A stretch of DNA of 64,000 nt from Anaerohalosphaera lusitana. GTDB lineage: Bacteria > Planctomycetota > Phycisphaerae > Sedimentisphaerales > Anaerohalosphaeraceae. Below, piece by piece: positions 1 through 64,000 of the stretch. The position numbers and the translations under genes were made by a program. The DNA is taken from NCBI RefSeq assembly GCF_002007645.1, contig NZ_CP019791.1:1736001-1800000 (forward strand), in the 5' to 3' direction. Within the stretch, counting starts at the first letter, position 1; each line of letters begins with the position of its first letter. Under the pieces are notes generated by a model. The model did no database searches, was not told the DNA's origin, and was given only the letters and a program-made list of their open reading frames with translations.

Positions 1-1
1 T

Positions 2-433
2 CGACCTGAAACTACCCTGGCAGCCTGGGGTTTGGCGTTCAAGGCCCGAACCGACGATGTCCGCGAATCACCAGCATTGAGATGTGTCAATAAATTTATC
101 GCTGCAGGTATCAAAGTCAAAGCTTATGACCCTGAGGCAATGGAAACTGCCGTGGCCGATATAGATGGCAAGGTCGAAATGGGTGAGAATGCTTATGACA
201 TACTCAACGGCTGCGATGGGCTCGTGATCATGACTGACTGGCAGGAGTTCCGCAGCCCGGCCTTCGATGACATAAAAGACAAACTCAACAAAGCGGTGAT
301 CTTTGATGGGCGAAACCTCTATGAGCCTCCCTTTGTGGCAAAGCAGGGGATCGAATATCATAGCATCGGGCGAGTTTCTGTATTTCCCCAGGGTGTCCAG
401 CAGGAAACAGACAGCCTGAGAATGAGAGCATAA
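2..433 (+). CDS. UDP-glucose 6-dehydrogenase, C-terminal part (5' end outside window)
   Basis: This is the end of a UDP-glucose/GDP-mannose dehydrogenase family protein, which oxidises UDP-glucose to UDP-glucuronate with NAD+. The frame is open from base 2. It begins inside the conserved stretch AWGLAFKARTDDVRESPA, which marks the start of the UDP-binding C-terminal domain of the family. DGRNLYEP, near residue 110 of the visible part, is the other family signature. The catalytic cysteine and Rossmann domain lie left of the window. The next gene starts 18 bp downstream and is an epimerase, and a UDP-glucuronate 4-epimerase-like gene lies at 1820-2872. The product of this enzyme is therefore probably consumed inside the same cluster. 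Family certain; substrate inferred. Confidence 0.93.
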   Translation, partial: RPETTLAAWGLAFKARTDDVRESPALRCVNKFIAAGIKVKAYDPEAMETAVADIDGKVEMGENAYDILNGCDGLVIMTDWQEFRSPAFDDIKDKLNKAVIFDGRNLYEPPFVAKQGIEYHSIGRVSVFPQGVQQETDSLRMRA

Positions 434-451
434 ACTGAAAAAAGGTTTCCT

Positions 452-1372
452 ATGAAAGTTCTAATCACCGGTGGGGCTGGGTTTATTGCCAGCCATATCG
501 TCGAGCATTTTGCCGGCAAAGCTGAGATAACCGTTTTGGACAATCTGCGATCTGGCTATCGGCGGAATCTTGAAGGGCGTGACGTGGAGTTTATTGAAGG
601 GTCGATTACCGATCGTGCGGCTGTGAAAAGAGCGGTTGCGGGGGCGGATTACGTCTTTCATCTGGCGGCGATGGTCAGCGTGCCAGAATCGATGCAGCAG
701 CCCAGTGAGTGCGTGGACATAAACGTCCATGGCCTGCTCAATGTACTTAAAGAATCTGCGGCGGCTGATGTAAAAAAGCTCGTTTTCTCCAGTTCGGCCG
801 CTATCTACGGCGATAACCCCACCGTCCCCAAACTGGAAAATATGCTGCCCGAGCCAAAGAGCCCGTATGCTATAACCAAGCTGGACGGCGAATACTACTG
901 CCGGATGTTTGCCGAAGAAGGGCGGCTGGAAACTTGCTGTCTGCGATATTTCAACGTGTTCGGACCGCGACAGGACCCCAACAGTGCATATGCTGCTGCT
1001 GCTGTGCCGATCTTTATCAGCAAGGCACTTGCTAACGAACCGATCACAATCTTTGGCGACGGCACTCAGACTCGTGATTTTATATACGTCAAGGACATAG
1101 TCGCTGCCAACATATACGCCGCTGCCAATGAAAACTGCCGAGGCGTTTACAACGTGGCATATGGCAAACGCCTCTCGATAAATGATCTCGCCGAGCGGAT
1201 CATTCGGCTGACCGGCTCAAAATCCGAGATACACTATGCCCCTGAACGCCCAGGCGATGTGAAGCATTCCCAGGCTTGCATCGACCAAATCGTCCAGGCT
1301 GGGTTTACGCCCGATTGCGATTTTGATTCGGGCCTGTTGGCAACCATTGATTACTTCAAGAACACACACTAA
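452..1372 (+). CDS. NAD-dependent sugar-nucleotide epimerase (extended SDR, GalE-like)
   Basis: A 306-residue extended short-chain dehydrogenase/reductase acting on a nucleotide sugar in the cytoplasm. The Rossmann motif GGAGFIASH sits at residues 7-15, the catalytic serine region SSSAAIYG at 113-120, and the YxxxK pair is Y139/K143. The C-terminal substrate-binding part contains RYFNVFGPRQDP and GDGTQTRDFIYV, both typical of UDP-glucose or UDP-GlcNAc 4-epimerases. An AAAGG Shine-Dalgarno at about 441-445 fixes the ATG start. It follows the UDP-glucose dehydrogenase gene by 18 bp and belongs to the same polysaccharide cluster. The exact sugar cannot be decided from sequence; UDP-glucose/galactose or UDP-GlcNAc/GalNAc are the main options. 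Confidence 0.9.
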   Translation: MKVLITGGAGFIASHIVEHFAGKAEITVLDNLRSGYRRNLEGRDVEFIEGSITDRAAVKRAVAGADYVFHLAAMVSVPESMQQPSECVDINVHGLLNVLKESAAADVKKLVFSSSAAIYGDNPTVPKLENMLPEPKSPYAITKLDGEYYCRMFAEEGRLETCCLRYFNVFGPRQDPNSAYAAAAVPIFISKALANEPITIFGDGTQTRDFIYVKDIVAANIYAAANENCRGVYNVAYGKRLSINDLAERIIRLTGSKSEIHYAPERPGDVKHSQACIDQIVQAGFTPDCDFDSGLLATIDYFKNTH

Positions 1373-1394
1373 TTTCGAAGCCGTATCAACGTTA

Positions 1395-1823
1395 ATGAAA
1401 TTCCACCCGATTAGACTCACTCTAAGCATAGCCGTTATCCTGGGCATGTTTGTGGTTACTCATATTCCGCAGGATAGAATGTCCGTCGACCTTGGTACAT
1501 TCGGTTTTGACAAGCTGCTGCATGCCGGAGCCTATTTTATCATCACGCTGTCCGTTCTGTGGTCATTTGAGGGACGGCATCGGCTATTTTTAACGACCGT
1601 GGCATGTACAGTAGCTTCGTGGGGAGCATTTGATGAGCTTACACAGCCGATGTTTGGCCGAACTACATCAGCGGGCGACTGGCTGGCCGACTGTGTGGGA
1701 GTGGGGTTGGCAGTACTGCTATATAGAGGTATTAAGATGATTTCTGACAAACAAAAACAGCAGGAAATAGATCCTTGCGAAGAATACATTGAGATTTCCG
1801 TCGAGGAGAACAAAGTTTCATGA
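1395..1823 (+). CDS. VanZ-like family membrane protein
   Basis: A 142-residue protein with VanZ-family features: an N-terminal membrane helix (about residues 7-23) ending in THIPQD, then DKLLHAGAY with a conserved histidine (H42), a helix at 43-57, and the signature DELTQ...[12 protein letters not shown] (E81, Q84, R89, D95) before the last helix. I start it at the ATG at 1395; an upstream in-frame TTG at 1323 would lie inside the preceding gene. The stop overlaps the next start as ATGA, so it is translationally coupled to the UDP-glucuronate epimerase-like gene. VanZ-like proteins often occur in exopolysaccharide loci and their biochemical role is unclear. The extra hydrophilic tail of about 30 residues is acidic. 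Confidence 0.82.
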
Positions 1824-2872
1824 AGATACTGATCACTGGAACCGCTGGTTTTATCGGTTATAATCTTGCTAAAAAGCTCATCGCTCGTGGTGACGAGGTC
1901 GTCGGGCTCGACAGCATAAACGATTACTATGATGTCCGGCTAAAGTACGGCAGGCTGGTGGAGACTGGTATCGCGGCGGACGAAATTGAGTACAACAAGC
2001 TCGTCACCAGCTCTACCTTTTCGAACTACAGCTTCATTCAGCTTAATCTCGAAGATCGGACCAGCCTGGAAAGGCTCTTTTCCGAGCAAAAGTTCGACCG
2101 TGTTTGCAACCTGGCCGCCCAGGCGGGTGTTCGGTACAGCCTGGAGAACCCCCATGCGTATGTTGATTCCAACATTGTCGGCTTTGTAAATATTCTCGAA
2201 GCTTGCAGACACAACGAAATCGAGCACCTGGCGTATGCGAGCAGCTCAAGCGTCTACGGCCTTAACGAACAGATGCCGTTTTCGACCAGCGACAATATCG
2301 ATCACCCCGTCAGTCTGTACGCTGCCAGCAAGAAGTCGAACGAACTCATGGCTCACACGTACAGCCATCTTTTCGGCCTGCCCACAACCGGTCTGCGGTT
2401 CTTCACCGTCTACGGTCCGTGGGGTCGACCCGATATGGCACTGTTTCTGTTCACCAAGGCGATACTCGAAGGCAGGCCCATCGACGTGTTCAACCATGGC
2501 AATATGAAACGCGATTTCACCTACATCGATGACATCGTCGAAGGCGTTACCCGCGTGATCGACAATCCGCCGGCCGGCAATCCTGACTGGTCAGGCAGCA
2601 ACCCCGATCCCTCCACATCGCGAGCACCTTACAAAGTGTACAACATAGGCAACAGCTCCCCAGTGCAGCTTATGGATTTCATAGAAGCCATCGAAAAGGC
2701 ATTAGGCACAAAGGCGGAAAAGAACATGCTGCCGATACAGCCAGGCGATGTTCCAGCAACCTGGGCGAACGTTGATGATCTCGTTCAGAATCTGGGGTAC
2801 CGACCAAACACGCCGATACAGGAAGGCATAGATCAATTCGTTAAGTGGTACCGATGGTTTTACAAGTTATGA
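1820..2872 (+). CDS. UDP-glucuronate 4-epimerase-like SDR protein
   Basis: A 350-residue extended SDR enzyme that probably converts UDP-glucuronate to UDP-galacturonate. Visible signs are the Rossmann motif GTAGFIG (7-13), the segment [12 protein letters not shown] (35-46) characteristic of the CapI/LpsL branch, the SSSSVYG serine motif, Y167/K171 as YxxxK, and [15 protein letters not shown], which is almost diagnostic for UDP-glucuronate epimerases. Its start overlaps the stop of the VanZ-like gene. Together with the UDP-glucose dehydrogenase at the left edge it makes a plausible two-step route from UDP-glucose to UDP-galacturonate for an acidic exopolysaccharide. A strong hairpin ends the unit about 145 bp downstream. 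Confidence 0.9.
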
Positions 2873-3017
2873 CAGCAAAGGCAGAGAAGTGAGTGGAGTT
2901 GCCTGTGCAGTTCGTACAAGTAGACAACTAATACATTCTGATATTGCATCGCCAGGTTGGGTCGGCCTTTCTGAGGTTCAACCGAGCCCAGCCACATCCC
3001 CGGCGATGCTTGTAGTG

Positions 3018-3045
3018 GAGGGCTTCGATTCAGGTCGAAGCCCTC
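3018..3045 (+). terminator. Hairpin terminator candidate after the nucleotide-sugar cluster
   Basis: A perfect 11-bp inverted repeat (GAGGGCTTCGA at 3018-3028, TCGAAGCCCTC at 3035-3045) with a 6-nt loop. The downstream run is T-rich but not a clean U-tract. It is the only strong hairpin directly after the epimerase genes and most simply serves as their transcription end. Confidence 0.6.
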
Positions 3046-3461
3046 ATTCTATTTCGGCACTATTGGCGCATAGCTTAATAAATAGACATTTAAATGCGGT
3101 TAGATGGATAATAGAGCCAAGTAGAATATCCCCACCAAGCTGATACGAGAGGTTGATCTACCCGGCGGGGATATTGCGGAGCGGAATTGTATTTGGTGAT
3201 AATTATAGCAAGATGGGGGTGCTTGACAAAGGATTTGCACTTAAAATCAGAGTTTGGCGGATAAAAAACAGTGCAAATACGGGGTTCTATTGTGATGCTG
3301 AAATCACGGGGAGTCAAGAGTCCGCGTGATATTTACAAACGGCCGTACGAATTTCAGACGCGTGCCAAGAATCTAAGACAACTCCCTCTTAATCTATTGT
3401 CCAGTTTTTAAGGACATGGTCATAACCACAGCAACGAATAAAGCCTTCTCGATCAAATCGT
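3046..3461. other. Gene-free stretch with one long-loop inverted repeat
   Basis: No convincing coding region. The only structure I see is AATATCCCC at 3125-3133 pairing with GGGGATATT at 3167-3175, a perfect 9-bp repeat with a 33-nt loop. The segment is AT-rich and separates the polysaccharide cluster from the convergent PEP-CTERM gene. Confidence 0.5.
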
Positions 3462-4202
3462 CTAGGACCTACGTCTGAGTCTCATAAGACCCATTCCGAA
3501 CGCTGCGAGCATAAGGCTGGTTGGTTCGGGAATGACAGTCGTGTCTGGAACTAAGATATGAGAATTCAAGCTTCCACTGCTAGGGGGCGTTATAGGGTCG
3601 TAATCAATAAGGCCCTCATCCGTCATACTAATGTTCCAGGCCGAGTTAAATAAGGCATCCTGACCTTGGCCGGAATACTTTCCGTTCTTTGCATAAAAGT
3701 CACCCCAAACCGGGTTTCGGCGACTGTAAAAGCTCAGCCTGAACTCATGTCCCAAATCTGAAATGTCCGAGTCGTCGGTTTCAAACTTTATGGCCGCCGG
3801 ACCCACCCCGTCAGTGTTGCTGGTTGCATTGTAGTCGACGAATTCGGTGGTTATATTACCCACTGCCTCTCCGTCGACCCAGTATTGAAAGTCTGCAAAG
3901 TCTATGCCAGAGGACTCTACCGATCTTTCAAGGGTAAGATGGCTGATAGCGCTTTGACCTTCATTTTGAACAGTTATATTGAAGGTGTATTCATACTTCC
4001 ACCAGCCAGCAATGCCCGAGTCACTCGAATCGCGAGTGACGGTCCAGTCCATTGTAGCTGAATCCCAAGAACCTAAGGTTTCGATGCCACCAGGCGTGCT
4101 CAGGGATCCAGTGTATTCGACTATGTCAGCTTTGCAGAATCCGCAAACGGCTACCAGGACAGCGCACACCGATTGCAGCAACTTAGTTTTTGAAAACAGC
4201 AT
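3462..4202 (-). CDS. PEP-CTERM sorting domain protein
   Basis: A 246-residue secreted protein. The N-terminus is a classical signal peptide (MLFSKTKLLQS followed by a hydrophobic core and an alanine cleavage site near residue 25). The C-terminus is a PEP-CTERM tripartite signal: VIPEPTS, a hydrophobic helix, then RLRRRS. Such proteins are exported, recognised by an exosortase, and processed or anchored at the cell surface, usually with exopolysaccharide. The middle is beta-rich and acidic with no recognised catalytic motif. I chose the ATG at 4202, preceded by GAGGG, over the upstream in-frame start at 4283, because the extra residues would precede the signal peptide. No exosortase is visible in this window. 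Confidence 0.85.
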   Translation of the reverse strand: MLFSKTKLLQSVCAVLVAVCGFCKADIVEYTGSLSTPGGIETLGSWDSATMDWTVTRDSSDSGIAGWWKYEYTFNITVQNEGQSAISHLTLERSVESSGIDFADFQYWVDGEAVGNITTEFVDYNATSNTDGVGPAAIKFETDDSDISDLGHEFRLSFYSRRNPVWGDFYAKNGKYSGQGQDALFNSAWNISMTDEGLIDYDPITPPSSGSLNSHILVPDTTVIPEPTSLMLAAFGMGLMRLRRRS

Positions 4203-4604
4203 TTCATCAGCCCTCACTAAAGAATAATTAGAATATATTTTAACAAAAGCTGCATTCTTTTTCAAGAGTTTTACACGTGACAAGATGTGAAACCGTGGAA
4301 ATACGGGCGCCAGCGAGTGCTACTGAAAAGCCTGGAGATGCTTGTCGCAGGTAGAGGAATGCGCAAATGAATTGTTCGCTAAATGGGGTTTAGTCTCAAC
4401 ACCTGCTCAAGCCCCTCAAAAAAGTGCATTTGTAATTCATGTATTGTTCATAACAGGTTATTTGCCGAAACCTAATAATCTAGCGGTACCTGAAGTCTGT
4501 TCAGCGACAATAGTATCTCAGGTTGGCGCCAATTAAACTTTACGTATAGTTGAAGTCTTTAATATTCCGCCGCAATTCTACGGGTGTTAACCCGTGGTTG
4601 TTAA
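4203..4604. other. Gene-free stretch
   Basis: About 400 bp upstream of the PEP-CTERM gene with no supported coding region. It presumably holds that gene's promoter (the part next to 4203-4260 is AT-rich). The right half may be decayed sequence belonging to the DUF6900-like remnant that follows. Confidence 0.4.
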
Positions 4605-4748
4605 CTTCAAAAATGTGCGAAACTTATCGTATGTTATCCGCTTGAAACCCGCAACTGGGACACCCACGATTTTCATGAACACGCAGTCTGGAGCATCAAA
4701 GAGGCACTCGAAAAAGCATATCAGGCCGGAAAGGAATCATGCGTATAA
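4605..4748 (+). pseudogene. C-terminal remnant of a DUF6900-like protein
   Basis: The frame after the stop at 4602-4604 encodes about 47 residues with no start codon. They include LETRNWDTHDF, then HEHAVWSIKEALEKAYQAG, and end at TAA 4746-4748. From memory this matches the DUF6900 pattern LETRN...DFHE.AVW...AL..AY.AG, a short-protein family found mainly on plasmids and integrative elements. Upstream sequence in this frame is blocked by stops, so the gene appears truncated. It ends 4 bp before the convergent stop of the DUF6933 gene. The coding pattern is clear; the family name is recalled, not searched. Confidence 0.6.
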
Positions 4749-4752
4749 GCCT

Positions 4753-5250
4753 TTAAGGTCGAAGCAATTCAGCCACCAATTCAGTTGAACGCTTGTAGCC
4801 ATTGGCTTTCAATGGTATTTGCGAAAGGGTCTCAAACATCGCCGGACTATCCACATCAATGCCATGGTAATCAGATGAGAATTTTGTCTGTGCTATAATA
4901 TCGTTCATTGAACCAATAATGCTTCGGTTAGACGTTTTTGCGAATACTACTTCATCCATCTCCATAAGCTCTGGCATAAATCTTTCTTCCGGCAACTGGA
5001 GAAGAAGAAATGCTTTGAACAGCCGTTGCTTGAAAAGTTCAAGAATATCCCTGCTTGTCTTCAATCCCTTAACTGAAATCACAATTGGAAGCAATGTGCG
5101 TTCATTTACAAAGATCATATACTTGCGTCTGGATGCGGTGAATTCATTACAATACCAGTTCCCGAAGCGGGTAGTTGGCTCGGACAAGGCATCAGCCGGT
5201 TTAACCTTCAGGCGATCCTGTGCCTTTTTTGTGCAGTGCAAAATGAACAT
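4753..5250 (-). CDS. DUF6933 family protein, third gene of the AbiE operon
   Basis: A 165-residue cytoplasmic protein. The N-terminus MFILHCTKKAQDRLKVKPAD, the central SRRKYMIFVNERT and the segment FAKTSNRSIIGSMNDI fit my memory of the DUF6933 family, which has no assigned function. The start has a good Shine-Dalgarno (AAGAGG about 5 nt upstream) and lies 15 bp after the stop of the AbiEii toxin gene on the same strand, so the three genes are very probably one transcript. Its placement suggests an accessory part of the toxin-antitoxin module, such as an extra neutraliser, a regulator, or passenger cargo. That role is inference from position only. Confidence 0.75.
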   Translation of the reverse strand: MFILHCTKKAQDRLKVKPADALSEPTTRFGNWYCNEFTASRRKYMIFVNERTLLPIVISVKGLKTSRDILELFKQRLFKAFLLLQLPEERFMPELMEMDEVVFAKTSNRSIIGSMNDIIAQTKFSSDYHGIDVDSPAMFETLSQIPLKANGYKRSTELVAELLRP

Positions 5251-5265
5251 GGAGCCTCTTTATAA

Positions 5266-6132
5266 TTATTCTTTCTTGTTCTGCAATTGCAGAACAATCG
5301 GCCATAATTGCTGTTGTATGCTGCCAACGATCTGGCTGAATGACAGCTCACAGTCGGTAAGCAAACTTCGTTTCAGAAAAGCTTTCCACTGTATTTCTTT
5401 GTTGCCGTCATTGATGAAATCGTCCGTGAACACCAAAGGCAACTCCGTTGGTATCGGGGTCTTTCGTCTCTGGAAGGTGGATTGAATCGCATCGGCAAGT
5501 TGGGTCTCATCAATACCCATGTGATGAAGGATGATATATACATCATAGAAATCCTTTAGACGGCTGTTCATCAAGCCCAGCACAATCATGGCGTTAAACT
5601 TTTCGGCAACTACCGTGGCGGGATGATAGGCACGAATGCGAGGAGCCGGAAAATCAAGTATGGTTGGATAATCAATGATTGCCGGAGCGGGCTTTATAGC
5701 ATCCCCAAAGCCTACATCAATCTGAAGTGCAATTCGGGCATTGCCAAGATACCCAATCAATCGAACCCGAACACCGTGATAATCCTGATCATCCCGAATG
5801 TCATCGGTAACGATTGACTTGGGGTCAAATCGAAGTCCGTCATCGACCACTTCGGCCATGCAGGCGTCGGTGAATACTTTTTTCAATCGTTCATGATCCA
5901 GTTCGCCGAATCCAAGCAGATCGACATCTCTGGTTGGCCTGCCCGGAACATTTCGCCAAAGCGCAAAAAGCATAGCTCCCTTGAGGACAAACATTCCATC
6001 ATTTTTTGAGGCGACTATTCGATACAATAGCCGTTCCAGCCCATAACGTATTAACAGGTGATTGAACTGTTCGCCCGTCTTGTCACGAATATTTAGAAGC
6101 TTTTGGTGGACAGATTGTGTGATTCCGTTCAT
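5266..6132 (-). CDS. abiEii: AbiEii/AbiGii-type nucleotidyltransferase toxin (type IV toxin-antitoxin)
   Basis: A 288-residue protein of the AbiEii/AbiGii family, whose members are nucleotidyltransferase-fold toxins of abortive-infection modules. The N-terminal core shows KGAMLFALW (51-59), equivalent to the GS motif region, followed by RPTRDVDLLG with the metal-binding pair D69 and D71. A second conserved block, SRLKDFYDVY (around residue 210), matches the family's downstream catalytic motif. The start overlaps the antitoxin stop as ATGA (6129-6132), the usual arrangement for this pair. No frameshift or missing motif is seen, so the toxin looks intact. In known systems the toxin causes reversible growth arrest on phage infection; that role is assumed here. 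Confidence 0.9.
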   Translation of the reverse strand: MNGITQSVHQKLLNIRDKTGEQFNHLLIRYGLERLLYRIVASKNDGMFVLKGAMLFALWRNVPGRPTRDVDLLGFGELDHERLKKVFTDACMAEVVDDGLRFDPKSIVTDDIRDDQDYHGVRVRLIGYLGNARIALQIDVGFGDAIKPAPAIIDYPTILDFPAPRIRAYHPATVVAEKFNAMIVLGLMNSRLKDFYDVYIILHHMGIDETQLADAIQSTFQRRKTPIPTELPLVFTDDFINDGNKEIQWKAFLKRSLLTDCELSFSQIVGSIQQQLWPIVLQLQNKKE

Positions 6133-6725
6133 CGTACAATCTCCAAATAGGGCCGCATTACATTGAGCATGCGACAGATTTTGGCGTAGCGGTAGATTTC
6201 ATCGACGTTCGCTTTGCCTTGAGCCAGAGACTCTTTCAGTGCTTCACGGGCAACATCAATGCCGATCTTATTGCGGAATTTGAAGCAGTCCACAACTGTC
6301 TTGGCTGGAGAATAGACTCGTACCGTTACACCTTGCATTTGATGCTCTTCAATCCCGCAGGCGAAATGTGTCTCACTGACATAAACAATGCGAAGTGGAT
6401 TGTCTTTATATTTTGGGACGGTTTGGTTTCGCTTTATAGCTATCCACACCTCCACAGGCATTTGGGTCGTTATTTCATGAAATTGCAAAGCTGAAAGCAG
6501 ACAAATAACACCATGCGGTATAGCCAAAGAAACCGATTGAAATGTTTCATTGTCGGCAATGCGACCAGCAGGCACATAAATTCCTCTTGCTATTCTTCGC
6601 AAAATACCACGACTTGCCAGATAAGCCAGGCTTGTTCGGCTCGCACCTATGTCCACAAGGTCAGCGGAAGTTATCCGCCCCTTTTGGTTTGCAATATCAA
6701 TGATTTTTTTGGTCATTTCTTTCAT
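6129..6725 (-). CDS. abiEi: AbiEi-type antitoxin / transcriptional repressor
   Basis: A 198-residue protein with an N-terminal winged helix-turn-helix (about residues 1-55: KGRITSADLVDIGASRTSLAYLA, then a GILRRIARGIYVPAG wing) and the AbiEi C-terminal domain (IPHGVICLLSALQFHE, then VRVYSPAKTVVDCFKFRNKIG and ALKESLAQGKANVDEI). In characterised AbiE systems the antitoxin represses its own promoter and protects against AbiEii without stable binding, hence type IV. It is the first gene of the operon, behind a consensus-like promoter at 6761-6788. A second ATG three codons in is possible, but I keep 6725. Confidence 0.9.
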   Translation of the reverse strand: MKEMTKKIIDIANQKGRITSADLVDIGASRTSLAYLASRGILRRIARGIYVPAGRIADNETFQSVSLAIPHGVICLLSALQFHEITTQMPVEVWIAIKRNQTVPKYKDNPLRIVYVSETHFACGIEEHQMQGVTVRVYSPAKTVVDCFKFRNKIGIDVAREALKESLAQGKANVDEIYRYAKICRMLNVMRPYLEIVR

Positions 6726-6760
6726 AAGGATACTATTCTAAGTCAACAAACTCTCCTCAC

Positions 6761-6788
6761 ATAATAATAACTGCGGGTAGTTTGTCAA
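6761..6788 (-). promoter_or_regulatory. Sigma-70-type promoter of the abiEi-abiEii-DUF6933 operon
   Basis: On the minus strand, TTGACA (6783-6788) and TATTAT (6761-6766) are separated by 16 bp. That is a perfect -35 and a 5-of-6 -10 element, placed 36 bp before the antitoxin start. A repressor site would be expected nearby, because AbiEi proteins are autoregulatory. Confidence 0.65.
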
Positions 6789-7047
6789 GTTCTTTTAAGT
6801 GTTATCGTCTAAAATGACCACAAACCATAGATTTTGCAGAGATTACCCGAGCAAATAACGCAATTTTGCAGAAATAGTCCAATATGACTACTTTTGTGAA
6901 ATATCAGCAAAATTCTCATCTGTAAACGCCGGAGTATAAGTGTGGCGATTGAGTTAATAATATATCCCGCCCGGTGCGGGATGTCCAATTTCCGACAAAG
7001 TCATCCTATTTCCTTGGCCGACTTGGCGGTGACGAAAATTAAATGCC
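6789..7047. other. Gene-free AT-rich stretch with a short direct repeat and a hairpin
   Basis: Upstream of the abiE promoter. It contains two copies of ATTTTGCAGA (6831-6840 and 6863-6872, 32 bp apart), a possible binding site pair, and a perfect 7-bp hairpin (ATCCCGC 6964-6970, GCGGGAT 6976-6982). No coding region is supported. Confidence 0.45.
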
Positions 7048-7235
7048 TTACTCTTCTTTAATATATGGCTCGATCAAAGTCATTATGGTTTCGCGTATAT
7101 GATCGGGCAGTATTTCCCATAACGCGAATGGGCAGGAACCCATTCGCGTTTGCAGTTTTACGCAGGTCTTATTGCATCGAATCGACTGTAAGCAGTGCCC
7201 ATATTTGCTTTTCTGAAAAGTTGTAAGTTCCGCTT
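7048..7235 (-). pseudogene. Possible C-terminal remnant of an integrase-associated small ORF
   Basis: The minus-strand frame ending at 7048 encodes ALWEILPDHIRETIMTLI followed by a short acidic tail. This resembles a pattern (W..LP..IR..I..L) I recall at the C-termini of short proteins next to tyrosine integrases in bacterial islands. The frame runs on into the tRNA-Tyr fragment, so its 5' part cannot be the original gene. I read it as a decayed piece, with low confidence. A perfect 12-bp hairpin (7121-7150) lies inside it. Confidence 0.3.
7121..7150. repeat. Perfect 12-bp inverted repeat
   Basis: AACGCGAATGGG at 7121-7132 pairs completely with CCCATTCGCGTT at 7139-7150 across a 6-nt loop. 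It could be a terminator for either strand (no clean T-tract), a recombinase or relaxase site, or a REP-like palindrome. It lies about 100 bp from the truncated tRNA. Confidence 0.6.
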
Positions 7236-7251
7236 TAACAATGTCTTGCGC

Positions 7252-7317
7252 GCTAAAGGGGGTGGGCTGTAAACCCATTGGCGAGAGCCTTCGCTGGTTC
7301 GAATCCAGCCCGGCCCA
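7252..7317 (+). pseudogene. Truncated tRNA-Tyr(GTA), 3' portion; probable attachment-site copy
   Basis: The sequence keeps a tRNA-Tyr from the end of the D-arm onward. It has GCTAAAGGG (7252-7260), an anticodon stem at 7262-7266/7274-7278 around the loop CTGTAAA with anticodon GTA at 7269-7271, and a class II variable arm GGC-GAGA-GCC (7280-7289). The T-arm is GCTGG-TTCGAAT-CCAGC (7293-7309), followed by the acceptor strand CCGGCCC and discriminator A (7310-7317). The matching 5' acceptor strand (GGGCCGG) and D-stem CCC are absent from the 60 bp upstream, so the gene is not functional. A 3'-only tRNA copy is the typical product of integration into a tRNA gene. Confidence 0.8.
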
Positions 7318-7632
7318 GTTTTATACTTCTATTTTTCCTTTCAATAATTTGCGTCTGCCGATTTTTTGCGACCTTAATCCGTTCGGGGATCAAGCGAACT
7401 GTTATTTGACCATCAGTTTTCAGCGAGCCGAGGGAGCCATTGCAAATCGGTTGACTGTGATCATCAGTGCGTTAAATCAGCGATGCTGCTGTCAAACGCG
7501 CAATGCCGGTTCTAGATATTCCTTCGCCATACCTTTAAAAAGAAGTGGTTGATTATTGGCCCTTCTTGGCTTTTAATTGTAATCACAGGTGTAGCGTGAA
7601 CTTGATCGGGGTTTGGATCGGAAGGTGTGAAC
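7318..7632. other. Gene-free stretch before the DUF5107 gene
   Basis: About 315 bp between the tRNA fragment and the start of the DUF5107/TPR gene. I see no coding region or strong hairpin. It should contain that gene's promoter, but no clear -35/-10 pair stands out. Confidence 0.4.
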
Positions 7633-10434
7633 ATGAAAAACGCATGTCTGGTATTGCTTGTCATTGTTATTGCGGCGACTGCGGGCGCGGCCGAGATCAG
7701 CGAAAAGAATACAGCCATCAAAACGTATCCGTTCGGCGGCGAGGATCCGGTTCCGATCTTTGTCCGCGGAGATGAACAAGGCAAGCACTTAAAGCTGTAT
7801 CCTTATACCTTTTTCGACGAGTTCACCGCAGAGCCTGTCCGGAGGGATTGGGCGGTCGTTTCACTTGAAAACCCCTATGTCAAAGTAACCGTAATGCCGG
7901 AGATCGGCGGAAAAGTATGGGGTGCTTTAGAGAAGGCGACCGGACGTGATTTCATTTATGCCAATGACGTTGTGAAATTCCGCGAGATCGCTCTGAGAGG
8001 GCCTTGGACTTCGGGCGGTATCGAGTTCAATTTCGGCCTGGTCGGGCACGCGCCGAGTACGTCAACGCCTGTCGATTATACTGCCAGAAAGAATCCGGAC
8101 GGCAGTGTAAGCTGTTTCGTGGGAACCATGGACCTGCCCAGCCGGTCACGCTGGAGCATCGAGATCCGTCTGCCCGCAGATAAGGCCTACTTCGAAACGA
8201 ACGCTTTTTACTACAATCCCTCATCTTTGGACCAGTCATACTATAGCTGGACGAATTCGGCAGCAAAGGTTTCTGAGGATATGCAGGTCATCTTTCCGGG
8301 CACTGAGCATATCGCACACGATTTCAAGGTGCCTTTGAAACCCTGGCCGATCTCGGAAGACGGCCGGGACCTGTCATGGTATAAAAATAACCGCTTCGGC
8401 AGTCATAAGAGCTATTTTACTGTTGGCGAGTATGAGGATTTTTTCGGCTGCTACTGGCATGAAGACCAGTTTGGTGCCGGCCACTATGCAAGGTACGGTG
8501 CTGCGCCCGGGCGTAAGCTCTGGCTCTGGGCGCTTTCGCGTCAGGGCGGTATCTGGGAAGACCTGCTTACGGACACAAAAGGTCAATATGCAGAACTGCA
8601 GGCAGGGCGGTTCTTTAATCAGAATGACCACGGATTTCTTGCCCCTTCTTCGGGCGATTCTTGGCGGGAGGTCTGGTTCCCGTACAAAGATATCGGGCCG
8701 ATGGTCGAAGCCTCCGATGATGCGGTTCTCAGTGTAAAAAAAACCGTAAAGGGCGTCCAACTTGCCATCTGCGCATTGACTGACATCGATGAAGAGTTGG
8801 TTGTGTTTGCCGACGGCTCTAATATCCTGCAAAAAACTCTCGAACTCGAGCCCATGCAGACATACGAAACGACGGTTGAGCATACTTCCGAAGCGGTTAT
8901 AAATCTGAAGCTCGGTGACCTGCTTGAGTTTACGACAGATGAGTCCGCGGACGATATAGATAAGCCAATCAACTTCCACGAGGTCGATGAGAGCACGAGC
9001 GAGGGGCTTTACCTTGCGGGACTGAGGCTCGAGAAGTCGCGTGGATACGATGAAGCTCTAAGTAAATACAGATCTTGTGTCGAGCAGCAGCCGAAACATG
9101 TTCGAGCACTGTCCCGCATTGCAGGGATTCAGTTACGCAAGGGCTTGCTTGACGAGGCGCTGAAAAGCTCAGCACGCGCGATCGAAATATCCATGTATGA
9201 TCCGCACGCAAATTATATCTACGGCCTTGCTTCGCGCAGGGCAGGAAAGCTGACTGATGCAAAAGATGCATTGACCTGGGCCGCACGCTCGATGCAGTAC
9301 CGGTCCGCTGCCAATGCGCAGCTTGCCGGGATCGCCATGCAGGAAAAGGATTACAGGGCGGCCGTCAAACTGAGCAAAGCCGCTTTGGATTACAATGTTT
9401 TTAATGTCAATGCTCTGCAGACGCGGGCGATCTGTTTGCGCAAACTGGGCATGACAGATGCTGCCAAAAGCACACTGGATCGGATACTTTCGATCGAGCC
9501 TTTGAACCACTGTGCTCCATTTGAGAGATATCAGCTCAGCGGGCGCAAATCAGATCTGGCGGCGTTCACGTCCAATATCCGCAACGAATACGCCAGGGAA
9601 ACATATGTCGAGATGGGTGTTTTTTATGCCGGGCTGGGGCTAATGGACGAGGCGGTCGAGCTGTTTGATCTTGTCTCAGATTACCCTACGGCCAGATATT
9701 GGTCGGCATATCTGCAGAAGTCGAAGGATATGCTGGCCCGTGCAGATTCGCTCGATCCTGATTACGTTTTCCCGTTCCGGGAAGAATCAATACCAGTTTT
9801 CGAATGGGCCGTCAAAAACAGTGATGACTGGAAGCCTCTATATTATCTCGGCCTGATCTACTGGGCGAAGGGTCGGCAGGATGAAGCACGTGAGCTTTTC
9901 CGGGAAATTGAACCCGAAGGTTTTGCACCCTTCTATATTACCAGGGCACATATAAACGAACCCGTCGACAGCTCGGCAGCCCTGGCGGACCTTAAAACTG
10001 CGGTCAAGATAGATCCAGCCAGCAGGCGGCCGCGGCATCATCTGATCACTTTCCACATAGAGCATGAGAACTTTGAAAAGGCAATCTCCGCTGCCCGAGA
10101 AGGGATGAAGCTGCTTCCCGATGAACAGCAGCTTGAGCTCGATCTGCTGAGATCGCTCGTTCCAGCGGGGTATTACAGTGAGGCTCTTGAAATACTGAAG
10201 CGGACGAGAATCCTGCCTTTCGAAGGTGCAAGTGAAATTCACGAGCTTTATGTTAAAACGCACCTGGGTCTGGGCAGGGCGGCGATGGAAGAGGGCGACT
10301 ACAGAAAGGCCCTGGAGCACTTCGAAGCATCAAAGCTGTACCCCGAACGCCTAGGCACAGGTAAGCCGTACGATCCTGACTACAGCACGCAGGACAAACT
10401 GATCGAGCAATGCGTTGAAGCAATGGAAGAGTGA
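7633..10434 (+). CDS. Secreted DUF5107 domain protein with C-terminal TPR repeats
   Basis: A 933-residue exported protein. A signal peptide (MKNACLVLLVIVIAATAGA) is followed by a DUF5107-type domain (about residues 35-370) with NPYVKVTVMPEIGGKVWGAL and the WTSGGIEFNFG stretch, aromatic-rich and reminiscent of galactose-mutarotase-like carbohydrate-binding folds. From about 440 to 920 there are repeated tetratricopeptide-like helical pairs (for example ALSRIAGIQLRKGLLDEAL, YIYGLASRRAGKLTDAKDAL, YYLGLIYWAKGRQDEARELF). I start at the ATG at 7633, since GGAAGG at 7620-7625 is correctly spaced for it and too close to the in-frame GTG at 7627. In related bacteria such proteins accompany glycan-use genes; a carbohydrate role is inferred. 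Confidence 0.88.
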   Translation: MKNACLVLLVIVIAATAGAAEISEKNTAIKTYPFGGEDPVPIFVRGDEQGKHLKLYPYTFFDEFTAEPVRRDWAVVSLENPYVKVTVMPEIGGKVWGALEKATGRDFIYANDVVKFREIALRGPWTSGGIEFNFGLVGHAPSTSTPVDYTARKNPDGSVSCFVGTMDLPSRSRWSIEIRLPADKAYFETNAFYYNPSSLDQSYYSWTNSAAKVSEDMQVIFPGTEHIAHDFKVPLKPWPISEDGRDLSWYKNNRFGSHKSYFTVGEYEDFFGCYWHEDQFGAGHYARYGAAPGRKLWLWALSRQGGIWEDLLTDTKGQYAELQAGRFFNQNDHGFLAPSSGDSWREVWFPYKDIGPMVEASDDAVLSVKKTVKGVQLAICALTDIDEELVVFADGSNILQKTLELEPMQTYETTVEHTSEAVINLKLGDLLEFTTDESADDIDKPINFHEVDESTSEGLYLAGLRLEKSRGYDEALSKYRSCVEQQPKHVRALSRIAGIQLRKGLLDEALKSSARAIEISMYDPHANYIYGLASRRAGKLTDAKDALTWAARSMQYRSAANAQLAGIAMQEKDYRAAVKLSKAALDYNVFNVNALQTRAICLRKLGMTDAAKSTLDRILSIEPLNHCAPFERYQLSGRKSDLAAFTSNIRNEYARETYVEMGVFYAGLGLMDEAVELFDLVSDYPTARYWSAYLQKSKDMLARADSLDPDYVFPFREESIPVFEWAVKNSDDWKPLYYLGLIYWAKGRQDEARELFREIEPEGFAPFYITRAHINEPVDSSAALADLKTAVKIDPASRRPRHHLITFHIEHENFEKAISAAREGMKLLPDEQQLELDLLRSLVPAGYYSEALEILKRTRILPFEGASEIHELYVKTHLGLGRAAMEEGDYRKALEHFEASKLYPERLGTGKPYDPDYSTQDKLIEQCVEAMEE

Positions 10435-10481
10435 TCGTAATTCGACCAGTCAAATTTCAAAGCATTCTATCTGAGATTCGA

Positions 10482-13400
10482 TCATTCTTCTGCATCGGCT
10501 GATGTGCGTTTGTCCTGTTCGGCGTTCTGCTCCTTGAATGTTTCAAAGAAGCCCTTCTTCTTGAGGTACTGGTACAGGTAGGATGCGCCAATCAATATCG
10601 AGCCTGTGACCAAAAATCCCATTATGCGGTAACCGGTGGCGAGTTGCCTAGTGTCGAACAGGAATATCTTGGCCGTGAGCAGGGCAAATATCCCGATCGC
10701 TAGGTAGCGGATGGTCCTCATATTCTTCCAGAAACCGATCCCCAGCAGTATGGCTGCGTAAACCGCCCACAGAATTGAGACATACATGTGTGCGAGAAAT
10801 TTCCACGTGGGCATCGCTTCGACGTACTGGTCCCGGCAGTAGAAGTACAGATAAATCTCCTCGGTCAGCAGTATCAGCAGTGCAATGACTGCCGCTAAAG
10901 CAAGATAACCCAGATATTTCGTCTCACGGCTTGCGCGGGATCCGTATCTATACAGCAGCCACGCTGAAACGAAGGTCGCTGCAATTACAGCGATCAGGCT
11001 GGCGAAATCGTAGTTGAAGAAGATAGTAAAACCATTTCTGTGCAGACCCAGTATAATCATAGGAGCTATTATAAGCCCCGCCCAGCTTGCGGCCATCGAT
11101 ATCAACCTTACCGCTCGGCCTGCCGGTGCGATGGGTCGAACAGCGAACAAGAGTATCACAAACGCCAGAGCGAGCATGATCATCCGCAGGAATACCGGCG
11201 CATCGAAAAGGGCATAGGATGCTATGTCGAGATTATCAACGCAATGTACGCCCCATTCACCGACGATCGCGATCGCAAGGTAAATGCCCGAAATACTGAA
11301 AAGACTTTGTGACAGCACCGAGTTTGCCGGAGGGGAAAGCTCATCACTTTTGCGATATAGCATATGAGCGGCGTAGACTGAAAGCGAGACGATAAGCAAT
11401 GTGCCGAAATCTTCGTTCACAAAAACGGTGAAATCGCTTTGGTGCATCGGCAGTAAAAGGACAGAACCGGCCAGGCAGACGGCTCCGATTATGCCTGCAG
11501 CAATCTGCGTGAAGATGTTTTTGAACCTCAGACCGATCATCGCCAGGATCACCGCCTGCAGTGTTAGTGCGATCAGCGGCGTTCGGCCTTGCCATTCGAA
11601 CAAAGCCGGCAACGCTATCGCGAAAAACAGCAGACCCACCGCCAGGCCGCTCTGAACAGTGACTCTGCGGTCCGGAAGTTTCCGCCATATAATAAATGTT
11701 CCGGCAATATGCAGTACGGCCAACCCGATCATGCATAATGTCAGAGCAACGCGAAATTCCTCTGAGAGCTCCAGCCAGAGGAAGTAGAACACGAAGCCGG
11801 AATTGGCAAGAATGACCAAAGTGTCTTCCAGATGCTCTTTACATCGGTTCAGCAACGCCCCAGCGAGAGAAGCTGTAAAGAATACGCCGAAGATCGCGCC
11901 AAGCCACGTTATCGTAATGCCCATATCAGCGGAATCGCCTGGGAAGTACCAGCATACGTAATTCAGAGCGGTCATCAGGAACGCGACGGCGGTCACGCAT
12001 CGCCATCTTTTGACCTGTGCAGCGGCGATCATCGCAACGCTTATGACCAGCAGGGCGGTGAACAGGGGCGCGTGACCGACGGTCGGCAATGACAGGGCAG
12101 GAATGTTCAGCGACGCTATGATCGGGAGCAGGCCGGATGCGATAATGCCGATGATCGCCATGAGCGATCTGCGCGTAAGCAGAGCCGATGCGAGACTTGC
12201 CGCCGCGAGATAGATCGCAGTGGTCAGGAATATCGCGGTCTGCTCGGGTGCGAATTCCGTGAAGACGAACGAAAAGAAGCCGGCGATTATCGCAGCGACG
12301 CTCAATTGGTGCCATCGTCGCGAATATGCGCATGCCAGGGCGACAGTCAAAATGGCGCACTGGTAACCGGCGAACTGCCAGCTCGCTGCATGACCATCGA
12401 AACCCAGAATTGGCATAGCCATAGCCGCAACGATGGTCATGATCGATATCGAAAGCCATTGTTTCGACCACGCGATCGCAAAGCCTGCCACAGCTATCAG
12501 CAGCAGATAAAGCATATATGTTTCGGGCAGCGGGGCCGATATGCTGGCCGCCTTGGGGATTACGAAAGCTGCGAGCGTGATCACCTGAGCGGTTTTCCGC
12601 CAGCCCTTCGACCATGCCATGTATGCGGCGAATATGTTGATGACTATCCAGTACGCGAGCATGTTGGCCGTTACCTCTGTCTGCCAGTTCGTTATCGCGG
12701 GCAGGGCCGCACAGCCGAGAAAGACCGGCACAGCCAGTTTGGGCCATTGTTTGACTTTGCACGAGATCATCAGTGCCGATGCGATCAGGAACAGATAGCC
12801 CAGAAAATACGCCGAAGGGCTCTCTCCCGCTGCGAGGAAGGAGGGCATGACCAGTGCGCCGGCCAGAACGGTCGCGGCAAGAGGCAGCCAGTTGCGCAAG
12901 AACGCGATAAGGATCGCGGGAAGACTTACAAGCAGAAGGTATACCAGGAACGGATTGAGCTGATGGCTGCCGGTGGAGACTATCGCGGGCACAACGTAGG
13001 CCGCAAGCGAGGCGAATATGGCGATGGAAATCCACGAGCGTATGTATGAAGTCGCCAGCGTGCCGGCGGTCAGAACCACGAGATAGCTGAACAGCGGCAG
13101 TTGCAGACCGGTGCCTTTAAGCACTATGATCGGCACGAGGTATCCGCCCAGCGTGGTGATCGCGGCTATGACTATTTCCTTGAGTGCGACAGCGTAAATG
13201 AGCGAGCCCGCGGTCACGATACAGGCCGCGATGGTTGCGGGCATCGGCCCTATGATGCCGTAAAGTTTGTACGCGGTGAATATTGCGGTATACAGCAGGG
13301 CGAGTCCCAGGGACGTCACCGCTTTTGCGACTATGTCATACTGTCGCCGGCGGGTGATCTCGCCTGCAATGATCGCGCCCAGACCTGCTGCCACAATCGC

Positions 13401-13922
13401 CGCTGCTTTGAGTTTGTCGCTTAGGATGGATTGCTCATACGCCCATTTGACCGCAAAACCGGCCACGAATATCAACAGGATGACGCCGACTATCGGCATC
13501 AGACGCGTACCGATCAACTCCTCCAGGTTCCATGATGGCTTTTTCTTTGCAGGTTCTTCCGGCTGAGCCTTTTTCATTTCCTGATCAAGGTATGGAGGTA
13601 TGGCGGTTTGTTCTATGTCGCGGCCGGTTTTAACTTCGGTCGGCAAAGGCGGAGGCGTTTCGGCCGTTTCGTGTTCTTGAGCTTGCGGAGCTGTCGGTTT
13701 CTGAGCTGTGACGGGTGCGGATGGCTCGGGTTGTCTTTGTGGTTCTCCAGCGGTTTCAGGCCCGGCGGCGGGTTTCTCTGCTCGCTTCTGGTCCAGGTCA
13801 TGGTCATAGAGCCGATGATCCTCTATCAGGTAGCGGTTGTGATTGGCTCGTATTAGAGCAGCTATCGCAACGGCCAGTGCGCCAAGGCCTGCCAGAAAGG
13901 CAAGAATATCCATATAATCCAC
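10482..13922 (-). CDS. Very large DUF2339 polytopic membrane protein
   Basis: A 1146-residue integral membrane protein of the DUF2339 family. Residues 1-25 form one membrane helix (LAFLAGLGALAVAIAALI). A hydrophilic proline- and glutamate-rich linker follows to about residue 135. From WNLEELIGTRLMPIVGVILLIF, the family's signature entry, to about residue 1120 there are on the order of 30 hydrophobic segments, some in duplicated-looking blocks. The C-terminus is charged and cytoplasmic. Function is unknown for the family; a role in envelope biology has been suggested from its size and topology only. It is convergent with the DUF5107 gene, 47 bp apart with no evident terminator. Confidence 0.88.
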   Translation of the reverse strand: MDYMDILAFLAGLGALAVAIAALIRANHNRYLIEDHRLYDHDLDQKRAEKPAAGPETAGEPQRQPEPSAPVTAQKPTAPQAQEHETAETPPPLPTEVKTGRDIEQTAIPPYLDQEMKKAQPEEPAKKKPSWNLEELIGTRLMPIVGVILLIFVAGFAVKWAYEQSILSDKLKAAAIVAAGLGAIIAGEITRRRQYDIVAKAVTSLGLALLYTAIFTAYKLYGIIGPMPATIAACIVTAGSLIYAVALKEIVIAAITTLGGYLVPIIVLKGTGLQLPLFSYLVVLTAGTLATSYIRSWISIAIFASLAAYVVPAIVSTGSHQLNPFLVYLLLVSLPAILIAFLRNWLPLAATVLAGALVMPSFLAAGESPSAYFLGYLFLIASALMISCKVKQWPKLAVPVFLGCAALPAITNWQTEVTANMLAYWIVINIFAAYMAWSKGWRKTAQVITLAAFVIPKAASISAPLPETYMLYLLLIAVAGFAIAWSKQWLSISIMTIVAAMAMPILGFDGHAASWQFAGYQCAILTVALACAYSRRWHQLSVAAIIAGFFSFVFTEFAPEQTAIFLTTAIYLAAASLASALLTRRSLMAIIGIIASGLLPIIASLNIPALSLPTVGHAPLFTALLVISVAMIAAAQVKRWRCVTAVAFLMTALNYVCWYFPGDSADMGITITWLGAIFGVFFTASLAGALLNRCKEHLEDTLVILANSGFVFYFLWLELSEEFRVALTLCMIGLAVLHIAGTFIIWRKLPDRRVTVQSGLAVGLLFFAIALPALFEWQGRTPLIALTLQAVILAMIGLRFKNIFTQIAAGIIGAVCLAGSVLLLPMHQSDFTVFVNEDFGTLLIVSLSVYAAHMLYRKSDELSPPANSVLSQSLFSISGIYLAIAIVGEWGVHCVDNLDIASYALFDAPVFLRMIMLALAFVILLFAVRPIAPAGRAVRLISMAASWAGLIIAPMIILGLHRNGFTIFFNYDFASLIAVIAATFVSAWLLYRYGSRASRETKYLGYLALAAVIALLILLTEEIYLYFYCRDQYVEAMPTWKFLAHMYVSILWAVYAAILLGIGFWKNMRTIRYLAIGIFALLTAKIFLFDTRQLATGYRIMGFLVTGSILIGASYLYQYLKKKGFFETFKEQNAEQDKRTSADAEE

Positions 13923-14117
13923 CTCTGTTCATTATTGCGGTGAGCAAGTTCAGCCGACTGAATAGGGCCGAGGTGATTGTATTCGGACTTTATTGATATT
14001 TGCAAGCTAAAACTTCCGCCATGTCGGATTTGCTTCTCTGGCGGTTTCACAAAAGCATTCCAGCCAGGCATACTGCAGCGGCAAATATTCGCTCCGGCGT
14101 GTAGGAAGTGCGTTCTT

Positions 14118-14786
14118 TTAGCCGGTTTTCTCCAGCCAGTAGCAACTGAACAGCAAAAGGTCATTCATGTCGACCGCTCCATCCTCGTTGAGGTCCGCCC
14201 CTTTTACATCTGACGGGTCTGCCACATCGGTTTGGCCCCAGTAACGCGACATTACAACGAGATCGGAATAATCGACCACGCTGTCGGCATTGAAGTCCCT
14301 GGTGGGCACATGTATGAATGTTTGTTCGTCGATCAGGATGGCAGGGCCGTCGGGCATATTATGCTCGTGCATCTGCACCGTGCATTCACCCACCTGGACG
14401 GCTTTATAATCCAACACGAACCAGTCACCCGCTGTCACGCCCGTGTAGCCGGCATAAAGATCGAACCCGCGTACTCCCTGTTCGGTCCAGTCGTAAACAG
14501 CAGAACCGAACCCGGAGGCAGGCAAGCAGGAGCCATCGTAGGAAAAGCCGTTGTACTCCCTGCCGGTGATGTCAGCCATGGGGATGTTGGGGTCATAAAG
14601 TGCGACCGATCCGCTCCAGTAGTCCGCGTTGTCGTTAGAAATGACCAGCGTCAACTGTGTGCCGACCATGATTTCCTGGTATTCCAGCGGTGTTTCGCCG
14701 TCCGCACGGAACACATTCATGTTCGGTGCAGCCGGAACCGACGCATTTACAAGCATACAAAGCGCAAGCAGCAAAACTCTTTTCAT
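14118..14786 (-). CDS. Secreted protein with C-terminal dockerin-type repeats
   Basis: A 222-residue exported protein: signal peptide (MKRVLLLALCMLVNASVPA), a beta-rich cohesin-like central part (about 25-150) and a C-terminal dockerin type I pair. The two calcium-loop repeats are visible as DFNADSVVDYSDLVVMSRYW and DLNEDGAVDMNDLLLFSCYW, each with the D-x-N/D-x-D pattern followed by a helix. The ATG at 14786 has GGAGAGG 5 nt upstream; an ATG one codon earlier is too close. Planctomycetes carry many dockerin-like proteins without classical cellulosomes, so the partner is unknown. The cohesin-like reading of the central domain is tentative. Confidence 0.8.
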   Translation of the reverse strand: MKRVLLLALCMLVNASVPAAPNMNVFRADGETPLEYQEIMVGTQLTLVISNDNADYWSGSVALYDPNIPMADITGREYNGFSYDGSCLPASGFGSAVYDWTEQGVRGFDLYAGYTGVTAGDWFVLDYKAVQVGECTVQMHEHNMPDGPAILIDEQTFIHVPTRDFNADSVVDYSDLVVMSRYWGQTDVADPSDVKGADLNEDGAVDMNDLLLFSCYWLEKTG

Positions 14787-14919
14787 CATTACCTCTCCAA
14801 GTAAAATCAAAACGGGCAGTTACAATAGATTGCAGAGGTTTAATTGTCAAGTCAATTTCGACGGATCTGCTTTGGGGCGGAACGCTGATTATGAGGAGTG
14901 ATTGGCCTGCTGAGGCAAC

Positions 14920-14952
14920 AAAAAAAGCCTGTAACTATCGCTAGCTACAGGC
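14920..14952 (-). terminator. Rho-independent terminator of tRNA-Val
   Basis: GCCTGTA at 14927-14933 pairs with TACAGGC at 14946-14952, extended by three more pairs across one mismatch. On the minus strand it is followed by a run of T (plus-strand A at 14920-14926). It lies 12 bp downstream of the tRNA. Confidence 0.85.
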
Positions 14953-14964
14953 CTTGCACGATTA

Positions 14965-15038
14965 TGGGCGGTACAGGACTTGAACCTGTGACCCCCTGCT
15001 TGTAAGGCAGGTGCTCTAGCCAACTGAGCTAACCGCCC
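14965..15038 (-). tRNA. tRNA-Val (anticodon TAC)
   Basis: A complete 74-nt cloverleaf on the minus strand: acceptor GGGCGGT pairing with ACCGCCC, D-arm with AGCTCAGTTGGCTAGAGC, anticodon stem CCTGC/GCAGG around CTTACAA (anticodon TAC, valine GTA codons), and T-arm ACAGG-TTCAAGT-CCTGT. The discriminator is A and no CCA is encoded. A T-tract terminator follows. Confidence 0.97.
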
Positions 15039-15226
15039 GATGGGAGGCAATAACATACATGTATAAAGGCCTGCTGTCAATATCTAACCGGTGTTCCGGG
15101 AGCAATTTTTTCAAAAAAGCTGAAAACATATTTTTTGGCATGGCCAAGCCGTGCTTGACGGGATTGGATGCAGGTGTTTACATATTGATTTGCTGAATAC
15201 AAGGAAATTTTCTGGAAAGGAACCAT

Positions 15227-15739
15227 ATGGATGTCATGCAAGCGATCGAGAAGCGGTATTCGTGCCGATCTTATCATCCGGATGCCATAGAAGAGGACAA
15301 GCTGGGCCGAATATTGGAGGCGGCGAGGCTGGCGCCGTCTGCGCGAAACCAGCAGGAATGGCGGTTCGTGGTGGTCAGGGACGAGCATACCAGGCGTAAA
15401 CTCAGTGTCGCCGCCGCGAATCAGGATTTCGTGGCGCAGGCGCCTGTCGTTATTGTCGGATGCACGATGACGGATCGGCTGATGCGGTGCGGCCAGCCTT
15501 CGGGTGTTATCGATACCGCCATCGCGATGGAACATATCGCTCTGCAGGCTGTCGAAGAGGGGCTGGCTACGTGCTGGGTCGGTGCGTTTTACCCTGACAA
15601 GGTCAAACCCATATTGAACATACCGGATGAGGTGACCGTGGTCGAGCTGATGTCGCTCGGTTATCCGGCGGATGAACCTGTCGGCACGCCGCGCTGCGAT
15701 ATGCCGAAAATAGTATCGTTCGATTCATGGCAGTTTTGA
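15227..15739 (+). CDS. Nitroreductase family protein
   Basis: A 170-residue FMN-dependent nitroreductase-fold protein. The N-terminus has RYSCRSYHPDAI, the flavin-phosphate binding arginine/serine motif R-S-x-R, followed by APSARNQQEWRFVVV, the conserved second flavin-contact region. The C-terminus has GLATCWVGAFYPDKVK and PDEVTVVELMSLGYPADEP, both standard for the family. The length is short but complete for the small subgroup that acts as NAD(P)H oxidoreductases. The physiological substrate is unknown. It stands alone, 67 bp before the thiamine synthesis gene, and its start is preceded by GGAAAGG. Confidence 0.88.
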   Translation: MDVMQAIEKRYSCRSYHPDAIEEDKLGRILEAARLAPSARNQQEWRFVVVRDEHTRRKLSVAAANQDFVAQAPVVIVGCTMTDRLMRCGQPSGVIDTAIAMEHIALQAVEEGLATCWVGAFYPDKVKPILNIPDEVTVVELMSLGYPADEPVGTPRCDMPKIVSFDSWQF

Positions 15740-15806
15740 GAGCATGTAACGCTTTCCGGAACAGATATTCTTTGTAATTGCATGCCGCTTTCTATAATAT
15801 GCCGAC

Positions 15807-16892
15807 ATGGAAAAAAGTGCTTACAGAATAATCGATGCAAATCTGAACCGCGGGCGGGAAGCTGCACGCGTGATGGAGGAATTCTGCAGGTTCTACCTCA
15901 ATTCGAGCGAACTTAGCGGCCGGGCGAAGAACCTGCGGCACAGGCTCTGCGGGGCGGGCAATCAGTTCGACATCTCGATGCTGGTCTCCGCTCGTGACAG
16001 CGGTGCGGACGTGGGCAGGGGGCTCGCGGTGAGCGATCAGCTCAAACGCACGGAGCTGCGGGACTGCTTTACAGCGGCCGTCAAGAGGATAAGTGAGGCT
16101 TTGCGTGCACTGGCTGAGGTTTCGCAGACGCTCAAGCCGGAATTGACACCAATATTCGAGGAACTGCGATTCGAAACCTATACGCTGGAGAAGGACGCAG
16201 TGTTGGCTGCTTCGGTCAAGAGCAAAGTTGATCGTATTCGCTTATACGTGCTCGTGACCGCTGCTCAGGCCAATACAGATGACGAGCTTTTGCAGTTGAC
16301 CGAGGCGTGCTGTCGGGGCGGGGCGGATTGTCTGCAGCTTCGGGCGAAAGGTCTGTCCGACGGGCGAACTTATCGCCTGGCCGAAAAGATGGTAAGTGTG
16401 TGCAGCGAACATCAAGTCGTTTCCATTATCAATGACAGACCTGATATCGCTTTGGCCAGCGGCGCCGACGGTGTGCATCTGGGCCAGGACGATATGCCGG
16501 TTTCTAAGGTACGCGAACTGTTCAACAGACCCATGATCGTCGGGCTCAGCACGCACAATGCGGACCAGCTCGAACAAGCGATCCGCGAGAGGCCGGATTA
16601 TGTGGGTCTGGGGCCTGTTTTCGAGACTCGCACTAAGCACATAGAAAAGCTGGCAGGACTGGAGTATGTTGAACATGCTGTGTCCCGTCTCCATGACACA
16701 GGTATCGGCCATGTTGCGATCGGCGGTATAAATGCGGTTAATGCTGACGATGTAATCAGTGCGGGCGCATCTGCTGTCGCGGTGTGTTCTGCAGTGACCG
16801 GCTCAAATGATCCTGCCGCGGCGTGCGATGAACTCAACAATATCCTGTCAAAAGCCGGGCCCGAGAATGATCAGCTTAAGGCCTGGCCTTAG
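15807..16892 (+). CDS. thiE: ThiD2-ThiE fusion: HMP-P kinase-like domain plus thiamine-phosphate synthase
   Basis: A 361-residue two-domain thiamine enzyme. Residues 1 to about 135 (starting with YRIIDANLNRGREAARVMEEF) match the ThiD2-type N-terminal domain found in cyanobacterial and planctomycete ThiE proteins and reported to phosphorylate HMP-phosphate. Residues 145-350 are a ThiE TIM barrel that joins HMP-PP and thiazole phosphate. They carry LQLRAKG, INDRPDIALASGADGVHLGQDD, GLSTHNADQLEQA, and GLGPVFETRTKH for phosphate and pyrophosphate binding. The fusion would channel HMP-P to thiamine phosphate in one polypeptide. No thiamine riboswitch is seen in the 67 bp upstream. Domain assignment is from recall of motifs; the kinase activity is inferred. 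Confidence 0.9.
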   Translation: MEKSAYRIIDANLNRGREAARVMEEFCRFYLNSSELSGRAKNLRHRLCGAGNQFDISMLVSARDSGADVGRGLAVSDQLKRTELRDCFTAAVKRISEALRALAEVSQTLKPELTPIFEELRFETYTLEKDAVLAASVKSKVDRIRLYVLVTAAQANTDDELLQLTEACCRGGADCLQLRAKGLSDGRTYRLAEKMVSVCSEHQVVSIINDRPDIALASGADGVHLGQDDMPVSKVRELFNRPMIVGLSTHNADQLEQAIRERPDYVGLGPVFETRTKHIEKLAGLEYVEHAVSRLHDTGIGHVAIGGINAVNADDVISAGASAVAVCSAVTGSNDPAAACDELNNILSKAGPENDQLKAWP

Positions 16893-16909
16893 ATCGTGGC
16901 AGGGCTCAC

Positions 16910-16928
16910 CCCTAGAACCAGGCTAGGG
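16910..16928 (+). terminator. Weak hairpin terminator after thiE
   Basis: CCCTAG (16910-16915) pairs with CTAGGG (16923-16928) with a 7-nt loop, followed by CTTTATA, 18 bp after the stop codon. Short stem; tentative. Confidence 0.4.
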
Positions 16929-17397
16929 CTTTATACGTAACCCCATGCGAATTCAACAGTTATCCACGAAGTCGCCCCTGTTAAAACTTGCCGTCTTTTG
17001 CTGGCCATACAGACTGATGCATTACAAGGTATAGAGTGACATTCTGTCGTATTAGCATTTAGTCACGAAGACTTATGCCTTTAAGTGCCTATTCTTTAGA
17101 GGGTTACATTCCGACAAGTCTATTCTCAGCGATTGGTTTGGCGGATTAGAAGAGTCAGGTAAGATGTTTTCTCATTACTCAAAAAGTACCCGAATCCACA
17201 TTTTTCTGTTGCCAGACCCGACTTGTTAACATGTTTTCCACATGAGGACTTAAAAGGCTGTTAAGCTCCTGTGCTGTGGTGTATGTGTTTACTAATGTGG
17301 ATGCCGATAAATCATCGTATTTGCTTGTTCTCGGCAGGGACTGGCTATACAATTACAGACTTCAACCGGATTTGTTAACTTGAGTTAAGGGAGAAAA
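16929..17397. other. Long leader or gene-free stretch with DnaA-box-like 9-mers and a promoter-proximal palindrome
   Basis: No coding region is supported in about 470 bp. I see three sequences one or two bases from the DnaA box TTATCCACA: TTATCCACG (16960-16968), GAATCCACA (17192-17200) and TTTTCCACA (17234-17242). The spacing is irregular. Just before the next gene, TTAACT (17375-17380) and AGTTAA (17383-17388) form an inverted repeat directly ahead of the AAGGGAG ribosome binding site, a possible operator. No riboswitch I know could be recognised. Confidence 0.35.
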
Positions 17398-18351
17398 ATG
17401 ACTGATCGTTTGATAAGTATTGCCGAATCTCTACATGCATCAATTCCGAGTACCAGACGCGTCATGGACAGTCTGCACGAACTTGGACCTGACTGCTTCA
17501 GCGATAAAAGCGAGCCGCTTGGTGAGATCAAAAAGATCATTCAATCACAAGCCGATGAAGGTGCCGACTTTATTGCCGTCAATGTGGATGCATACGGAGA
17601 AGATGATCCGCACAAGACGATCGAATACATGCGTGAATATGTCAAGCTGATCAAGCAGTTCGGCCAGGGGGTGCCGCCATGCATCGACAGCAGTAACGAC
17701 GATGCTCTGGTTGCGGGGCTTAAAGCGTGGTACGAAGATAATGCGCAAGCTGCTGTTCCGCTCATAAATTCGATAAAGACTTACAACGCCGACAAGCTGA
17801 TGCCGCTGCGGGATAAATTCGAATACAGCTTTATCGCGATGCTCGTTGCCGAAGAAAAGGGCGCCTGTCCTGGCGGCGTTGACGGCGCGGACGAACTTGT
17901 CGGTCTTGCAAAGCAGATATTTGACAAGGCCATCGGGTACGGTTTCAAGCCCGATCAGATATATTATGACACTACGGTTTTTCCGCTGGCGATAGACATG
18001 CCCATGCAGCCGGGCGTTCCCAGCTATACACATCGGGCATTCGAGACGATCAGGCGGATCAAGCAGGACCCGGAGATGGCGGGAGTGCATTTCTCGCTGG
18101 GCATCAGCAATTGCTGCCGCGACCTGCCGGGCCGAAAGATCGGCATCTGCCGGGCGTATGTCGAAAAAGCCATGGAATACGGCCTGGATGCGGGCATTGT
18201 AAATGTTTTCCATCACTACGGCGAAAAACCGGCCGATCCGCAGCTTGTCGAGCTTGTGGACGCATTCGCAGCTATCGACGGCGATGACCCTGCAATGACG
18301 AACGATGCGATGATGAAGATGTCGCAATTCTGTTCTTCGTTCAGGGGTTAA
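17398..18351 (+). CDS. Pterin-binding (dihydropteroate synthase-like) methyltetrahydrofolate methyltransferase homologue
   Basis: A 317-residue TIM-barrel protein of the pterin-binding family. Characteristic stretches are DEGADFIAVNVDAYGEDDP (strand-end aspartates/asparagines that bind the pterin), PPCIDSSNDDAL, PLINSIKTY (equivalent to the INS motif), and the C-terminal FSLGISNCCRDLPGR. The SN pattern and absence of a dihydropteroate synthase signature favour the methyltetrahydrofolate:corrinoid methyltransferase branch (AcsE or MtvA-like) over folate synthesis. No corrinoid protein or CODH/ACS genes are adjacent, so its methyl acceptor is unknown. The start has a strong Shine-Dalgarno (AAGGGAG). 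It ends 83 bp before smpB. Confidence 0.82.
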   Translation: MTDRLISIAESLHASIPSTRRVMDSLHELGPDCFSDKSEPLGEIKKIIQSQADEGADFIAVNVDAYGEDDPHKTIEYMREYVKLIKQFGQGVPPCIDSSNDDALVAGLKAWYEDNAQAAVPLINSIKTYNADKLMPLRDKFEYSFIAMLVAEEKGACPGGVDGADELVGLAKQIFDKAIGYGFKPDQIYYDTTVFPLAIDMPMQPGVPSYTHRAFETIRRIKQDPEMAGVHFSLGISNCCRDLPGRKIGICRAYVEKAMEYGLDAGIVNVFHHYGEKPADPQLVELVDAFAAIDGDDPAMTNDAMMKMSQFCSSFRG

Positions 18352-18434
18352 GCATTGTTAAGTCGCAATAGTTTTATGGCTTGAGGGCATTGTGAATCTT
18401 GCAAAATGCCCGTCTTGTGTTTATTATTGGCCGA

Positions 18435-18914
18435 ATGTCCAAAAAAAGCAAAAAACAACAGAAGAGCGGCCCGGTCAATGTTAAGAACAAGAAGGCCTAC
18501 CGCGATTATGAGCTGATCGAGAAGGTAGAGGCCGGTATCGAACTGGTCGGTACGGAGGTCAAGTCGCTGCGCCAGGGTCAGGCCGACCTTGACGGTTCAT
18601 ACGCGCGGGTCGAGAACGATCAGTGCTGGCTGGTCGGTGCACAGATCGCTCAGTATGCCGAGGCGTCCTACAACAATCATGATCCGCTTCGCCAGCGCAG
18701 GCTGCTGCTGCACAAACGGCAGATACTCAAGATCAAGACCAAGCTGCAGCAGCGAGGTTTTACACTGGTGCCGCTGCGTTTTTATTTCAATGATCGCGGC
18801 TATGCCAAGGTGGAACTGGCGCTTGCCAAGGGTAAACGCAAATACGACAAGCGTGATAAACTGCAGAAAGAACAGCAGAAACGTGATATCGCCAGAAGTC
18901 TAAAACACTATTAA
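18435..18914 (+). CDS. smpB: SsrA-binding protein SmpB
   Basis: A 159-residue SmpB, the partner of tmRNA in rescue of stalled ribosomes. The family core is visible as NKKAYRDYELIEKVEAGIELVGTEVKSLR (written here in part), then GQADLDGSYARVEN, ASYNNHDPLRQRRLLLHKRQI and the basic C-terminal tail KGKRKYDKRD that enters the decoding centre. I chose the ATG at 18435, since an upstream in-frame start would add only 12 residues before the usual MSKK-like beginning. Length matches the family (about 150-160). It probably leads the smpB-DUF1844-trpC-TauE unit: gaps are 17, 0 and 3 bp. tmRNA itself is not in the window. Confidence 0.95.
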   Translation: MSKKSKKQQKSGPVNVKNKKAYRDYELIEKVEAGIELVGTEVKSLRQGQADLDGSYARVENDQCWLVGAQIAQYAEASYNNHDPLRQRRLLLHKRQILKIKTKLQQRGFTLVPLRFYFNDRGYAKVELALAKGKRKYDKRDKLQKEQQKRDIARSLKHY

Positions 18915-18931
18915 CGACAGGAGCTGGTAAA

Positions 18932-19339
18932 ATGGCAGAGAATGACAAGGAAAAGAAGATAATCGTCGACGAAGACTGGAAATCGCAGGCAAAAAAGGAC
19001 AAGGATGCACTCGAGGCAGAGGAAAAGGCCGCACAGGAGAAGCAGCAGGCACAGGGCGGCGAGAGCAGCAGACCCCCATTGCCCGAGGTGGACTTTGCCG
19101 GCCTGATCAGCATGTTCGCTACGCAGGCGTATCTGGCGATGGGGCTGATCGCTGCCGATCCAAATGAGAAGCCCGAGCCCGATCTGGAGTTGGGCAAATT
19201 CAACATCGATATGCTGGCGCTTCTCGAAGAGAAGACCAGGGGCAATCTCGACGATGAGGAAAAGAATCTGCTCAGCGGTGCACTGCACCAGTTGAGAATG
19301 GCATATGTGGCTTTGAGCAAACAGCAGGGGGCCGAGTAG
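18932..19339 (+). CDS. DUF1844 domain protein
   Basis: A 135-residue cytoplasmic protein. The first 45 residues are charged and low complexity (KKDKDALEAEEKAAQEKQQA). The DUF1844 domain follows from about residue 50 (LPEVDFAGLISMFATQAYLAMGLI) to the C-terminus, with the conserved LELGKFNIDMLALLEEKTRGNL and LSGALHQLRMAYV. The family is common in Planctomycetes and Acidobacteria and has no known function. The gene sits immediately before trpC with no spacing (TAG then GTG), so translation is likely coupled. Confidence 0.9.
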   Translation: MAENDKEKKIIVDEDWKSQAKKDKDALEAEEKAAQEKQQAQGGESSRPPLPEVDFAGLISMFATQAYLAMGLIAADPNEKPEPDLELGKFNIDMLALLEEKTRGNLDDEEKNLLSGALHQLRMAYVALSKQQGAE

Positions 19340-20155
19340 GTGTCGGATATCCTCCAGGAAATAGTCGCTTATAAGCGCGAGTTCGTGCGGGAGCAGATGC
19401 AGAAGGTTCCGCTGGAACAGGTGAAGGAACAGGCTCTTGCAATGGGTAAAAGCCGCAACTTCTACAAGGCTGTGACCAAACGCAACAGACGCGGGATCAA
19501 TGTTATCGCAGAGGTCAAGAAGGCGTCGCCGTCGGCGGGACTGATACGCGAGGACTTCGATCCGGTGGAAATCGCGCGCACTTATGAAAAATGCGGTGCG
19601 GATGCGATAAGCGTGCTGACCGATGAGAAGTATTTTCAGGGCAAACTCGAATATCTGACGCGAATCAAGCAGGAAGTGAAGCTGCCGGTTTTGCGGAAGG
19701 ACTTTTTTGTGGACGAGTATCAGGTCTACGAAGCGAAGGCAGCGGGTGCGGATGCGATACTTCTTATCGCGGAAGCCCTTATGCCGGCTCAACTTATGGA
19801 TCTTTTGATACTGGCGGCAAAGCTGACGATGACGGCGATCATCGAAGTGCACAGTATGGATTCGCTTTTGCAGGTTCGGAGTCTGGAAGGCTTTCCTGTG
19901 GCCGGTTACAGCGTTATTGGGGTCAATAACCGCGATCTGAAGACCATGACCGTGGATATCAACACGACCGGGAGGCTGGCTGACCTGGTCGAGAAAAAAC
20001 GGGAATTAATCGCCGAAAGTGGGGTAAAAACGCGCGAAGATGTGCGAAAACTCAAAGGAATTGGGGTGGGAGCGGTTCTGATCGGGCAGACGCTTTGTCA
20101 GAGTCCGAGCATTGAGGATAAATACAAGGAACTTTTCTGGATACCCGGGCAGTAA
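19340..20155 (+). CDS. trpC: Indole-3-glycerol-phosphate synthase
   Basis: A 271-residue TIM-barrel enzyme of tryptophan synthesis that converts carboxyphenylamino-deoxyribulose phosphate to indole-3-glycerol phosphate. Visible motifs are VIAEVKKASPSAGLI (catalytic lysine and phosphate loop), ISVLTDEKYFQGKLEYL, PVLRKDFFVDEYQVYEAKAAGAD (catalytic lysine in RKDF), VIGVNNRDLKT (NNRDL) and AESGVKTREDV. It begins with GTG directly after the DUF1844 stop. It is separated from the other tryptophan genes, none of which appear nearby; scattered trp genes are common in this phylum. Standard length. Confidence 0.95.
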   Translation: MSDILQEIVAYKREFVREQMQKVPLEQVKEQALAMGKSRNFYKAVTKRNRRGINVIAEVKKASPSAGLIREDFDPVEIARTYEKCGADAISVLTDEKYFQGKLEYLTRIKQEVKLPVLRKDFFVDEYQVYEAKAAGADAILLIAEALMPAQLMDLLILAAKLTMTAIIEVHSMDSLLQVRSLEGFPVAGYSVIGVNNRDLKTMTVDINTTGRLADLVEKKRELIAESGVKTREDVRKLKGIGVGAVLIGQTLCQSPSIEDKYKELFWIPGQ

Positions 20156-20158
20156 GTT

Positions 20159-20962
20159 TTGGACTTCGTCAGCCTTATAATAATCGGTCTTGTCACGGGG
20201 GTATTCGGCGGCCTGTTGGGTATCGGCGGATCGATGATCATGATACCGGCGCTTGCGTTCGTGTTTGGTGAGAATCAGCATCTTTATCAGGCCGCTGCGA
20301 TGATCACCAACTTTTTTGTTTCCACTTCATCGCTTATCGCGCATCGCAAGGCCGAGGCGTTCGTGCCTGGTGTTCTCAAGTGGATGATACCTGCCGCGCT
20401 GGCGGGCATTGTCGGGGGAGTTGCGATGAGCAATATGGATCTTTTTGCGGGTGAGAACAGCTATTTGCTTGCGCGTGTATTTGGTGTGTTTCTTATTTAT
20501 GTGGTGGTTTACAACCTTTTTCGATTCAAGCGGGGCGGATTTAAGGACAATACGAAGACTGCCGATCTGGCGGCGCCGGACACACCGACGTATCTTTCAT
20601 TGGTGATCGGCTTTGTTACGGGAACCGCGGCGGGTCTGCTGGGTATCGGGGCGGGCGGTGTGTGCACGCCTTTGCAGCAGGTTTTTGCGAAGATGCCGTT
20701 GAAAAGGGCAATGAGCAATTCTGCTGCTATCATAACCTCGATGGCTTGGCTCGGGGCTGCATATAAGAATCTAACGCTCGGGCAGCACGGGATAGATATA
20801 GCTGAGTCGCTGAAGATCGCGGGGATTGTTATACCGACGGCGATCCTGGGCGGCTTCTGGGGTGGTCATCTGATGCACGCCATTCCGCGCAGTTGGGTGC
20901 GGGCGGCATTTATACTGATAGCGGCCGTCGGGGCCGTCAAGATGCTGACGGTGAGTCCGTGA
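20159..20962 (+). CDS. TauE/SafE family sulfite or small-anion exporter
   Basis: A 267-residue inner-membrane protein with about eight hydrophobic segments. The internal duplication typical of TauE/SafE is clear: GVFGGLLGIGGSMIMIPAL (about residues 15-33) and GTAAGLLGIGAGGVCTPLQQ (about 160-179). Family members export sulfite, sulfoacetate and other organosulfonates; the substrate here is unknown. Given the many sulfatases and arylsulfotransferases in the window, a sulfur-anion role is attractive but not shown. The start is a TTG 3 bp after trpC; no ATG exists before the first membrane helix. Confidence 0.85.
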   Translation: MDFVSLIIIGLVTGVFGGLLGIGGSMIMIPALAFVFGENQHLYQAAAMITNFFVSTSSLIAHRKAEAFVPGVLKWMIPAALAGIVGGVAMSNMDLFAGENSYLLARVFGVFLIYVVVYNLFRFKRGGFKDNTKTADLAAPDTPTYLSLVIGFVTGTAAGLLGIGAGGVCTPLQQVFAKMPLKRAMSNSAAIITSMAWLGAAYKNLTLGQHGIDIAESLKIAGIVIPTAILGGFWGGHLMHAIPRSWVRAAFILIAAVGAVKMLTVSP

Positions 20963-21159
20963 GGGTATAAAAATATTCTTCACGGTACTATGCAAAGCAA
21001 CCATTTGGGCCGCCGCAGAATTTAACAGCCGCGCCTCCGACGAACTGTCCGTTGGGTCCATTCTCGGCGGGCTATGAAATTATGCGGCTGGGGAGTCCGG
21101 TTAAAGGGAGGGAGGATTTGGGAAGGCTGTTTTTGTATAGTTATGCTTTGTGCTAAATC

Positions 21160-21197
21160 AAAAAAACGACAGATGTCGTGGGTGACACCTGCCGTTT
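21160..21197 (-). terminator. Rho-independent terminator of glnS
   Basis: An imperfect hairpin (21164-21177 with 21184-21197; 12 of 14 pairs, two A-C mismatches) with a 6-nt loop. On the minus strand it is followed by a run of T (plus-strand A at 21160-21166). It lies 23 bp past the glnS stop. Confidence 0.75.
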
Positions 21198-21220
21198 GAG
21201 GGTTTTGAAGTATTTATTCG

Positions 21221-22990
21221 CTACTTCTTCTTTTTCTTCTTCTGCTGCTGTTGTTTCTTCCGGTTTTGCGCCTGTTTCTGGGCCTGCTTCTGCTTTTTGG
21301 CCCAGGTGTCACGCAGGCCGACCGTTCGGTTGAAGACCAGGCGGTCCTTCGTGCCGTCCTTGTCCGCACAGAAATATCCTATCCGCTCGAACTGGAACCG
21401 CTGTTCGGGTTTGACATCCGCCAGGTGGGGCTCGACCTTGCAGCCGGTGCGGACCTCGAGTGAGTCCGGGTTGATGTTGGCGGTGAAGTCTTGGCCCTCT
21501 TCGGTGTCGTCGGGGTTTTCCTTGTTGAACAGGTTTTCGTAGAGCCTTACTTGGGCATCGAGGCCGTGCTTTGCTGAGACCCAATGCAGCGTTCCTTTGA
21601 CCTTTCGGCCGTCCGGAGCGTCGCCGCCGCGGGTTGCAGGGTCGTATGTGCAGTGCAGTTCGACGATGTTGCCTTCGTTGTCTTTGACCACGTCCTGGCA
21701 GGTGATGAAGTATGCGTATCGCAGTCGTACTTCTCTGCCAGGCGCGAGGCGGAAGAACTTTTTGGGCGGCTCTTCCATGAAGTCACCGCGTTCGATGTAT
21801 ATCTCGCGTGAGAAGGGTACTTTTCGCATTCCCGCGTCCGGGTCCTGTGGGTTGTTGATGGCATCGAGCTCGTCGAATTCGTCTTCGGGGTAGTTGGTGA
21901 TGACGACCTTGAGCGGGTCGAGAACGGCCATGACGCGGTTCGAATGTTCGTTGAGGTCCTCGCGCAGACAGTGTTCGAGCAGCGCCAGGTCGATGGTGCT
22001 GTTGAACTTGTTCACGCCGATAGTTTTGCAGAATTTGCGGATGGCTGCGGGCGAATAGCCGCGTCTTCGCAGCCCGCTTATGGTCGGCATACGCGGATCG
22101 TCCCAGCCGTCGACGTGGCCCTCCTGTACGAGCCTGAGCAGTTTTCGCTTGCTCATGACGGTATTTGTGAGATTAAGGCGGGCGAATTCGATCTGCTGCG
22201 GGTGGTGGACGCCGAGCTCATCGAGGAACCAGTCGTAGAGCGGGCGGTGGTTTTCGAATTCCAGCGTACATATCGAGTGCGTAATGCCCTCGACGGAATC
22301 TTCGATACCGTGCGCCCAGTCGTACATGGGATAGATGCACCACTTGTCGCCGGTGCGGTGGTGCGTCGCATGAAGGACGCGGTACATGACCGGGTCGCGC
22401 ATGTTCAGGTTGGGCGAGCTCATATCTATCTTAGCACGCAGAACCTTTGTGCCGTCCGGGAACTCGCCCTTGCGCATGCGTTCGAGCAGGTCGAGGCTTT
22501 CTTCGGGTGTGCGGTCGCGATAGGGACTTTCCTTGCCCGGCTCGGTCAGGGTGCCGCGGTATTCGCGGATCTGCTCGGGCGTGAGGTCGTCGACGTATGC
22601 CTTGCCTTTTTTGACCAGTTCGACCGCGTACTGGTACATCTGCTCGAAGTAGTCCGATGCGAAGTACAGCCGATCTTCCCAGTCCCAGCCGAGCCATTTC
22701 ACGTCTTCCATGATGGAATTGACGTATTCGGCCTCTTCCTTGATTGGGTTTGTGTCGTCGAAACGCAGGTTGCACTTGCCGCCGGGGAACTCGCTGGCGA
22801 TGCCGAAATTGAGGCATATGCTCTTTGCGTGTCCTATGTGCAGGTAGCCGTTAGGTTCCGGAGGGAAACGGGTGTGAACCCTGCTGTCGTTTTTGCCTGC
22901 TTGCAAATCCTCTTTTATTATAGTGCGGACGAAGTCGAGGCGTTTTGGTTCTTCGCCGTTTTCCGGAGTCGTATTCTTCGATTCTGCCAC
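21221..22990 (-). CDS. glnS: Glutaminyl-tRNA synthetase
   Basis: A 589-residue class I aminoacyl-tRNA synthetase charging tRNA-Gln. The HIGH motif appears in [15 protein letters not shown] (51-54) and the KMSKS equivalent in [14 protein letters not shown]. Other GlnS hallmarks are [34 protein letters not shown] and [13 protein letters not shown]. The beta-barrel anticodon-binding domains follow to about residue 565. The protein then ends in an unusual low-complexity basic tail rich in Gln and Lys, finishing in six lysines. Presence of GlnS means Gln-tRNA can be made directly. It is divergent from gltX, with 412 bp between. Confidence 0.96.
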
Positions 22991-23334
22991 TTCAGTAACC
23001 TCAAACTTTTAAGGAATTATCATTCTAAGGGCACCTCCAACAATTCATTTTGGCGAACAAGCGAATCTTTTTGAGTCCGAGCGGCGTCAGACAAAAACCG
23101 CTTTAGCAGCAACTAAAGCTGATTTGTCTTCCTTGCCGGAACGCAAAAATCTTCTACTTGTCGCTCAAAAGCAATTATTAGAGCTACCCTAATAAGAACA
23201 TCTGTCGAGCGGTATCTTAACATATACTTGCTAGCTGTCACAGTGTAAAGATGGCTGATTATGCTCTTGAATTCGCAAAAACAGAGGTTTTCAGAGCCCG
23301 GGCGGACAAATACCGCGTGCCTGTGAGCCTTTTC
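22991..23334. other. Divergent intergenic region between glnS and gltX
   Basis: About 340 bp without a gene. It contains a perfect 7-bp hairpin (GCTTTAG 23100-23106, CTAAAGC 23113-23119). On the minus side this could lie in the glnS leader. I see no T-box: no specifier-like stem-loop and no conserved T-box sequence. The gltX promoter begins at its right edge. Confidence 0.4.
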
Positions 23335-23363
23335 TTGACAATCCGCGAGGGATTACGTATCTT
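23335..23363 (+). promoter_or_regulatory. Sigma-70-type promoter of gltX
   Basis: TTGACA (23335-23340), a 17-bp spacer, and TATCTT (23358-23363), about 40 bp before the gltX start, whose own GAGG Shine-Dalgarno lies just upstream of the ATG. Both the hexamers and the spacing are close to consensus. Confidence 0.7.
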
Positions 23364-23402
23364 CAACCGGCAACTGATTTTAGCATTAATTTTGAGGACG
23401 CA

Positions 23403-25025
23403 ATGATAGTTACCAGATTCGCACCATCCCCAACCGGATATCTGCATGTAGGCGGAGCGAGAACGGCTCTGTTCAACTGGCTGCTGGCCCGCAAGACCGG
23501 CGGCAAATTCATACTGAGGATCGAGGATACGGACATAAAACGCAATACGCCCACGGCGACACAGCAGGTGATCGACGATCTGAAGTGGCTCGGGATCGAC
23601 TGGGACGAGGGCCCGGAAGTCGACGGGCCGAACGGTCCGTATTTTCAGTCGCAGCGGTTGGAGACATATAAGAAGTATATCCAGCAGCTTCTGGATGCGG
23701 GAATGGCTTATTACTGTTTCGACACGCCGGAAGAGTTGACGGCAATGCGCGACAAGGCGGCTAAGGAAAAGCGGAATTTTTCCTATCCCCGTCCAGAAAA
23801 GTTCCCGACTATGGAAGATGTCGAGCAGGCAAAGGCCGAGGGCAGGCCGGTCGTGGTTCGGTTCTGCATGCCTGATGAGGATATCGTGATCAGCGACGTG
23901 ATTCGCGGCGAAGTGCGATTCGCGCCGGCGGATATGAGCGATTTCATCATCCAGAAGTCCGACGGATACCCGACCTATCATTTTGCTGTGGTTGTGGACG
24001 ATGAACTGATGGAGGTTACTCACGTAATGCGTGGTCAGGAGCACCTGATGAATACGCCTTACCATCAGGCGTTGCAGAAGGAGCTGGGGTTCAGAACGCC
24101 TACTTATGCTCACATGTCGGTGACCGTTAGCGAGGGCGGCGGCAAGCTGTCCAAGCGTGAAAGACCCAAGGCCCTTCGCACCGCGATCAAGTCGAAGCAG
24201 GATGTTGACCTGGAAGAACTGGCTGCAGCGGGCGGTATCACCGTCGAGGAGCTGGAGAGCTTTCTCAAGAAGAAGACCACGCCCGACATGCCTGCGATAA
24301 ACAGCATGGCGGACGCGCTGGGCGTTCATCTGCCCGAGATCAACGTTGTTGATTTTTTCAATAGCGGCTATCTGCCCGAGACGCTGGTTAATTTTCTCGG
24401 GCTGCTCGGCTGGAGTCCCGGCGATGACCGCGAGATAATGCCGGTCAGCGAGCAGATAGAGTGCTTTGACATCAAACGTCTGACTAAGTCGAACAGCCTT
24501 TTCGACCGCAAAAAACTGCAGTCGTTCAACACCGAACACATCAGGATGATCGACAAGGACAGGCTGCTGGAGCATTTCAGGGCGTTTTTGCAGGCCCAGG
24601 ATTCGCCGCTGCTCAAAGCCAGTGACGAGGTGCTCAAGCGGGTACTGCACGCTACCGAGGGCTCGAGAACGCTGGCGGAGATCGAAAAGAAGAGCAAATT
24701 CATTGTGCTGCCTAACGATGAGATTGAGTATGATCCCAAGTCTGTGAAGAAGGTACTGCTGAAAAAGGACGGACTGCGGATGCTCGGTCTGGTTCGCGAA
24801 CGGATGGCTGGTCTGGAGGAAGTCACGGCTGAGAACATCGAGACGGCACTGCGGTCGCTGGCCGAGGAGCAGGAGGTTGGCCTGGGCAAGGTCGCCCAGC
24901 CGTTGCGGGTCGCTCTGTGCGGTACGACGGTGAGTCTGCCGATCTTCGATTCGGTGGATCTTCTGGGAATGGACAATACGCTCGAGCGGATCGATCTGAC
25001 GCTCGAGAAATTCAAGAACGAATAA
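23403..25025 (+). CDS. gltX: Glutamyl-tRNA synthetase with an insertion after KLSKR
   Basis: A 540-residue class I synthetase charging tRNA-Glu. The HIGH motif is the variant HVGG in APSPTGYLHVGGARTALFNW, then RIEDTD and KWLGIDWDEGP. The KMSKS motif is KLSKR (248-252). In typical bacterial GltX the KLSKR motif is followed within a few residues by the segment leading to GYLPEALLNYL. Here about 60 extra residues (253-312, rich in Lys and Glu) lie before VVDFFNSGYLPETLVNFLGLLGW. The C-terminal helical anticodon-binding domains seem normal. It is the first gene of a compact run with the PfkB kinase, thpR, recA and alaS genes. Whether the insertion is lineage-wide I cannot test. Confidence 0.95.
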   Translation: MIVTRFAPSPTGYLHVGGARTALFNWLLARKTGGKFILRIEDTDIKRNTPTATQQVIDDLKWLGIDWDEGPEVDGPNGPYFQSQRLETYKKYIQQLLDAGMAYYCFDTPEELTAMRDKAAKEKRNFSYPRPEKFPTMEDVEQAKAEGRPVVVRFCMPDEDIVISDVIRGEVRFAPADMSDFIIQKSDGYPTYHFAVVVDDELMEVTHVMRGQEHLMNTPYHQALQKELGFRTPTYAHMSVTVSEGGGKLSKRERPKALRTAIKSKQDVDLEELAAAGGITVEELESFLKKKTTPDMPAINSMADALGVHLPEINVVDFFNSGYLPETLVNFLGLLGWSPGDDREIMPVSEQIECFDIKRLTKSNSLFDRKKLQSFNTEHIRMIDKDRLLEHFRAFLQAQDSPLLKASDEVLKRVLHATEGSRTLAEIEKKSKFIVLPNDEIEYDPKSVKKVLLKKDGLRMLGLVRERMAGLEEVTAENIETALRSLAEEQEVGLGKVAQPLRVALCGTTVSLPIFDSVDLLGMDNTLERIDLTLEKFKNE

Positions 25026-25042
25026 CTGGCGGAGAAAGCCGT

Positions 25043-25948
25043 ATGTCATTATTAGTAACAGGTTCGATCGGTATAGACACGGTCACAACCCCGTTCGGCG
25101 TGAGTGAGGGCTGTATCGGAGGGTCGGCTGTATATTTCAGCATGGCTGCAAGCTATTTTGCGCCCGTGCGTTTTCTGGGCGTGATCGGCGACGACTGCCC
25201 CTTCGATCTTCGTGATGCTTTCAGGGATAAGACGGTTGATCTGACGGGGCTGGAAACCCGGCCCGGCAGTAAGACTTTCCGCTGGAAGGGCTCGTATCAC
25301 GGCGATATGAACGAGGCGAATACCGAAGATGTCAAGCTGAACGTTCTCGGTGAGAGGCCGCCGTTGTTCCCGGATACTTACCGGGACACGAAGTATGTAT
25401 TTCTGGCGAATACCGCTCCGTCGCTGCAGATGGAGCTGCTGGAGAACATCGACCATCCGCAGTTTGTGGCAGCGGATACAATGAACCTTTGGATCGAGAA
25501 CGAGCGGGAGGATCTGCTGGAGCTGCTGGACAAAATAGACATGCTGATCCTGAATGAAGGTGAAGCGAGACTGCTGACGGGCCAGAAGAATCTGGTGACG
25601 GCTGCCCAGGACATTCTCAAGATGGGCCCGCGGGTTTCCATAATCAAAAAGGGCGAGCATGGTTCGCTGATGGTGGACAGCAACGGCGACTGTTTTATGC
25701 TTCCGGCGTATCCGACGACGGTGGTGATCGATCCGACCGGGGCGGGCGACGCTTTTGCCGGGGCGTTGATGGGGTATCTCGCAAAGATCGGCAAGATCGA
25801 CGTTATGTCGATCCGCAATGCGATGGTGTACGGAACGGTGGCAGCGTCTTTCGCCATAGGCGATTTTTCGATTCACGGCATAAAAGCGGTCGAGCTTTCG
25901 AGGATCGAGGACAGATTTGATTTTCTGAGGAAAGTGACACAATTCTGA
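25043..25948 (+). CDS. PfkB-family carbohydrate/nucleoside kinase
   Basis: A 301-residue ribokinase-like kinase. The N-terminus MSLLVTGSIGIDTVTTPFG and GGSAVYFSMAAS carry the substrate-binding glycines. The C-terminal signature DPTGAGDAFAGALMGYL contains the catalytic aspartate and anion hole. LILNEGEARLLTG is the standard NExE-like motif. I use the ATG at 25043 with GGAG upstream; the frame extends further into gltX but without support. The sugar substrate cannot be read; related planctomycete and deltaproteobacterial proteins are annotated only as sugar kinases. It lies 17 bp after gltX and 27 bp before thpR. Confidence 0.88.
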   Translation: MSLLVTGSIGIDTVTTPFGVSEGCIGGSAVYFSMAASYFAPVRFLGVIGDDCPFDLRDAFRDKTVDLTGLETRPGSKTFRWKGSYHGDMNEANTEDVKLNVLGERPPLFPDTYRDTKYVFLANTAPSLQMELLENIDHPQFVAADTMNLWIENEREDLLELLDKIDMLILNEGEARLLTGQKNLVTAAQDILKMGPRVSIIKKGEHGSLMVDSNGDCFMLPAYPTTVVIDPTGAGDAFAGALMGYLAKIGKIDVMSIRNAMVYGTVAASFAIGDFSIHGIKAVELSRIEDRFDFLRKVTQF

Positions 25949-25975
25949 CGTTTGGAGCATCGGAGGGAGAGGAAA

Positions 25976-26533
25976 ATGCGATGTTTTGTGGCAGTTGACC
26001 TTGAAAGCGAAGTGATCGACCGGCTGGCGGCAATCCAGAAGGATATCGCGGGGCGGGTTGATCTTGGCAAGGGCGTAAAGTGGGTGGAGCCGGACTGTAT
26101 TCACCTGACGCTGAAGTTTCTGGGCGAGATCAGGGACGAACAGGTGCCCGAGATATGCAGGCAGGTGGAGCAGGCGGCGGCTTCGTTCGAATCGTTTCAG
26201 CTCAAAGTGGGCAGGATCGGCACTTTCGGCAGACCCGCTCGGGTGCTGTGGGCGGGGATCGAGAAATCCGAGCCGTTGCTGAAGCTGCAGGAATCCATCG
26301 AAAACGCGATGGTCAAGGCCGGTTTCCGAGAGGAAAATCGTCGGTTCAGCGGCCACCTGACGCTTTGCAGAATTAAAAATTTCAGCGCTGGAAAAAAGCT
26401 GCAATCCGTGTTAAAAGATTACAGCGACACTGATTTCGGCACATCATGGGTGCGTTCCGTATGCGTTTACCGGAGCGAACTGACCTCAAAAGGACCAATC
26501 TATACACCAATAATGGAAATCAAGCTGCATTAG
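25976..26533 (+). CDS. thpR: RNA 2',3'-cyclic phosphodiesterase (2H family)
   Basis: A 185-residue 2H phosphoesterase, historically called 2'-5' RNA ligase. The two catalytic tetrapeptides are HLTL in [12 protein letters not shown] (about residue 43) and HLTL in [10 protein letters not shown] (about residue 128). The N-terminus [10 protein letters not shown] and the C-terminal [18 protein letters not shown] are typical of ThpR. I chose the ATG at 25976, preceded by GGGAGAGG, over an upstream TTG. In many bacteria thpR is next to recA or cinA, and here recA follows by 34 bp. Confidence 0.92.
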
Positions 26534-26567
26534 CAGCCACAGAATGGATTCCGAGGAGACTCAAATA

Positions 26568-27665
26568 ATGGCAAAAGCAAAGAAAACAGCAAAGAAAAAG
26601 ACCACAAAATCAAAGGCAAAGGCGTCTTCGGCGACCAAAAAGGAAGCTGAATCTCCATCGAATGCGGCTCTTGACAGGGCGATATCGCAGATCGAGAAAC
26701 AGTACGGCTCGGGCTCCATCATGAAGATGGACGAAGCCAATATCGCACAGGTTGAGGGTATACCCACCGGCGCGTTGTCGCTGGACCTGGCACTGGGCGG
26801 CAGGGGCATACCCCGCGGCAGGGTCTGCGAGCTGTTCGGGCCGGAGTCCTCCGGTAAGACGACGATCGCACTGCACGCGATAGCGAACGCACAAAAAAAG
26901 GGCGGCGTGGCAGCGTTTATCGATGCTGAGCACGCACTGGATACGACATGGGCGAAGAAGCTGGGCGTGGATATAAGTAGTCTGCTGGTCAGTCAGCCCG
27001 ATACGGGTGAACAGGCACTGGATATCGCGGAGATGCTGGTCAAGTCCAACGCGGTAGACATTATCGTGGTAGACTCGGTAGCGGCACTGGTTCCTGCGGC
27101 GGAAATGCAGGGCGAGATGGGCCAGAGCCACGTTGGTCTGCAGGCACGTCTGATGAGCCAGGCGTTGCGTAAACTCACCGGCGCGATCTCGAAGAGTAAA
27201 ACCTGCCTGATCTTCATCAACCAGATCCGCATGAAGATCGGCGTTATGTTCGGCAATCCCGAGACCACGCCCGGCGGTAACGCGTTGAAGTTCTACAGCT
27301 CGGTCCGGATGGACGTCCGTCGTGTGTCAACCGTCAAGAACTCTGCAGGCGAAGCGATCGCGAACCGTGTTCGTACCCGCGTGGTCAAGAACAAGGTCGC
27401 GGCACCGTTCAAGAAGGCGGAGTTCGATCTTTACTTCGACAGCGGCATAAGTCATGAGTCCGATCTGATCGATCTGGGCGTCGAGTGCGACGTGGTCCAG
27501 AAGAGCGGTGCGTGGTTCAACTACGGCGATATCAGGCTCGGCCAGGGCAAGGATAATGCGAAGAACATGCTGCTCGAAAACCCGGATCTCGTAGAAGAGA
27601 TCGAACAGAAGATATTCGAAGCGAAGGGCCTGGAAGAACAGACCCCGAAGAAGAAAGAGGCTTAA
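26568..27665 (+). CDS. recA: RecA recombinase
   Basis: A 365-residue RecA, the strand-exchange ATPase of homologous recombination and activator of the SOS response. Walker A is GPESSGKT (91-98) and Walker B falls in [14 protein letters not shown]1/L2 loop regions [20 protein letters not shown] (in part) and [22 protein letters not shown] are intact. An N-terminal extension of about 30 residues rich in Lys, Ala and Thr precedes the usual start ([14 protein letters not shown]). The ATG at 26568 has GAGGAG upstream. No LexA-type box is obvious in the 34-bp gap to thpR, so expression may depend on the upstream promoter. Confidence 0.97.
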
Positions 27666-27698
27666 TTCAACAACCAGCTTAACAATAGAAGGCAGAAA

Positions 27699-30416
27699 GT
27701 GTTTACATCAAAGCAGATCAGAAGCTCGTTCATAGATTTTTTCAAGGACAAGGGACATAAGTTCGTACCTAGCGCACCGGTGGTTCCGACCAACGATGCT
27801 ACGCTGTTGTTCACCAATGCGGGTATGAACCAGTTCAAGGACATATTCCTCGGTTTGAGTGAGCCGGAGTGCAGCAGGGCGGCCAATAGCCAGAAGTGTA
27901 TCCGTGTCAGCGGCAAGCATAACGACCTTGAAGAGGTCGGCCTGGATACGTATCACCATACATTTTTTGAGATGCTCGGCAACTGGTCGTTCGGCGACTA
28001 CTTTAAAGAAGAGGCGATCGCGTGGGCGTGGGAGCTGCTCACCGAAGTTTACGGCATAGACCAGGACAAACTCTGGGCGACGGTTTTCGCGGGTGACGCT
28101 GAGGACGGTTCTGAGCCGGACGTCGAGGCTGAAGAGCTTTGGGCGAAACTGACGCCGCTGCCGAAGGAACGCATTCTGCGTTTCGACAAGAAGGACAACT
28201 TCTGGGAGATGGGTGATACGGGGCCCTGCGGACCTTGCAGCGAGATACATATCGATCTCGGTCCCGAGCGGTGCGACAAGAAGCACGTGCCGGGTCATGA
28301 ATGTGCGGTCAATGCGGGCTGTGCGCGATTTATCGAGCTGTGGAACCTGGTGTTCATACAGTTCAATAGGCAGCCGGACGGCAAGCTGCTGCCGCTCAAG
28401 GCGAAGTATGTCGATACGGGTGCGGGGCTGGAGCGTCTGACTGCGTTGCTGCAGAACAAGCACAGCAATTATGATACGGACCTGTTCATGCCGATCATCG
28501 AGGCTGTGCAGGACATCACGGGGCACAAGTACGGATCGGCGCTGGAGAGCAAGACCGACAATGCGTTTCGCGTGATCAGCGATCATATTCGTTCGCTGAC
28601 GTTTTCGATTACGGACGGTGTCACGCCTTCCAACGAAGGGCGTGGTTATGTGATGCGCCGGATCCTGCGTCGGGCGTCGCGATTTGCACGGGTGCTCGAT
28701 GCTCACGAGCCGTTTATGTATAAGCTGGTGGATGTGATCGTCGAGAATATGGGCGAGGCGTTTCCCGAGCTTGTTGAGCGTAAGGATTTTGTAAAAACGG
28801 TGATCAAGTCCGAGGAGGAAAGTTTCGGCAGGACACTTGACAGGGGCCTTGAGATATTTTCGGTGGCCGCCAGTGAAGCGGAGGAGTCCGATAAGAAAAC
28901 GGTCAGCGGCGAGAACGCTTTCCAGCTTTACGATACGTATGGTTTCCCGCTTGACCTCACGGAGCTTATGGCACGCGAACGCGGGCTCAAGGTCGATACG
29001 GATACGTTCGACGAGCTCATGGAACAGCAGCGCGCACGCGCTAGAGCGGCTCAGAAGACCGGCTCGCTTGCTATGGACCTGAGCGGCGTCGCATTGCCCG
29101 TGACCGAGGACGATGCGAAATACGAGCACGACAGCGTCGAGACCGAAGTGGTCGGCTGGATCGACAGGGACGGCTACAAGGAGGCCGGCGTTTACTCCGA
29201 GAAGGAAGAGACGATCGCACTGGTGCTCAAGGAAACCTGCTTCTACGCTGAGTCAGGCGGGCAGGTTGGCGATGCGGGGCTGATCGTCGGTGATAACGGC
29301 AGGTTCGAAGTCGAGACCACCGAGAAGATCGCCAACTGTGTAATCCACAAGGGTACGCTCGTTTCGGGTTCGATCAGCGTGGGCGATAAGGTATCTGCGA
29401 CCGTCGACCACAGCAGAAACGAGAGTAAGAAAAATCATACCGCGACGCATCTGCTTCAGTGGGCGTTGCGTGAGGTGCTCGGCAAAGAAGCCCAGCAGCA
29501 GGGCTCGCTGGTGTGTCCGGAGTATCTGCGTTTCGACTTTACCTGGCCCAAGGCCTTGACGGACGAGCAGATCAGGCAGATCGATTCGATAGTTCGCGAC
29601 AAGATCGTCAAGAGCTACCCGGTCGGGTGCAAGGTCCTGCCGATCGATCAGGCGAAGGACCTGGGAGCGATGGCGCTTTTCAGCGAGAAGTACGGCGACG
29701 AAGTTCGCGTTGTCGGTGTGGGCGTGGAGGACGAATCGCAGCTTGCGGACGCATTCAGCCTCGAATTCTGCGGCGGCACCCACGTGACGAATACCTCGCA
29801 GATCGGCGGCTTCAAGATCGTCAAGGAAGAGAGCATCTCGGCAGGCGTCCGCAGGATCACGGCGATGACCGGCCATGCACTTACCGACTATCTCGCCCAG
29901 CGTAGCGATATCGTCGACGAACTGACCGCACTGCTAAAGACGCCTGCTGAGCAGGTTACCTCGCGGGTGCAGAAACTGCAGGAGGATAACAAGAAGCTCG
30001 CGAAGGATCTGAAAAACGCGGCGAAGAAGGGCGGTACGGATACGCTTGCCCAGGCGGACGATATGCTCAAGAAGGGCGATAAGATTGGCGACACGGCTGT
30101 TGTTGTCGGTTCGTTGGATGCCGCCACGGTCGACCAGGCACGTCAGGCAGTGGACAGCCTGAAGAAAAAGGCGGGCTCGGTTGCGGTCCTTTTCGGCCTC
30201 GAACAGGATTCGAAGGCGATCCTTCTGGCAGCCATGACGGACGATCTGATCAAGCATGGCCTCAAGGCAGGCGATCTGATCAAGGAAGTTGCGCCGCTGG
30301 TCAAGGGCGGCGGCGGAGGCAGGCCGCAGATGGCACAGGCGGGCGGCAAGGACCCGTCGGGACTCCCTGACGCATACGAAAAAGCTAAGGAAATCATCGC
30401 GGCTAAACTGAAATAG
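27699..30416 (+). CDS. alaS: Alanyl-tRNA synthetase
   Basis: A 905-residue class II synthetase for tRNA-Ala. In order: the catalytic domain (TNAGMNQFKDIFLG, SGKHNDLEEVGLDTYHHTFFEMLGNWSFGDYF in part, WEMGDTGPCGPCSEI), the tRNA-recognition helices, and the editing domain with the zinc/editing motifs HTATHLLQWAL and CGGTH. A coiled linker and a DHHA1 C-terminal domain (GGGGGRPQMAQAGG) follow. It starts with GTG at 27699, 33 bp after recA; recA-alaS adjacency is widespread in bacteria. Length is slightly above the usual 870-880, spread over linkers. Confidence 0.97.
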   Translation: MFTSKQIRSSFIDFFKDKGHKFVPSAPVVPTNDATLLFTNAGMNQFKDIFLGLSEPECSRAANSQKCIRVSGKHNDLEEVGLDTYHHTFFEMLGNWSFGDYFKEEAIAWAWELLTEVYGIDQDKLWATVFAGDAEDGSEPDVEAEELWAKLTPLPKERILRFDKKDNFWEMGDTGPCGPCSEIHIDLGPERCDKKHVPGHECAVNAGCARFIELWNLVFIQFNRQPDGKLLPLKAKYVDTGAGLERLTALLQNKHSNYDTDLFMPIIEAVQDITGHKYGSALESKTDNAFRVISDHIRSLTFSITDGVTPSNEGRGYVMRRILRRASRFARVLDAHEPFMYKLVDVIVENMGEAFPELVERKDFVKTVIKSEEESFGRTLDRGLEIFSVAASEAEESDKKTVSGENAFQLYDTYGFPLDLTELMARERGLKVDTDTFDELMEQQRARARAAQKTGSLAMDLSGVALPVTEDDAKYEHDSVETEVVGWIDRDGYKEAGVYSEKEETIALVLKETCFYAESGGQVGDAGLIVGDNGRFEVETTEKIANCVIHKGTLVSGSISVGDKVSATVDHSRNESKKNHTATHLLQWALREVLGKEAQQQGSLVCPEYLRFDFTWPKALTDEQIRQIDSIVRDKIVKSYPVGCKVLPIDQAKDLGAMALFSEKYGDEVRVVGVGVEDESQLADAFSLEFCGGTHVTNTSQIGGFKIVKEESISAGVRRITAMTGHALTDYLAQRSDIVDELTALLKTPAEQVTSRVQKLQEDNKKLAKDLKNAAKKGGTDTLAQADDMLKKGDKIGDTAVVVGSLDAATVDQARQAVDSLKKKAGSVAVLFGLEQDSKAILLAAMTDDLIKHGLKAGDLIKEVAPLVKGGGGGRPQMAQAGGKDPSGLPDAYEKAKEIIAAKLK

Positions 30417-30645
30417 TCGAAACTGAGATTTTCACTGTAACGCTGTCGGCCTTTGCGCATTATCATATTAGAAGCGGTTTCAAAAGTCAGATTTGCCGTT
30501 CGGCGGCCCTTTTTCCGTTCGGCTGTGTTGTGCAAAATCGGCCATAACTACAATTATTGCCGATTTCACACGCCTTGCCGAGAAACCAAAAGTAGTTTTG
30601 AAACAGCTTCTAGAAAATGCGCACTCTTTTGAGGCTGAAGGTTTC

Positions 30646-31776
30646 GTGAAGATCGTTGCTTGCAAAAACTGCGGCACACAGCTCAAGATGCCAGAAATAG
30701 TCAGGCCGGACATGCGGATCAGGTGTCCAAACTGCGGCCGTGGTCTGATACTGTCCGGTTCTCAGCCCAATCCCGCACCAGCAGAGCCGCAGGACAGCTT
30801 CCCCCCATGCGAAAAGCCCAAGGATATCGCTTCGCTGCCTTACGGCGAAGAACTTGTTCCGCAAGATTTGCGAGAAGATCAACGTAAGGCAGACGATACG
30901 CCCGTCGAAACATCGGTCACACTGGACAGTCACTCACGCATCCCCGAACCCGCCGGCGATGCCGGTGAGGACATCTGGACGATCATGGAGGAAGAGAAAC
31001 GCTGGCGTGAGCAGACCGATGTCGTCGAAGAGGAGGAAATGATCGGCAAAAGCGGCAAGTCGCCGCTGGTTGAGATACTGGCGTATCCGGCTACACTGCT
31101 GGGTTTGTCGCTGGGTTTTGTTTTCCTCGGTCCCAAGATCATAAGGCTGGCGATGCAGTTCGTTTCGGCTATGTTGCCCGCCTTTGCGCCGGTATTGTTC
31201 ATACCGTTTCTTTTGATTTCCATGATCACAAAGTTCATCGAACTGTTCACAACAGCCTACATGTTCTGGTACATCTGCGTTTCGATCGAGCGGAGTGCCC
31301 GCGGCGAACGTCACATACCTGAGACGCTGTGGATGGACGAGGGGTTCTGGGATTCGTTCAGACGGCTGTGTCACGTACTTGCATGCGTCCTGATATGTCT
31401 CGGTCCTGCTATGATCAACGTAGGCTGGTATGGCTACAGCAGTGATTTCTGGGTTCTGTTACTGCCCGGCGTTTTCTTTTTGCCTGCCGCGATGCTGGGC
31501 GTAAGCATCCGACACTCCATAGACGGCCTGAACCCGTATTTTATCTTGAAAACGATCTGCAAGGCACCAAGGGGTTATCTGATGCTTGCAGTAATATTCG
31601 AAGCCTCGGTCGCGGTCGTTGCGGTTTTCGTACTCCTGCAGTTCGCTCCACTGCCGGGCGTGCTGAAACTGCTGCTGCGAGGCGGATACATCTACATGCT
31701 GTTCGTCCTGGCACACATTACAGGCCGATTCTTCTTCAACAACCGCGACAAACTGGAATGGCTTGAGAACAGATAG
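30646..31776 (+). CDS. Zinc-ribbon membrane protein of unknown function
   Basis: A 376-residue protein. The N-terminus holds a zinc ribbon, CKNCGTQL...IRCPNCGRG (two CxxC pairs about 18 residues apart), resembling MJ0042-type prepilin-like zinc fingers. An acidic, proline-rich linker to about residue 140 follows. The C-terminal half has five to six hydrophobic segments (for example LVEILAYPATLLGLSLGFVF and FIPFLLISMITKFIELF). The GTG at 30646 is chosen because the zinc ribbon then starts at residue 5; the frame is open further upstream but that sequence contains a hairpin and looks untranslated. Such cytoplasmic zinc ribbon plus DUF-type membrane proteins are frequent in planctomycetes. No function is known. 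Confidence 0.75.
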   Translation: MKIVACKNCGTQLKMPEIVRPDMRIRCPNCGRGLILSGSQPNPAPAEPQDSFPPCEKPKDIASLPYGEELVPQDLREDQRKADDTPVETSVTLDSHSRIPEPAGDAGEDIWTIMEEEKRWREQTDVVEEEEMIGKSGKSPLVEILAYPATLLGLSLGFVFLGPKIIRLAMQFVSAMLPAFAPVLFIPFLLISMITKFIELFTTAYMFWYICVSIERSARGERHIPETLWMDEGFWDSFRRLCHVLACVLICLGPAMINVGWYGYSSDFWVLLLPGVFFLPAAMLGVSIRHSIDGLNPYFILKTICKAPRGYLMLAVIFEASVAVVAVFVLLQFAPLPGVLKLLLRGGYIYMLFVLAHITGRFFFNNRDKLEWLENR

Positions 31777-31829
31777 AGTGTTGTCACCCGTAGCGATCTG
31801 AGATTACGCCCAACGCGTCAAACAGGTTT

Positions 31830-32669
31830 CTATATCTTCACGCCGAAAACGGGTTTGAAGATCAGGGCCGCGATCATTGATACACCGAAAAACCACACCA
31901 TCCACCAGAACGCACCGCCGGCGATGCCTTCACGTTGTGGATACTCGATGCTGATTCCCTGGACTACTGAGCTTTCAGCAAAGGATATTTCCCCCGGAAA
32001 CATCAGCATATCTGACATATCCCAGCCAGCCCGTTTAACATTTACCTTGGCAAGGCCCTCACCGACCACCAATTTCTTTTCGACGTCAAAGCCGTCAACA
32101 TCGAATAGCATGTCATACTCGCCCGGCTCTGTCGCGCGAACCTTCCAGTAATACGCATTCTTCTTCTCAAACCAGGAACGGTCAACGACAACTTCCACTC
32201 CCTCGGCCTCGATCAGCCTTACCGATGGTCGGGCCTGAGTTTCCTGAACCTGTACGGAAACGATCGCCTCCTCGCCTATGGCTAAGGGCCTGTGTTCATA
32301 CCACAATGCGAGTTGTCCAAGCAGCAGAACCATCGGCACGATCATGACTCCCATGGGTCTGAGGGCATGCAGCAGCAGCGACCCCGCGCCGGCAAAAAGC
32401 CCGCCAAGTGACTTGAACGTTACATACAGGCTGTCTTTATACAGCTTCAGTGCCAGCATATTAGCCTTGATGCGATCCCGCACCCGGCCGATCGCGTCCT
32501 GGTTCGATGTGTACTTGAACACCAGCAACATCAGCACGCCGGTAATCGAAGCTATGATTGTATTCGACAACCAGCCCGGCACAATGGCGATCCAGCCGAA
32601 CAGAACTGACCCGATCGAATCCGCCGTCATGACCAACCAGGCGATTAAACTTGTAAGAAAATCAAGCAT
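31830..32669 (-). CDS. Polytopic membrane protein with extracytoplasmic beta domain, last gene of the phosphoesterase operon
   Basis: A 279-residue protein I do not recognise. Two N-terminal hydrophobic segments (about residues 3-22 and 30-48) are followed by a Lys/Arg-rich amphipathic stretch (SNQDAIGRVRDRIKANMLALKLYKDS). A membrane pair with spaced prolines comes next (LRPMGVMIVPMVLLLGQLALWY). A predicted beta-sandwich of about 120 residues (ARPSVRLIEAEGVEVVVDRSW onward) precedes a final helix. The helix, basic hairpin, proline-containing helix order recalls Oxa1/EMC3-like insertases, but that is only a topological impression. The ATG at 32669 is preferred to the in-frame TTG at 32675. It lies 16 bp after the small RHH-like gene in the same operon. 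Confidence 0.75.
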   Translation of the reverse strand: MLDFLTSLIAWLVMTADSIGSVLFGWIAIVPGWLSNTIIASITGVLMLLVFKYTSNQDAIGRVRDRIKANMLALKLYKDSLYVTFKSLGGLFAGAGSLLLHALRPMGVMIVPMVLLLGQLALWYEHRPLAIGEEAIVSVQVQETQARPSVRLIEAEGVEVVVDRSWFEKKNAYYWKVRATEPGEYDMLFDVDGFDVEKKLVVGEGLAKVNVKRAGWDMSDMLMFPGEISFAESSVVQGISIEYPQREGIAGGAFWWMVWFFGVSMIAALIFKPVFGVKI

Positions 32670-32685
32670 TAACAATATCTCACTA

Positions 32686-32871
32686 TTACTCTATGTACCC
32701 GAGCCCGCGAAGCTGCTCCTCTACCGCGTCCGCGTTGTCCCCGCCTTCGCTTTTGGCAACCGCAAGCTCGATCAAATGTATAACCAACTCGTCAACGCTG
32801 CTGTACCCCTCCGCCTGCGCAGCTTCTTCCGCACGCTTGTAAAGATTCTTGTCGATCTTGACCTTAGGCAT
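32686..32871 (-). CDS. Small ribbon-helix-helix-like protein with a C-terminal LGY tail
   Basis: A 61-residue protein. Residues 1-40 (MPKVKIDKNLYKRAEEAAQA, then GYSSVDELVIHLIELAV) fit a ribbon-helix-helix fold: a short strand, helix, turn, then helix. An acidic linker (SEGGDNAD) leads to the C-terminal AVEEQLRGLGYIE. That tail closely matches the end of the alkaline-phosphatase superfamily protein encoded at 47237-48814 (VEKQLRDLGYL). It lies between the two phosphoesterase genes and the membrane protein gene, all on the minus strand with gaps of 16 and 84 bp. RHH proteins usually bind DNA, but the shared tail points to a protein partner instead. Role unknown. Confidence 0.8.
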   Translation of the reverse strand: MPKVKIDKNLYKRAEEAAQAEGYSSVDELVIHLIELAVAKSEGGDNADAVEEQLRGLGYIE

Positions 32872-32955
32872 TTATCATTCTCCAAATATGTTTTCCTGGT
32901 TGCATTGTATTAAGGATTCTCTCGTTGTGCCATCTTAGGCAAACCTATAGCGTCG

Positions 32956-34962
32956 CTAAACGATCGCCTTGCCTTCCATGCTCCCCGGCACATCCAGTCC
33001 GAACTCCTGCAGGACAGTCGGTGCGATATCTACCAGGCTTGCCAGATCAGGCTTGATCGGTCGGTTGCAGAATACCACGCCTGGCACTTCCGAAGCATCC
33101 GCACAGTGGTCCGCGCCCCACGCTGAGGTGTTGTCGCTGAGCACATCTTTGCCGCAATTACCGAGGCAAGTATCCCAGCTCGCACGATAGCCCCTGGCGT
33201 ATCCCACTATCAGGTCCGGAGCATACTTCATGGCGTCGCCCTTGTACTCCTTATCCGTTCGCGTCACTTTTCTAATAACCTGTTGGCCGTTCACGTCTCG
33301 AATCGCTTCCAGCTTGGTGATGAGCTCATCCAGCAGTCTGTCCTTTTCCTCGCCTGGCTCAACAATGCCGTATTTTTCCCGGCCCTTTGTATTGACATAA
33401 AGTCCGTTGATTCCAAGTCCGTAGGCCCGCGAGGACTTCCAGTCGGCTTCCATTACCGACTTGACATCGCTCGGTCCCAGATAGCCGTTTTCCCTGAGCC
33501 AGCTATTGAGGTTGAACTGTCGTTTGAAGTTTGCGAACCCATGATCGCTCATAGTAATAACCGTCGCGTCCGGATAACGTTTGATGATGTCGGCAACTAT
33601 GCCGTCCATTCGGCAGTACAGCTTCTTCAGATGCTCGAAATATTTTTCCGCCTCTTCACGGCTGCGAGCGGGATGATCGTCGTCGCTGTCCCACCACAGC
33701 ATATGCCCCTGAAGGTCCGTGCTGCTGAAATAGAAGTACAGCAATCCGTCATCGTAATTCTTCAATGCGTAATCGAGCAGTGCAAGCCTTTCTTTGAGCA
33801 CATGACTGGCCTGAGAGATGAACTCATCTTCTTCAAACACCTCGTTCGAAAGCGCCTTGTACGCCTCCTGAAAACCCGTTGTGTAGTAAGGTCCAAGCTC
33901 TTCAGCGATACTTTCCGCAAACTCCGGCGGTTCGGTGATCTGCAGCGCGGGCTCACGCGGATCCATATTCACCGGTGAAACATACAGGCGGAATACAGGT
34001 CCGACCTTCTGCAGGTAAAACCGAACGATGCCGCTTACTCTTTCGCTGGGTAAAAACCAGGGTGTACCGAGTTCGAAATCCAGCGGAACCCACTTGCTCC
34101 ATTGACCTTCTTTAAGGAGTACTTCGCGTCCGTTTATCTCGATCAGTGCTGTTCGCGCATCAATATCACGATGGACAAAGAATTCCATCTCAGCGTGTTC
34201 TGGCTGTGTCAGCATTGTATTCATAGGACCGCATAAAGTTGCCCGCGCACGCTCATTCTGGAAATACAGCTCATACCGTCGCCCGCCGCTCTCATCATAA
34301 GGCGGCCTTGGTCCGTCCTCCGAATAATATTGATATGTGCCGTAGCTGCCCAGCAGATCGGGCGTTCCCATGCCAGACAGACACTTGTGATTGCCATGCC
34401 TGGACTTGCTCGGCGGATAGTTGCTCGGCAGGTCATAGAAGACGGACTTGATGCAAGCCGCATCCAGATAATCCCAGAAGGGCACGCCTTGTCTTCGCAG
34501 TTCAGTCTTTGCACCTTCACCGATTAACGGCAGCTTCAGCTTGTGATCGCCGACTTGCCAGTAGCCGCTGCCCTGTACAGTTTCCGCGGCCGAATAGAAA
34601 ACATCTACCTGTCCCTTTGGATCGCGGTGAATGAAGTCGAATATGCCGTGACTGCCCGGCCCTGCGCCGTTTATGAAATTCGCCCACGCAACCGGACTCT
34701 GCGGTGGTGTACTCGTTCCAAGCCGTCTATATCCGCCTGCCTCGCGCATCTTAGCAAACGTCGGCATTCGACCCTCATCCATCAGCCGTTCCGAAAGTCG
34801 CGGATCCATCCCGTCAATACCAATGACGATGACTTGCTTGCCGGCTGCTTTGCTTTTCGCATAGGCATTGCGCAAAAGTCCCGGCCCCGCCATCGCCATA
34901 CCTCCGGCCAAAGCGGACCAACGCAAAAACTCACGCCGACTCATTCTTTTGTTTTTACTCAT
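32956..34962 (-). CDS. Tat-exported alkaline phosphatase superfamily (type I phosphodiesterase-like) protein
   Basis: A 668-residue exported enzyme. The twin-arginine signal is SRREFLRWSALAGGMAMAG. The catalytic core shows VIVIGIDGMDPRLSERLM (metal-binding Asp), TSTPPQSPVAWANF (nucleophile region), YFSSTDLQGHMLWW and TMSDHGFANFKR (metal-binding Asp/His), the order seen in nucleotide pyrophosphatase/phosphodiesterase proteins. An inserted beta-rich region (about 200-330) separates the metal-site halves. There is no CxPSR sulfatase motif. It lies 51 bp downstream of a paralogue and clearly arose by duplication. I prefer the ATG at 34962, with AGGT upstream, over an in-frame TTG at 34977. The substrate may be a phosphodiester- or phosphate-decorated glycan or lipid; this is inference. 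Confidence 0.85.
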   Translation of the reverse strand: MSKNKRMSRREFLRWSALAGGMAMAGPGLLRNAYAKSKAAGKQVIVIGIDGMDPRLSERLMDEGRMPTFAKMREAGGYRRLGTSTPPQSPVAWANFINGAGPGSHGIFDFIHRDPKGQVDVFYSAAETVQGSGYWQVGDHKLKLPLIGEGAKTELRRQGVPFWDYLDAACIKSVFYDLPSNYPPSKSRHGNHKCLSGMGTPDLLGSYGTYQYYSEDGPRPPYDESGGRRYELYFQNERARATLCGPMNTMLTQPEHAEMEFFVHRDIDARTALIEINGREVLLKEGQWSKWVPLDFELGTPWFLPSERVSGIVRFYLQKVGPVFRLYVSPVNMDPREPALQITEPPEFAESIAEELGPYYTTGFQEAYKALSNEVFEEDEFISQASHVLKERLALLDYALKNYDDGLLYFYFSSTDLQGHMLWWDSDDDHPARSREEAEKYFEHLKKLYCRMDGIVADIIKRYPDATVITMSDHGFANFKRQFNLNSWLRENGYLGPSDVKSVMEADWKSSRAYGLGINGLYVNTKGREKYGIVEPGEEKDRLLDELITKLEAIRDVNGQQVIRKVTRTDKEYKGDAMKYAPDLIVGYARGYRASWDTCLGNCGKDVLSDNTSAWGADHCADASEVPGVVFCNRPIKPDLASLVDIAPTVLQEFGLDVPGSMEGKAIV

Positions 34963-35013
34963 ATTTACACCTGCCAAAGCAAGTCAAATCTCATATAGCC
35001 CTAAGCTGTGTAA

Positions 35014-37188
35014 CTACGCAACGTCCTCGCGGGCTTCTGCAATGTCAGTTTCTGTTATTTCAACGCTATCTTTCGCAACACTAAGAGCCTTGCCGTCCAT
35101 AAACTTCGGCACATCCACACCGAACATATCCAGCACCGTCGGGCCGATATCCATCAGCCTGCAGACCTCGCTGTCTATTTTACGGTTGCAGAACAGCACG
35201 CCCGGCACCTCGGATGGATCGACACAATGATCGCCGCTCCATGCCTTCGTATTGTCGCAGAACACAGACTCGGTGACCTCGCCGACCGCTGTCTCCCACG
35301 AAGCACGGTAGCCCTTGAAAAAGCCTGCCAGCAGATCCGGCGCGTTACCCTTATAAGGCCCGCGATAGATCTTCGCAGTATCGTAGACACGTTTGACCGC
35401 TTTCTCACCTGTTGCTGGGTCGACAACCTCCGCGAGCTTAGCCGCGATCTCTTCCCGCAGCTTATTTGCCTGATCGCCTGCCTTGACGATCCCTTTTGAC
35501 TCGCGTCCGCGTATGTTCAAATAAATTCCGCCCAGCCCGATGGCGTAAGCCTTTGTCCGCTCCCAGTCGACACCCTGCAAATATTTCTTGTCCCGCTCGC
35601 CTTCCTTCATCACCAGGTAGCCCTGATCCTCCAGCCACCTGTTCAGGTCCACGCCACGCCTGAAGCTCGTAAACCCGTGATCGCTGATCACCATCAGCAG
35701 CGTGTCGGCATCGAGCTTTTTCATCGTCCGCCGAACCAGCCCGTCCGCACGCTTGTAAAGCTCTTCGACAGCGTTGCGTCTCTGTGCATTTTTGTCATAA
35801 ACCGCGTTTGCCGGATGGTCCTCTTCCATATCCCGCCAGAACGCATGCTGTATTCGGTCCGTCCCGTCGAACACGCAAACGCAAAGACCCTGCTTGACCT
35901 TGTCTAGTGTATCGAAGAACATCTTTTCCCGCTCAGCGTCGTAATCAACGCACTGCTGAATGAAATCCGCGTCGTCGATGATCTTTTCGTTCAGTGCCCA
36001 GCTATCCTCCGCCAGCCCCAGCGTCGAATAGTAACCCTGCTTCTTCGCAAGATACGTCGAATACACGGGCGGATGCGTCACTGGCATCGCGGGCTTTTCC
36101 GGGTCGATATTGATCGGCGTTACGTATAGCTTCAGCTCCGGCACAACCTCTTTGAGCAGAAATCTGGCGATCCCGCTAACCTTCACCCCCGGCCCAGCCG
36201 AAAACTCAATCTTTATCCAGTCCGTGTAAACGCCCTGCACCAGCGTATGAATATCGCCGTTGATGTGCAGTCCTGCGCTGTTAGGGCCGGTCGTGGCGAT
36301 CTTGAATGGAAGCCGCATCGCACCGGCACCTTCCCGTACCGGATTCTCGGGCCCGACAAGCTCCGCCTCGAATCCTTCACCACTCCGCTCAACGCGAAAC
36401 TGTTCGCCGCCGGTATGCTCATCGTCCGCGCCGGCCGTTGTGTAATAGCTGAACGTACCCTGACTGCCCCGAAGATCGGGAACGCACATCCCGGAAAGTG
36501 AAAGCCCGTAAAATTTCTCTGGCGGCCAGGTGATCGGTACCCGCAGGATATTGCTGAAAATCCCATGCTCGCCCAGTACTCGCCAGAACTGCTTGCCCTT
36601 GCGCATCAGCCGAATGTCCGGCTTGCTCAGCGGCAGACGCCACTTGCCCAGCTTTAGAATGCGCCTGGGTCCGCGGATTTCCACCGAGCTGAGCTTGGGC
36701 ATGTAAGTGTTTCTATTACGGGTCAAAAAGTCGTAGATATTGTGCTTGCCCGGATTCGATCCGGTCTGAAACGATGACCAGGCCACAGGCGACATCGATG
36801 GAACCGTAGTCTGCAGCGGCTCAAATGCCCCATCTTCGGCCAACTTCGCGAACGTCGGGAGTTTGCCCTCGGCAATCATTTTTTTCGCCAGCCCGTAATC
36901 CATTCCATCCAGCCCGAGCACGACCACCTTTTTTACCTTCGCCCGCGATAACGCCTTGCGTCCCTTGATTGACCGGATCGCCCACCGTACCGGCCACGTC
37001 AGCAGTGCCGCCAGGGCGGAGAAAACGGCCGTAAACATGACCAGAAAGGAGCCCACAACCGCAAAACCGGCTCCGGGACCAATATATGCGTAAGCATGCG
37101 AGGGCGTTGCAAGTAAAAATAACAGCAAAACGAGAGCTGTAAACCGCAAACGCCGTGACTTATCAACTGCAAAAAACCTGTAGGCCAA
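35014..37188 (-). CDS. Membrane-anchored alkaline phosphatase superfamily (phosphodiesterase-like) protein
   Basis: A 724-residue paralogue of the next gene. The N-terminus has a signal or anchor helix (FTALVLLLFLLATPSHAYA), the motif YIGPGAGFAVVGSF, and a second helix (FSALAALLTWPVRW). The catalytic domain thus sits on the outside, tethered. Core motifs are VVLGLDGMDYGLAKKMI, TTVPSMSPVAWSSFQTG, CVFDGTDRIQHAFWRDM and MVISDHGFTSFRRG. YIGPGAG is, from memory, shared by many uncharacterised planctomycete and chloroflexi phosphoesterases. It is the first gene of a four-gene minus-strand operon. Its C-terminal extension after the catalytic domain is acidic and lacks the LGY tail seen elsewhere in this window. 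Confidence 0.87.
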   Translation of the reverse strand: MAYRFFAVDKSRRLRFTALVLLLFLLATPSHAYAYIGPGAGFAVVGSFLVMFTAVFSALAALLTWPVRWAIRSIKGRKALSRAKVKKVVVLGLDGMDYGLAKKMIAEGKLPTFAKLAEDGAFEPLQTTVPSMSPVAWSSFQTGSNPGKHNIYDFLTRNRNTYMPKLSSVEIRGPRRILKLGKWRLPLSKPDIRLMRKGKQFWRVLGEHGIFSNILRVPITWPPEKFYGLSLSGMCVPDLRGSQGTFSYYTTAGADDEHTGGEQFRVERSGEGFEAELVGPENPVREGAGAMRLPFKIATTGPNSAGLHINGDIHTLVQGVYTDWIKIEFSAGPGVKVSGIARFLLKEVVPELKLYVTPINIDPEKPAMPVTHPPVYSTYLAKKQGYYSTLGLAEDSWALNEKIIDDADFIQQCVDYDAEREKMFFDTLDKVKQGLCVCVFDGTDRIQHAFWRDMEEDHPANAVYDKNAQRRNAVEELYKRADGLVRRTMKKLDADTLLMVISDHGFTSFRRGVDLNRWLEDQGYLVMKEGERDKKYLQGVDWERTKAYAIGLGGIYLNIRGRESKGIVKAGDQANKLREEIAAKLAEVVDPATGEKAVKRVYDTAKIYRGPYKGNAPDLLAGFFKGYRASWETAVGEVTESVFCDNTKAWSGDHCVDPSEVPGVLFCNRKIDSEVCRLMDIGPTVLDMFGVDVPKFMDGKALSVAKDSVEITETDIAEAREDVA

Positions 37189-37492
37189 TATCTCACACCC
37201 GGTAAAAACAGATAATTATCGCTATATAAGCTTTGAATCGGCTAAATCCAGCCCCGTCATTAACTTACAACTCACCGTTAAAAATGGCCAGCCGATTACT
37301 TGTTTTTACTCATTATACGCAAATTTGTTCCCGTAAACAAATTTAATCCCTGCCCGAAGACCGGCAAGGGGGGCTAAAGATGTATAATGGTTTGAGAGTC
37401 GGAAAAGATTGCAATTGCCGGCGAAAATGGGCACAGTATTTTCTGTTTATGTGAAGGGCTGCTTCAGCATGCAAAACTGTTGGATAGTTAGC
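37189..37492. other. Gene-free stretch upstream of the phosphoesterase operon
   Basis: About 300 bp between the stop of hisD and the start of the phosphoesterase operon, both on the minus strand. It should hold the hisD terminator and the operon promoter. I see no convincing hairpin or -35/-10 pair. Confidence 0.4.
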
Positions 37493-38806
37493 TTATTTGC
37501 CTTCAAGACGGATTTTTACGCTCTTGGCGTGTGCATCGAGGCCTTCAGTCATCGCCAGTCGGACGATATCGTCCGCATTTTCAGCTAACTTTTTCTGATC
37601 GTACTCGATTATGCTGGTCGATTTCACGAAGTCGTTGCTGCTGAGGGCACTGAAAAACTTCGCACTTGTGCCGGTCGGCAGGGTGTGGCTCGGGCCTGCC
37701 CAGTAATCACCGACCGCTACCGGGGTATATGGGCCAATGAAGATTGCGCCGGCGTTATCGATCCGGTCAGCGACTTCCCTGCTTTTGCCGCCGCACTGTA
37801 TCTGCAGATGCTCAGCCGCGAAGTCGTTGGTATGCTCGATCACCTGTTCCATGCTGTCAAAAACGGCTACCCCGCTGTATTCTTTGAGGCATCGGATCGT
37901 GTCCTCGCTGCGGTCGAGTTTTTCAACCTGTTCGCTCAGGCTCTCGAGCACCGCGTGGCCCATTCGCTGCGAATCAGTGAAAACTATCGCGCTGCCCGGA
38001 GCATGTTCGGCCTGGCTGAGCATGTCGGCTGCGACCCAGTCCGGGTTGGCGTCTTTATTCGCGACCACCAGAACCTCGCTTGGACCGGCAATCGAATCGA
38101 TATCGACCCGCAGTCCGAAGACCATCCGTTTTGCAAGCTGAACCCACGTACTGCCCGGCCCGACGATCTTGTAAACCCGTTCAATAGTATCCGTTCCGTA
38201 GGCCAGAGCAGCCACCGCATGAGCCCCGCCCAGCTTGTAAACCTCTGTTACGCCTATCTCATGGCATGCGGCAAGTATCACCGGGTGAATGTTGCCCTTG
38301 TACCTGGGCGGGCTGACGACGGCAATTTCCTTAACACCGGCCACCTGTGCCGGCACAGCGGTCATGATCACCGTCGACGGCAGGGGGGCAGACGCGCCAG
38401 GGACGCAAACACCAACTCGCGAGATGGGGGTGTACTTGATGCCCGGGTGGCTGTTCTTGTCGCCTACGAATATTTCCGACTGGTACTTACGTACGTTGTC
38501 TATTGACTGCCGGATCGCCTTAAGTAGGTCGCCGTCGATGCTGCTGTGAGCCGCTTTAAGCTCTTCGGCCGTAACGCGGAAGTCCGCGGGCATGAGATCG
38601 GCTCCGTCGAACCTGCTGCCGAATTCCTGAAGGGCGTCATCGCCTCGATCCTTGACCTGTTTGATTATATTGTCCAGAGCCCCGTGCCGGTCATCTCCGT
38701 CTGGCCAGTATGCTGCGTCGAGTATCGCGCCCCGCAGATTCTCGATTTTCTGTTCGAAATTCTGTTCAGATGAAAGTAACAGTATGTCTTCAAAGTTGCA
38801 CTTCAC
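37493..38806 (-). CDS. hisD: Histidinol dehydrogenase
   Basis: A 437-residue zinc enzyme catalysing the last two steps of histidine synthesis (histidinol to histidine, NAD+). Family motifs are GVCVPGASAPLPSTVIMTAVPA (in part), GGAHAVAALAYGTDTIERV, GPGSTWVQLAKR, the signature DSIAGPSEVLVVAN, DMLSQAEHAPGSAIVFTDS, and near the end NDFVKSTSIIEYD. It begins with GTG, with AGGAG 8 nt upstream, 10 bp after a secreted hypothetical gene. No other his genes are present. It closes a minus-strand run that starts with aconitase. Confidence 0.96.
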   Translation of the reverse strand: MKCNFEDILLLSSEQNFEQKIENLRGAILDAAYWPDGDDRHGALDNIIKQVKDRGDDALQEFGSRFDGADLMPADFRVTAEELKAAHSSIDGDLLKAIRQSIDNVRKYQSEIFVGDKNSHPGIKYTPISRVGVCVPGASAPLPSTVIMTAVPAQVAGVKEIAVVSPPRYKGNIHPVILAACHEIGVTEVYKLGGAHAVAALAYGTDTIERVYKIVGPGSTWVQLAKRMVFGLRVDIDSIAGPSEVLVVANKDANPDWVAADMLSQAEHAPGSAIVFTDSQRMGHAVLESLSEQVEKLDRSEDTIRCLKEYSGVAVFDSMEQVIEHTNDFAAEHLQIQCGGKSREVADRIDNAGAIFIGPYTPVAVGDYWAGPSHTLPTGTSAKFFSALSSNDFVKSTSIIEYDQKKLAENADDIVRLAMTEGLDAHAKSVKIRLEGK

Positions 38807-38816
38807 TGATCAACTC

Positions 38817-39731
38817 CTATCTGCTGAAATTGCCGTTATTGTATACACGTGTCGCTCGCTGCGGCAGCAGGAAATATTCTCCGTTGAATTTGGTCACTAT
38901 TCCAGCCACCTTCCATCGCAGCTTCACCGGCCTGTCGCCCATGTGCCTCTGCATCCTCTCGAGAGCCCTGCACGGGAGCAGTTCGAAGTCAAGATCTGCC
39001 ACGTTTCTGCCCAGCGCATCCACCTCAAAAATGTACCGTTTGCCCTGCTTGCGAACAACGCCTGTGCGATTGATAAGCATCATATCGCCTTCAACATCGA
39101 CCGTTTTCTTGGCCTTGGCAAGGTCCACGATCTTTTTGGGCTTGAGCGCCTTGCGTATCTCATCCGGCAGGATCGAATCATCATCGCCCGGATCCGTCTT
39201 TTCATTGTCTTTGGTCGTTGATTCTTCAGCATTACTTTCGGCAGGTTCATCTGAGGACAACGGCAGAAAATACACTGGGAAAAGATAGTTTTCGCGTCTT
39301 GCAGCCTGGGTCCTTTGCGGTTTTCTCGAATCATATCCCGTATAGGTTCGCTGATTCTTTTTCACTGGGAACGCATAGTTTGCGGTCCTGGCCCAGAGAC
39401 GGACGTCGATCTCATCTGTTTTGTCCTGGTTCGCGATAATCCGCTGTAACGTACTCGATGGGAGCAGTCTCAGAGAATCACCCGCATAAAGTTCGCCGCG
39501 CGGTCCTTCGATCTTTTCATCAGTGACGAATACCCATTTCCTCGCGTCTTCATCGACCGGTTTCACGCTGCCTTCAATGCCCTTGAACAGGTAGCCCTCC
39601 TTGAAAAGATCGGGTACAAGGCTGTTCGGATCAGACTTGCTGTCCGATTCCTCCACGGCCAATATGTCCCCGCACGGAGCCCACAGACACAGGCAAAACA
39701 TCAGGATCAGTATTTTCGAAACTAAACGCAT
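38817..39731 (-). CDS. Secreted hypothetical protein
   Basis: A 304-residue protein with a signal peptide (MRLVSKILILMFCLCLWAPC; the cysteine near residue 20 lacks a clear lipobox). The body has two beta-rich regions: residues 50-120 (GSVKPVDEDARKWVFVTDEK, LRLLPSSTLQRIIAN) and 230-300 (KKTVDVEGDMMLINRTGVVR, RYIFEVDALGRNVADL). They are joined by an acidic linker of about 60 residues (SDEPAESNAEESTTKDNEK). Repeated phrases of the type 'SSTLQRI' and 'CRALERMQRH' suggest two copies of one small domain. I do not recognise a family. The start lies 1 bp from the preceding LOG gene's stop, so they are co-transcribed. Confidence 0.75.
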   Translation of the reverse strand: MRLVSKILILMFCLCLWAPCGDILAVEESDSKSDPNSLVPDLFKEGYLFKGIEGSVKPVDEDARKWVFVTDEKIEGPRGELYAGDSLRLLPSSTLQRIIANQDKTDEIDVRLWARTANYAFPVKKNQRTYTGYDSRKPQRTQAARRENYLFPVYFLPLSSDEPAESNAEESTTKDNEKTDPGDDDSILPDEIRKALKPKKIVDLAKAKKTVDVEGDMMLINRTGVVRKQGKRYIFEVDALGRNVADLDFELLPCRALERMQRHMGDRPVKLRWKVAGIVTKFNGEYFLLPQRATRVYNNGNFSR

Positions 39732-39732
39732 A

Positions 39733-40257
39733 CTATATCAATATCCGATTAATAATTTCCACAGCTTCATCCGGATCGGCCGCGAAGCTCAGGCATTTGT
39801 CGCATTTTTCATCCTGCTGTTTCATCAGCTCGACCAGCGGTTTCCAGAACTCGCCCAGTATTATAACAGGTTTGTCCGCCGCAAAGAACCTCTTATTCTT
39901 AAGTTCCCATACCTCCGCAAGCTCCAGAAGCGTACCTGTTCCGCCCGGCAGAACAACATAAGCCTCACCAAGCTGCACCAGCTTGCGCAGTCGGCCCTCC
40001 AGAGCGTCCGTCGGTATCTCCTGCGTCACGAATTCGTTGGCTGAACTCTTGAACGCGGTGCATGTAACTCCGATAACTTTCCCGCCCATGCTCGCCGCGC
40101 CGCGGGCCGCTGCGTACATCGTGCCGTCATATCCGCCGTTCGCGATCGTATAGCCGTTTTTTGCAAGCAGAGTACCAAGAGCCTCAGCCAGTTCAAATTC
40201 TGAATCGCCGGGCCGTGCCTTGCTGGTGCCGAAAACTGTTACTATTATTTCGCTCAT
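39733..40257 (-). CDS. LOG-family protein (SLOG fold)
   Basis: A 174-residue Rossmann-like protein of the SLOG/LOG superfamily, which includes cytokinin-activating phosphoribohydrolases and nucleotide-binding sensors. The signatures are FGTSKARPG, IANGGYDGTMYAAARGAASMG (GGYDGTM replaces the usual GGxxGxM) and the active-site loop VVLPGGTGTLLELAEVWE. The conserved glutamate of PGGxGTxxE is present. The closest annotated group by impression is the TIGR00725-like or lysine decarboxylase-like subset. Whether it hydrolyses nucleoside monophosphates is unknown. It lies in a minus-strand run between an arylsulfotransferase-family gene (13 bp upstream) and a secreted protein gene. Confidence 0.87.
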   Translation of the reverse strand: MSEIIVTVFGTSKARPGDSEFELAEALGTLLAKNGYTIANGGYDGTMYAAARGAASMGGKVIGVTCTAFKSSANEFVTQEIPTDALEGRLRKLVQLGEAYVVLPGGTGTLLELAEVWELKNKRFFAADKPVIILGEFWKPLVELMKQQDEKCDKCLSFAADPDEAVEIINRILI

Positions 40258-40270
40258 AATATGGCTAGCC

Positions 40271-41758
40271 CTAATTTGTCTCGCTCATGTTTTTTTCGAT
40301 CTGTGATCGTATTTCCGGATCGGTGATCCGCATCATCCTGTAAATGACAGGTCTTTTATTCTTGATTTGAAGCGGATTGATAAAGCTCCACACAATTTCG
40401 CCTCTTTCGGTTACTTCAAACACATGACTTTTGTGGCTTTCCGTAATCAGAGTATTGCCGTTGGGAAGCCGCTGGCATCCGCCTGCTCGGCCGGAAAAGA
40501 AAGACATATTACCTTGTGAATTATAGGACCATAAGATCTCCTTCGATCCAGGGCCAATTTCCAATATCCGACTGTAACCCAAGACGGTCCCGTTGTCAAA
40601 AATCAGAACATTTCCATTTTTCAGAGCAGTGGGGTGGTGCTGCCTGCATATCGTCCCCGGCCCCCAGCTCCAGACCACAGTCTTTGTCGAAGGCCGATAA
40701 ACACAGACCAGGTCCAGCTCACGAATGGAAAGCAGGAAATCGCCTTTTTGACCCAACTCCGGCAAATCGCGTTCAAGCACCTGGATCGAATTCGAATGCA
40801 TCAGATCAAAACCGGTATCATTACCGAAAGCATATCCATTCTTCAATTTCGAAGACACCAGTCGCAGCATGTTGACAGGATTTAAAAACCATAAATAGTT
40901 GCTAGCAAGTTTGCGAACCGGTATGCGTTCTTTGATGGAATGCAGATACCTGTATTCTTTCAAAGTCTTCCCATTCGCGTCAAGCTCAACGACTGTATCC
41001 TCCAGTATGGGAAAAGGTATGCCAGAAACAAAAATTACGCTGTCTTCTCTGGACATTGCGAAAATATGCTTGCCCTCCGACACAAAAAAATCGTGATGTG
41101 GCCGTAAGTCATTATTATCCCAGATAAGGTTGCTATCCCAATCAAACTTGCTCATGCCTTTTTCATATGCGATCGCAAGCAGATCGCCCGTCTCGGTCAA
41201 CTCTGCATATTCCCAGAAGGTGGGCAAATCCTCCTCTGTTGTCCAGCGGTGAACCAGTTCACCTTCCATATCGTACAAATATGCGACCTCATCAAAGCCC
41301 CAAACCTTGCTCGCAGTGAGATTAGGCCCTTGATACGACTTTTCCGGTTTGTTTATGATGACACCGGTGGTGCTGCCATCGTTTTTGGCCCAGTCCAGAT
41401 ATGGCATGGACAAGAGTTTTTGTCTGTCCCGTTGGGTTTTTCCAGCCTGCTCTGCACCACTGGGATCCTGCCCAGTCATGAGCTTGTTTACAAAAAAGCC
41501 AAGAACGATCAATCCAACAGCCGATGCCGCTAGAAGAAACCTGTGCCCAAGTAATGCTGTTTGTTTATTAGAGGAGGTCAGCGAATAACAAAACAGTATA
41601 GCGGCGATTAGAAGCGTGTAGACACAAAGATCAAACAGAACTATAAAAGTCAACGCAGCCCCAAGAATCGCGCTCGCATATGCCAGAAATCCAAACCCAA
41701 CCCCTCCGGCCAACAGCCTCACACTCCACAGTCGCGATTTGGATTTAGCTGCTTTCAT
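40271..41758 (-). CDS. Membrane-anchored arylsulfotransferase (ASST) family protein, copy 2
   Basis: A 495-residue protein. Three hydrophobic segments lie in the first 100 residues (for example LWSVRLLAGGVGFGFLAYAS and LTFIVLFDLCVYTLLIAAI), followed by an extracytoplasmic beta-propeller of the ASST family. Repeats visible are GELVHRWT, HHDFFVSEGKHIFAMSR, RQHHPTALKNGNVLIFDNG (conserved histidine pair), GYSRILEIGPGSKEILWSY and QRLPNGNTLITES. In characterised ASSTs a histidine carries the sulfate from one phenol to another. The start could be the ATG at 41758 or a GTG at 41815; I prefer the former because the paralogue begins just before its first helix. The family is secure, the activity is not. 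Confidence 0.85.
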   Translation of the reverse strand: MKAAKSKSRLWSVRLLAGGVGFGFLAYASAILGAALTFIVLFDLCVYTLLIAAILFCYSLTSSNKQTALLGHRFLLAASAVGLIVLGFFVNKLMTGQDPSGAEQAGKTQRDRQKLLSMPYLDWAKNDGSTTGVIINKPEKSYQGPNLTASKVWGFDEVAYLYDMEGELVHRWTTEEDLPTFWEYAELTETGDLLAIAYEKGMSKFDWDSNLIWDNNDLRPHHDFFVSEGKHIFAMSREDSVIFVSGIPFPILEDTVVELDANGKTLKEYRYLHSIKERIPVRKLASNYLWFLNPVNMLRLVSSKLKNGYAFGNDTGFDLMHSNSIQVLERDLPELGQKGDFLLSIRELDLVCVYRPSTKTVVWSWGPGTICRQHHPTALKNGNVLIFDNGTVLGYSRILEIGPGSKEILWSYNSQGNMSFFSGRAGGCQRLPNGNTLITESHKSHVFEVTERGEIVWSFINPLQIKNKRPVIYRMMRITDPEIRSQIEKNMSETN

Positions 41759-41922
41759 GTTCTTGGCCTTGTCGGCTATTGGTTCATTTCGTAAAAATTC
41801 GACCGTCAGCTTCACGACATAATCACTCAGCCGCTGAATGCGATTGAGGATTAAACATCATAATGCCGGGTACTTCTCTGAGAATATCTTTAGCGACGTG
41901 CGGCAGATATACACATTCAATC

Positions 41923-43515
41923 TTACAATGAAAGGAGATTTTCAATGCGATCCGCATCCAGTCGTATCATTCTATAGACGATAGGAAGCTTGCCGTCAAC
42001 CAGAACCGGGTAATGAAACTCCCACACGATTTCCCCCTCGGGAGATACTTCAAAAACACGACTTCGGTCACTCTCAGTAATTAGAGTGTTGCCGTTCGCC
42101 AGACGCTGGTTGGCACCTTTTCTAGGCGAAAAGAAGTCCTCGCCGCCACCCTCATTGTAACTCCAGATGATTTCGCTGGTTGATGGGTCCAGCTCGAGTA
42201 TTCTGCTGAAACCATTACGGATACCGTTGTCAAAGATCAGCATGTTACCATTCGGTATGACAGTGGGGTGATGCTGTCGGCAAACCTCGCCTCGTCCCCA
42301 TTCCCAGGTAAACTCGTTGACTTCAGGATCATAGACAGCGATCAGGTCGAGCTCACGCAGTGACAGGAGTATTTGGCTCTTTTTACCAAGCCCGTCGACA
42401 TCGTGTTCGAGAACCTCGATTGAGTTTGCATGCATCATGTCATAAACAGTGCCGGTTTCCAGAGCATATCCCCATTTGATCTTGCGAAGGAGCATCTTTG
42501 CAATTCTGACCGGATCGAACATCTCTCTCACTGCTTCTCTCAAGCGTCTTTGCGGGAAGTACTCTTTGGCCTGCGACGTGAAAAACATTCTGTCCACGAT
42601 TTCGCCATCATCGGAAAGAACAGCTATGTAGTCTTCAAGTATGGGCACGGGTATGCCGTTGATCATTACAACGTTGTCTTTTCGGGCGATCGTAAATGTT
42701 CTTCCGTCACTGCTCCTGTACATATCATGGTGCGGCCTGAATTGATCGTTTTTCCATTTAACACGTGAATCCCAGGTCAAATCCATCAAGCAGTCATCAT
42801 TGTTGAGCAGCAGCAATGAGTTTTCTTCTGTAAGCTGCGCATACGACCATGGAGTCTCATATTCTTCATCCACTACCCAGCGGTGAACGATCTCGCCTTG
42901 CATATCAAAAAGAAAAGCCGCCTCCGGCGAATTCGCCACCCTGTGCGCCGTTAAATTATAGCCCGGCATCACTCTGTCTTTCTCATAGACAGTTATTGTT
43001 TGCCTGTCTTCTGAAACGTCCTCGGCCCAGTCCACATAGGGCATGGAAAGCAGAGCCTGCGTACGGTCCTGCTGATCATCTGCCGGCTTGCCTGTTTTGT
43101 CGGCTGGCAGCAGTAAGATTACCAGCACGAGCAACACATGCAGTGCCATTACAGCCAGTCCAAAGGGTCTTTTGGGTTTTCGAAAGTAAATAGCCGTCAA
43201 TGCGAATATGATCAAGGCCGCTGTCACTTTAACGGCCACACGTAGAAGGCTTTGTGCATCCTGCATGAGTTGGTTTATCGCCCAGCGGTCGACAAGGACC
43301 AGCAACAGGGCAAGAACGATGACCCAGCCGGCAAATGCCTTGCTGACTTTCGTCTTTTTAGCGACGAATCCTGCCAGAGCAGCTATAGCAGAAATGCCAA
43401 ACAGATACACGCAGGCATTTACGAGCAGAATGTACGTAACAGGCATCTGCAGCAGCGCCGCGCCGTAACCAGCAAGTGCCGCTGCAAAGCCGGCAAGTAA
43501 GAGTTTCTTCGCCAT
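41923..43515 (-). CDS. Membrane-anchored arylsulfotransferase (ASST) family protein, copy 1
   Basis: A 530-residue paralogue of the next gene. It has four hydrophobic segments within residues 5-130 (LLLAGFAAALAGYGAALLQM, ILLVNACVYLFGISAIAALA, GWVIVLALLLVLV, FGLAVMALHVLLVLVILLLP). The propeller domain follows: GEIVHRWVVDEEYETPWSY, FRPHHDMYRSSDGRTF, RQHHPTVIPNGNMLIFDNG, GFSRILELDPSTSEIIWSY, NQRLANGNTLITESDRSRVFEV. All the equivalent histidines are kept in both copies. It follows aconitase by 28 bp. Two consecutive membrane ASST-like proteins next to phosphoesterase genes suggest remodelling of a surface or lipid-linked molecule. The reaction is inferred from family alone. Confidence 0.86.
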   Translation of the reverse strand: MAKKLLLAGFAAALAGYGAALLQMPVTYILLVNACVYLFGISAIAALAGFVAKKTKVSKAFAGWVIVLALLLVLVDRWAINQLMQDAQSLLRVAVKVTAALIIFALTAIYFRKPKRPFGLAVMALHVLLVLVILLLPADKTGKPADDQQDRTQALLSMPYVDWAEDVSEDRQTITVYEKDRVMPGYNLTAHRVANSPEAAFLFDMQGEIVHRWVVDEEYETPWSYAQLTEENSLLLLNNDDCLMDLTWDSRVKWKNDQFRPHHDMYRSSDGRTFTIARKDNVVMINGIPVPILEDYIAVLSDDGEIVDRMFFTSQAKEYFPQRRLREAVREMFDPVRIAKMLLRKIKWGYALETGTVYDMMHANSIEVLEHDVDGLGKKSQILLSLRELDLIAVYDPEVNEFTWEWGRGEVCRQHHPTVIPNGNMLIFDNGIRNGFSRILELDPSTSEIIWSYNEGGGEDFFSPRKGANQRLANGNTLITESDRSRVFEVSPEGEIVWEFHYPVLVDGKLPIVYRMIRLDADRIENLLSL

Positions 43516-43543
43516 TGAAAGCCTCGTCTAATTAGAAGGGCGG

Positions 43544-45496
43544 CTATGCATTTTTCGTATAACTCAGCAATCCACCCGCGAGCAGTATGTCGCGGTCACG
43601 TTGGGACAGTTCCAGTTTGCCGTTGAATTTCGTGCCGCTGGTTTTGTCAACGATCTCAACCGTATCCTTGTCCTTTACAGCATCTCGCAGATTCTCGATT
43701 ACCAGCTCGTCGGACTCGGCCACCTTGTCGTAGTCGGCCTCGTCTGCGAACACGATAGGCACGATAGCGAAATTGATCAGGTTCGCTTTATGTATTCGCT
43801 CGATGCTCTTTGCCAGCACCGCTCGCACGCCCAAATACATCGGGCACAGTGCGGCATGCTCTCGGCTCGATCCCTGGCCATAGCTCTGTCCACCGACTAT
43901 TACCGACCCGACATCTTTTGCTTTGAGCTCCAGCGATTTTTGTGCAAACGTCTTCTCGCCTTCTTCGTTAAAGCAGTTGAACACGTACTTCGAATACTCA
44001 GGCACGTTCGAGCGGTATTTAAGGAATACGCCCGCAGGCATGATGTGGTCGGTTGTGATCTTGTCGCCGCACTTGAGCACTACCTGGCCGTTCAGCGTGT
44101 CCGGCAACTGTTTTGGCGATTCGGGTACGACGATCGTAGGACCGCGAAGAACCTCGGCTATTTTGGCTTCTTCTTCACTGAGAGGTGGCACGATCATACT
44201 GTCGTCAATGTCGAAATGCTCGGGCATGTCAACGTCCGGATATTCGATATCGAGAGAACGCGGGTCAGTAAACTTGCCTGTCAGCGCACACGCCACAGCC
44301 GTCTCCGGACTCACCAGGTAGGACTGATCACCCTTCGTTCCCGTTCGGCCTGCAAAGTTGCGGTTGAACGTTCTCACGCTGACAACATCGTTGGCAGGGG
44401 AGAAACCCTGGCCGATACAAGGGCCGCAGCCCGTTTCGAGTATTCGCGCGCCTGCTGTGATCAGATCGGACAGCGCTCCGTTTTCCGCGAGCATGTTAAG
44501 GACCTGTCTGCTGCCGGGCGCAACGCCGAATTCGATCATCGGATCGATCTGTCGGCCCTTGAGCACCTTCGCAGCCATCATTAGATCGGCATAGCTGGAA
44601 TTCGTACAGCTTCCTACCAGCACCTGGCCCACCTCACCGCCTGCCAGATCAGCTATCGTGCAAGTGTTATCCGGCGACGAGGGACATGCTGCCATCGGCT
44701 CAACCTGCGAAAGATCGATTTCGATTACGCGGTCGTATTCCGCATCCGCATCGGCCGTCAACGGCTGGAAGTCCGCTTCACGCTCCTGTGCGGCGAGGAA
44801 TGCCTTAGTATTATCGTCACTCGGGAAAACGCTGGTCGTAACGCCTAGCTCCGCGCCCATGTTCGTTATAGTAGCTCGCTGAGGCACGGTCAGCGTCTCA
44901 ACGCCCGGCCCGAAATATTCTACTACGCAGCCGACGTTGCCCTTGGTGCTGAGAATGCTGAGCAGCTTCAGGATGACGTCCTTGCTCGCGACCCAGTCGT
45001 TCAGCCTGCCGGTCAGTTTTACGCCGATAACCTTAGGCGCGGTGATGTAGAAAGGACCGCCGCCCATCGCAACCGCGACGTCCATTCCGCCCGCACCCAT
45101 CGCCAGCATACCGATACCGCCGCCGGTAGGGGTGTGGCTGTCGCTTCCCAGCAGCGTGGCGCCGGGCTTTCCGAAACGCTCCAGATGAACCTGATGACAG
45201 ATGCCGTTGCCCGCACGTGAGTGATACGCGCCGGATTTCGTCGCCACTGTCTGCAGATACAGGTGATCGTTGTGGTTTTCCGGCCCGAACTGAGCCATGT
45301 TGTGATCAATATAGCTGATCGACATGTCTGTTTTGACTCTGCCGATTCCCATCGACTCGAACAGCAGAAATGCGGTAGTTCCCGTCGCATCCTGCGTCAG
45401 TGTCTGGTCGATCCTGATGCCGATAGCGTTACCCTGCTTCAGTTCGCCGTCAACGAGGTGTTTTTCCAGAATTTTGTAAGTAAGGGTTTTTCCCAT
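43544..45496 (-). CDS. Aconitate hydratase (short, Aquifex-type)
   Basis: A 650-residue [4Fe-4S] enzyme interconverting citrate and isocitrate. Iron-sulfur ligands lie in LVGSCTNSSYADL and TGCGPCIGQGFSP. Other motifs are LLGSDSHTPTGGGIGMLAMGAGG, KCGDKITTDHIMPAG and SYGQGSSREHAALCP, the last in the swivel domain. The length (650 rather than about 890) and domain order place it in the compact prokaryotic class I know from Aquifex and clostridia. It is the first gene of a minus-strand run with two ASST-like genes, an association I would not have predicted. It is divergent from the polysaccharide flippase, with 226 bp between. Confidence 0.95.
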   Translation of the reverse strand: MGKTLTYKILEKHLVDGELKQGNAIGIRIDQTLTQDATGTTAFLLFESMGIGRVKTDMSISYIDHNMAQFGPENHNDHLYLQTVATKSGAYHSRAGNGICHQVHLERFGKPGATLLGSDSHTPTGGGIGMLAMGAGGMDVAVAMGGGPFYITAPKVIGVKLTGRLNDWVASKDVILKLLSILSTKGNVGCVVEYFGPGVETLTVPQRATITNMGAELGVTTSVFPSDDNTKAFLAAQEREADFQPLTADADAEYDRVIEIDLSQVEPMAACPSSPDNTCTIADLAGGEVGQVLVGSCTNSSYADLMMAAKVLKGRQIDPMIEFGVAPGSRQVLNMLAENGALSDLITAGARILETGCGPCIGQGFSPANDVVSVRTFNRNFAGRTGTKGDQSYLVSPETAVACALTGKFTDPRSLDIEYPDVDMPEHFDIDDSMIVPPLSEEEAKIAEVLRGPTIVVPESPKQLPDTLNGQVVLKCGDKITTDHIMPAGVFLKYRSNVPEYSKYVFNCFNEEGEKTFAQKSLELKAKDVGSVIVGGQSYGQGSSREHAALCPMYLGVRAVLAKSIERIHKANLINFAIVPIVFADEADYDKVAESDELVIENLRDAVKDKDTVEIVDKTSGTKFNGKLELSQRDRDILLAGGLLSYTKNA

Positions 45497-45722
45497 TTTC
45501 GCATTTCTCCTCTGTCTTTTGCATCTATTTTGAGCTTTTAGCCGATGATTTTAACAAAAACGCAAGACAAAACAAACCGCATTTTGCAGAGAAGTTGATT
45601 TTCCCTGTCGCATTCGATAAACTTATGCCCCAGCCGATCTTAGCCGATTAAAGATATGGAAGCCGAACCAGTCCAAAGCGGTTTAACCGGCTTGCATTTT
45701 AGAGCGTATTCGAGAGAAAAGA

Positions 45723-47234
45723 TTGCAGAATAAAGAGCCAAAACCTCAAAAAGAACACCACGACCTGTTCAAAAAGTCCGCCAAGGGTGTTTTCTGGAAA
45801 ACTGTTCTGAAGATAAGTACGGAACTGTTATTTGCTGTAAGGCTGGTTATATTCACCCATTTTTTGACTACTGAACAAATGGGTGTTGCCGTAGTCGGTT
45901 GGCTGGTCATGGGGGGGCTTGAGATATTTACCAAGACGGGCTTTCAGTCCGCGATTGTTCAAAGGCATGGCGATATCGAGGGCTATCTGGATACAGTATG
46001 GACGATCGAGGCGGCCCGTTCTGTCCTATTATATCTGCTGGCCTTCTTAGCGGCTCCTTACGCCGCTGTTTTCCTGTCAGATCCGTCGGTGGCAGATCTT
46101 GCAGTAAAGGTTATAAGGGTTTCAGCTATTTGCCTCATTTTTCGCGGCTTTTCCAACGCCGCTGTCATAAAATATACCCGGGAATTGCAGTTCAATAAGC
46201 TGTTTCACATTGAAATGTGGGGGCGATTGCTGGGGATATTAGTGGGCGTAGTCCTGGTTTGTGTATATAAATCTGTATGGGGTGTAGTGGCAGGGAGAGT
46301 TGCCGAAGAATTCAGCCGCTTTTTGCTAAGTCATATACTGACCAAACGGCGTCCCACATTTGCACTTGTATTCTCAAAGGCATCCGAATTGTGGAAGTTT
46401 GGCCGCCATATTTCCGTTGGTATTCTGCTTACTTTCCTTCTGACCCAAGGTGACGACTACTTCGTTGCTGCTTTTCTCGGGCCTGCAGCACTTGGCTTAT
46501 ATCAGGTTGCATACAAGATATCCAATCTGCCTTCTACGGAGATAACCAGGGTTGTGGGGCAGGTCGCGTTTCCTGCCTACTCAAAGATCCAGAATGACAT
46601 TCCTCGGCTCAGGGATGCATACCTGAAGGTCTTTACTTTGATATCGTTTATATCTGTCCCGGTGTCAGTTTTGATTTTCCTTTTTTCCGAATCTGTAGTC
46701 AAAGTTGCGTTCGATGAAGACTGGCAGGCGATTGCGCCTCTTATCAAGGTTTTGGTAGTTTTTGGTTTTGCGCGATCCCTGGGGGCCAGCAGGGGGCCTT
46801 TGTATGTCGCAGTCGGAAAACCAAACATCGCCGCAAGACTTCAAATGCTAAACCTGATCGTTTTAGCTGCCGTTATCTATCCGTTGGCACGGACATATGA
46901 TGTTCTAGGCGTAGCTTTATCCCTGGCTCTTATGCAGACAGTAGCTCAGCCGGTTGGCTTCTGGATGGTCGCCCGAATAACCCAATCTAAACTGGTCGAT
47001 TGTCTCAAGCCATTGCTCATACCCGTTATCGCTTCAGCGGGAATGCTGTTTTCGGTCGTCCTAATCCGGCTTTTGCCTTTTGAACCTTCTCAGATATGGT
47101 TTCTTGCACTTCAGGTGATGAGTGCCTGTGGAACGTACTGTTTTCTAGCATACCTGATTGACAAAAAAAGCAGAAGGCCAGCCTTGACTGCAATTGCCAG
47201 GCAACTAATGGATATTAGAGCAAAAAAGCAATAA
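45723..47234 (+). CDS. Polysaccharide flippase (oligosaccharide/lipopolysaccharide exporter family)
   Basis: A 503-residue inner-membrane protein with about 12-14 hydrophobic segments, matching the MOP-superfamily polysaccharide transporters (Wzx/RfbX-like). Visible hallmarks are the N-terminal FKKSAKGVFWKTVLKISTEL, FLTTEQMGVAVVGW, the central FGRHISVGILLTFLLTQGDDYFVAAFLG, GLYQVAYKISNLP and VGQVAFPAYSKIQND, a very typical set. It would flip lipid-linked oligosaccharides to the periplasm. The start is TTG at 45723; the next ATG lies past the first helix. It ends 2 bp from the convergent phosphoesterase gene. No polymerase or glycosyltransferase is adjacent, so this locus looks like a fragment of an export cluster. 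Confidence 0.9.
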   Translation: MQNKEPKPQKEHHDLFKKSAKGVFWKTVLKISTELLFAVRLVIFTHFLTTEQMGVAVVGWLVMGGLEIFTKTGFQSAIVQRHGDIEGYLDTVWTIEAARSVLLYLLAFLAAPYAAVFLSDPSVADLAVKVIRVSAICLIFRGFSNAAVIKYTRELQFNKLFHIEMWGRLLGILVGVVLVCVYKSVWGVVAGRVAEEFSRFLLSHILTKRRPTFALVFSKASELWKFGRHISVGILLTFLLTQGDDYFVAAFLGPAALGLYQVAYKISNLPSTEITRVVGQVAFPAYSKIQNDIPRLRDAYLKVFTLISFISVPVSVLIFLFSESVVKVAFDEDWQAIAPLIKVLVVFGFARSLGASRGPLYVAVGKPNIAARLQMLNLIVLAAVIYPLARTYDVLGVALSLALMQTVAQPVGFWMVARITQSKLVDCLKPLLIPVIASAGMLFSVVLIRLLPFEPSQIWFLALQVMSACGTYCFLAYLIDKKSRRPALTAIARQLMDIRAKKQ

Positions 47235-47236
47235 AT

Positions 47237-48814
47237 TTACAGATAGCCTAGATCTCTAAGCTGCTTTTCCACCGTGTTTTGCTGCTCGTCCTTATAGTTG
47301 CTTACTTTTTTGTCAGCATGGTCGACGGAGGTGTATTCAATTTGCAACTCTTCCTTCAATATCTCGGTAACTACCGTGCCATCCATATGTTTCGGTATTT
47401 TCTTACCGAGCAGCGCAAGAGCAGTAGGAGCTATATCTACCAGTCTGCAGTTAACTGACTTTCCTTGCTCTATAGCTTCTCCGTTCGCAATGAAAAAGCC
47501 GTCCATGGCATGAGTGCCGCCTTGGAGACCATTCCGTATTGCGCTGCGGACGATTCTGGTATCATGCGGGCTCAGACGGGCCTGTACGCCGGTGCAGTAT
47601 TCGATCACAAGGTCCGGTATGCGATAGTTCGTTGTTTCTTCACCATACACTTCGTCACCCGGTTTCACAGACTCTATGAGCTTCAGGTCTGCGTCAGTTC
47701 CAAAGCGTTCAAGCAGTTTGTCTGATATATCCTTTGCCAGTTTTTTCCGGGTCTCTACATCTCCGTTCAGGTAAACCAGGCCAGCCAGATTGCCAAGGCA
47801 AAAAGCCCTGGTCGAATCCATATCCAAAAGGTTTCGCAAATGTGTCAATTCTTCGTCCCGAGTGGATCTGGACTGCTGTGATGAAAACAGTTTGCCATAA
47901 GCCCTTGCTATCGCTTTGATAGGGGGGACACGGTCCTTGAGCAGTTTCCAGGTGCTTGTTTTTTTTTGGATTGTTAAGTACCCTTCTTCTCTGAGCCATG
48001 CGTTGATTGCCAAACTGTGCGAAGCCCGACAAAAACCATGGTCGCTTATAACAAAAACTGTCGTATTTTCTCCTGCAGACTTTACCAACTCGCCAACAAA
48101 CTTATCACATGCACTGTAAAAAAGAACCAACTCTTCGAATGCCTTTTCACTGAATCCTTCTGCATCCTTGTCAAGTGCGTACCAGAATCTGTGCTGCAGC
48201 ATGTCGGTGCTCTGGATCTGTATGCTGAGCAAGTCCCAGTCATATTTTTCCATCAGCTTTAGAGCTACTTCGGCCCGGCATTTTTCCGTAGCTGTTGCCA
48301 TGGAAACCATTTCTTGGATACCAACTCCCTTGCCTCCGGAATCAACGATCTTGTATGATCCGTTCGTAGGCTTAATGAAATCATTGTAAATACTGCTTGG
48401 AAATACCGTCTCAGGGTTAAGGTCTGGGCATAAAAGTCCAGGAATGATAACACCATTTACCTCAGGGGCGGGTGAACTGATAGGCATATTGATGCTGATT
48501 ACCTGCTTGCTGGCATCAGTTAGCAGTTCCCACAAGCTTGGCACGGCAATATCGGAAAAGCTGTTCAGTCGAATTTCATTGTTGCCGGAGTCAAATCTGT
48601 GAAAGCCGAATATTCCCGTTTTCCCCGGCAAGCATCCGGTCTGAAAAGATGCCCATGCGGGGGATGTTTCGCAGGGGATGACGCTCGTTGCAGTGCCTTT
48701 GCAGCCATTTTCAGCCAAATTGGCAATATTGGGCATGGCCCCAAGGCTGATGAGTTTGTCAGCCACGGTCCATGTAAAGCCATCTAAACCAATGATCAAT
48801 ACTTTCTGCTTCAT
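47237..48814 (-). CDS. Alkaline phosphatase superfamily (phosphodiesterase-like) protein with LGY tail
   Basis: A 525-residue enzyme related to the two at 32956-37188 but without a signal peptide: it starts directly at MKQKVLIIGLDGFTWTVADKLI. Core motifs are SVIPCETSPAWASFQTG (nucleophile region), IQSTDMLQHRFWYALD, FVISDHGFCRASHSLAINAWL and DGFFIANG. The C-terminus VEKQLRDLGYL equals the tail of the 61-residue protein at 32686-32871. It lies 2 bp from the end of the convergent flippase. Absence of a leader suggests a cytoplasmic location or a non-classical route. In many bacteria members of this group sit in exopolysaccharide loci, perhaps adding or removing phospho-groups on lipid-linked sugars; that is inference. 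Confidence 0.85.
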   Translation of the reverse strand: MKQKVLIIGLDGFTWTVADKLISLGAMPNIANLAENGCKGTATSVIPCETSPAWASFQTGCLPGKTGIFGFHRFDSGNNEIRLNSFSDIAVPSLWELLTDASKQVISINMPISSPAPEVNGVIIPGLLCPDLNPETVFPSSIYNDFIKPTNGSYKIVDSGGKGVGIQEMVSMATATEKCRAEVALKLMEKYDWDLLSIQIQSTDMLQHRFWYALDKDAEGFSEKAFEELVLFYSACDKFVGELVKSAGENTTVFVISDHGFCRASHSLAINAWLREEGYLTIQKKTSTWKLLKDRVPPIKAIARAYGKLFSSQQSRSTRDEELTHLRNLLDMDSTRAFCLGNLAGLVYLNGDVETRKKLAKDISDKLLERFGTDADLKLIESVKPGDEVYGEETTNYRIPDLVIEYCTGVQARLSPHDTRIVRSAIRNGLQGGTHAMDGFFIANGEAIEQGKSVNCRLVDIAPTALALLGKKIPKHMDGTVVTEILKEELQIEYTSVDHADKKVSNYKDEQQNTVEKQLRDLGYL

Positions 48815-48997
48815 AGAAATCCGAATTCAAAAAACGAAAAATGTTAATATTGAACGGAATTTTACAATAAACTTTGACGAAATGCACTATATTTACGTTG
48901 TGATTCGATCTGAAATGAGAATACGTGTGATTGTTGCAGGTTTGTGGGCATTCCGCCGATACTATCATGGGGAAATTTTTTGCTAGGCAGGATAAAT

Positions 48998-49669
48998 GTG
49001 AAAAAGATAAGCAGCACAATAAGAAAAATCAGGCAAAAGTTGCTTGGTGACCCAAAGTACGTGCCAGCCAGATATTGGAAGAAAAGACACGCGAAGTTTG
49101 GCTTTGACATGCGGGGAGTCGGCAACAAATCTTATTCTGACGAACAAAATCGGCAGGATTACGCCCAAGCCGAAACAATTGTGCTAGAATTGTGCAGTGA
49201 ATATGTATCTAACTGGTCTTCTCTCAAGGTCTTGGATATCGGTTGCGGAACTGGTTTCTATACCGAAATGCTCCAAAGACAGGGGGTGAAGAATTACACA
49301 GGAATTGACATCAGCGACCAGCTTTTTCCCGAACTCAGGCGGCGTTTCCCTGATTACACATTCAGAAAAACCGATGTTACGTCAGAAGATCTGCCTGACA
49401 AGAGCTATAATCTGGTCCTGATGATAGATGTAACACAGCACATCGTCAGTGAGCAGGGATTTGCAAGGGCAATGGAAAATGTAAGATCCCACCTGTCCTC
49501 AAACGGGATATTTATTGTGACTTCCTGGCTCGCAGACCAAACGCACAAGCGAACCTATTACGAACTAGCACGATCATTTGACTGTTACACTGAACAGTTT
49601 GAGGGTTACAAGATCAGCCAGCCGGTACCGTTCAGAGACAAATACATTTTCGTGGTTAGTAATTCGTAA
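48998..49669 (+). CDS. Class I SAM-dependent methyltransferase
   Basis: A 223-residue methyltransferase with the SAM-binding motif LKVLDIGCGTGFYTEMLQ, followed by YTGIDISDQLFPEL (acidic residue contacting ribose), KTDVTSEDLPDKSYNLVLMIDVTQHI and SNGIFIVTSW. The substrate is unknown; placement beside the flippase and phosphoesterase genes hints at a glycan or lipid-linked sugar. I prefer the GTG at 48998, with AGGCAGGA upstream, over the GTG at 48944; the latter adds 18 residues of little character. A perfect bidirectional terminator follows. Confidence 0.85.
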   Translation: MKKISSTIRKIRQKLLGDPKYVPARYWKKRHAKFGFDMRGVGNKSYSDEQNRQDYAQAETIVLELCSEYVSNWSSLKVLDIGCGTGFYTEMLQRQGVKNYTGIDISDQLFPELRRRFPDYTFRKTDVTSEDLPDKSYNLVLMIDVTQHIVSEQGFARAMENVRSHLSSNGIFIVTSWLADQTHKRTYYELARSFDCYTEQFEGYKISQPVPFRDKYIFVVSNS

Positions 49670-49702
49670 AACTATATTCAACAAATTCTGCTTATCATAA
49701 AA

Positions 49703-49734
49703 AAAGGCTGAGAGGGGAAAACCTCTCAGCCTTT
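49703..49734. terminator. Perfect bidirectional terminator
   Basis: AAAGGCTGAGAGG (49703-49715) pairs perfectly over 13 bp with CCTCTCAGCCTTT (49722-49734), loop GGAAAA, flanked by A-runs on the left and TTTATC on the right. It serves both the plus-strand methyltransferase and the minus-strand pseudopilin-like gene. Confidence 0.93.
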
Positions 49735-49755
49735 ATCAATTACTGCAATGTAAAA

Positions 49756-50724
49756 CTACTGCGAAGCAATGACATCGTTATTTGCAGGGTTCTCATCAGA
49801 GACAAGGACATTGTCCTCTCTGTCATGTGGCAGGAACTTGTCGAAATTATTCAAAACTGGTTGAGCGCTCTGTTCGCCAACACGCTTTGCCCACTCAGTT
49901 GTTTCATTAGTGCGGTATTTCATCCAGATGTTGTCCTGGTTTACTCCGACATCTGCGCGTTTGTGGAAGGTTACGTGCATATCGTTGAAGAGCACGTTTT
50001 GACCCTCACGCTGGTGGTTACCTGAATTACTGAGAGCTTCAACCCATTTGGGGAGCGATTCCAGATCCTCAACATTGCTGGCTGAGTTAGCCCACGAAAA
50101 CGTTTTGGACATATAATCTTCGGAAGTTACATCGCCATCTACGGTCAGGGTGCTGTCAGTCCAGGGGTTCTTATCTGCCATAACAGCCATACTTGGATCA
50201 CTGCTGCCGCTTACTGGGCGAGCACGTCCGCCCGAGGGAGCGTAGGGCAATTGATAAGAATAACTGAGATTGTCATAAGGAGTATCACCGAAATCCCATA
50301 CTTCGATCAGGTCCACTCCCTCTGCCCTTACTTGTGGGGTTTCGCCCTCAAAGGCCTGTTCATCCGCGCTCTTACAGACAAACACTTTCGTGTCCACATC
50401 AGCTTCCTTTACCAGCAGATACAAACTGGACGAAACTGCAACTGCCGCATCGTTTCTTTCGGGCGTCCTGTCAGGAAGCTGCCAACTAGATCTCTTGTGA
50501 CGCCAGGTGTTATCGGCATCGAAGTGATGCACAGGATACTCGTCATCGTAGTCACTTGCGTATACTGCGACGGCGTTACCCAGGCCGCGGAGGTTTGATC
50601 CGCAGACAATTCTTTCGGCCATTCTCTTGACCTTGCCGAGAGCCGGCATCAGTATCGCCATCAGCATAGCGATGATCGCGATAACGACCAGCAGCTCAAT
50701 TAGTGTAAAACCTTTTTTCTTCAT
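49756..50724 (-). CDS. Type IV pilin-like / pseudopilin protein with large C-terminal domain
   Basis: A 322-residue protein with a prepilin leader: MKKKG followed by FTLIELLVVIAIIAMLMAIL. The cleavage site is after Gly5 and Glu10 is the conserved E+5. The helix continues into KVKRMAERIVCGSNLRGLGNAVAVYASDYDDEYP, typical of the planctomycete DUF1559-like or G-type pseudopilins. The long globular domain (about residues 60-322) is acidic; NSGNHQREGQNVLFNDMHVTF recalls the H-x-G-N-xx-F-D-GHV type ending found in that group, but is less strict. The gene lies behind an unusual structured leader (50761-50870). A strong AAGGAGAG Shine-Dalgarno precedes the ATG. Secretion or assembly machinery is not in the window. 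Confidence 0.92.
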   Translation of the reverse strand: MKKKGFTLIELLVVIAIIAMLMAILMPALGKVKRMAERIVCGSNLRGLGNAVAVYASDYDDEYPVHHFDADNTWRHKRSSWQLPDRTPERNDAAVAVSSSLYLLVKEADVDTKVFVCKSADEQAFEGETPQVRAEGVDLIEVWDFGDTPYDNLSYSYQLPYAPSGGRARPVSGSSDPSMAVMADKNPWTDSTLTVDGDVTSEDYMSKTFSWANSASNVEDLESLPKWVEALSNSGNHQREGQNVLFNDMHVTFHKRADVGVNQDNIWMKYRTNETTEWAKRVGEQSAQPVLNNFDKFLPHDREDNVLVSDENPANNDVIASQ

Positions 50725-50760
50725 CTTTTTCTCTCCTTAACTTTAGAGAATTACTTTAAC

Positions 50761-50870
50761 GATCGCTCTGTTTAGATCACACATGAATAAGTTCTGTTGT
50801 TTCGCCCCTACGCAGGGCATATCACCGGCAAAACCGGCTAATCCAGCGGTTACGCACCGCCAGAGCGATC
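50761..50870 (-). promoter_or_regulatory. Candidate structured RNA leader of the pseudopilin-like gene
   Basis: On the minus strand, within the 5' leader and ending 36 nt before the start codon. A perfect 10-bp helix closes the element (GATCGCTCTG 50761-50770 with CAGAGCGATC 50861-50870). Inside are three hairpins: GCGGT/ACCGC (50846-50860), CCGG/CCGG (50825-50837) and GCCC/GGGC (50804-50818). Two of the three carry the same loop sequence GCGT(A). A strong Shine-Dalgarno lies between this element and the gene. A junction of this kind is typical of riboswitch aptamers, but I could not match it to the c-di-GMP, TPP, cobalamin, SAM, THF or other classes I remember. Confidence 0.5.
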
Positions 50871-51401
50871 TCTAGTAAGGTTTTTGAAATGTACGACCAC
50901 ACAAAGCCTACGCAAAACTTCTGCAAACTTACCGGCCTTGTCTGTCAGAGCAGGTGCTCAACTAAGGTCGCATGGTTAGGAGGGTTCAGAAAAAGATATG
51001 AAAAGAAAACTTTATATGATTGCTGGTGAATATATGATATAAAAAGTTTCCGAACCTGTCCTTCTATTCCGCTTGTTCTGTTTCTGCTCTAACGCTAAAT
51101 TAGCACAAATCAAATCATTTTGTCAAGTCAAAATTTCACTCCGGGCGTCTTTACGGCCCATAATTTGTGGTTTCTCTTTACGAAAAACCACATCTAAGTA
51201 AATTATAGCCCATACGAGCTTGTTTTTCAACTTTTTACTGTCGTTTTGCCGGTGTTTTTCTGACCAATGTCCAAAAACCACGCATCGGATGGACCATGAA
51301 TCAGCCTGCAGGTATTTTTGTCAATTCTATCGCTTGAAAATCAGACGGATTCCGTTAATCTATCTGGCTAATTCAGGACGGCATTCATTAAAGGAAAAGA
51401 T
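50871..51401. other. Gene-free stretch between divergent genes, with further hairpins
   Basis: About 530 bp upstream of both the pseudopilin-like gene and the UDP-sugar pyrophosphorylase gene. It holds an 8-bp stem (ACAAAGCC 50901-50908 with GGCCTTGT 50934-50941, one G-T pair) and a 12-nt near-palindrome GAGCAGGTGCTC (50948-50959). A third copy of the TACGCA hexamer lies at 50909-50914. 51000-51260 is very AT-rich and likely holds the promoters of both genes. Confidence 0.4.
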
Positions 51402-52829
51402 ATGTCTGATATTAAAAGCTATGAACAGATCAAAGAATTACTGACTCAGCACGGCCAGCAGCATTTGCTCGCTTTTTACGATGAGCTCGACGAAAAGCAG
51501 CAGCAGAAACTGCTCTCCCAGCTCTCAGAGCTCGATTTCGTCCAGATCGATGAATGGGCAGAAAAGTACGTCAAGAACGATTCGCCGATGGAGGTTCCCT
51601 CCGAATTCGAGCCCGCGCCTTCGTACCCAGCCGAGCCGGAAGACGACAAACAGGCCGCGACATACAAGCAGGCCGTCGAAAAGGGCGTCAAACTGCTCGA
51701 AAACGGCAAAGTAGCAGGCTTCACCGTTGCGGGAGGCCAGGGCACACGGCTTGGCTTCAGCGGCCCTAAGGGCAACTACCCCATCAGCCCGGTCAAGCAG
51801 AAAACCCTTTTTCAGCTTTTCGCCGAAACCGTAGCAGCCGCATCAGCAAAATTCGGTGCCGCGATACCCTGGTACATAATGACCAGCCCGCTCAACCATG
51901 CTGAAACTGTCGAAACGTTCGAGCAGAGCAGCTATTTCGGCCTCAACCCTGACAACGTCTTCATCTTCCAGCAGGGCACCAACATCAATTTCAGTCTGGA
52001 CGGCAAAATTCTGCTCGCTGAAAAGGATAAGCTCGCAACCAGCCCCGACGGCCACGGCGGCAGCCTAAAGGCCCTGCACGTCAGCGGCGCGATCGCGGAC
52101 ATGAAAAAACGCGGCGTCGAGTACATCAGCTACTGGCAGGTCGACAACCCGCTCGTCAGGCTGTTCGATCCGCTTTTTATCGGACTGCACGCGAAAAACA
52201 ACGCAGGAATGTCCTCCAAGGCACTCATAAAAGCCTATCCAACGGAAAAAGTCGGCAATTTCTGCCTCGTCGACGGCAAAGTCACCGTTATCGAATACAG
52301 CGACCTCCCCGAAGATGACGCACACAGGCAGAACCCGGACGGATCGCTCGTATTCGAGCTCGGATCGATCGCCATACACATAGTAAGCGTCGATTTCGTC
52401 GAAAAGCTCAACGCACATGGTTTCGCTCTGCCGATCCACCGTGCGGTCAAGAAAATCCCCCACATCAACGAAAAGGGCGAAAAGGTCAAGCCCGAAGAGC
52501 CCAACGGCGTCAAGCTCGAGACATTCGTCTTCGACGCTCTGCCGCTCGCGGACGAGTCGATCATACTCGAAACTGTACGCGAGGAAGAATTCGCACCCGT
52601 CAAGAACGCCGAGGGCACTGATTCGCCGGCCGTCACGAAGCAGATGATGACCGAAAGGGCGGCAAAATGGCTAGAAGCCGCTGGTATCCAAATCCCGCGC
52701 AACAGCGAAGGCAAGCCGGACTGCGTCATCGAAATGGCACCGAGCTTTGCGATCTTCCCGGAAGACGTCGAGGCCAAAAAGGCCGCCGTGCCCGATATAA
52801 AGCCCGGCGATGAAATTTATCTCGATTAG
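51402..52829 (+). CDS. UDP-sugar pyrophosphorylase (UDPGP type 1, UAP1-like)
   Basis: A 475-residue nucleotidyltransferase of the eukaryote-like UDPGP family. The nucleotide-binding signature is FTVAGGQGTRLGFSGPKGNYPISPV (in part: GGQGTRLG at about 107-114). Additional family blocks are WYIMTSPLNHAETVETF, FIFQQGTN, DGHGGSLKAL (sugar site), SYWQVDNPLVRLFDPLFIG and KKIPHINEKGEKVKPEEPNG. This branch uses UTP with GlcNAc-1-P or hexose-1-P. It would feed the UDP-sugar enzymes at the left end of the window. The first 85 residues are a helical extension typical of UAP1. An upstream AAAGGA supports the ATG. Confidence 0.9.
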   Translation: MSDIKSYEQIKELLTQHGQQHLLAFYDELDEKQQQKLLSQLSELDFVQIDEWAEKYVKNDSPMEVPSEFEPAPSYPAEPEDDKQAATYKQAVEKGVKLLENGKVAGFTVAGGQGTRLGFSGPKGNYPISPVKQKTLFQLFAETVAAASAKFGAAIPWYIMTSPLNHAETVETFEQSSYFGLNPDNVFIFQQGTNINFSLDGKILLAEKDKLATSPDGHGGSLKALHVSGAIADMKKRGVEYISYWQVDNPLVRLFDPLFIGLHAKNNAGMSSKALIKAYPTEKVGNFCLVDGKVTVIEYSDLPEDDAHRQNPDGSLVFELGSIAIHIVSVDFVEKLNAHGFALPIHRAVKKIPHINEKGEKVKPEEPNGVKLETFVFDALPLADESIILETVREEEFAPVKNAEGTDSPAVTKQMMTERAAKWLEAAGIQIPRNSEGKPDCVIEMAPSFAIFPEDVEAKKAAVPDIKPGDEIYLD

Positions 52830-52845
52830 GCTCTCGTATAGATTG

Positions 52846-52879
52846 AAAATGGGCCTTTGCTTAACGGCGGGCCCATTTT
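52846..52879. terminator. Rho-independent terminator between convergent genes
   Basis: AAAATGGGCC (52846-52855) pairs over 10 bp with GGCCCATTTT (52870-52879), followed by T, with a 14-nt loop. It is 17 bp after the pyrophosphorylase stop and also serves as an end for queA on the minus strand. Confidence 0.88.
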
Positions 52880-52919
52880 TATGCGCCGTGTGAAAGTACG
52901 TTCAGCTAAGATGAGACGC

Positions 52920-53966
52920 TCAGTAGATCAGCATTGCATCGCCGTACGAGTAGAATCGGTACTCCTGCTGCACTGCATGGCGGTACGCGGCCATCACGTT
53001 ATCAAGTCCCGCAAAGGCCCCCACCAGCGCCAGCAGCGTCGATTTGGGCAGATGAAAATTCGTGATCATCATATCCACGAGCTTGAACTCAAAGCCCGGC
53101 GTTATGAATAGCTGCGTATCCCCGCTGCCAGGTTCAGCGTTTCCGCTCCTGCCCACCGTTTCAAGCGTCCGAACCGCCGTCGTGCCCACCGCCACGACCC
53201 GCCCGCCGTTTTCGCGCACGGCATTGATCGTTTCCGCCGCCTTTTCGCCGACCTCGTACCGCTCGCTGTGGATGTGGTGGTCCTCCAGCTTCTCCGCCGT
53301 GACCGGTTTGAACGTTCCCGCACCGACGTGCAGCGTGACCTCGGCAGTGATAACTCCCTTATCGGAAAGCCTTTGCAGCAGCTCCGGCGTAAAGTGAAGC
53401 CCCGCGGTCGGCGCTGCCACCGCCCCGGCCTGCTGAGCGAAAACCGTCTGATAACGCTCGATGTCTTCCCGGCTCTGATCACCGCCTCCCGGCCGTTTGA
53501 TGTACGGCGGCAGGGGGGCAAAGCCGATCTCGCCCAGAACTTCCTCAACGCTGCTGGCTTCAACCTCCAGCAGCCATCGTCCTCCCCCAAGTCTTTGTCT
53601 GCAAACCGCTTCGCAGAAATCCCCCTTGTCCCTCGACGAAAGTACTATCACCTCGCCTTCCTTGACCCTGCGGGCGTTTTTCAGCATCACCTCCCACAGG
53701 CCTTCATCCGTACTCGAAAGGTATAGCCCCTCCAGGGTAGCACCGCTGGTCCTGCGTCCAAAAAATCTGGCAGGCAATACCTTCGTATTATTCAGTACGA
53801 GACAGTCCCCCGGCTGGAAATATTCGCATATATCCTCAAAAACCCTGTCCTCAACCTGACTTGTGCCCCGTTTAAGGGCCAGCAGACGCGATTTACTCCT
53901 CACCGAAGCGGGTTTCTGTGCGATCAGTTCGCCAGGTAAGTCGAAATTTAGCTGTTCTGTAAGCAT
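52920..53966 (-). CDS. queA: S-adenosylmethionine:tRNA ribosyltransferase-isomerase
   Basis: A 348-residue enzyme that builds epoxyqueuosine on tRNA by transferring the ribosyl group of SAM. Family blocks are NFDLPGELIAQKPASVRSKSRLL (in part), LVLNNTKVLPARFFGRR, PLPPYIKRPGG, YQTVFAQQAGAVAAPTAGLHFT, the catalytic HVGAGTFKPV and NFHLPKSTLLALVGAFAG. All are intact and the length is typical (about 345). It is convergent with the pyrophosphorylase. Other queuosine genes (tgt, queG) are not in the window. Confidence 0.96.
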   Translation of the reverse strand: MLTEQLNFDLPGELIAQKPASVRSKSRLLALKRGTSQVEDRVFEDICEYFQPGDCLVLNNTKVLPARFFGRRTSGATLEGLYLSSTDEGLWEVMLKNARRVKEGEVIVLSSRDKGDFCEAVCRQRLGGGRWLLEVEASSVEEVLGEIGFAPLPPYIKRPGGGDQSREDIERYQTVFAQQAGAVAAPTAGLHFTPELLQRLSDKGVITAEVTLHVGAGTFKPVTAEKLEDHHIHSERYEVGEKAAETINAVRENGGRVVAVGTTAVRTLETVGRSGNAEPGSGDTQLFITPGFEFKLVDMMITNFHLPKSTLLALVGAFAGLDNVMAAYRHAVQQEYRFYSYGDAMLIY

Positions 53967-54138
53967 GGCGAGAAGTTACCAAACCGGCAGATTTTTTACA
54001 ATTCAAATTTTTTTCATGCCAATTCTTAGTTGCAAATTCCTACTACCTCAGATATTTGTGTGCATTCCGGTTCGAATCTTGCCGATAGAGACTTAGGTGT
54101 AAAAAACGGATTTGTGTGTTCCGGGGGAATAACGAATT

Positions 54139-54342
54139 ATGGCGAGTATGTGTACGACGTTTGAACAAATAGCTGGATCTGTGAATGATCTTGATAAGAA
54201 CGGCCTGGTCAATAAGATCATGAATTTTGACGGGGCGTTTCCGATGGATTTTACCGAAGGCTACCTCAAAACTCTTAACGAGGATCAGCTCCGCCACATC
54301 CTGGCTTCAGCAATCCTCACAAAGCTAAAGCATCAGGCCTGA
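54139..54342 (+). CDS. Small hypothetical protein
   Basis: A 67-residue protein in two helical halves: residues 1-30 (MASMCTTFEQIAGSVNDLDK, NGLVNKIMNF) and 31-67 (FPMDFTEGYLKTLNEDQLRHI, then LASAILTKLKHQA). It has a GGGGG stretch about 12 nt before the ATG and a terminator-like hairpin about 90 bp downstream. Codon use and an amphipathic second helix make it look real rather than random. I know no named family. The PMDFTEGYL turn suggests a small folded domain rather than a toxin or leader. Confidence 0.55.
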   Translation: MASMCTTFEQIAGSVNDLDKNGLVNKIMNFDGAFPMDFTEGYLKTLNEDQLRHILASAILTKLKHQA

Positions 54343-54428
54343 GCAAGGCCCAATCTTCCAGCCGCAAAAAGCCCCTTCCATCCCAGCCTCCTCAAATGTG
54401 GTATTGCTCTTTTTGTGCGCGCAGCAAA

Positions 54429-54457
54429 AAAGGCTAGCCCGAGAAAGACCAGCCTTT
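54429..54457. terminator. Hairpin terminator after the small protein
   Basis: AAAGGCT (54429-54435) pairs with AGCCTTT (54451-54457), with one more inner pair possible. An A-run precedes it, so it would work best on the minus strand; on the plus strand the TTT of the stem is followed by AGTAAG. Confidence 0.55.
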
Positions 54458-54881
54458 AGTAAGCTGAGGCGAATACAAATATTGTATCAATAACTAAAAT
54501 ATAATCTCTCGCCTCTGCTCTTAGAGAGATAGAGATATAAAAAGAAAAAGAGCAATCTATCCAACTGTCAATTATACGGATCTGCCGCCATATTACAAGA
54601 CATTTTTGGCAAAAAGACCAAAAATCCGACCCCGCAAGCCATTTTTGAGTCCTCAATCTTGCCTAAGTCTCTGTCTTAGAAGCACTTATGAGAGATCTGC
54701 TTGTGTTTGAAACTTTATGCCTGACAGATTTTTATTTAGATTCTTACAGCAAGCTAATTTAGCCACGTTCGATTGTGGCACATTTACTGTTCCAATTCAA
54801 GTTTTTTTCACCCACCGGGCAGAGTTCACGGCCAAATAGCACTTGTTTACTCTGGCGATTTCATCTAAAGTGACTGAGCGG
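54458..54881. other. AT-rich gene-free stretch
   Basis: More than 400 bp with no supported gene. Purine-rich tracts (around 54528-54552) and T-rich patches are present but nothing distinctive. It leads into the hairpin element before the fucosidase gene. Confidence 0.4.
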
Positions 54882-54906
54882 GCGTTTTACGAAAAAACGC
54901 GTTTTT
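54882..54906 (+). promoter_or_regulatory. Terminator-like hairpin with an overlapping palindrome in the fucosidase leader
   Basis: GCGTTTT (54882-54888) pairs with AAAACGC (54894-54900) and is followed by GTTTTT, a rho-independent terminator layout. The last part also forms a perfect 14-nt palindrome AAAAACGCGTTTTT (54893-54906), which excludes the first pairing. It lies 107 bp before the fucosidase start. It may simply end upstream transcription, or act as an attenuator; no aptamer-like domain is visible next to it. Confidence 0.4.
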
Positions 54907-55012
54907 CAGCTAAGTATTCACGGCCGGTAGGGTATTGTATCTGGGTGCAGATGTGGCTTCCTTGCAGGTTCTGAGTGAAAAGTTAATGCAGATATCATAT
55001 CGGAGGCATAGA

Positions 55013-57238
55013 ATGAAAATTAGAAGATATGTTTTTGTTGCAGTTTTTACCGCTCTGATCACTTTTTCCGGACCGTCGCATACGGTTCTGGCGGATCAGG
55101 AACCGCCTGCAATCCCGGACTATATCCAAAAAGCGGTCCAGGTAACTCCGACACAGAGGCAGATCGACTGGCAGAGGCTCGAATTCACCGCGTTCGTCCA
55201 CTTCGGCGTAAACACATTTACCAACCGCGAGTGGGGCACCGGCAAGGAAAACCCAGCCATATTCAACCCGACCCAACTCGATACGGACCAGTGGGCCAAA
55301 GCCGCCAAAGACGCAGGCATGAATCTGATACTGTTCACCGCAAAGCACCACGACGGATTCTGTCTCTGGCCAAGCAAATTTACCGACCATTCGGTCGAAT
55401 CGAGTCCGTGGAAGGACGGCAAGGGCGATGTCGTCGGCGATCTCGCCCAGTCATGCGAAAAATATGACCTCAAACTTGGCGTTTACCTCTCACCCGCCGA
55501 CCTCTATCAGATCGAATCATCCGAGGGCGTCTACGGCAACGGCTCAAAGCCGAAACAGGTTACCATTCCAACCAAAGCTCCCGAAGGTAAAACCGACTAC
55601 CCCAAATTCACATACGAGCTCGACGACTACAACACCTACTTCCTCAACCAGCTTTACGAGTTGCTGACCGAATACGGCCCAATCCACGAAGTCTGGTTCG
55701 ACGGCGCCAATCCCAAGCCCGGCACAGGCCAGACCTACAACTACGATGCCTGGTACGACATGATCCGCAAACTGCAGCCTGCCGCAGTCATCGCGGTCAA
55801 GGGCCCCGACGTTCGCTGGGTTGGTAACGAGGCTGGCCGAACACGCGAATCCGAATGGTCCGTAGTAGCGGTCCCGAACGCCCCAGGCTCGCACGACTGG
55901 GGCGATATGACCCGTCGTGACCTCGGCTCGCGAAGCGTGATCAAAGATGCCGAATACCTCATCTGGTATCCCGCCGAGACGAACACCTCCATCCGTCCGG
56001 GCTGGTTCTACCATGCTGCCCAGGACGACCGCGTCAAGTCCCTCGAACACCTGCTCGACATCTATTACGGTGCAGTAGGCGGCAACAGCCTCTTCCTGCT
56101 CAACATCCCCCCCGACAAACGTGGCCTGTTCCACGAGAACGATGTCGAAAGATTGAAACAGATCGGCGAACACCTCCGCCTCACCTTTGACGAAAATCTG
56201 GCTGCGGATGCAAAGGTTTCAGCCTCAGCATCGCTCGACGCAGAACACAACGGCCATGCAACGATAGACAATGATCCCGACACCTTCTGGATGCCGGGCA
56301 CTGCCCAGCCGACAGCGAGCCTCACTTACGAGTTGGCCGAACAGAAAACGTTCAATCGCGCGATGATTCAGGAATACATCCAAAAAAGCCAGCGCATCGA
56401 ATCCTTCGCACTGGACACGATGATCGACGGCCAATGGACCGAAATCGCCTCCGGCACCACCGTCGGCTACAAACGCCTGCTCCGCTTCCCGAACGTAACC
56501 ACGGACAAGGTGCGTCTGCGGATCACACAGTCACGCATCGCGCCTACCGTTGCTGGCTTCGGCCTGTTCCGCGCGCCTGTAAGGCTCACCAACCCGATCA
56601 TCCAGCGGGACGCACAGGGCAAGGTATCCATCAAATGCGAACCTGCAGGCCCGAAGATACTCTACACGATCGACGGCAGCGACCCGGTAAGCGATTCACA
56701 GTTGTACACCGAGCCTTTCGACCTGCCGAACGGCGGAACGGTAAGGGCGGTCGCGATATCCGACGGCCGCAAGAGCGACATCGTACAAAAACAGTTCGAC
56801 ATAGCGCCTTCGAAATGGCGCATCTATTATGCCAGCACCGAAAACACATCAACCGGCGAAGATGCCGCAAATGCGATCGACGGCGACCCCGCAACAATAT
56901 GGCACTCCAAATGGCAGGGCGGCGCCACACCCCATCCGCACGAGATCCAGATCGACCTGGGCGAGACGCTCACGCTCAAGGGCTTTACCTACCTGCCCCG
57001 CAGCAACAGTCTCAACGGCGTTGTAAAGACGTACAAATTCTACACCAGCACCGACGGCATAGCGTGGGGCGAACCTGCGGCACAGGGTGATTTCGGCAAC
57101 ATCAAAAACAACCCCGTGCAGCAGCGTGTCCTCTTCGACGAGCCCCGCAAGGCCCGCTACATCCGATTCGTTGCAGTAAAGGACGTCAACGGCCAGCCCT
57201 TCACCTCCGCTGCCGAGATCGGCGTCATCACTCGCTAG
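55013..57238 (+). CDS. Exported GH29 alpha-L-fucosidase with discoidin and chitobiase-like domains
   Basis: A 741-residue secreted glycoside hydrolase. The signal peptide is MKIRRYVFVAVFTALITFSG. The GH29 catalytic barrel spans about 40-400, with FTAFVHFGVNTFTNREWG, AKHHDGFCLWPSKFTDH and the nucleophile aspartate D230 in VWFDGAN. An F5/8 type C (discoidin) domain follows (about 420-545). A chitobiase/hexosaminidase C-terminal-like segment comes next (TIDGSDPVSDSQLYTEPFDL), then a second F5/8C domain to the end. It removes terminal fucose from glycans, and the accessory domains would bind carbohydrate. The ATG at 55013 has CGGAGG 7 nt upstream, while an in-frame start at 54935 has none. The general acid is not identified with certainty. 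Confidence 0.93.
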   Translation: MKIRRYVFVAVFTALITFSGPSHTVLADQEPPAIPDYIQKAVQVTPTQRQIDWQRLEFTAFVHFGVNTFTNREWGTGKENPAIFNPTQLDTDQWAKAAKDAGMNLILFTAKHHDGFCLWPSKFTDHSVESSPWKDGKGDVVGDLAQSCEKYDLKLGVYLSPADLYQIESSEGVYGNGSKPKQVTIPTKAPEGKTDYPKFTYELDDYNTYFLNQLYELLTEYGPIHEVWFDGANPKPGTGQTYNYDAWYDMIRKLQPAAVIAVKGPDVRWVGNEAGRTRESEWSVVAVPNAPGSHDWGDMTRRDLGSRSVIKDAEYLIWYPAETNTSIRPGWFYHAAQDDRVKSLEHLLDIYYGAVGGNSLFLLNIPPDKRGLFHENDVERLKQIGEHLRLTFDENLAADAKVSASASLDAEHNGHATIDNDPDTFWMPGTAQPTASLTYELAEQKTFNRAMIQEYIQKSQRIESFALDTMIDGQWTEIASGTTVGYKRLLRFPNVTTDKVRLRITQSRIAPTVAGFGLFRAPVRLTNPIIQRDAQGKVSIKCEPAGPKILYTIDGSDPVSDSQLYTEPFDLPNGGTVRAVAISDGRKSDIVQKQFDIAPSKWRIYYASTENTSTGEDAANAIDGDPATIWHSKWQGGATPHPHEIQIDLGETLTLKGFTYLPRSNSLNGVVKTYKFYTSTDGIAWGEPAAQGDFGNIKNNPVQQRVLFDEPRKARYIRFVAVKDVNGQPFTSAAEIGVITR

Positions 57239-57247
57239 ATGGCAATC

Positions 57248-57293
57248 TTAACCGGGGCCGTCGATCACATTTACGATCCTCGGCCCCGGTTAA
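57248..57293. terminator. Strong hairpin after the fucosidase gene
   Basis: TTAACCGGGGCCG (57248-57260) pairs perfectly over 13 bp with CGGCCCCGGTTAA (57281-57293) around a 20-nt loop. There is no U-tract, so it may be a mRNA-stabilising end or a weak terminator. It starts 9 bp after the stop. Confidence 0.6.
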
Positions 57294-57387
57294 ACGACCA
57301 GCCCTGCGAAATTAGCTTGCAGACGCGAATAATCTGCATATAATCGGTTCAACTTGCCAGAATCGACCTGATTTCCTAGGAGGAACA

Positions 57388-58917
57388 ATGTTAGCAAGGC
57401 TCTACAGTGTCACGCTCGAAGGCATAGAAGGTATAATCTGCGAAGTCGAGGTTGACGTTTCGCGTTCCGGGTTCGAAAAACCCATGATCGTCGGCCTGCC
57501 CGATGCTGCAGTCAAGGAAAGCAGCGAACGCGTTCACAGCGCGATAGTCAACTCCGGCTACCAGTACCCCGACACCCAGTCGCTCGTGAACCTCGCCCCA
57601 GCCGACATCAAAAAGGCCGGCCCTGCGTTCGATCTGCCCATCGCCCTGGGCATGCTCTGCTGCGCCGGGGCCCTCGAAAGCGAAATGTTCAAGGAGCACG
57701 TAATAATCGGCGAGCTTGCACTGGACGGCCGGGTCAGACCCGTCAACGGCGTGCTCAGCATGGCAATGTCCGCCGCCAAGCACGGCTTCAAGTCGATCAT
57801 CGTCCCTGAAGAAAACGCCTACGAAGCCGCCGTCGTTCGTGACATCGAGGTCTACGCCGTCGGCTCGCTCGCACAGGCGGCTGCGTTCCTCAAAGGCGAC
57901 CTGCCCCTCGAACCGACCAACGTCAACGTCGAGGACATCTTCGGCCGACGCTCGAAATACGCTGTAGATTTCTCCGACGTCAAGGGCCAGGAAACAGTAA
58001 AACGCGCCCTGACAATAGCCGCTGCCGGCGGCCATAACGTGATGATGATCGGCCCGCCCGGCGCAGGCAAGACCATGCTTGCCCAGCGGATCGCGACCAT
58101 ACTGCCTCCTCTGAACCTCAGCGAATCGCTCGAAACAACTCGCATCTACTCCTCGGTCGGCCTTCTCGAACGCGGCTCAGCGCTCATGCCAACCCGACCA
58201 GTCCGCACACCGCACCATACCGCGTCCGGCCCGGCGCTGATCGGCGGCGGTACCAATCCGCGCCCCGGCGAGCTTAGCCTCTCGCACCACGGCATACTAT
58301 TCCTCGACGAATTCGCAGAGTTCCCCCGCAACGTCCTCGAAATGATACGCCAGCCGCTCGAAGACGGCACCGTAACCGTCGCCCGCGCCAAAGGCACAAT
58401 AACCTTCCCCGCCCAGTTCATGCTCATCGCCGCGATGAACCCATGCCCGTGCGGCTACTTCGGCACCAACACCCGCCAGTGCAAATGCACGCCCAACCAG
58501 ATCGACCGCTACATGTCCAAGGTCTCCGGCCCGCTGCTCGACCGCATCGACATCCACACCGACGTGCCCGCAGTCGAGTTCCGCAAGCTGCGTGATACGT
58601 CCGCACAGGAATCCTCCAAAAGCATCCGCGACCGCGTCGTTAACGCCCGCCACCGCCAGGCAGCCAGATTCGGCGACAGCAATCTCACCACCAACGCCAC
58701 CATGTCCCACAAGCAGGTCGAAAAGTTCTGCCGGCTCGACGACAATTCCGAACACCTGCTCAAGCAGGCCATGCTCGAATTCGACCTCTCGGCCCGAGCC
58801 CACGACAAGATATGCCGAGTAGCTCGAACCATCGCCGACCTCCAGGACCACGAAAACATCCAACCCGAACACCTAGCCGAAGCAATAAGCTACCGAAAAC
58901 TCGACCGAAATCTGTAA
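57388..58917 (+). CDS. YifB/ComM family Mg-chelatase-like AAA+ ATPase
   Basis: A 509-residue AAA+ protein. The N-terminal domain begins MLARLYSVTLEGIEG and has VEVDVSRSGFEKPMIVGLPDAAVKESSERV (in part). The ATPase core has Walker A MIGPPGAGKTM and Walker B ILFLDEFAEFPRN, the signature GELSLSHHGILF, and a cysteine set in MNPCPCGYFGTNTRQCKC. The C-terminal helical domain is standard. In gammaproteobacteria ComM is a branch-migration helicase of natural transformation; other family members are uncharacterised. An AGGAGG Shine-Dalgarno precedes the ATG. The next gene is 13 bp downstream. Confidence 0.93.
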   Translation: MLARLYSVTLEGIEGIICEVEVDVSRSGFEKPMIVGLPDAAVKESSERVHSAIVNSGYQYPDTQSLVNLAPADIKKAGPAFDLPIALGMLCCAGALESEMFKEHVIIGELALDGRVRPVNGVLSMAMSAAKHGFKSIIVPEENAYEAAVVRDIEVYAVGSLAQAAAFLKGDLPLEPTNVNVEDIFGRRSKYAVDFSDVKGQETVKRALTIAAAGGHNVMMIGPPGAGKTMLAQRIATILPPLNLSESLETTRIYSSVGLLERGSALMPTRPVRTPHHTASGPALIGGGTNPRPGELSLSHHGILFLDEFAEFPRNVLEMIRQPLEDGTVTVARAKGTITFPAQFMLIAAMNPCPCGYFGTNTRQCKCTPNQIDRYMSKVSGPLLDRIDIHTDVPAVEFRKLRDTSAQESSKSIRDRVVNARHRQAARFGDSNLTTNATMSHKQVEKFCRLDDNSEHLLKQAMLEFDLSARAHDKICRVARTIADLQDHENIQPEHLAEAISYRKLDRNL

Positions 58918-58930
58918 GAGGGAAACGAAA

Positions 58931-59557
58931 TTGATCGCAACACGCCAACAAGCAATCGCATTTGCCACAAGGGTAATCGTCCTGATATTGCTCGTTCTCG
59001 CTTTCGCCTCGCTGATCAAGTGTCTCGGTATCTTTGCAGGCGTACTAATGATTGGTCCACTGAATGAAACAGATTCATCCGGTTTCCTTCTTGACCTGGT
59101 TCTTATTGGCGGTATAGCTCAAAGCGTGGCACCGGTTCTGCTCGCTATAACTGCTTTACTCCTTTCCCGCCGAACTGCTGATTTGCTGGCTAACCGCACA
59201 TTAGGTGCTGACACGGAAGAGGCACCGCTGGTTTTAGCGGCGTTACTGGTTTTGCGCTCTATTGGAATACTTCTGTTGTTTAGAGTACTCTATCAAAATT
59301 TCAATATCTTGCTGAGATATGCCTATGGTCTTTGGGCTAAAAACCTTTTGGTTGAGCGTCCCGAGATCAAGACTGCGGTCCGAGAAGATCCACAGATTGC
59401 CGCTCAGTTAGCTGAACTCGGTTCCTACTCGCTTGACCCGAAAATGCTTACCGCTGAAATGGTTACAATGGTGGTTTATGGCCTATTGGCTTGGTATTGC
59501 CTTTACAAAGGCAGAATTATCATCTCTTTTTTGACCAGAGCTGGTTGCAACTCTTGA
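58931..59557 (+). CDS. Hypothetical membrane protein
   Basis: A 208-residue protein with four to five hydrophobic segments (RVIVLILLVLAFASLIKCLG, FLLDLVLIGGIAQSVAPVLLAI, APLVLAALLVLRSIGILLLF, MVTMVVYGLLAWYCLY). A hydrophilic stretch near residues 140-165 (ERPEIKTAVREDPQIAAQL) lies between the last two. No family recognised. It starts at a TTG with GAGGG upstream and is probably co-transcribed with the ComM-like gene, though its base composition looks lower in GC than its neighbours (impression only). Confidence 0.7.
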   Translation: MIATRQQAIAFATRVIVLILLVLAFASLIKCLGIFAGVLMIGPLNETDSSGFLLDLVLIGGIAQSVAPVLLAITALLLSRRTADLLANRTLGADTEEAPLVLAALLVLRSIGILLLFRVLYQNFNILLRYAYGLWAKNLLVERPEIKTAVREDPQIAAQLAELGSYSLDPKMLTAEMVTMVVYGLLAWYCLYKGRIIISFLTRAGCNS

Positions 59558-59810
59558 TTTTCCGGACATGACAGCTTGGCTCTGTATTCGGCACAATTTC
59601 CAGCACTAACAAACTTCAAACTTGCAATTTGCCCCGCATTCGCTAAGATTTCACGGACTTTGGCGTTTCGCTGGACCACCCACTTGAGCAATACCGCTCC
59701 AAGTGTGCGCCTAAGATTTGTCTTTTCCCTTTATCAATCTGGGGAATCGCCGTAAACTTAAAGAATGATCCAGCAATCTCAGAATGAAACTTTTTCAAAG
59801 AAACAGATAA

Positions 59811-61229
59811 ATGCAGACTAAAACAAAGATAATCGCCACTCTCGGCCCCGCATGTGCCGACGAAAATACGATAACCGAACTCGTCGAGCAGGGCGTGGAC
59901 ATGTTCCGCCTCAACTTTTCGCACGGCACACTCGAAGAGCACGCGGAAATGCTCAGCCACGTAAACCGAGCCCGGGCCAACTTTCCTTTCTCGATCGGTA
60001 TACTTGCTGACCTGTGCGGCCCCAAAATACGGATCACCGAACTGCCCGCAGGCGAATCCGTCTCATCGGGCGATACGGTGCGCATCGTTTCCAAACTGCC
60101 CAGAGGCACCGCAGCCCGATTCGGCACCAATTACCCCGATTTCTACAGCGATGTCAGCATCGGCCAGCGGGTCCTGATCGACGACGGCCAGATAGAGCTC
60201 AAGATCACCGACAAGCAGAACGGTGAAGTTATCTGCGAAGTCATCACCGGCGGCGACCTCAAGAGCCGTAAGGGCATAAATCTGCCCGACACGGATATCA
60301 GCACTCCCGCAATAACCGAACGCGACTGGCAGTGCGTGAACTGGGCCATGGATCACGGGGTCGATTACCTCGCACTGAGCTTCGTTCAGAGCTCAGACGA
60401 GATCACATGGCTCAAAAATTATCTGATCGAAAAAGGCTCTCTTATCAGGGTCGTCGCGAAGATAGAAAAGCCCCAGGCCGTGGAAAATCTGCAAAGTATA
60501 GTAAACGCCTCCGATGCTGTCCTGGTAGCCCGCGGCGACCTCGGCGTTGAAATGGACCTGGCCAGGGTGCCCCTGATCCAGAAACAGATCACCAGGCTCT
60601 GCCGTAAGCTCGGCAAGCCCGTGATCGTTGCTACCCAGATGCTCCAGTCGATGATCAAGAGCCCCACCGCCACCCGTGCGGAGGTCTCAGACGTCGCAAA
60701 TGCGATCATGGACTTCACCGACGCGGTAATGCTTTCGGGTGAGACCGCGGTAGGCGAATATCCCGTAAAAGCCATCCAGACGATCGAACAGATCGGCGAG
60801 GTAACCGAGGCCTGGCTGGACTCCCTGAACGAACCCAGACCCCGCATCGAAACCCACAGCGACCTCAGCATAGACGAATCCATCGCACGCAGCGTCGCCC
60901 AGATAGTGGACGACATGAAGGCCAAAATGGTCGTCGTCTGGTGTCAGACCGGCTGCACCGCCAGACTCCTCAGCAAGGCACGTATCGACGTGCCCATACT
61001 AGCTCTGTGCGCAGACCGCGAAATGTGCCGTGAAATGAGCCTGCATTACGGCGTCATACCGGTATGCAGAACCAGACCCCGCGATTTCTCACAATTCGCC
61101 GACCTCGCAAACAAAGTTGCTCAGGACAACGGATGGGCCAAAAAGGACGATACCATCATCCTTCTGCCGACCGGCTGTCTGCTCCGCCCAAACAGCACCA
61201 AAGCGATCGTCTTTCATACCGTGCAATAA
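59811..61229 (+). CDS. pyk: Pyruvate kinase
   Basis: A 472-residue glycolytic enzyme transferring phosphate from phosphoenolpyruvate to ADP. The family signatures TKIIATLGPAC, FRLNFSHGTLEEH, IGILADLCGPKIRI, LALSFVQSSDEITWLK, the substrate lysine region VVAKIEKPQAVENL and ARGDLGVEMDLARVP are all intact. The nucleotide/metal loop TQMLQSMIKSPTATRAEVSDVANA (in part) and MLSGETAVGEYP follow. The C-terminal domain is standard. A weak promoter region precedes it, with no gene within 253 bp upstream. Confidence 0.97.
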   Translation: MQTKTKIIATLGPACADENTITELVEQGVDMFRLNFSHGTLEEHAEMLSHVNRARANFPFSIGILADLCGPKIRITELPAGESVSSGDTVRIVSKLPRGTAARFGTNYPDFYSDVSIGQRVLIDDGQIELKITDKQNGEVICEVITGGDLKSRKGINLPDTDISTPAITERDWQCVNWAMDHGVDYLALSFVQSSDEITWLKNYLIEKGSLIRVVAKIEKPQAVENLQSIVNASDAVLVARGDLGVEMDLARVPLIQKQITRLCRKLGKPVIVATQMLQSMIKSPTATRAEVSDVANAIMDFTDAVMLSGETAVGEYPVKAIQTIEQIGEVTEAWLDSLNEPRPRIETHSDLSIDESIARSVAQIVDDMKAKMVVVWCQTGCTARLLSKARIDVPILALCADREMCREMSLHYGVIPVCRTRPRDFSQFADLANKVAQDNGWAKKDDTIILLPTGCLLRPNSTKAIVFHTVQ

Positions 61230-61319
61230 GCAGTTTTTGCAAAAAATCAAGCTTCAAGCCAGTTTTTATGTGCCAATATTTGCCCAGCAGCCTCCTTAAC
61301 TACTGAAGATGCTTGTTCA

Positions 61320-61358
61320 TGCAGGTCGAAAATGCACGCGTTCATGCGTTGACCTGCA
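61320..61358. repeat. Inverted repeat downstream of pyk
   Basis: TGCAGGTC (61320-61327) pairs with GACCTGCA (61351-61358), 8 bp with a 23-nt loop that contains the shorter repeat ATGCACGCGTTCATGCGT. It lies between pyk and the sulfatase gene, about 90 bp after the pyk stop, and may be a transcription end or a binding site. Confidence 0.5.
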
Positions 61359-61396
61359 AACAGCCGTAGCGGATTTTTTAACTTTAAGGAGGCATT

Positions 61397-62902
61397 ATGC
61401 GTTTAGACAGAAGATCTTTTCTCAAGCTGTCGGGATTTGCCGCCGCGGCAGCCTTGAGTTCCCCATCCAGTGTCTTTTCAGCCGTTAACACCAAACCCAA
61501 CCTGCTGATAATACATACCGATGAGCACAACTTTAGGACCCTGGGCTGTTACCGCAAAACGCTTTCGCAAAAGCAGGCTTTCGTGTGGGGCAAAAATGTG
61601 GCCGTCGAAACTCCTCACATCGACTCGCTGGCCGAAAACGGCACGCTCTGCACCAGTTTCTACGCTACCACCCCCGTATGTTCACCTTCGCGTTCCTCCT
61701 TCGTCTCGGGCCGTTACCCCCAGAATACACCGGTAGTTACAAACAACATCAGGATGAACGACGACATAGAAACTTTCGCAGCCACTCTCCAGAAGCACGG
61801 CTACAAAACAGGATACGCCGGCAAGTGGCACCTGGACGGTTTCGGTAAGCCGCAATGGGGACCGGAGCGTGAATTCGGCTTCGCAGACAACCGCTATATG
61901 TTCAACCGCGGCCATTGGAAGCTGCTTGAAGATACCCCCGAAGGACCCAGGGTTGCTGCACGAAATAACAAAGGCAGGCCTTCTTATTCTGTCGCCAATG
62001 CCACACCGGAGAACTTCACGACCGACTTCCTGGCCGACAAAGCGATCGAGTTTGTCACCGCCAACAGAAATGAGCCTTTCTGTTATATGGTAAGTATCCC
62101 TGACCCGCACGGACCCAATTCAGTCCGACCACCATATGAAACCATGTACCAGGACCTTGATTTCCAGCCGCCCGAGACATCGAAAAAATCCGCCGAAGGA
62201 CTTCCATCCTGGGGCAAGAAAGCACGACCGATCGGACCCCGCGGAATGGCAAAATACTTCGGCATGGTAAAATGCATCGACGACAACGTCGGCAAAATGG
62301 TCGACCATCTCAAAAAGCTCGATCTGCTTGATAATACCATAGTTGTTTTCACCTCTGATCACGGCGACCTCTGCGGCGAACACAGTCGCAACAATAAAGG
62401 CGTCCCTTACGAAGCCTCCGCAAAAATACCGTTCGTCATATCCTGGCCCAAAAAGATCAAAAAAGGCAACGTCATCAACCACGCCATGTCATGCGTGGAT
62501 TTCCTGCCCACCGTACTCTCACTGATGGACGTGCCCACGTCCGGCAAAGAAGATGGCCGTGACGCTTCAGGACTGTTTACTGGCACCGATGGCAGTTACA
62601 AAGACATAGCATTTATACGCGGAACCGGAGATAGAAATGGCACCGAAAAGGGCGATGACAAGGACAACTGGTTCGGTGTCGTAACCAGCCGTTATAAGTT
62701 GATATATGCACCTGAAGACAAGCCCTGGCTCTTCGATCTGAAGAAGGATCCTGACGAACTTGTGAACTTCTACGAGGAACCGGCCTACAAAGATACTCGC
62801 AAAGAACTGGCAAAAGAACTGATCGCTTACGCTAAAAAGCACAACGACCCGCGCATAACCGTCGCGACCACAAAAAAGTATCTTGCCGAAGCAATAGCAT
62901 AG
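61397..62902 (+). CDS. Tat-exported sulfatase (formylglycine-dependent)
   Basis: A 501-residue sulfatase of the S1 family. It begins with a twin-arginine signal (RRSFLKLSGFAAAAAL). The metal-binding start is NLLIIHTDEHNFRTLG. The formylglycine motif CSPSR is at residues 95-99, so the protein depends on an anaerobic or FGE-type maturase. DNTIVVFTSDHGDLCGEH carries further metal ligands. PHIDSLAENGTLCTSFYATTPVCSP is canonical. The sulfated substrate is unknown, probably a polysaccharide. A good AAGGAGG lies upstream of the ATG. No maturase gene is present here. Confidence 0.94.
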   Translation: MRLDRRSFLKLSGFAAAAALSSPSSVFSAVNTKPNLLIIHTDEHNFRTLGCYRKTLSQKQAFVWGKNVAVETPHIDSLAENGTLCTSFYATTPVCSPSRSSFVSGRYPQNTPVVTNNIRMNDDIETFAATLQKHGYKTGYAGKWHLDGFGKPQWGPEREFGFADNRYMFNRGHWKLLEDTPEGPRVAARNNKGRPSYSVANATPENFTTDFLADKAIEFVTANRNEPFCYMVSIPDPHGPNSVRPPYETMYQDLDFQPPETSKKSAEGLPSWGKKARPIGPRGMAKYFGMVKCIDDNVGKMVDHLKKLDLLDNTIVVFTSDHGDLCGEHSRNNKGVPYEASAKIPFVISWPKKIKKGNVINHAMSCVDFLPTVLSLMDVPTSGKEDGRDASGLFTGTDGSYKDIAFIRGTGDRNGTEKGDDKDNWFGVVTSRYKLIYAPEDKPWLFDLKKDPDELVNFYEEPAYKDTRKELAKELIAYAKKHNDPRITVATTKKYLAEAIA

Positions 62903-62916
62903 CCTCAACAAGCGTT

Positions 62917-62948
62917 TGCGGGCACGGGCTTCAAGGTTCGTGCCCGCA
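62917..62948 (+). terminator. Hairpin after the sulfatase gene
   Basis: TGCGGGCACG (62917-62926) pairs perfectly over 10 bp with CGTGCCCGCA (62939-62948), loop 12 nt, followed by TTGCACTTATTG. It starts 14 bp after the stop; only weakly U-rich. Confidence 0.65.
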
Positions 62949-63036
62949 TTGCACTTATTGTCCGCGACACACATTATGGGACCTGTCTGACGAAATTCCC
63001 AAAAAAGTGCAGCGGGCAGTATAATACGCATTGTGA

Positions 63037-63609
63037 TTAATTCTCATGCTTAATCCATTCAGTATTGCATATTGAGCAGAACATTTCTGAGGTTATATTG
63101 TTCCATGCAACTGTTCCTGCGTTGAATATTTCCTCATAATTTTTGTAAATGCGGTTGCTCAAGTAGTGACTCTTCATATAGGCCCAAAGACGTTCTATCG
63201 GATTCAATTCCGGACTGTATGCAGGCAGGTGAAGCAGGCTGATATTCTTCGGCACAACCAACTGTTTAGCGATATGCCAACCAGCCTGATCAAGAACCAG
63301 AACCACATGTACATCTTTGCCTGCCTCCTCGCTTATAAATCTCAGGTGGTGATTCATATAATCAGTGTTAACAGTCGGAGTAATCACAGCCGACGATTTG
63401 CCATTGACAGGATTGACAGCTCCAAAAATATATACCCAATCATACTCGGTCTGCTTTACTGCTGTAGGCCTGGATCCTTTTGGAGCCCAAACATTGGTCA
63501 GTGTTCCTTGCTGGCCTATTCGCACTTCGTCCTGGAACCAGATCTCAATTTTCTTTTCGGGGTTTTCTGTTCGGACTTTTTGGACAAAAAGGGGGCTTGC
63601 TCCAACCAC
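63037..63609 (-). CDS. IS630 transposase, catalytic part (second frame)
   Basis: About 190 codons holding the DDE catalytic domain: IEIWFQDEVRIGQQG (first acidic residue), VVLVLDQAGWH (second) and LPAYSPELNPIERLWAYMK (third, the glutamate in NPIER). The frame starts at a GTG (63609) without a clear Shine-Dalgarno and is -1 to the upstream frame, so it is most likely made as a fusion by programmed frameshifting, as in other IS630 elements. The C-terminus looks complete. Confidence 0.88.
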   Translation of the reverse strand: MVGASPLFVQKVRTENPEKKIEIWFQDEVRIGQQGTLTNVWAPKGSRPTAVKQTEYDWVYIFGAVNPVNGKSSAVITPTVNTDYMNHHLRFISEEAGKDVHVVLVLDQAGWHIAKQLVVPKNISLLHLPAYSPELNPIERLWAYMKSHYLSNRIYKNYEEIFNAGTVAWNNITSEMFCSICNTEWIKHEN

Positions 63610-64000
63610 TGCTGCATTTTTTCCGGATCGTTCTTTCGGTGCTTAGGCCTTGGTTTTAGACATGAAAGCCCCAATCTATGCATTAGATCATAGACGCCGA
63701 AGAGCGAATATTTTACGCCAAATTCTCTTTCAAGAATCCGTCTTATGTCTCTGCCGCGTAGCACACATACACCACCGTCTGAATCGGTTGGTCCATCTTG
63801 AATTCGCTTGATCAACTCAGGCTCTTTTTTGCGTGGCAGTTTTGTAGGCCTGCCGCTTTGACGTTTTGGTGCGATAGCCTCAATGCCGCCATCACGGTAG
63901 AAATAACACCATCGCTGAACGAAGTTTTTGCTGCGATCAAGTTTTGTCATGATCGCTTTTGTTTGCCATCCCTCCAATGCCAGGGCTACCACCCGATATC
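63516..64000 (-). CDS. IS630 transposase, DNA-binding part (first frame, 5' end outside window)
   Basis: The frame is open to the right edge. It has a helix-turn-helix (VVALALEGWQTKAIMTKLDR, then SKNFVQRWCYFYRDGGIEAI), the hinge RQSGRPTKL and a second winged-helix part (LRGRDIRRILEREFGVKYSL, then YDLMHRLGLSCLKPRPKH). It stops at 63516 after overlapping the catalytic frame by 94 bp. The overlap contains the runs CCCCCTTTTTG and CAAAAAG on the minus strand, possible slip sites. The first about 30 residues lie beyond base 64000. Confidence 0.85.
   Translation of the reverse strand, partial: YRVVALALEGWQTKAIMTKLDRSKNFVQRWCYFYRDGGIEAIAPKRQSGRPTKLPRKKEPELIKRIQDGPTDSDGGVCVLRGRDIRRILEREFGVKYSLFGVYDLMHRLGLSCLKPRPKHRKNDPEKMQQWLEQAPFLSKKSEQKTPKRKLRSGSRTKCE

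Follow-up and report, generated by a model that had tools for sequence, protein, structure and literature searches.

A structured leader RNA of a pilin-like gene

Comparative sequence evidence shows that a pilin-like gene is preceded by a real structured RNA, located in its leader and without a match in any known RNA family. With a probability of roughly 55%, we take it for a cis-acting leader of one orthologous pilin-like gene, whose core would dock a trans-acting factor and thereby set pilin translation. A new cis-regulatory RNA candidate had been proposed at this site by a first-pass annotation based on the letters alone; the homologues do covary, which was the test named there, and the proposal is thereby strengthened. 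In the window, i.e., the whole 64,000-nucleotide stretch of DNA analyzed, the element lies on the minus strand upstream of the gene with its ATG at 50724, and the RNA is the reverse complement of the sequence as presented. The features are as follows:

49756-50724, minus strand: pilin-like gene, 322 aa, N_methyl/prepilin signal (PF07963, E 7e-9; TIGR02532)
50733-50738, minus strand: Shine-Dalgarno AAGGAG, assigned by its sequence
50742-50871, minus strand: whole element as matched by the held-out model R3 (39.8 bits, E 4.8e-7 in the window)
50746-50755, minus strand: place of the P' arm, AGTAATTCTC (GCAAATCTC in relatives), homologous by alignment
50761-50770, minus strand: X', the 3' arm of helix X, CAGAGCGATC, which a model that excluded the window aligns with the X' arms of relatives
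50787-50794, minus strand: unpaired core GAACTTAT, matching the consensus GCAYTWAT at 7 of 8 positions
50804-50818, minus strand: hairpin H, GCCCTGCGTAGGGGC, with the family-conserved loop UGCGU; in alignment A3, 94% of its cells are paired and 3 of 4 pairs show two-sided changes
50824-50838, minus strand: hairpin GCCGGTTTTGCCGGT, occupying the place of the P 5' arm of relatives (alignment A3, model R1)
50846-50860, minus strand: additional hairpin GCGGT-GCGTA-ACCGC, specific to this genome and absent from this place in homologous leaders
50861-50870, minus strand: 5' arm of helix X, GATCGCTCTG, forming a perfect 10 bp with 50761-50770; the X arms covary in relatives

The protein also carries a C-terminal motif, HQ..GQNVLFND.HV. 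Its genome of 4.25 Mb encodes about 62 pilin-like paralogues that resemble each other at the N-terminus; the element is found there only at the window's gene, and no second copy of the leader was detected. The perfect 10-bp helix, the three hairpins, the 33-nt stretch between the third hairpin and X' (50803-50771) and the 36 nt from X' to the start codon are all present on the minus strand as originally described. The minus-strand fold reaches -45.4 kcal/mol (z -4.76, none of 200 shuffles as good), and the plus strand gives a z of -3.54. The 10-bp repeat by itself is near the chance rate, as 10 perfect 10-bp inverted repeats with a spacer of 60-130 nt occur in the window compared to 2-9 in shuffled windows, and the case rests on the homologous leaders.

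Homologous leaders and their conserved architecture

When 59 related genomes were searched at the nucleotide level, short adjoining matches were returned, covering the beginning of the pilin gene as well as its leader. The leaders collected in this way share a common block, CCCTGCGTnGGGG...GCACTTAT, as well as a helix just 5' of the ribosome-binding site. Further copies were found with a covariance model, R1, built from seven leaders. Of the 161 genomes of the order (Sedimentisphaerales, class Phycisphaerae), 129 were found to contain the orthologous pilin, and 67 orthologous leaders, including that of the window, were read. Two additional models were used: R2 contained helix X only and no P; the 17 leaders underlying R3 came from the same family and did not include that of the window. 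Alignments were either produced by MAFFT or fitted to the models. Since kinship of the sequences inflates shuffle tests, weight was placed on controls with slid partners, on the paralogue control and on the held-out model.

Reading from 5' to 3', X is followed after approximately 13-30 nt by P, and a linker of variable length separates P from hairpin H. Next come the core GCAYUWAU and X'; a short spacer then connects X' to P', which is succeeded by the Shine-Dalgarno sequence and the AUG. P and X' are 40-130 nt apart, and the distance from the end of P' to the AUG has a median of 23 nt (range 16-29, 65 leaders). In nearly all relatives, X/X' and P/P' cross, which by comparative prediction is an H-type pseudoknot, and their joint conservation suggests that both helices form in one molecule. 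This alters the picture of a domain of three hairpins closed by one helix given in the first-pass annotation: the closing helix is retained as X, but in nearly all relatives it is crossed by another long helix, P/P', which lies beside the ribosome-binding site and had been missed. Among the three hairpins only H is conserved, the other two being peculiar to this genome. Likewise, the loop GCGT(A), which had been noted as repeated, is conserved in the family as UGCGU of the third hairpin, but not in its other copy; in H, this loop is kept in the window's family while the stem changes by compensation. The 33-nt region that had been described as single-stranded holds the conserved unpaired core (GAACUUAU here). 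Several leaders of family f7 (L134, L148, L142, L124, L121) carry an additional domain between helix P and the core.

Covariation and controls

In a scan for crossing helices of this geometry, 55 of the 67 orthologous leaders scored above 99 or more of 100 dinucleotide shuffles, whereas none of 27 paralogous pilin leaders of the window's genome did so. The core was matched at seven or more of its eight positions in 44 of the 67 orthologous leaders (mean of 5.2 in shuffles), compared to 4 of 27 paralogous leaders. Two alignments, A2 and A3, were made from sequence alone. In A2 (26 sequences), 86.1% of the cells are paired, with 49 two-sided changes against 19.9 in shuffled alignments; in A3 (19 sequences, window included), the respective values are 79.8% and 55 against 23.1. 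When the partner strand was slid by 1-3 columns, pairing of the helices in A2 and A3 dropped to 28-55%. Alignment A4 (9 sequences) is too uniform and offers weak support only.

The largest alignment, A6, comprises 68 distinct R2 matches, of which about seven were judged false or decayed and, being retained, lower the result. Even so, two-sided changes are seen at 24 of the 27 pairs and amount to 215 cells, as compared to 46.8 after shuffling; 90.8% of the cells are paired, and sliding lowers this value to 31-49%. The nine main pairs of P are well kept, the two outermost, loop-side pairs poorly. As R2 held helix X only, the good behavior of the nine P pairs is independent of the structure in the model.

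The window as a member of the family

Searching the whole 4.25 Mb genome with R3 returned the element of the window with an E-value of 3.2e-5, followed by matches with E-values of about 5. By this score, the window's element is the sole convincing match in its genome. Within the family, R3 gave one match each in 24 of 39 genomes. The window keeps X with 10 of 10 bp, H with its UGCGU loop and seven of eight core positions, and the element is positioned before the pilin orthologue with P' ending near -23. It adds two hairpins, one of them where relatives place the 5' arm of P.

For P' in the window, the best partners comprise 5-6 bp, namely GGATTA at 50839-50844 (crossing) and TTACT at 50874-50878 (nested), and 190 and 281 of 500 shuffles, respectively, gave partners as good. 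Hence, helix P is indistinguishable from chance in this genome and may have been lost, replaced or rewired. The automatic scan did choose a crossing pair in the window (score 44.5). Since this pair, GGTCGTACAT/ATGTGTGATC, differs from the conserved one, it was rejected and the score was not counted as evidence for helix P.

Association with the pilin gene and distribution

At E ≤0.1, R2 has matches in 72 of the order's 161 genomes, and nearly all strong matches lie directly 5' of the pilin orthologue. Some genomes, such as G044 and G088, contain two or more pilin copies, each with its own element. In a sample of the class, 38 of the 39 genomes with R2 matches belong to the order, the remaining one having an inverted repeat. 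Outside the order, R2 gave only two marginal matches, both inverted repeats in one genome. No comparable signal was detected in seven leaders of the nearest out-of-order pilins, two of which reached 1/60 shuffles without the conserved sequences.

Matches in other contexts were rejected as copies before other genes. L198:105-277, an R2 match without a pilin, is a decayed leader RNA in which P' and the pilin gene are lost and X is still paired. Three further R2 matches without a pilin (L190, L195, L196) were judged to be long inverted repeats, and the 21-bit matches L203-L205 were taken as chance. L195 and L196, both from genome G185, are two copies of one repeat with arms around ACATTCTTAAGAAT, which is probably a small mobile element.

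A nested variant

In the leaders L105/L308, L110/L306, L116/L307 and L305 (genera g9 and g16), the 5' arm of X follows the 5' arm of P, and the helices are consequently nested. The H loop and the core are the same as in the crossing forms, and the spacing is similar. No shuffle out of 60 was as good as the nested fold of L110 or of L116; L105 and L305 were judged by inspection. Among these leaders, the X stems vary by compensatory changes (CGTTTCC/GGAAACG, CGTTTCCT/AGGAGACG and CGCCTCCT/AGGAGGCG). If X were stacked on P, a similar shape would result from both wirings; in the pseudoknot, the linker between X and P would then bridge the stack. Such a rearrangement from pseudoknot to nested helices in one orthologous leader offers a rare view of a change in RNA fold topology during evolution.

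Comparison with known RNAs

No Rfam 15 family matched in the window at the gathering threshold. Nor did the window or any of 19 related loci give a credible match at permissive E-values, c-di-GMP-I and c-di-GMP-II included, in agreement with the original statement that the element is not a known c-di-GMP class. No description of such an RNA turned up in text searches of an open-access library. Riboswitches for c-di-GMP are known 5' of pilin genes in Clostridioides difficile, and the c-di-GMP-II riboswitch contains a pseudoknot. The likeness consists in a structured leader before a pilin gene; topology, core and spacing differ. The translational preQ1-II and SAM-II riboswitches are H-type pseudoknots close to the Shine-Dalgarno sequence as well. 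In the present element, however, the Shine-Dalgarno sequence lies outside the last helix, about 10 nt past it, the stems are longer, and there is no Rfam match. HDV-like ribozymes have the strand order P1, P2, P3, P1', P2', resembling X, P, hairpin, X' and P'. This assignment was rejected, as the linkers are 13-30 and 40-130 nt long here and almost absent there, again without an Rfam match.

The use of covariation and gene association as evidence is shared with comparative-genomic searches for structured RNA candidates (PMC2864571 and later), and the text of PMC2864571 nowhere mentions pilins.

Proposed function and alternatives

The near-fixed distance to the AUG, the dedication to a single gene and the conserved unpaired core together suggest control of initiation or stability by a bound factor. 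The element is thus probably a cis-regulatory leader acting on initiation or stability of the pilin mRNA. The folded core would serve as docking site for a trans-acting factor, either a small ligand or a protein. Forming at the 5' border of the ribosome-binding site, it would set the amount of pilin translated, by way of altered 30S access or mRNA lifetime. Against such control count that no conserved helix sequestering the Shine-Dalgarno sequence was found, that P' and the Shine-Dalgarno sequence do not coevolve, that relatives have no promoter in a conserved position and that helix P is indistinguishable from chance in the window.

The association with one gene fits a dedicated regulator as well as a purely constitutive element. 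The main rival is accordingly a constitutive stabilizer or translation enhancer, in which the fold, without any sensing, would protect an abundant pilin mRNA from ribonucleases at its 5' end or hold the ribosome-binding site open. The restriction to one gene family, the location just beyond the ribosome footprint at near-constant distance and the retention of the helices under different connectivity in the nested variant are all compatible with this possibility. Nevertheless, a stabilizer has no need of a conserved unpaired core, a conserved hairpin loop or a pseudoknot, and we regard it as possible, though rather unlikely.

A special case of the preferred reading, the docking of a trans-acting factor, is a metabolite riboswitch of a new class, e.g., for a surface-attachment signal. 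The pseudoknot, the conserved unpaired core and loop, the fixed distance to the start codon and the precedent in C. difficile would suit a riboswitch; on the other hand, no Rfam class was recognized at permissive thresholds, only about a dozen unpaired bases are conserved, and the gene context is a single one, which makes this special case doubtful. Only tentatively do we raise the idea of an order-specific new riboswitch class that reads a signal and controls a surface-filament protein, its helices being wired as a pseudoknot or nested without loss of the core, i.e., a natural strand permutation.

An anti-Shine-Dalgarno switch, in which P' pairs with the Shine-Dalgarno sequence once helix P is open, is disfavored as very improbable. 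UCUC, complementary to GAGA of the Shine-Dalgarno sequence, is frequent in P', and a hairpin of -4.5 kcal/mol is predicted in the window. Yet P' and Shine-Dalgarno sequence of the same leader pair with -2.78 kcal/mol compared to -3.04 kcal/mol for swapped partners, and 196 of 200 swaps were as good or better; thus, there is no coevolution. Finally, chance hairpins or a DNA-level inverted repeat, in line with the near-chance rate of the 10-bp repeat alone, are refuted by covariation, the match of the held-out model and the paralogue controls.

With about 100 natural sequences, the family combines strong covariation and a near-fixed start-codon distance with restriction to one target gene. In these bacteria (planctomycetes), gene regulation has hardly been studied, and the element provides a testable handle on the control of one pilin among about 60 paralogues.

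Upstream region of the leader

The best sigma-70-like promoter was found at 51230-51202, about 330 nt upstream of X. Across the leaders of relatives, no promoter was seen at a fixed distance from X. Just downstream of this strong promoter and upstream of the element, two adjacent hairpins, GTGGTTTTTCGTAAAGAGAAACCAC and GGGCCGTAAAGACGCCC, are located on the minus strand at 51139-51195, and both have CGTAAAGA in common, in or beside their loops.
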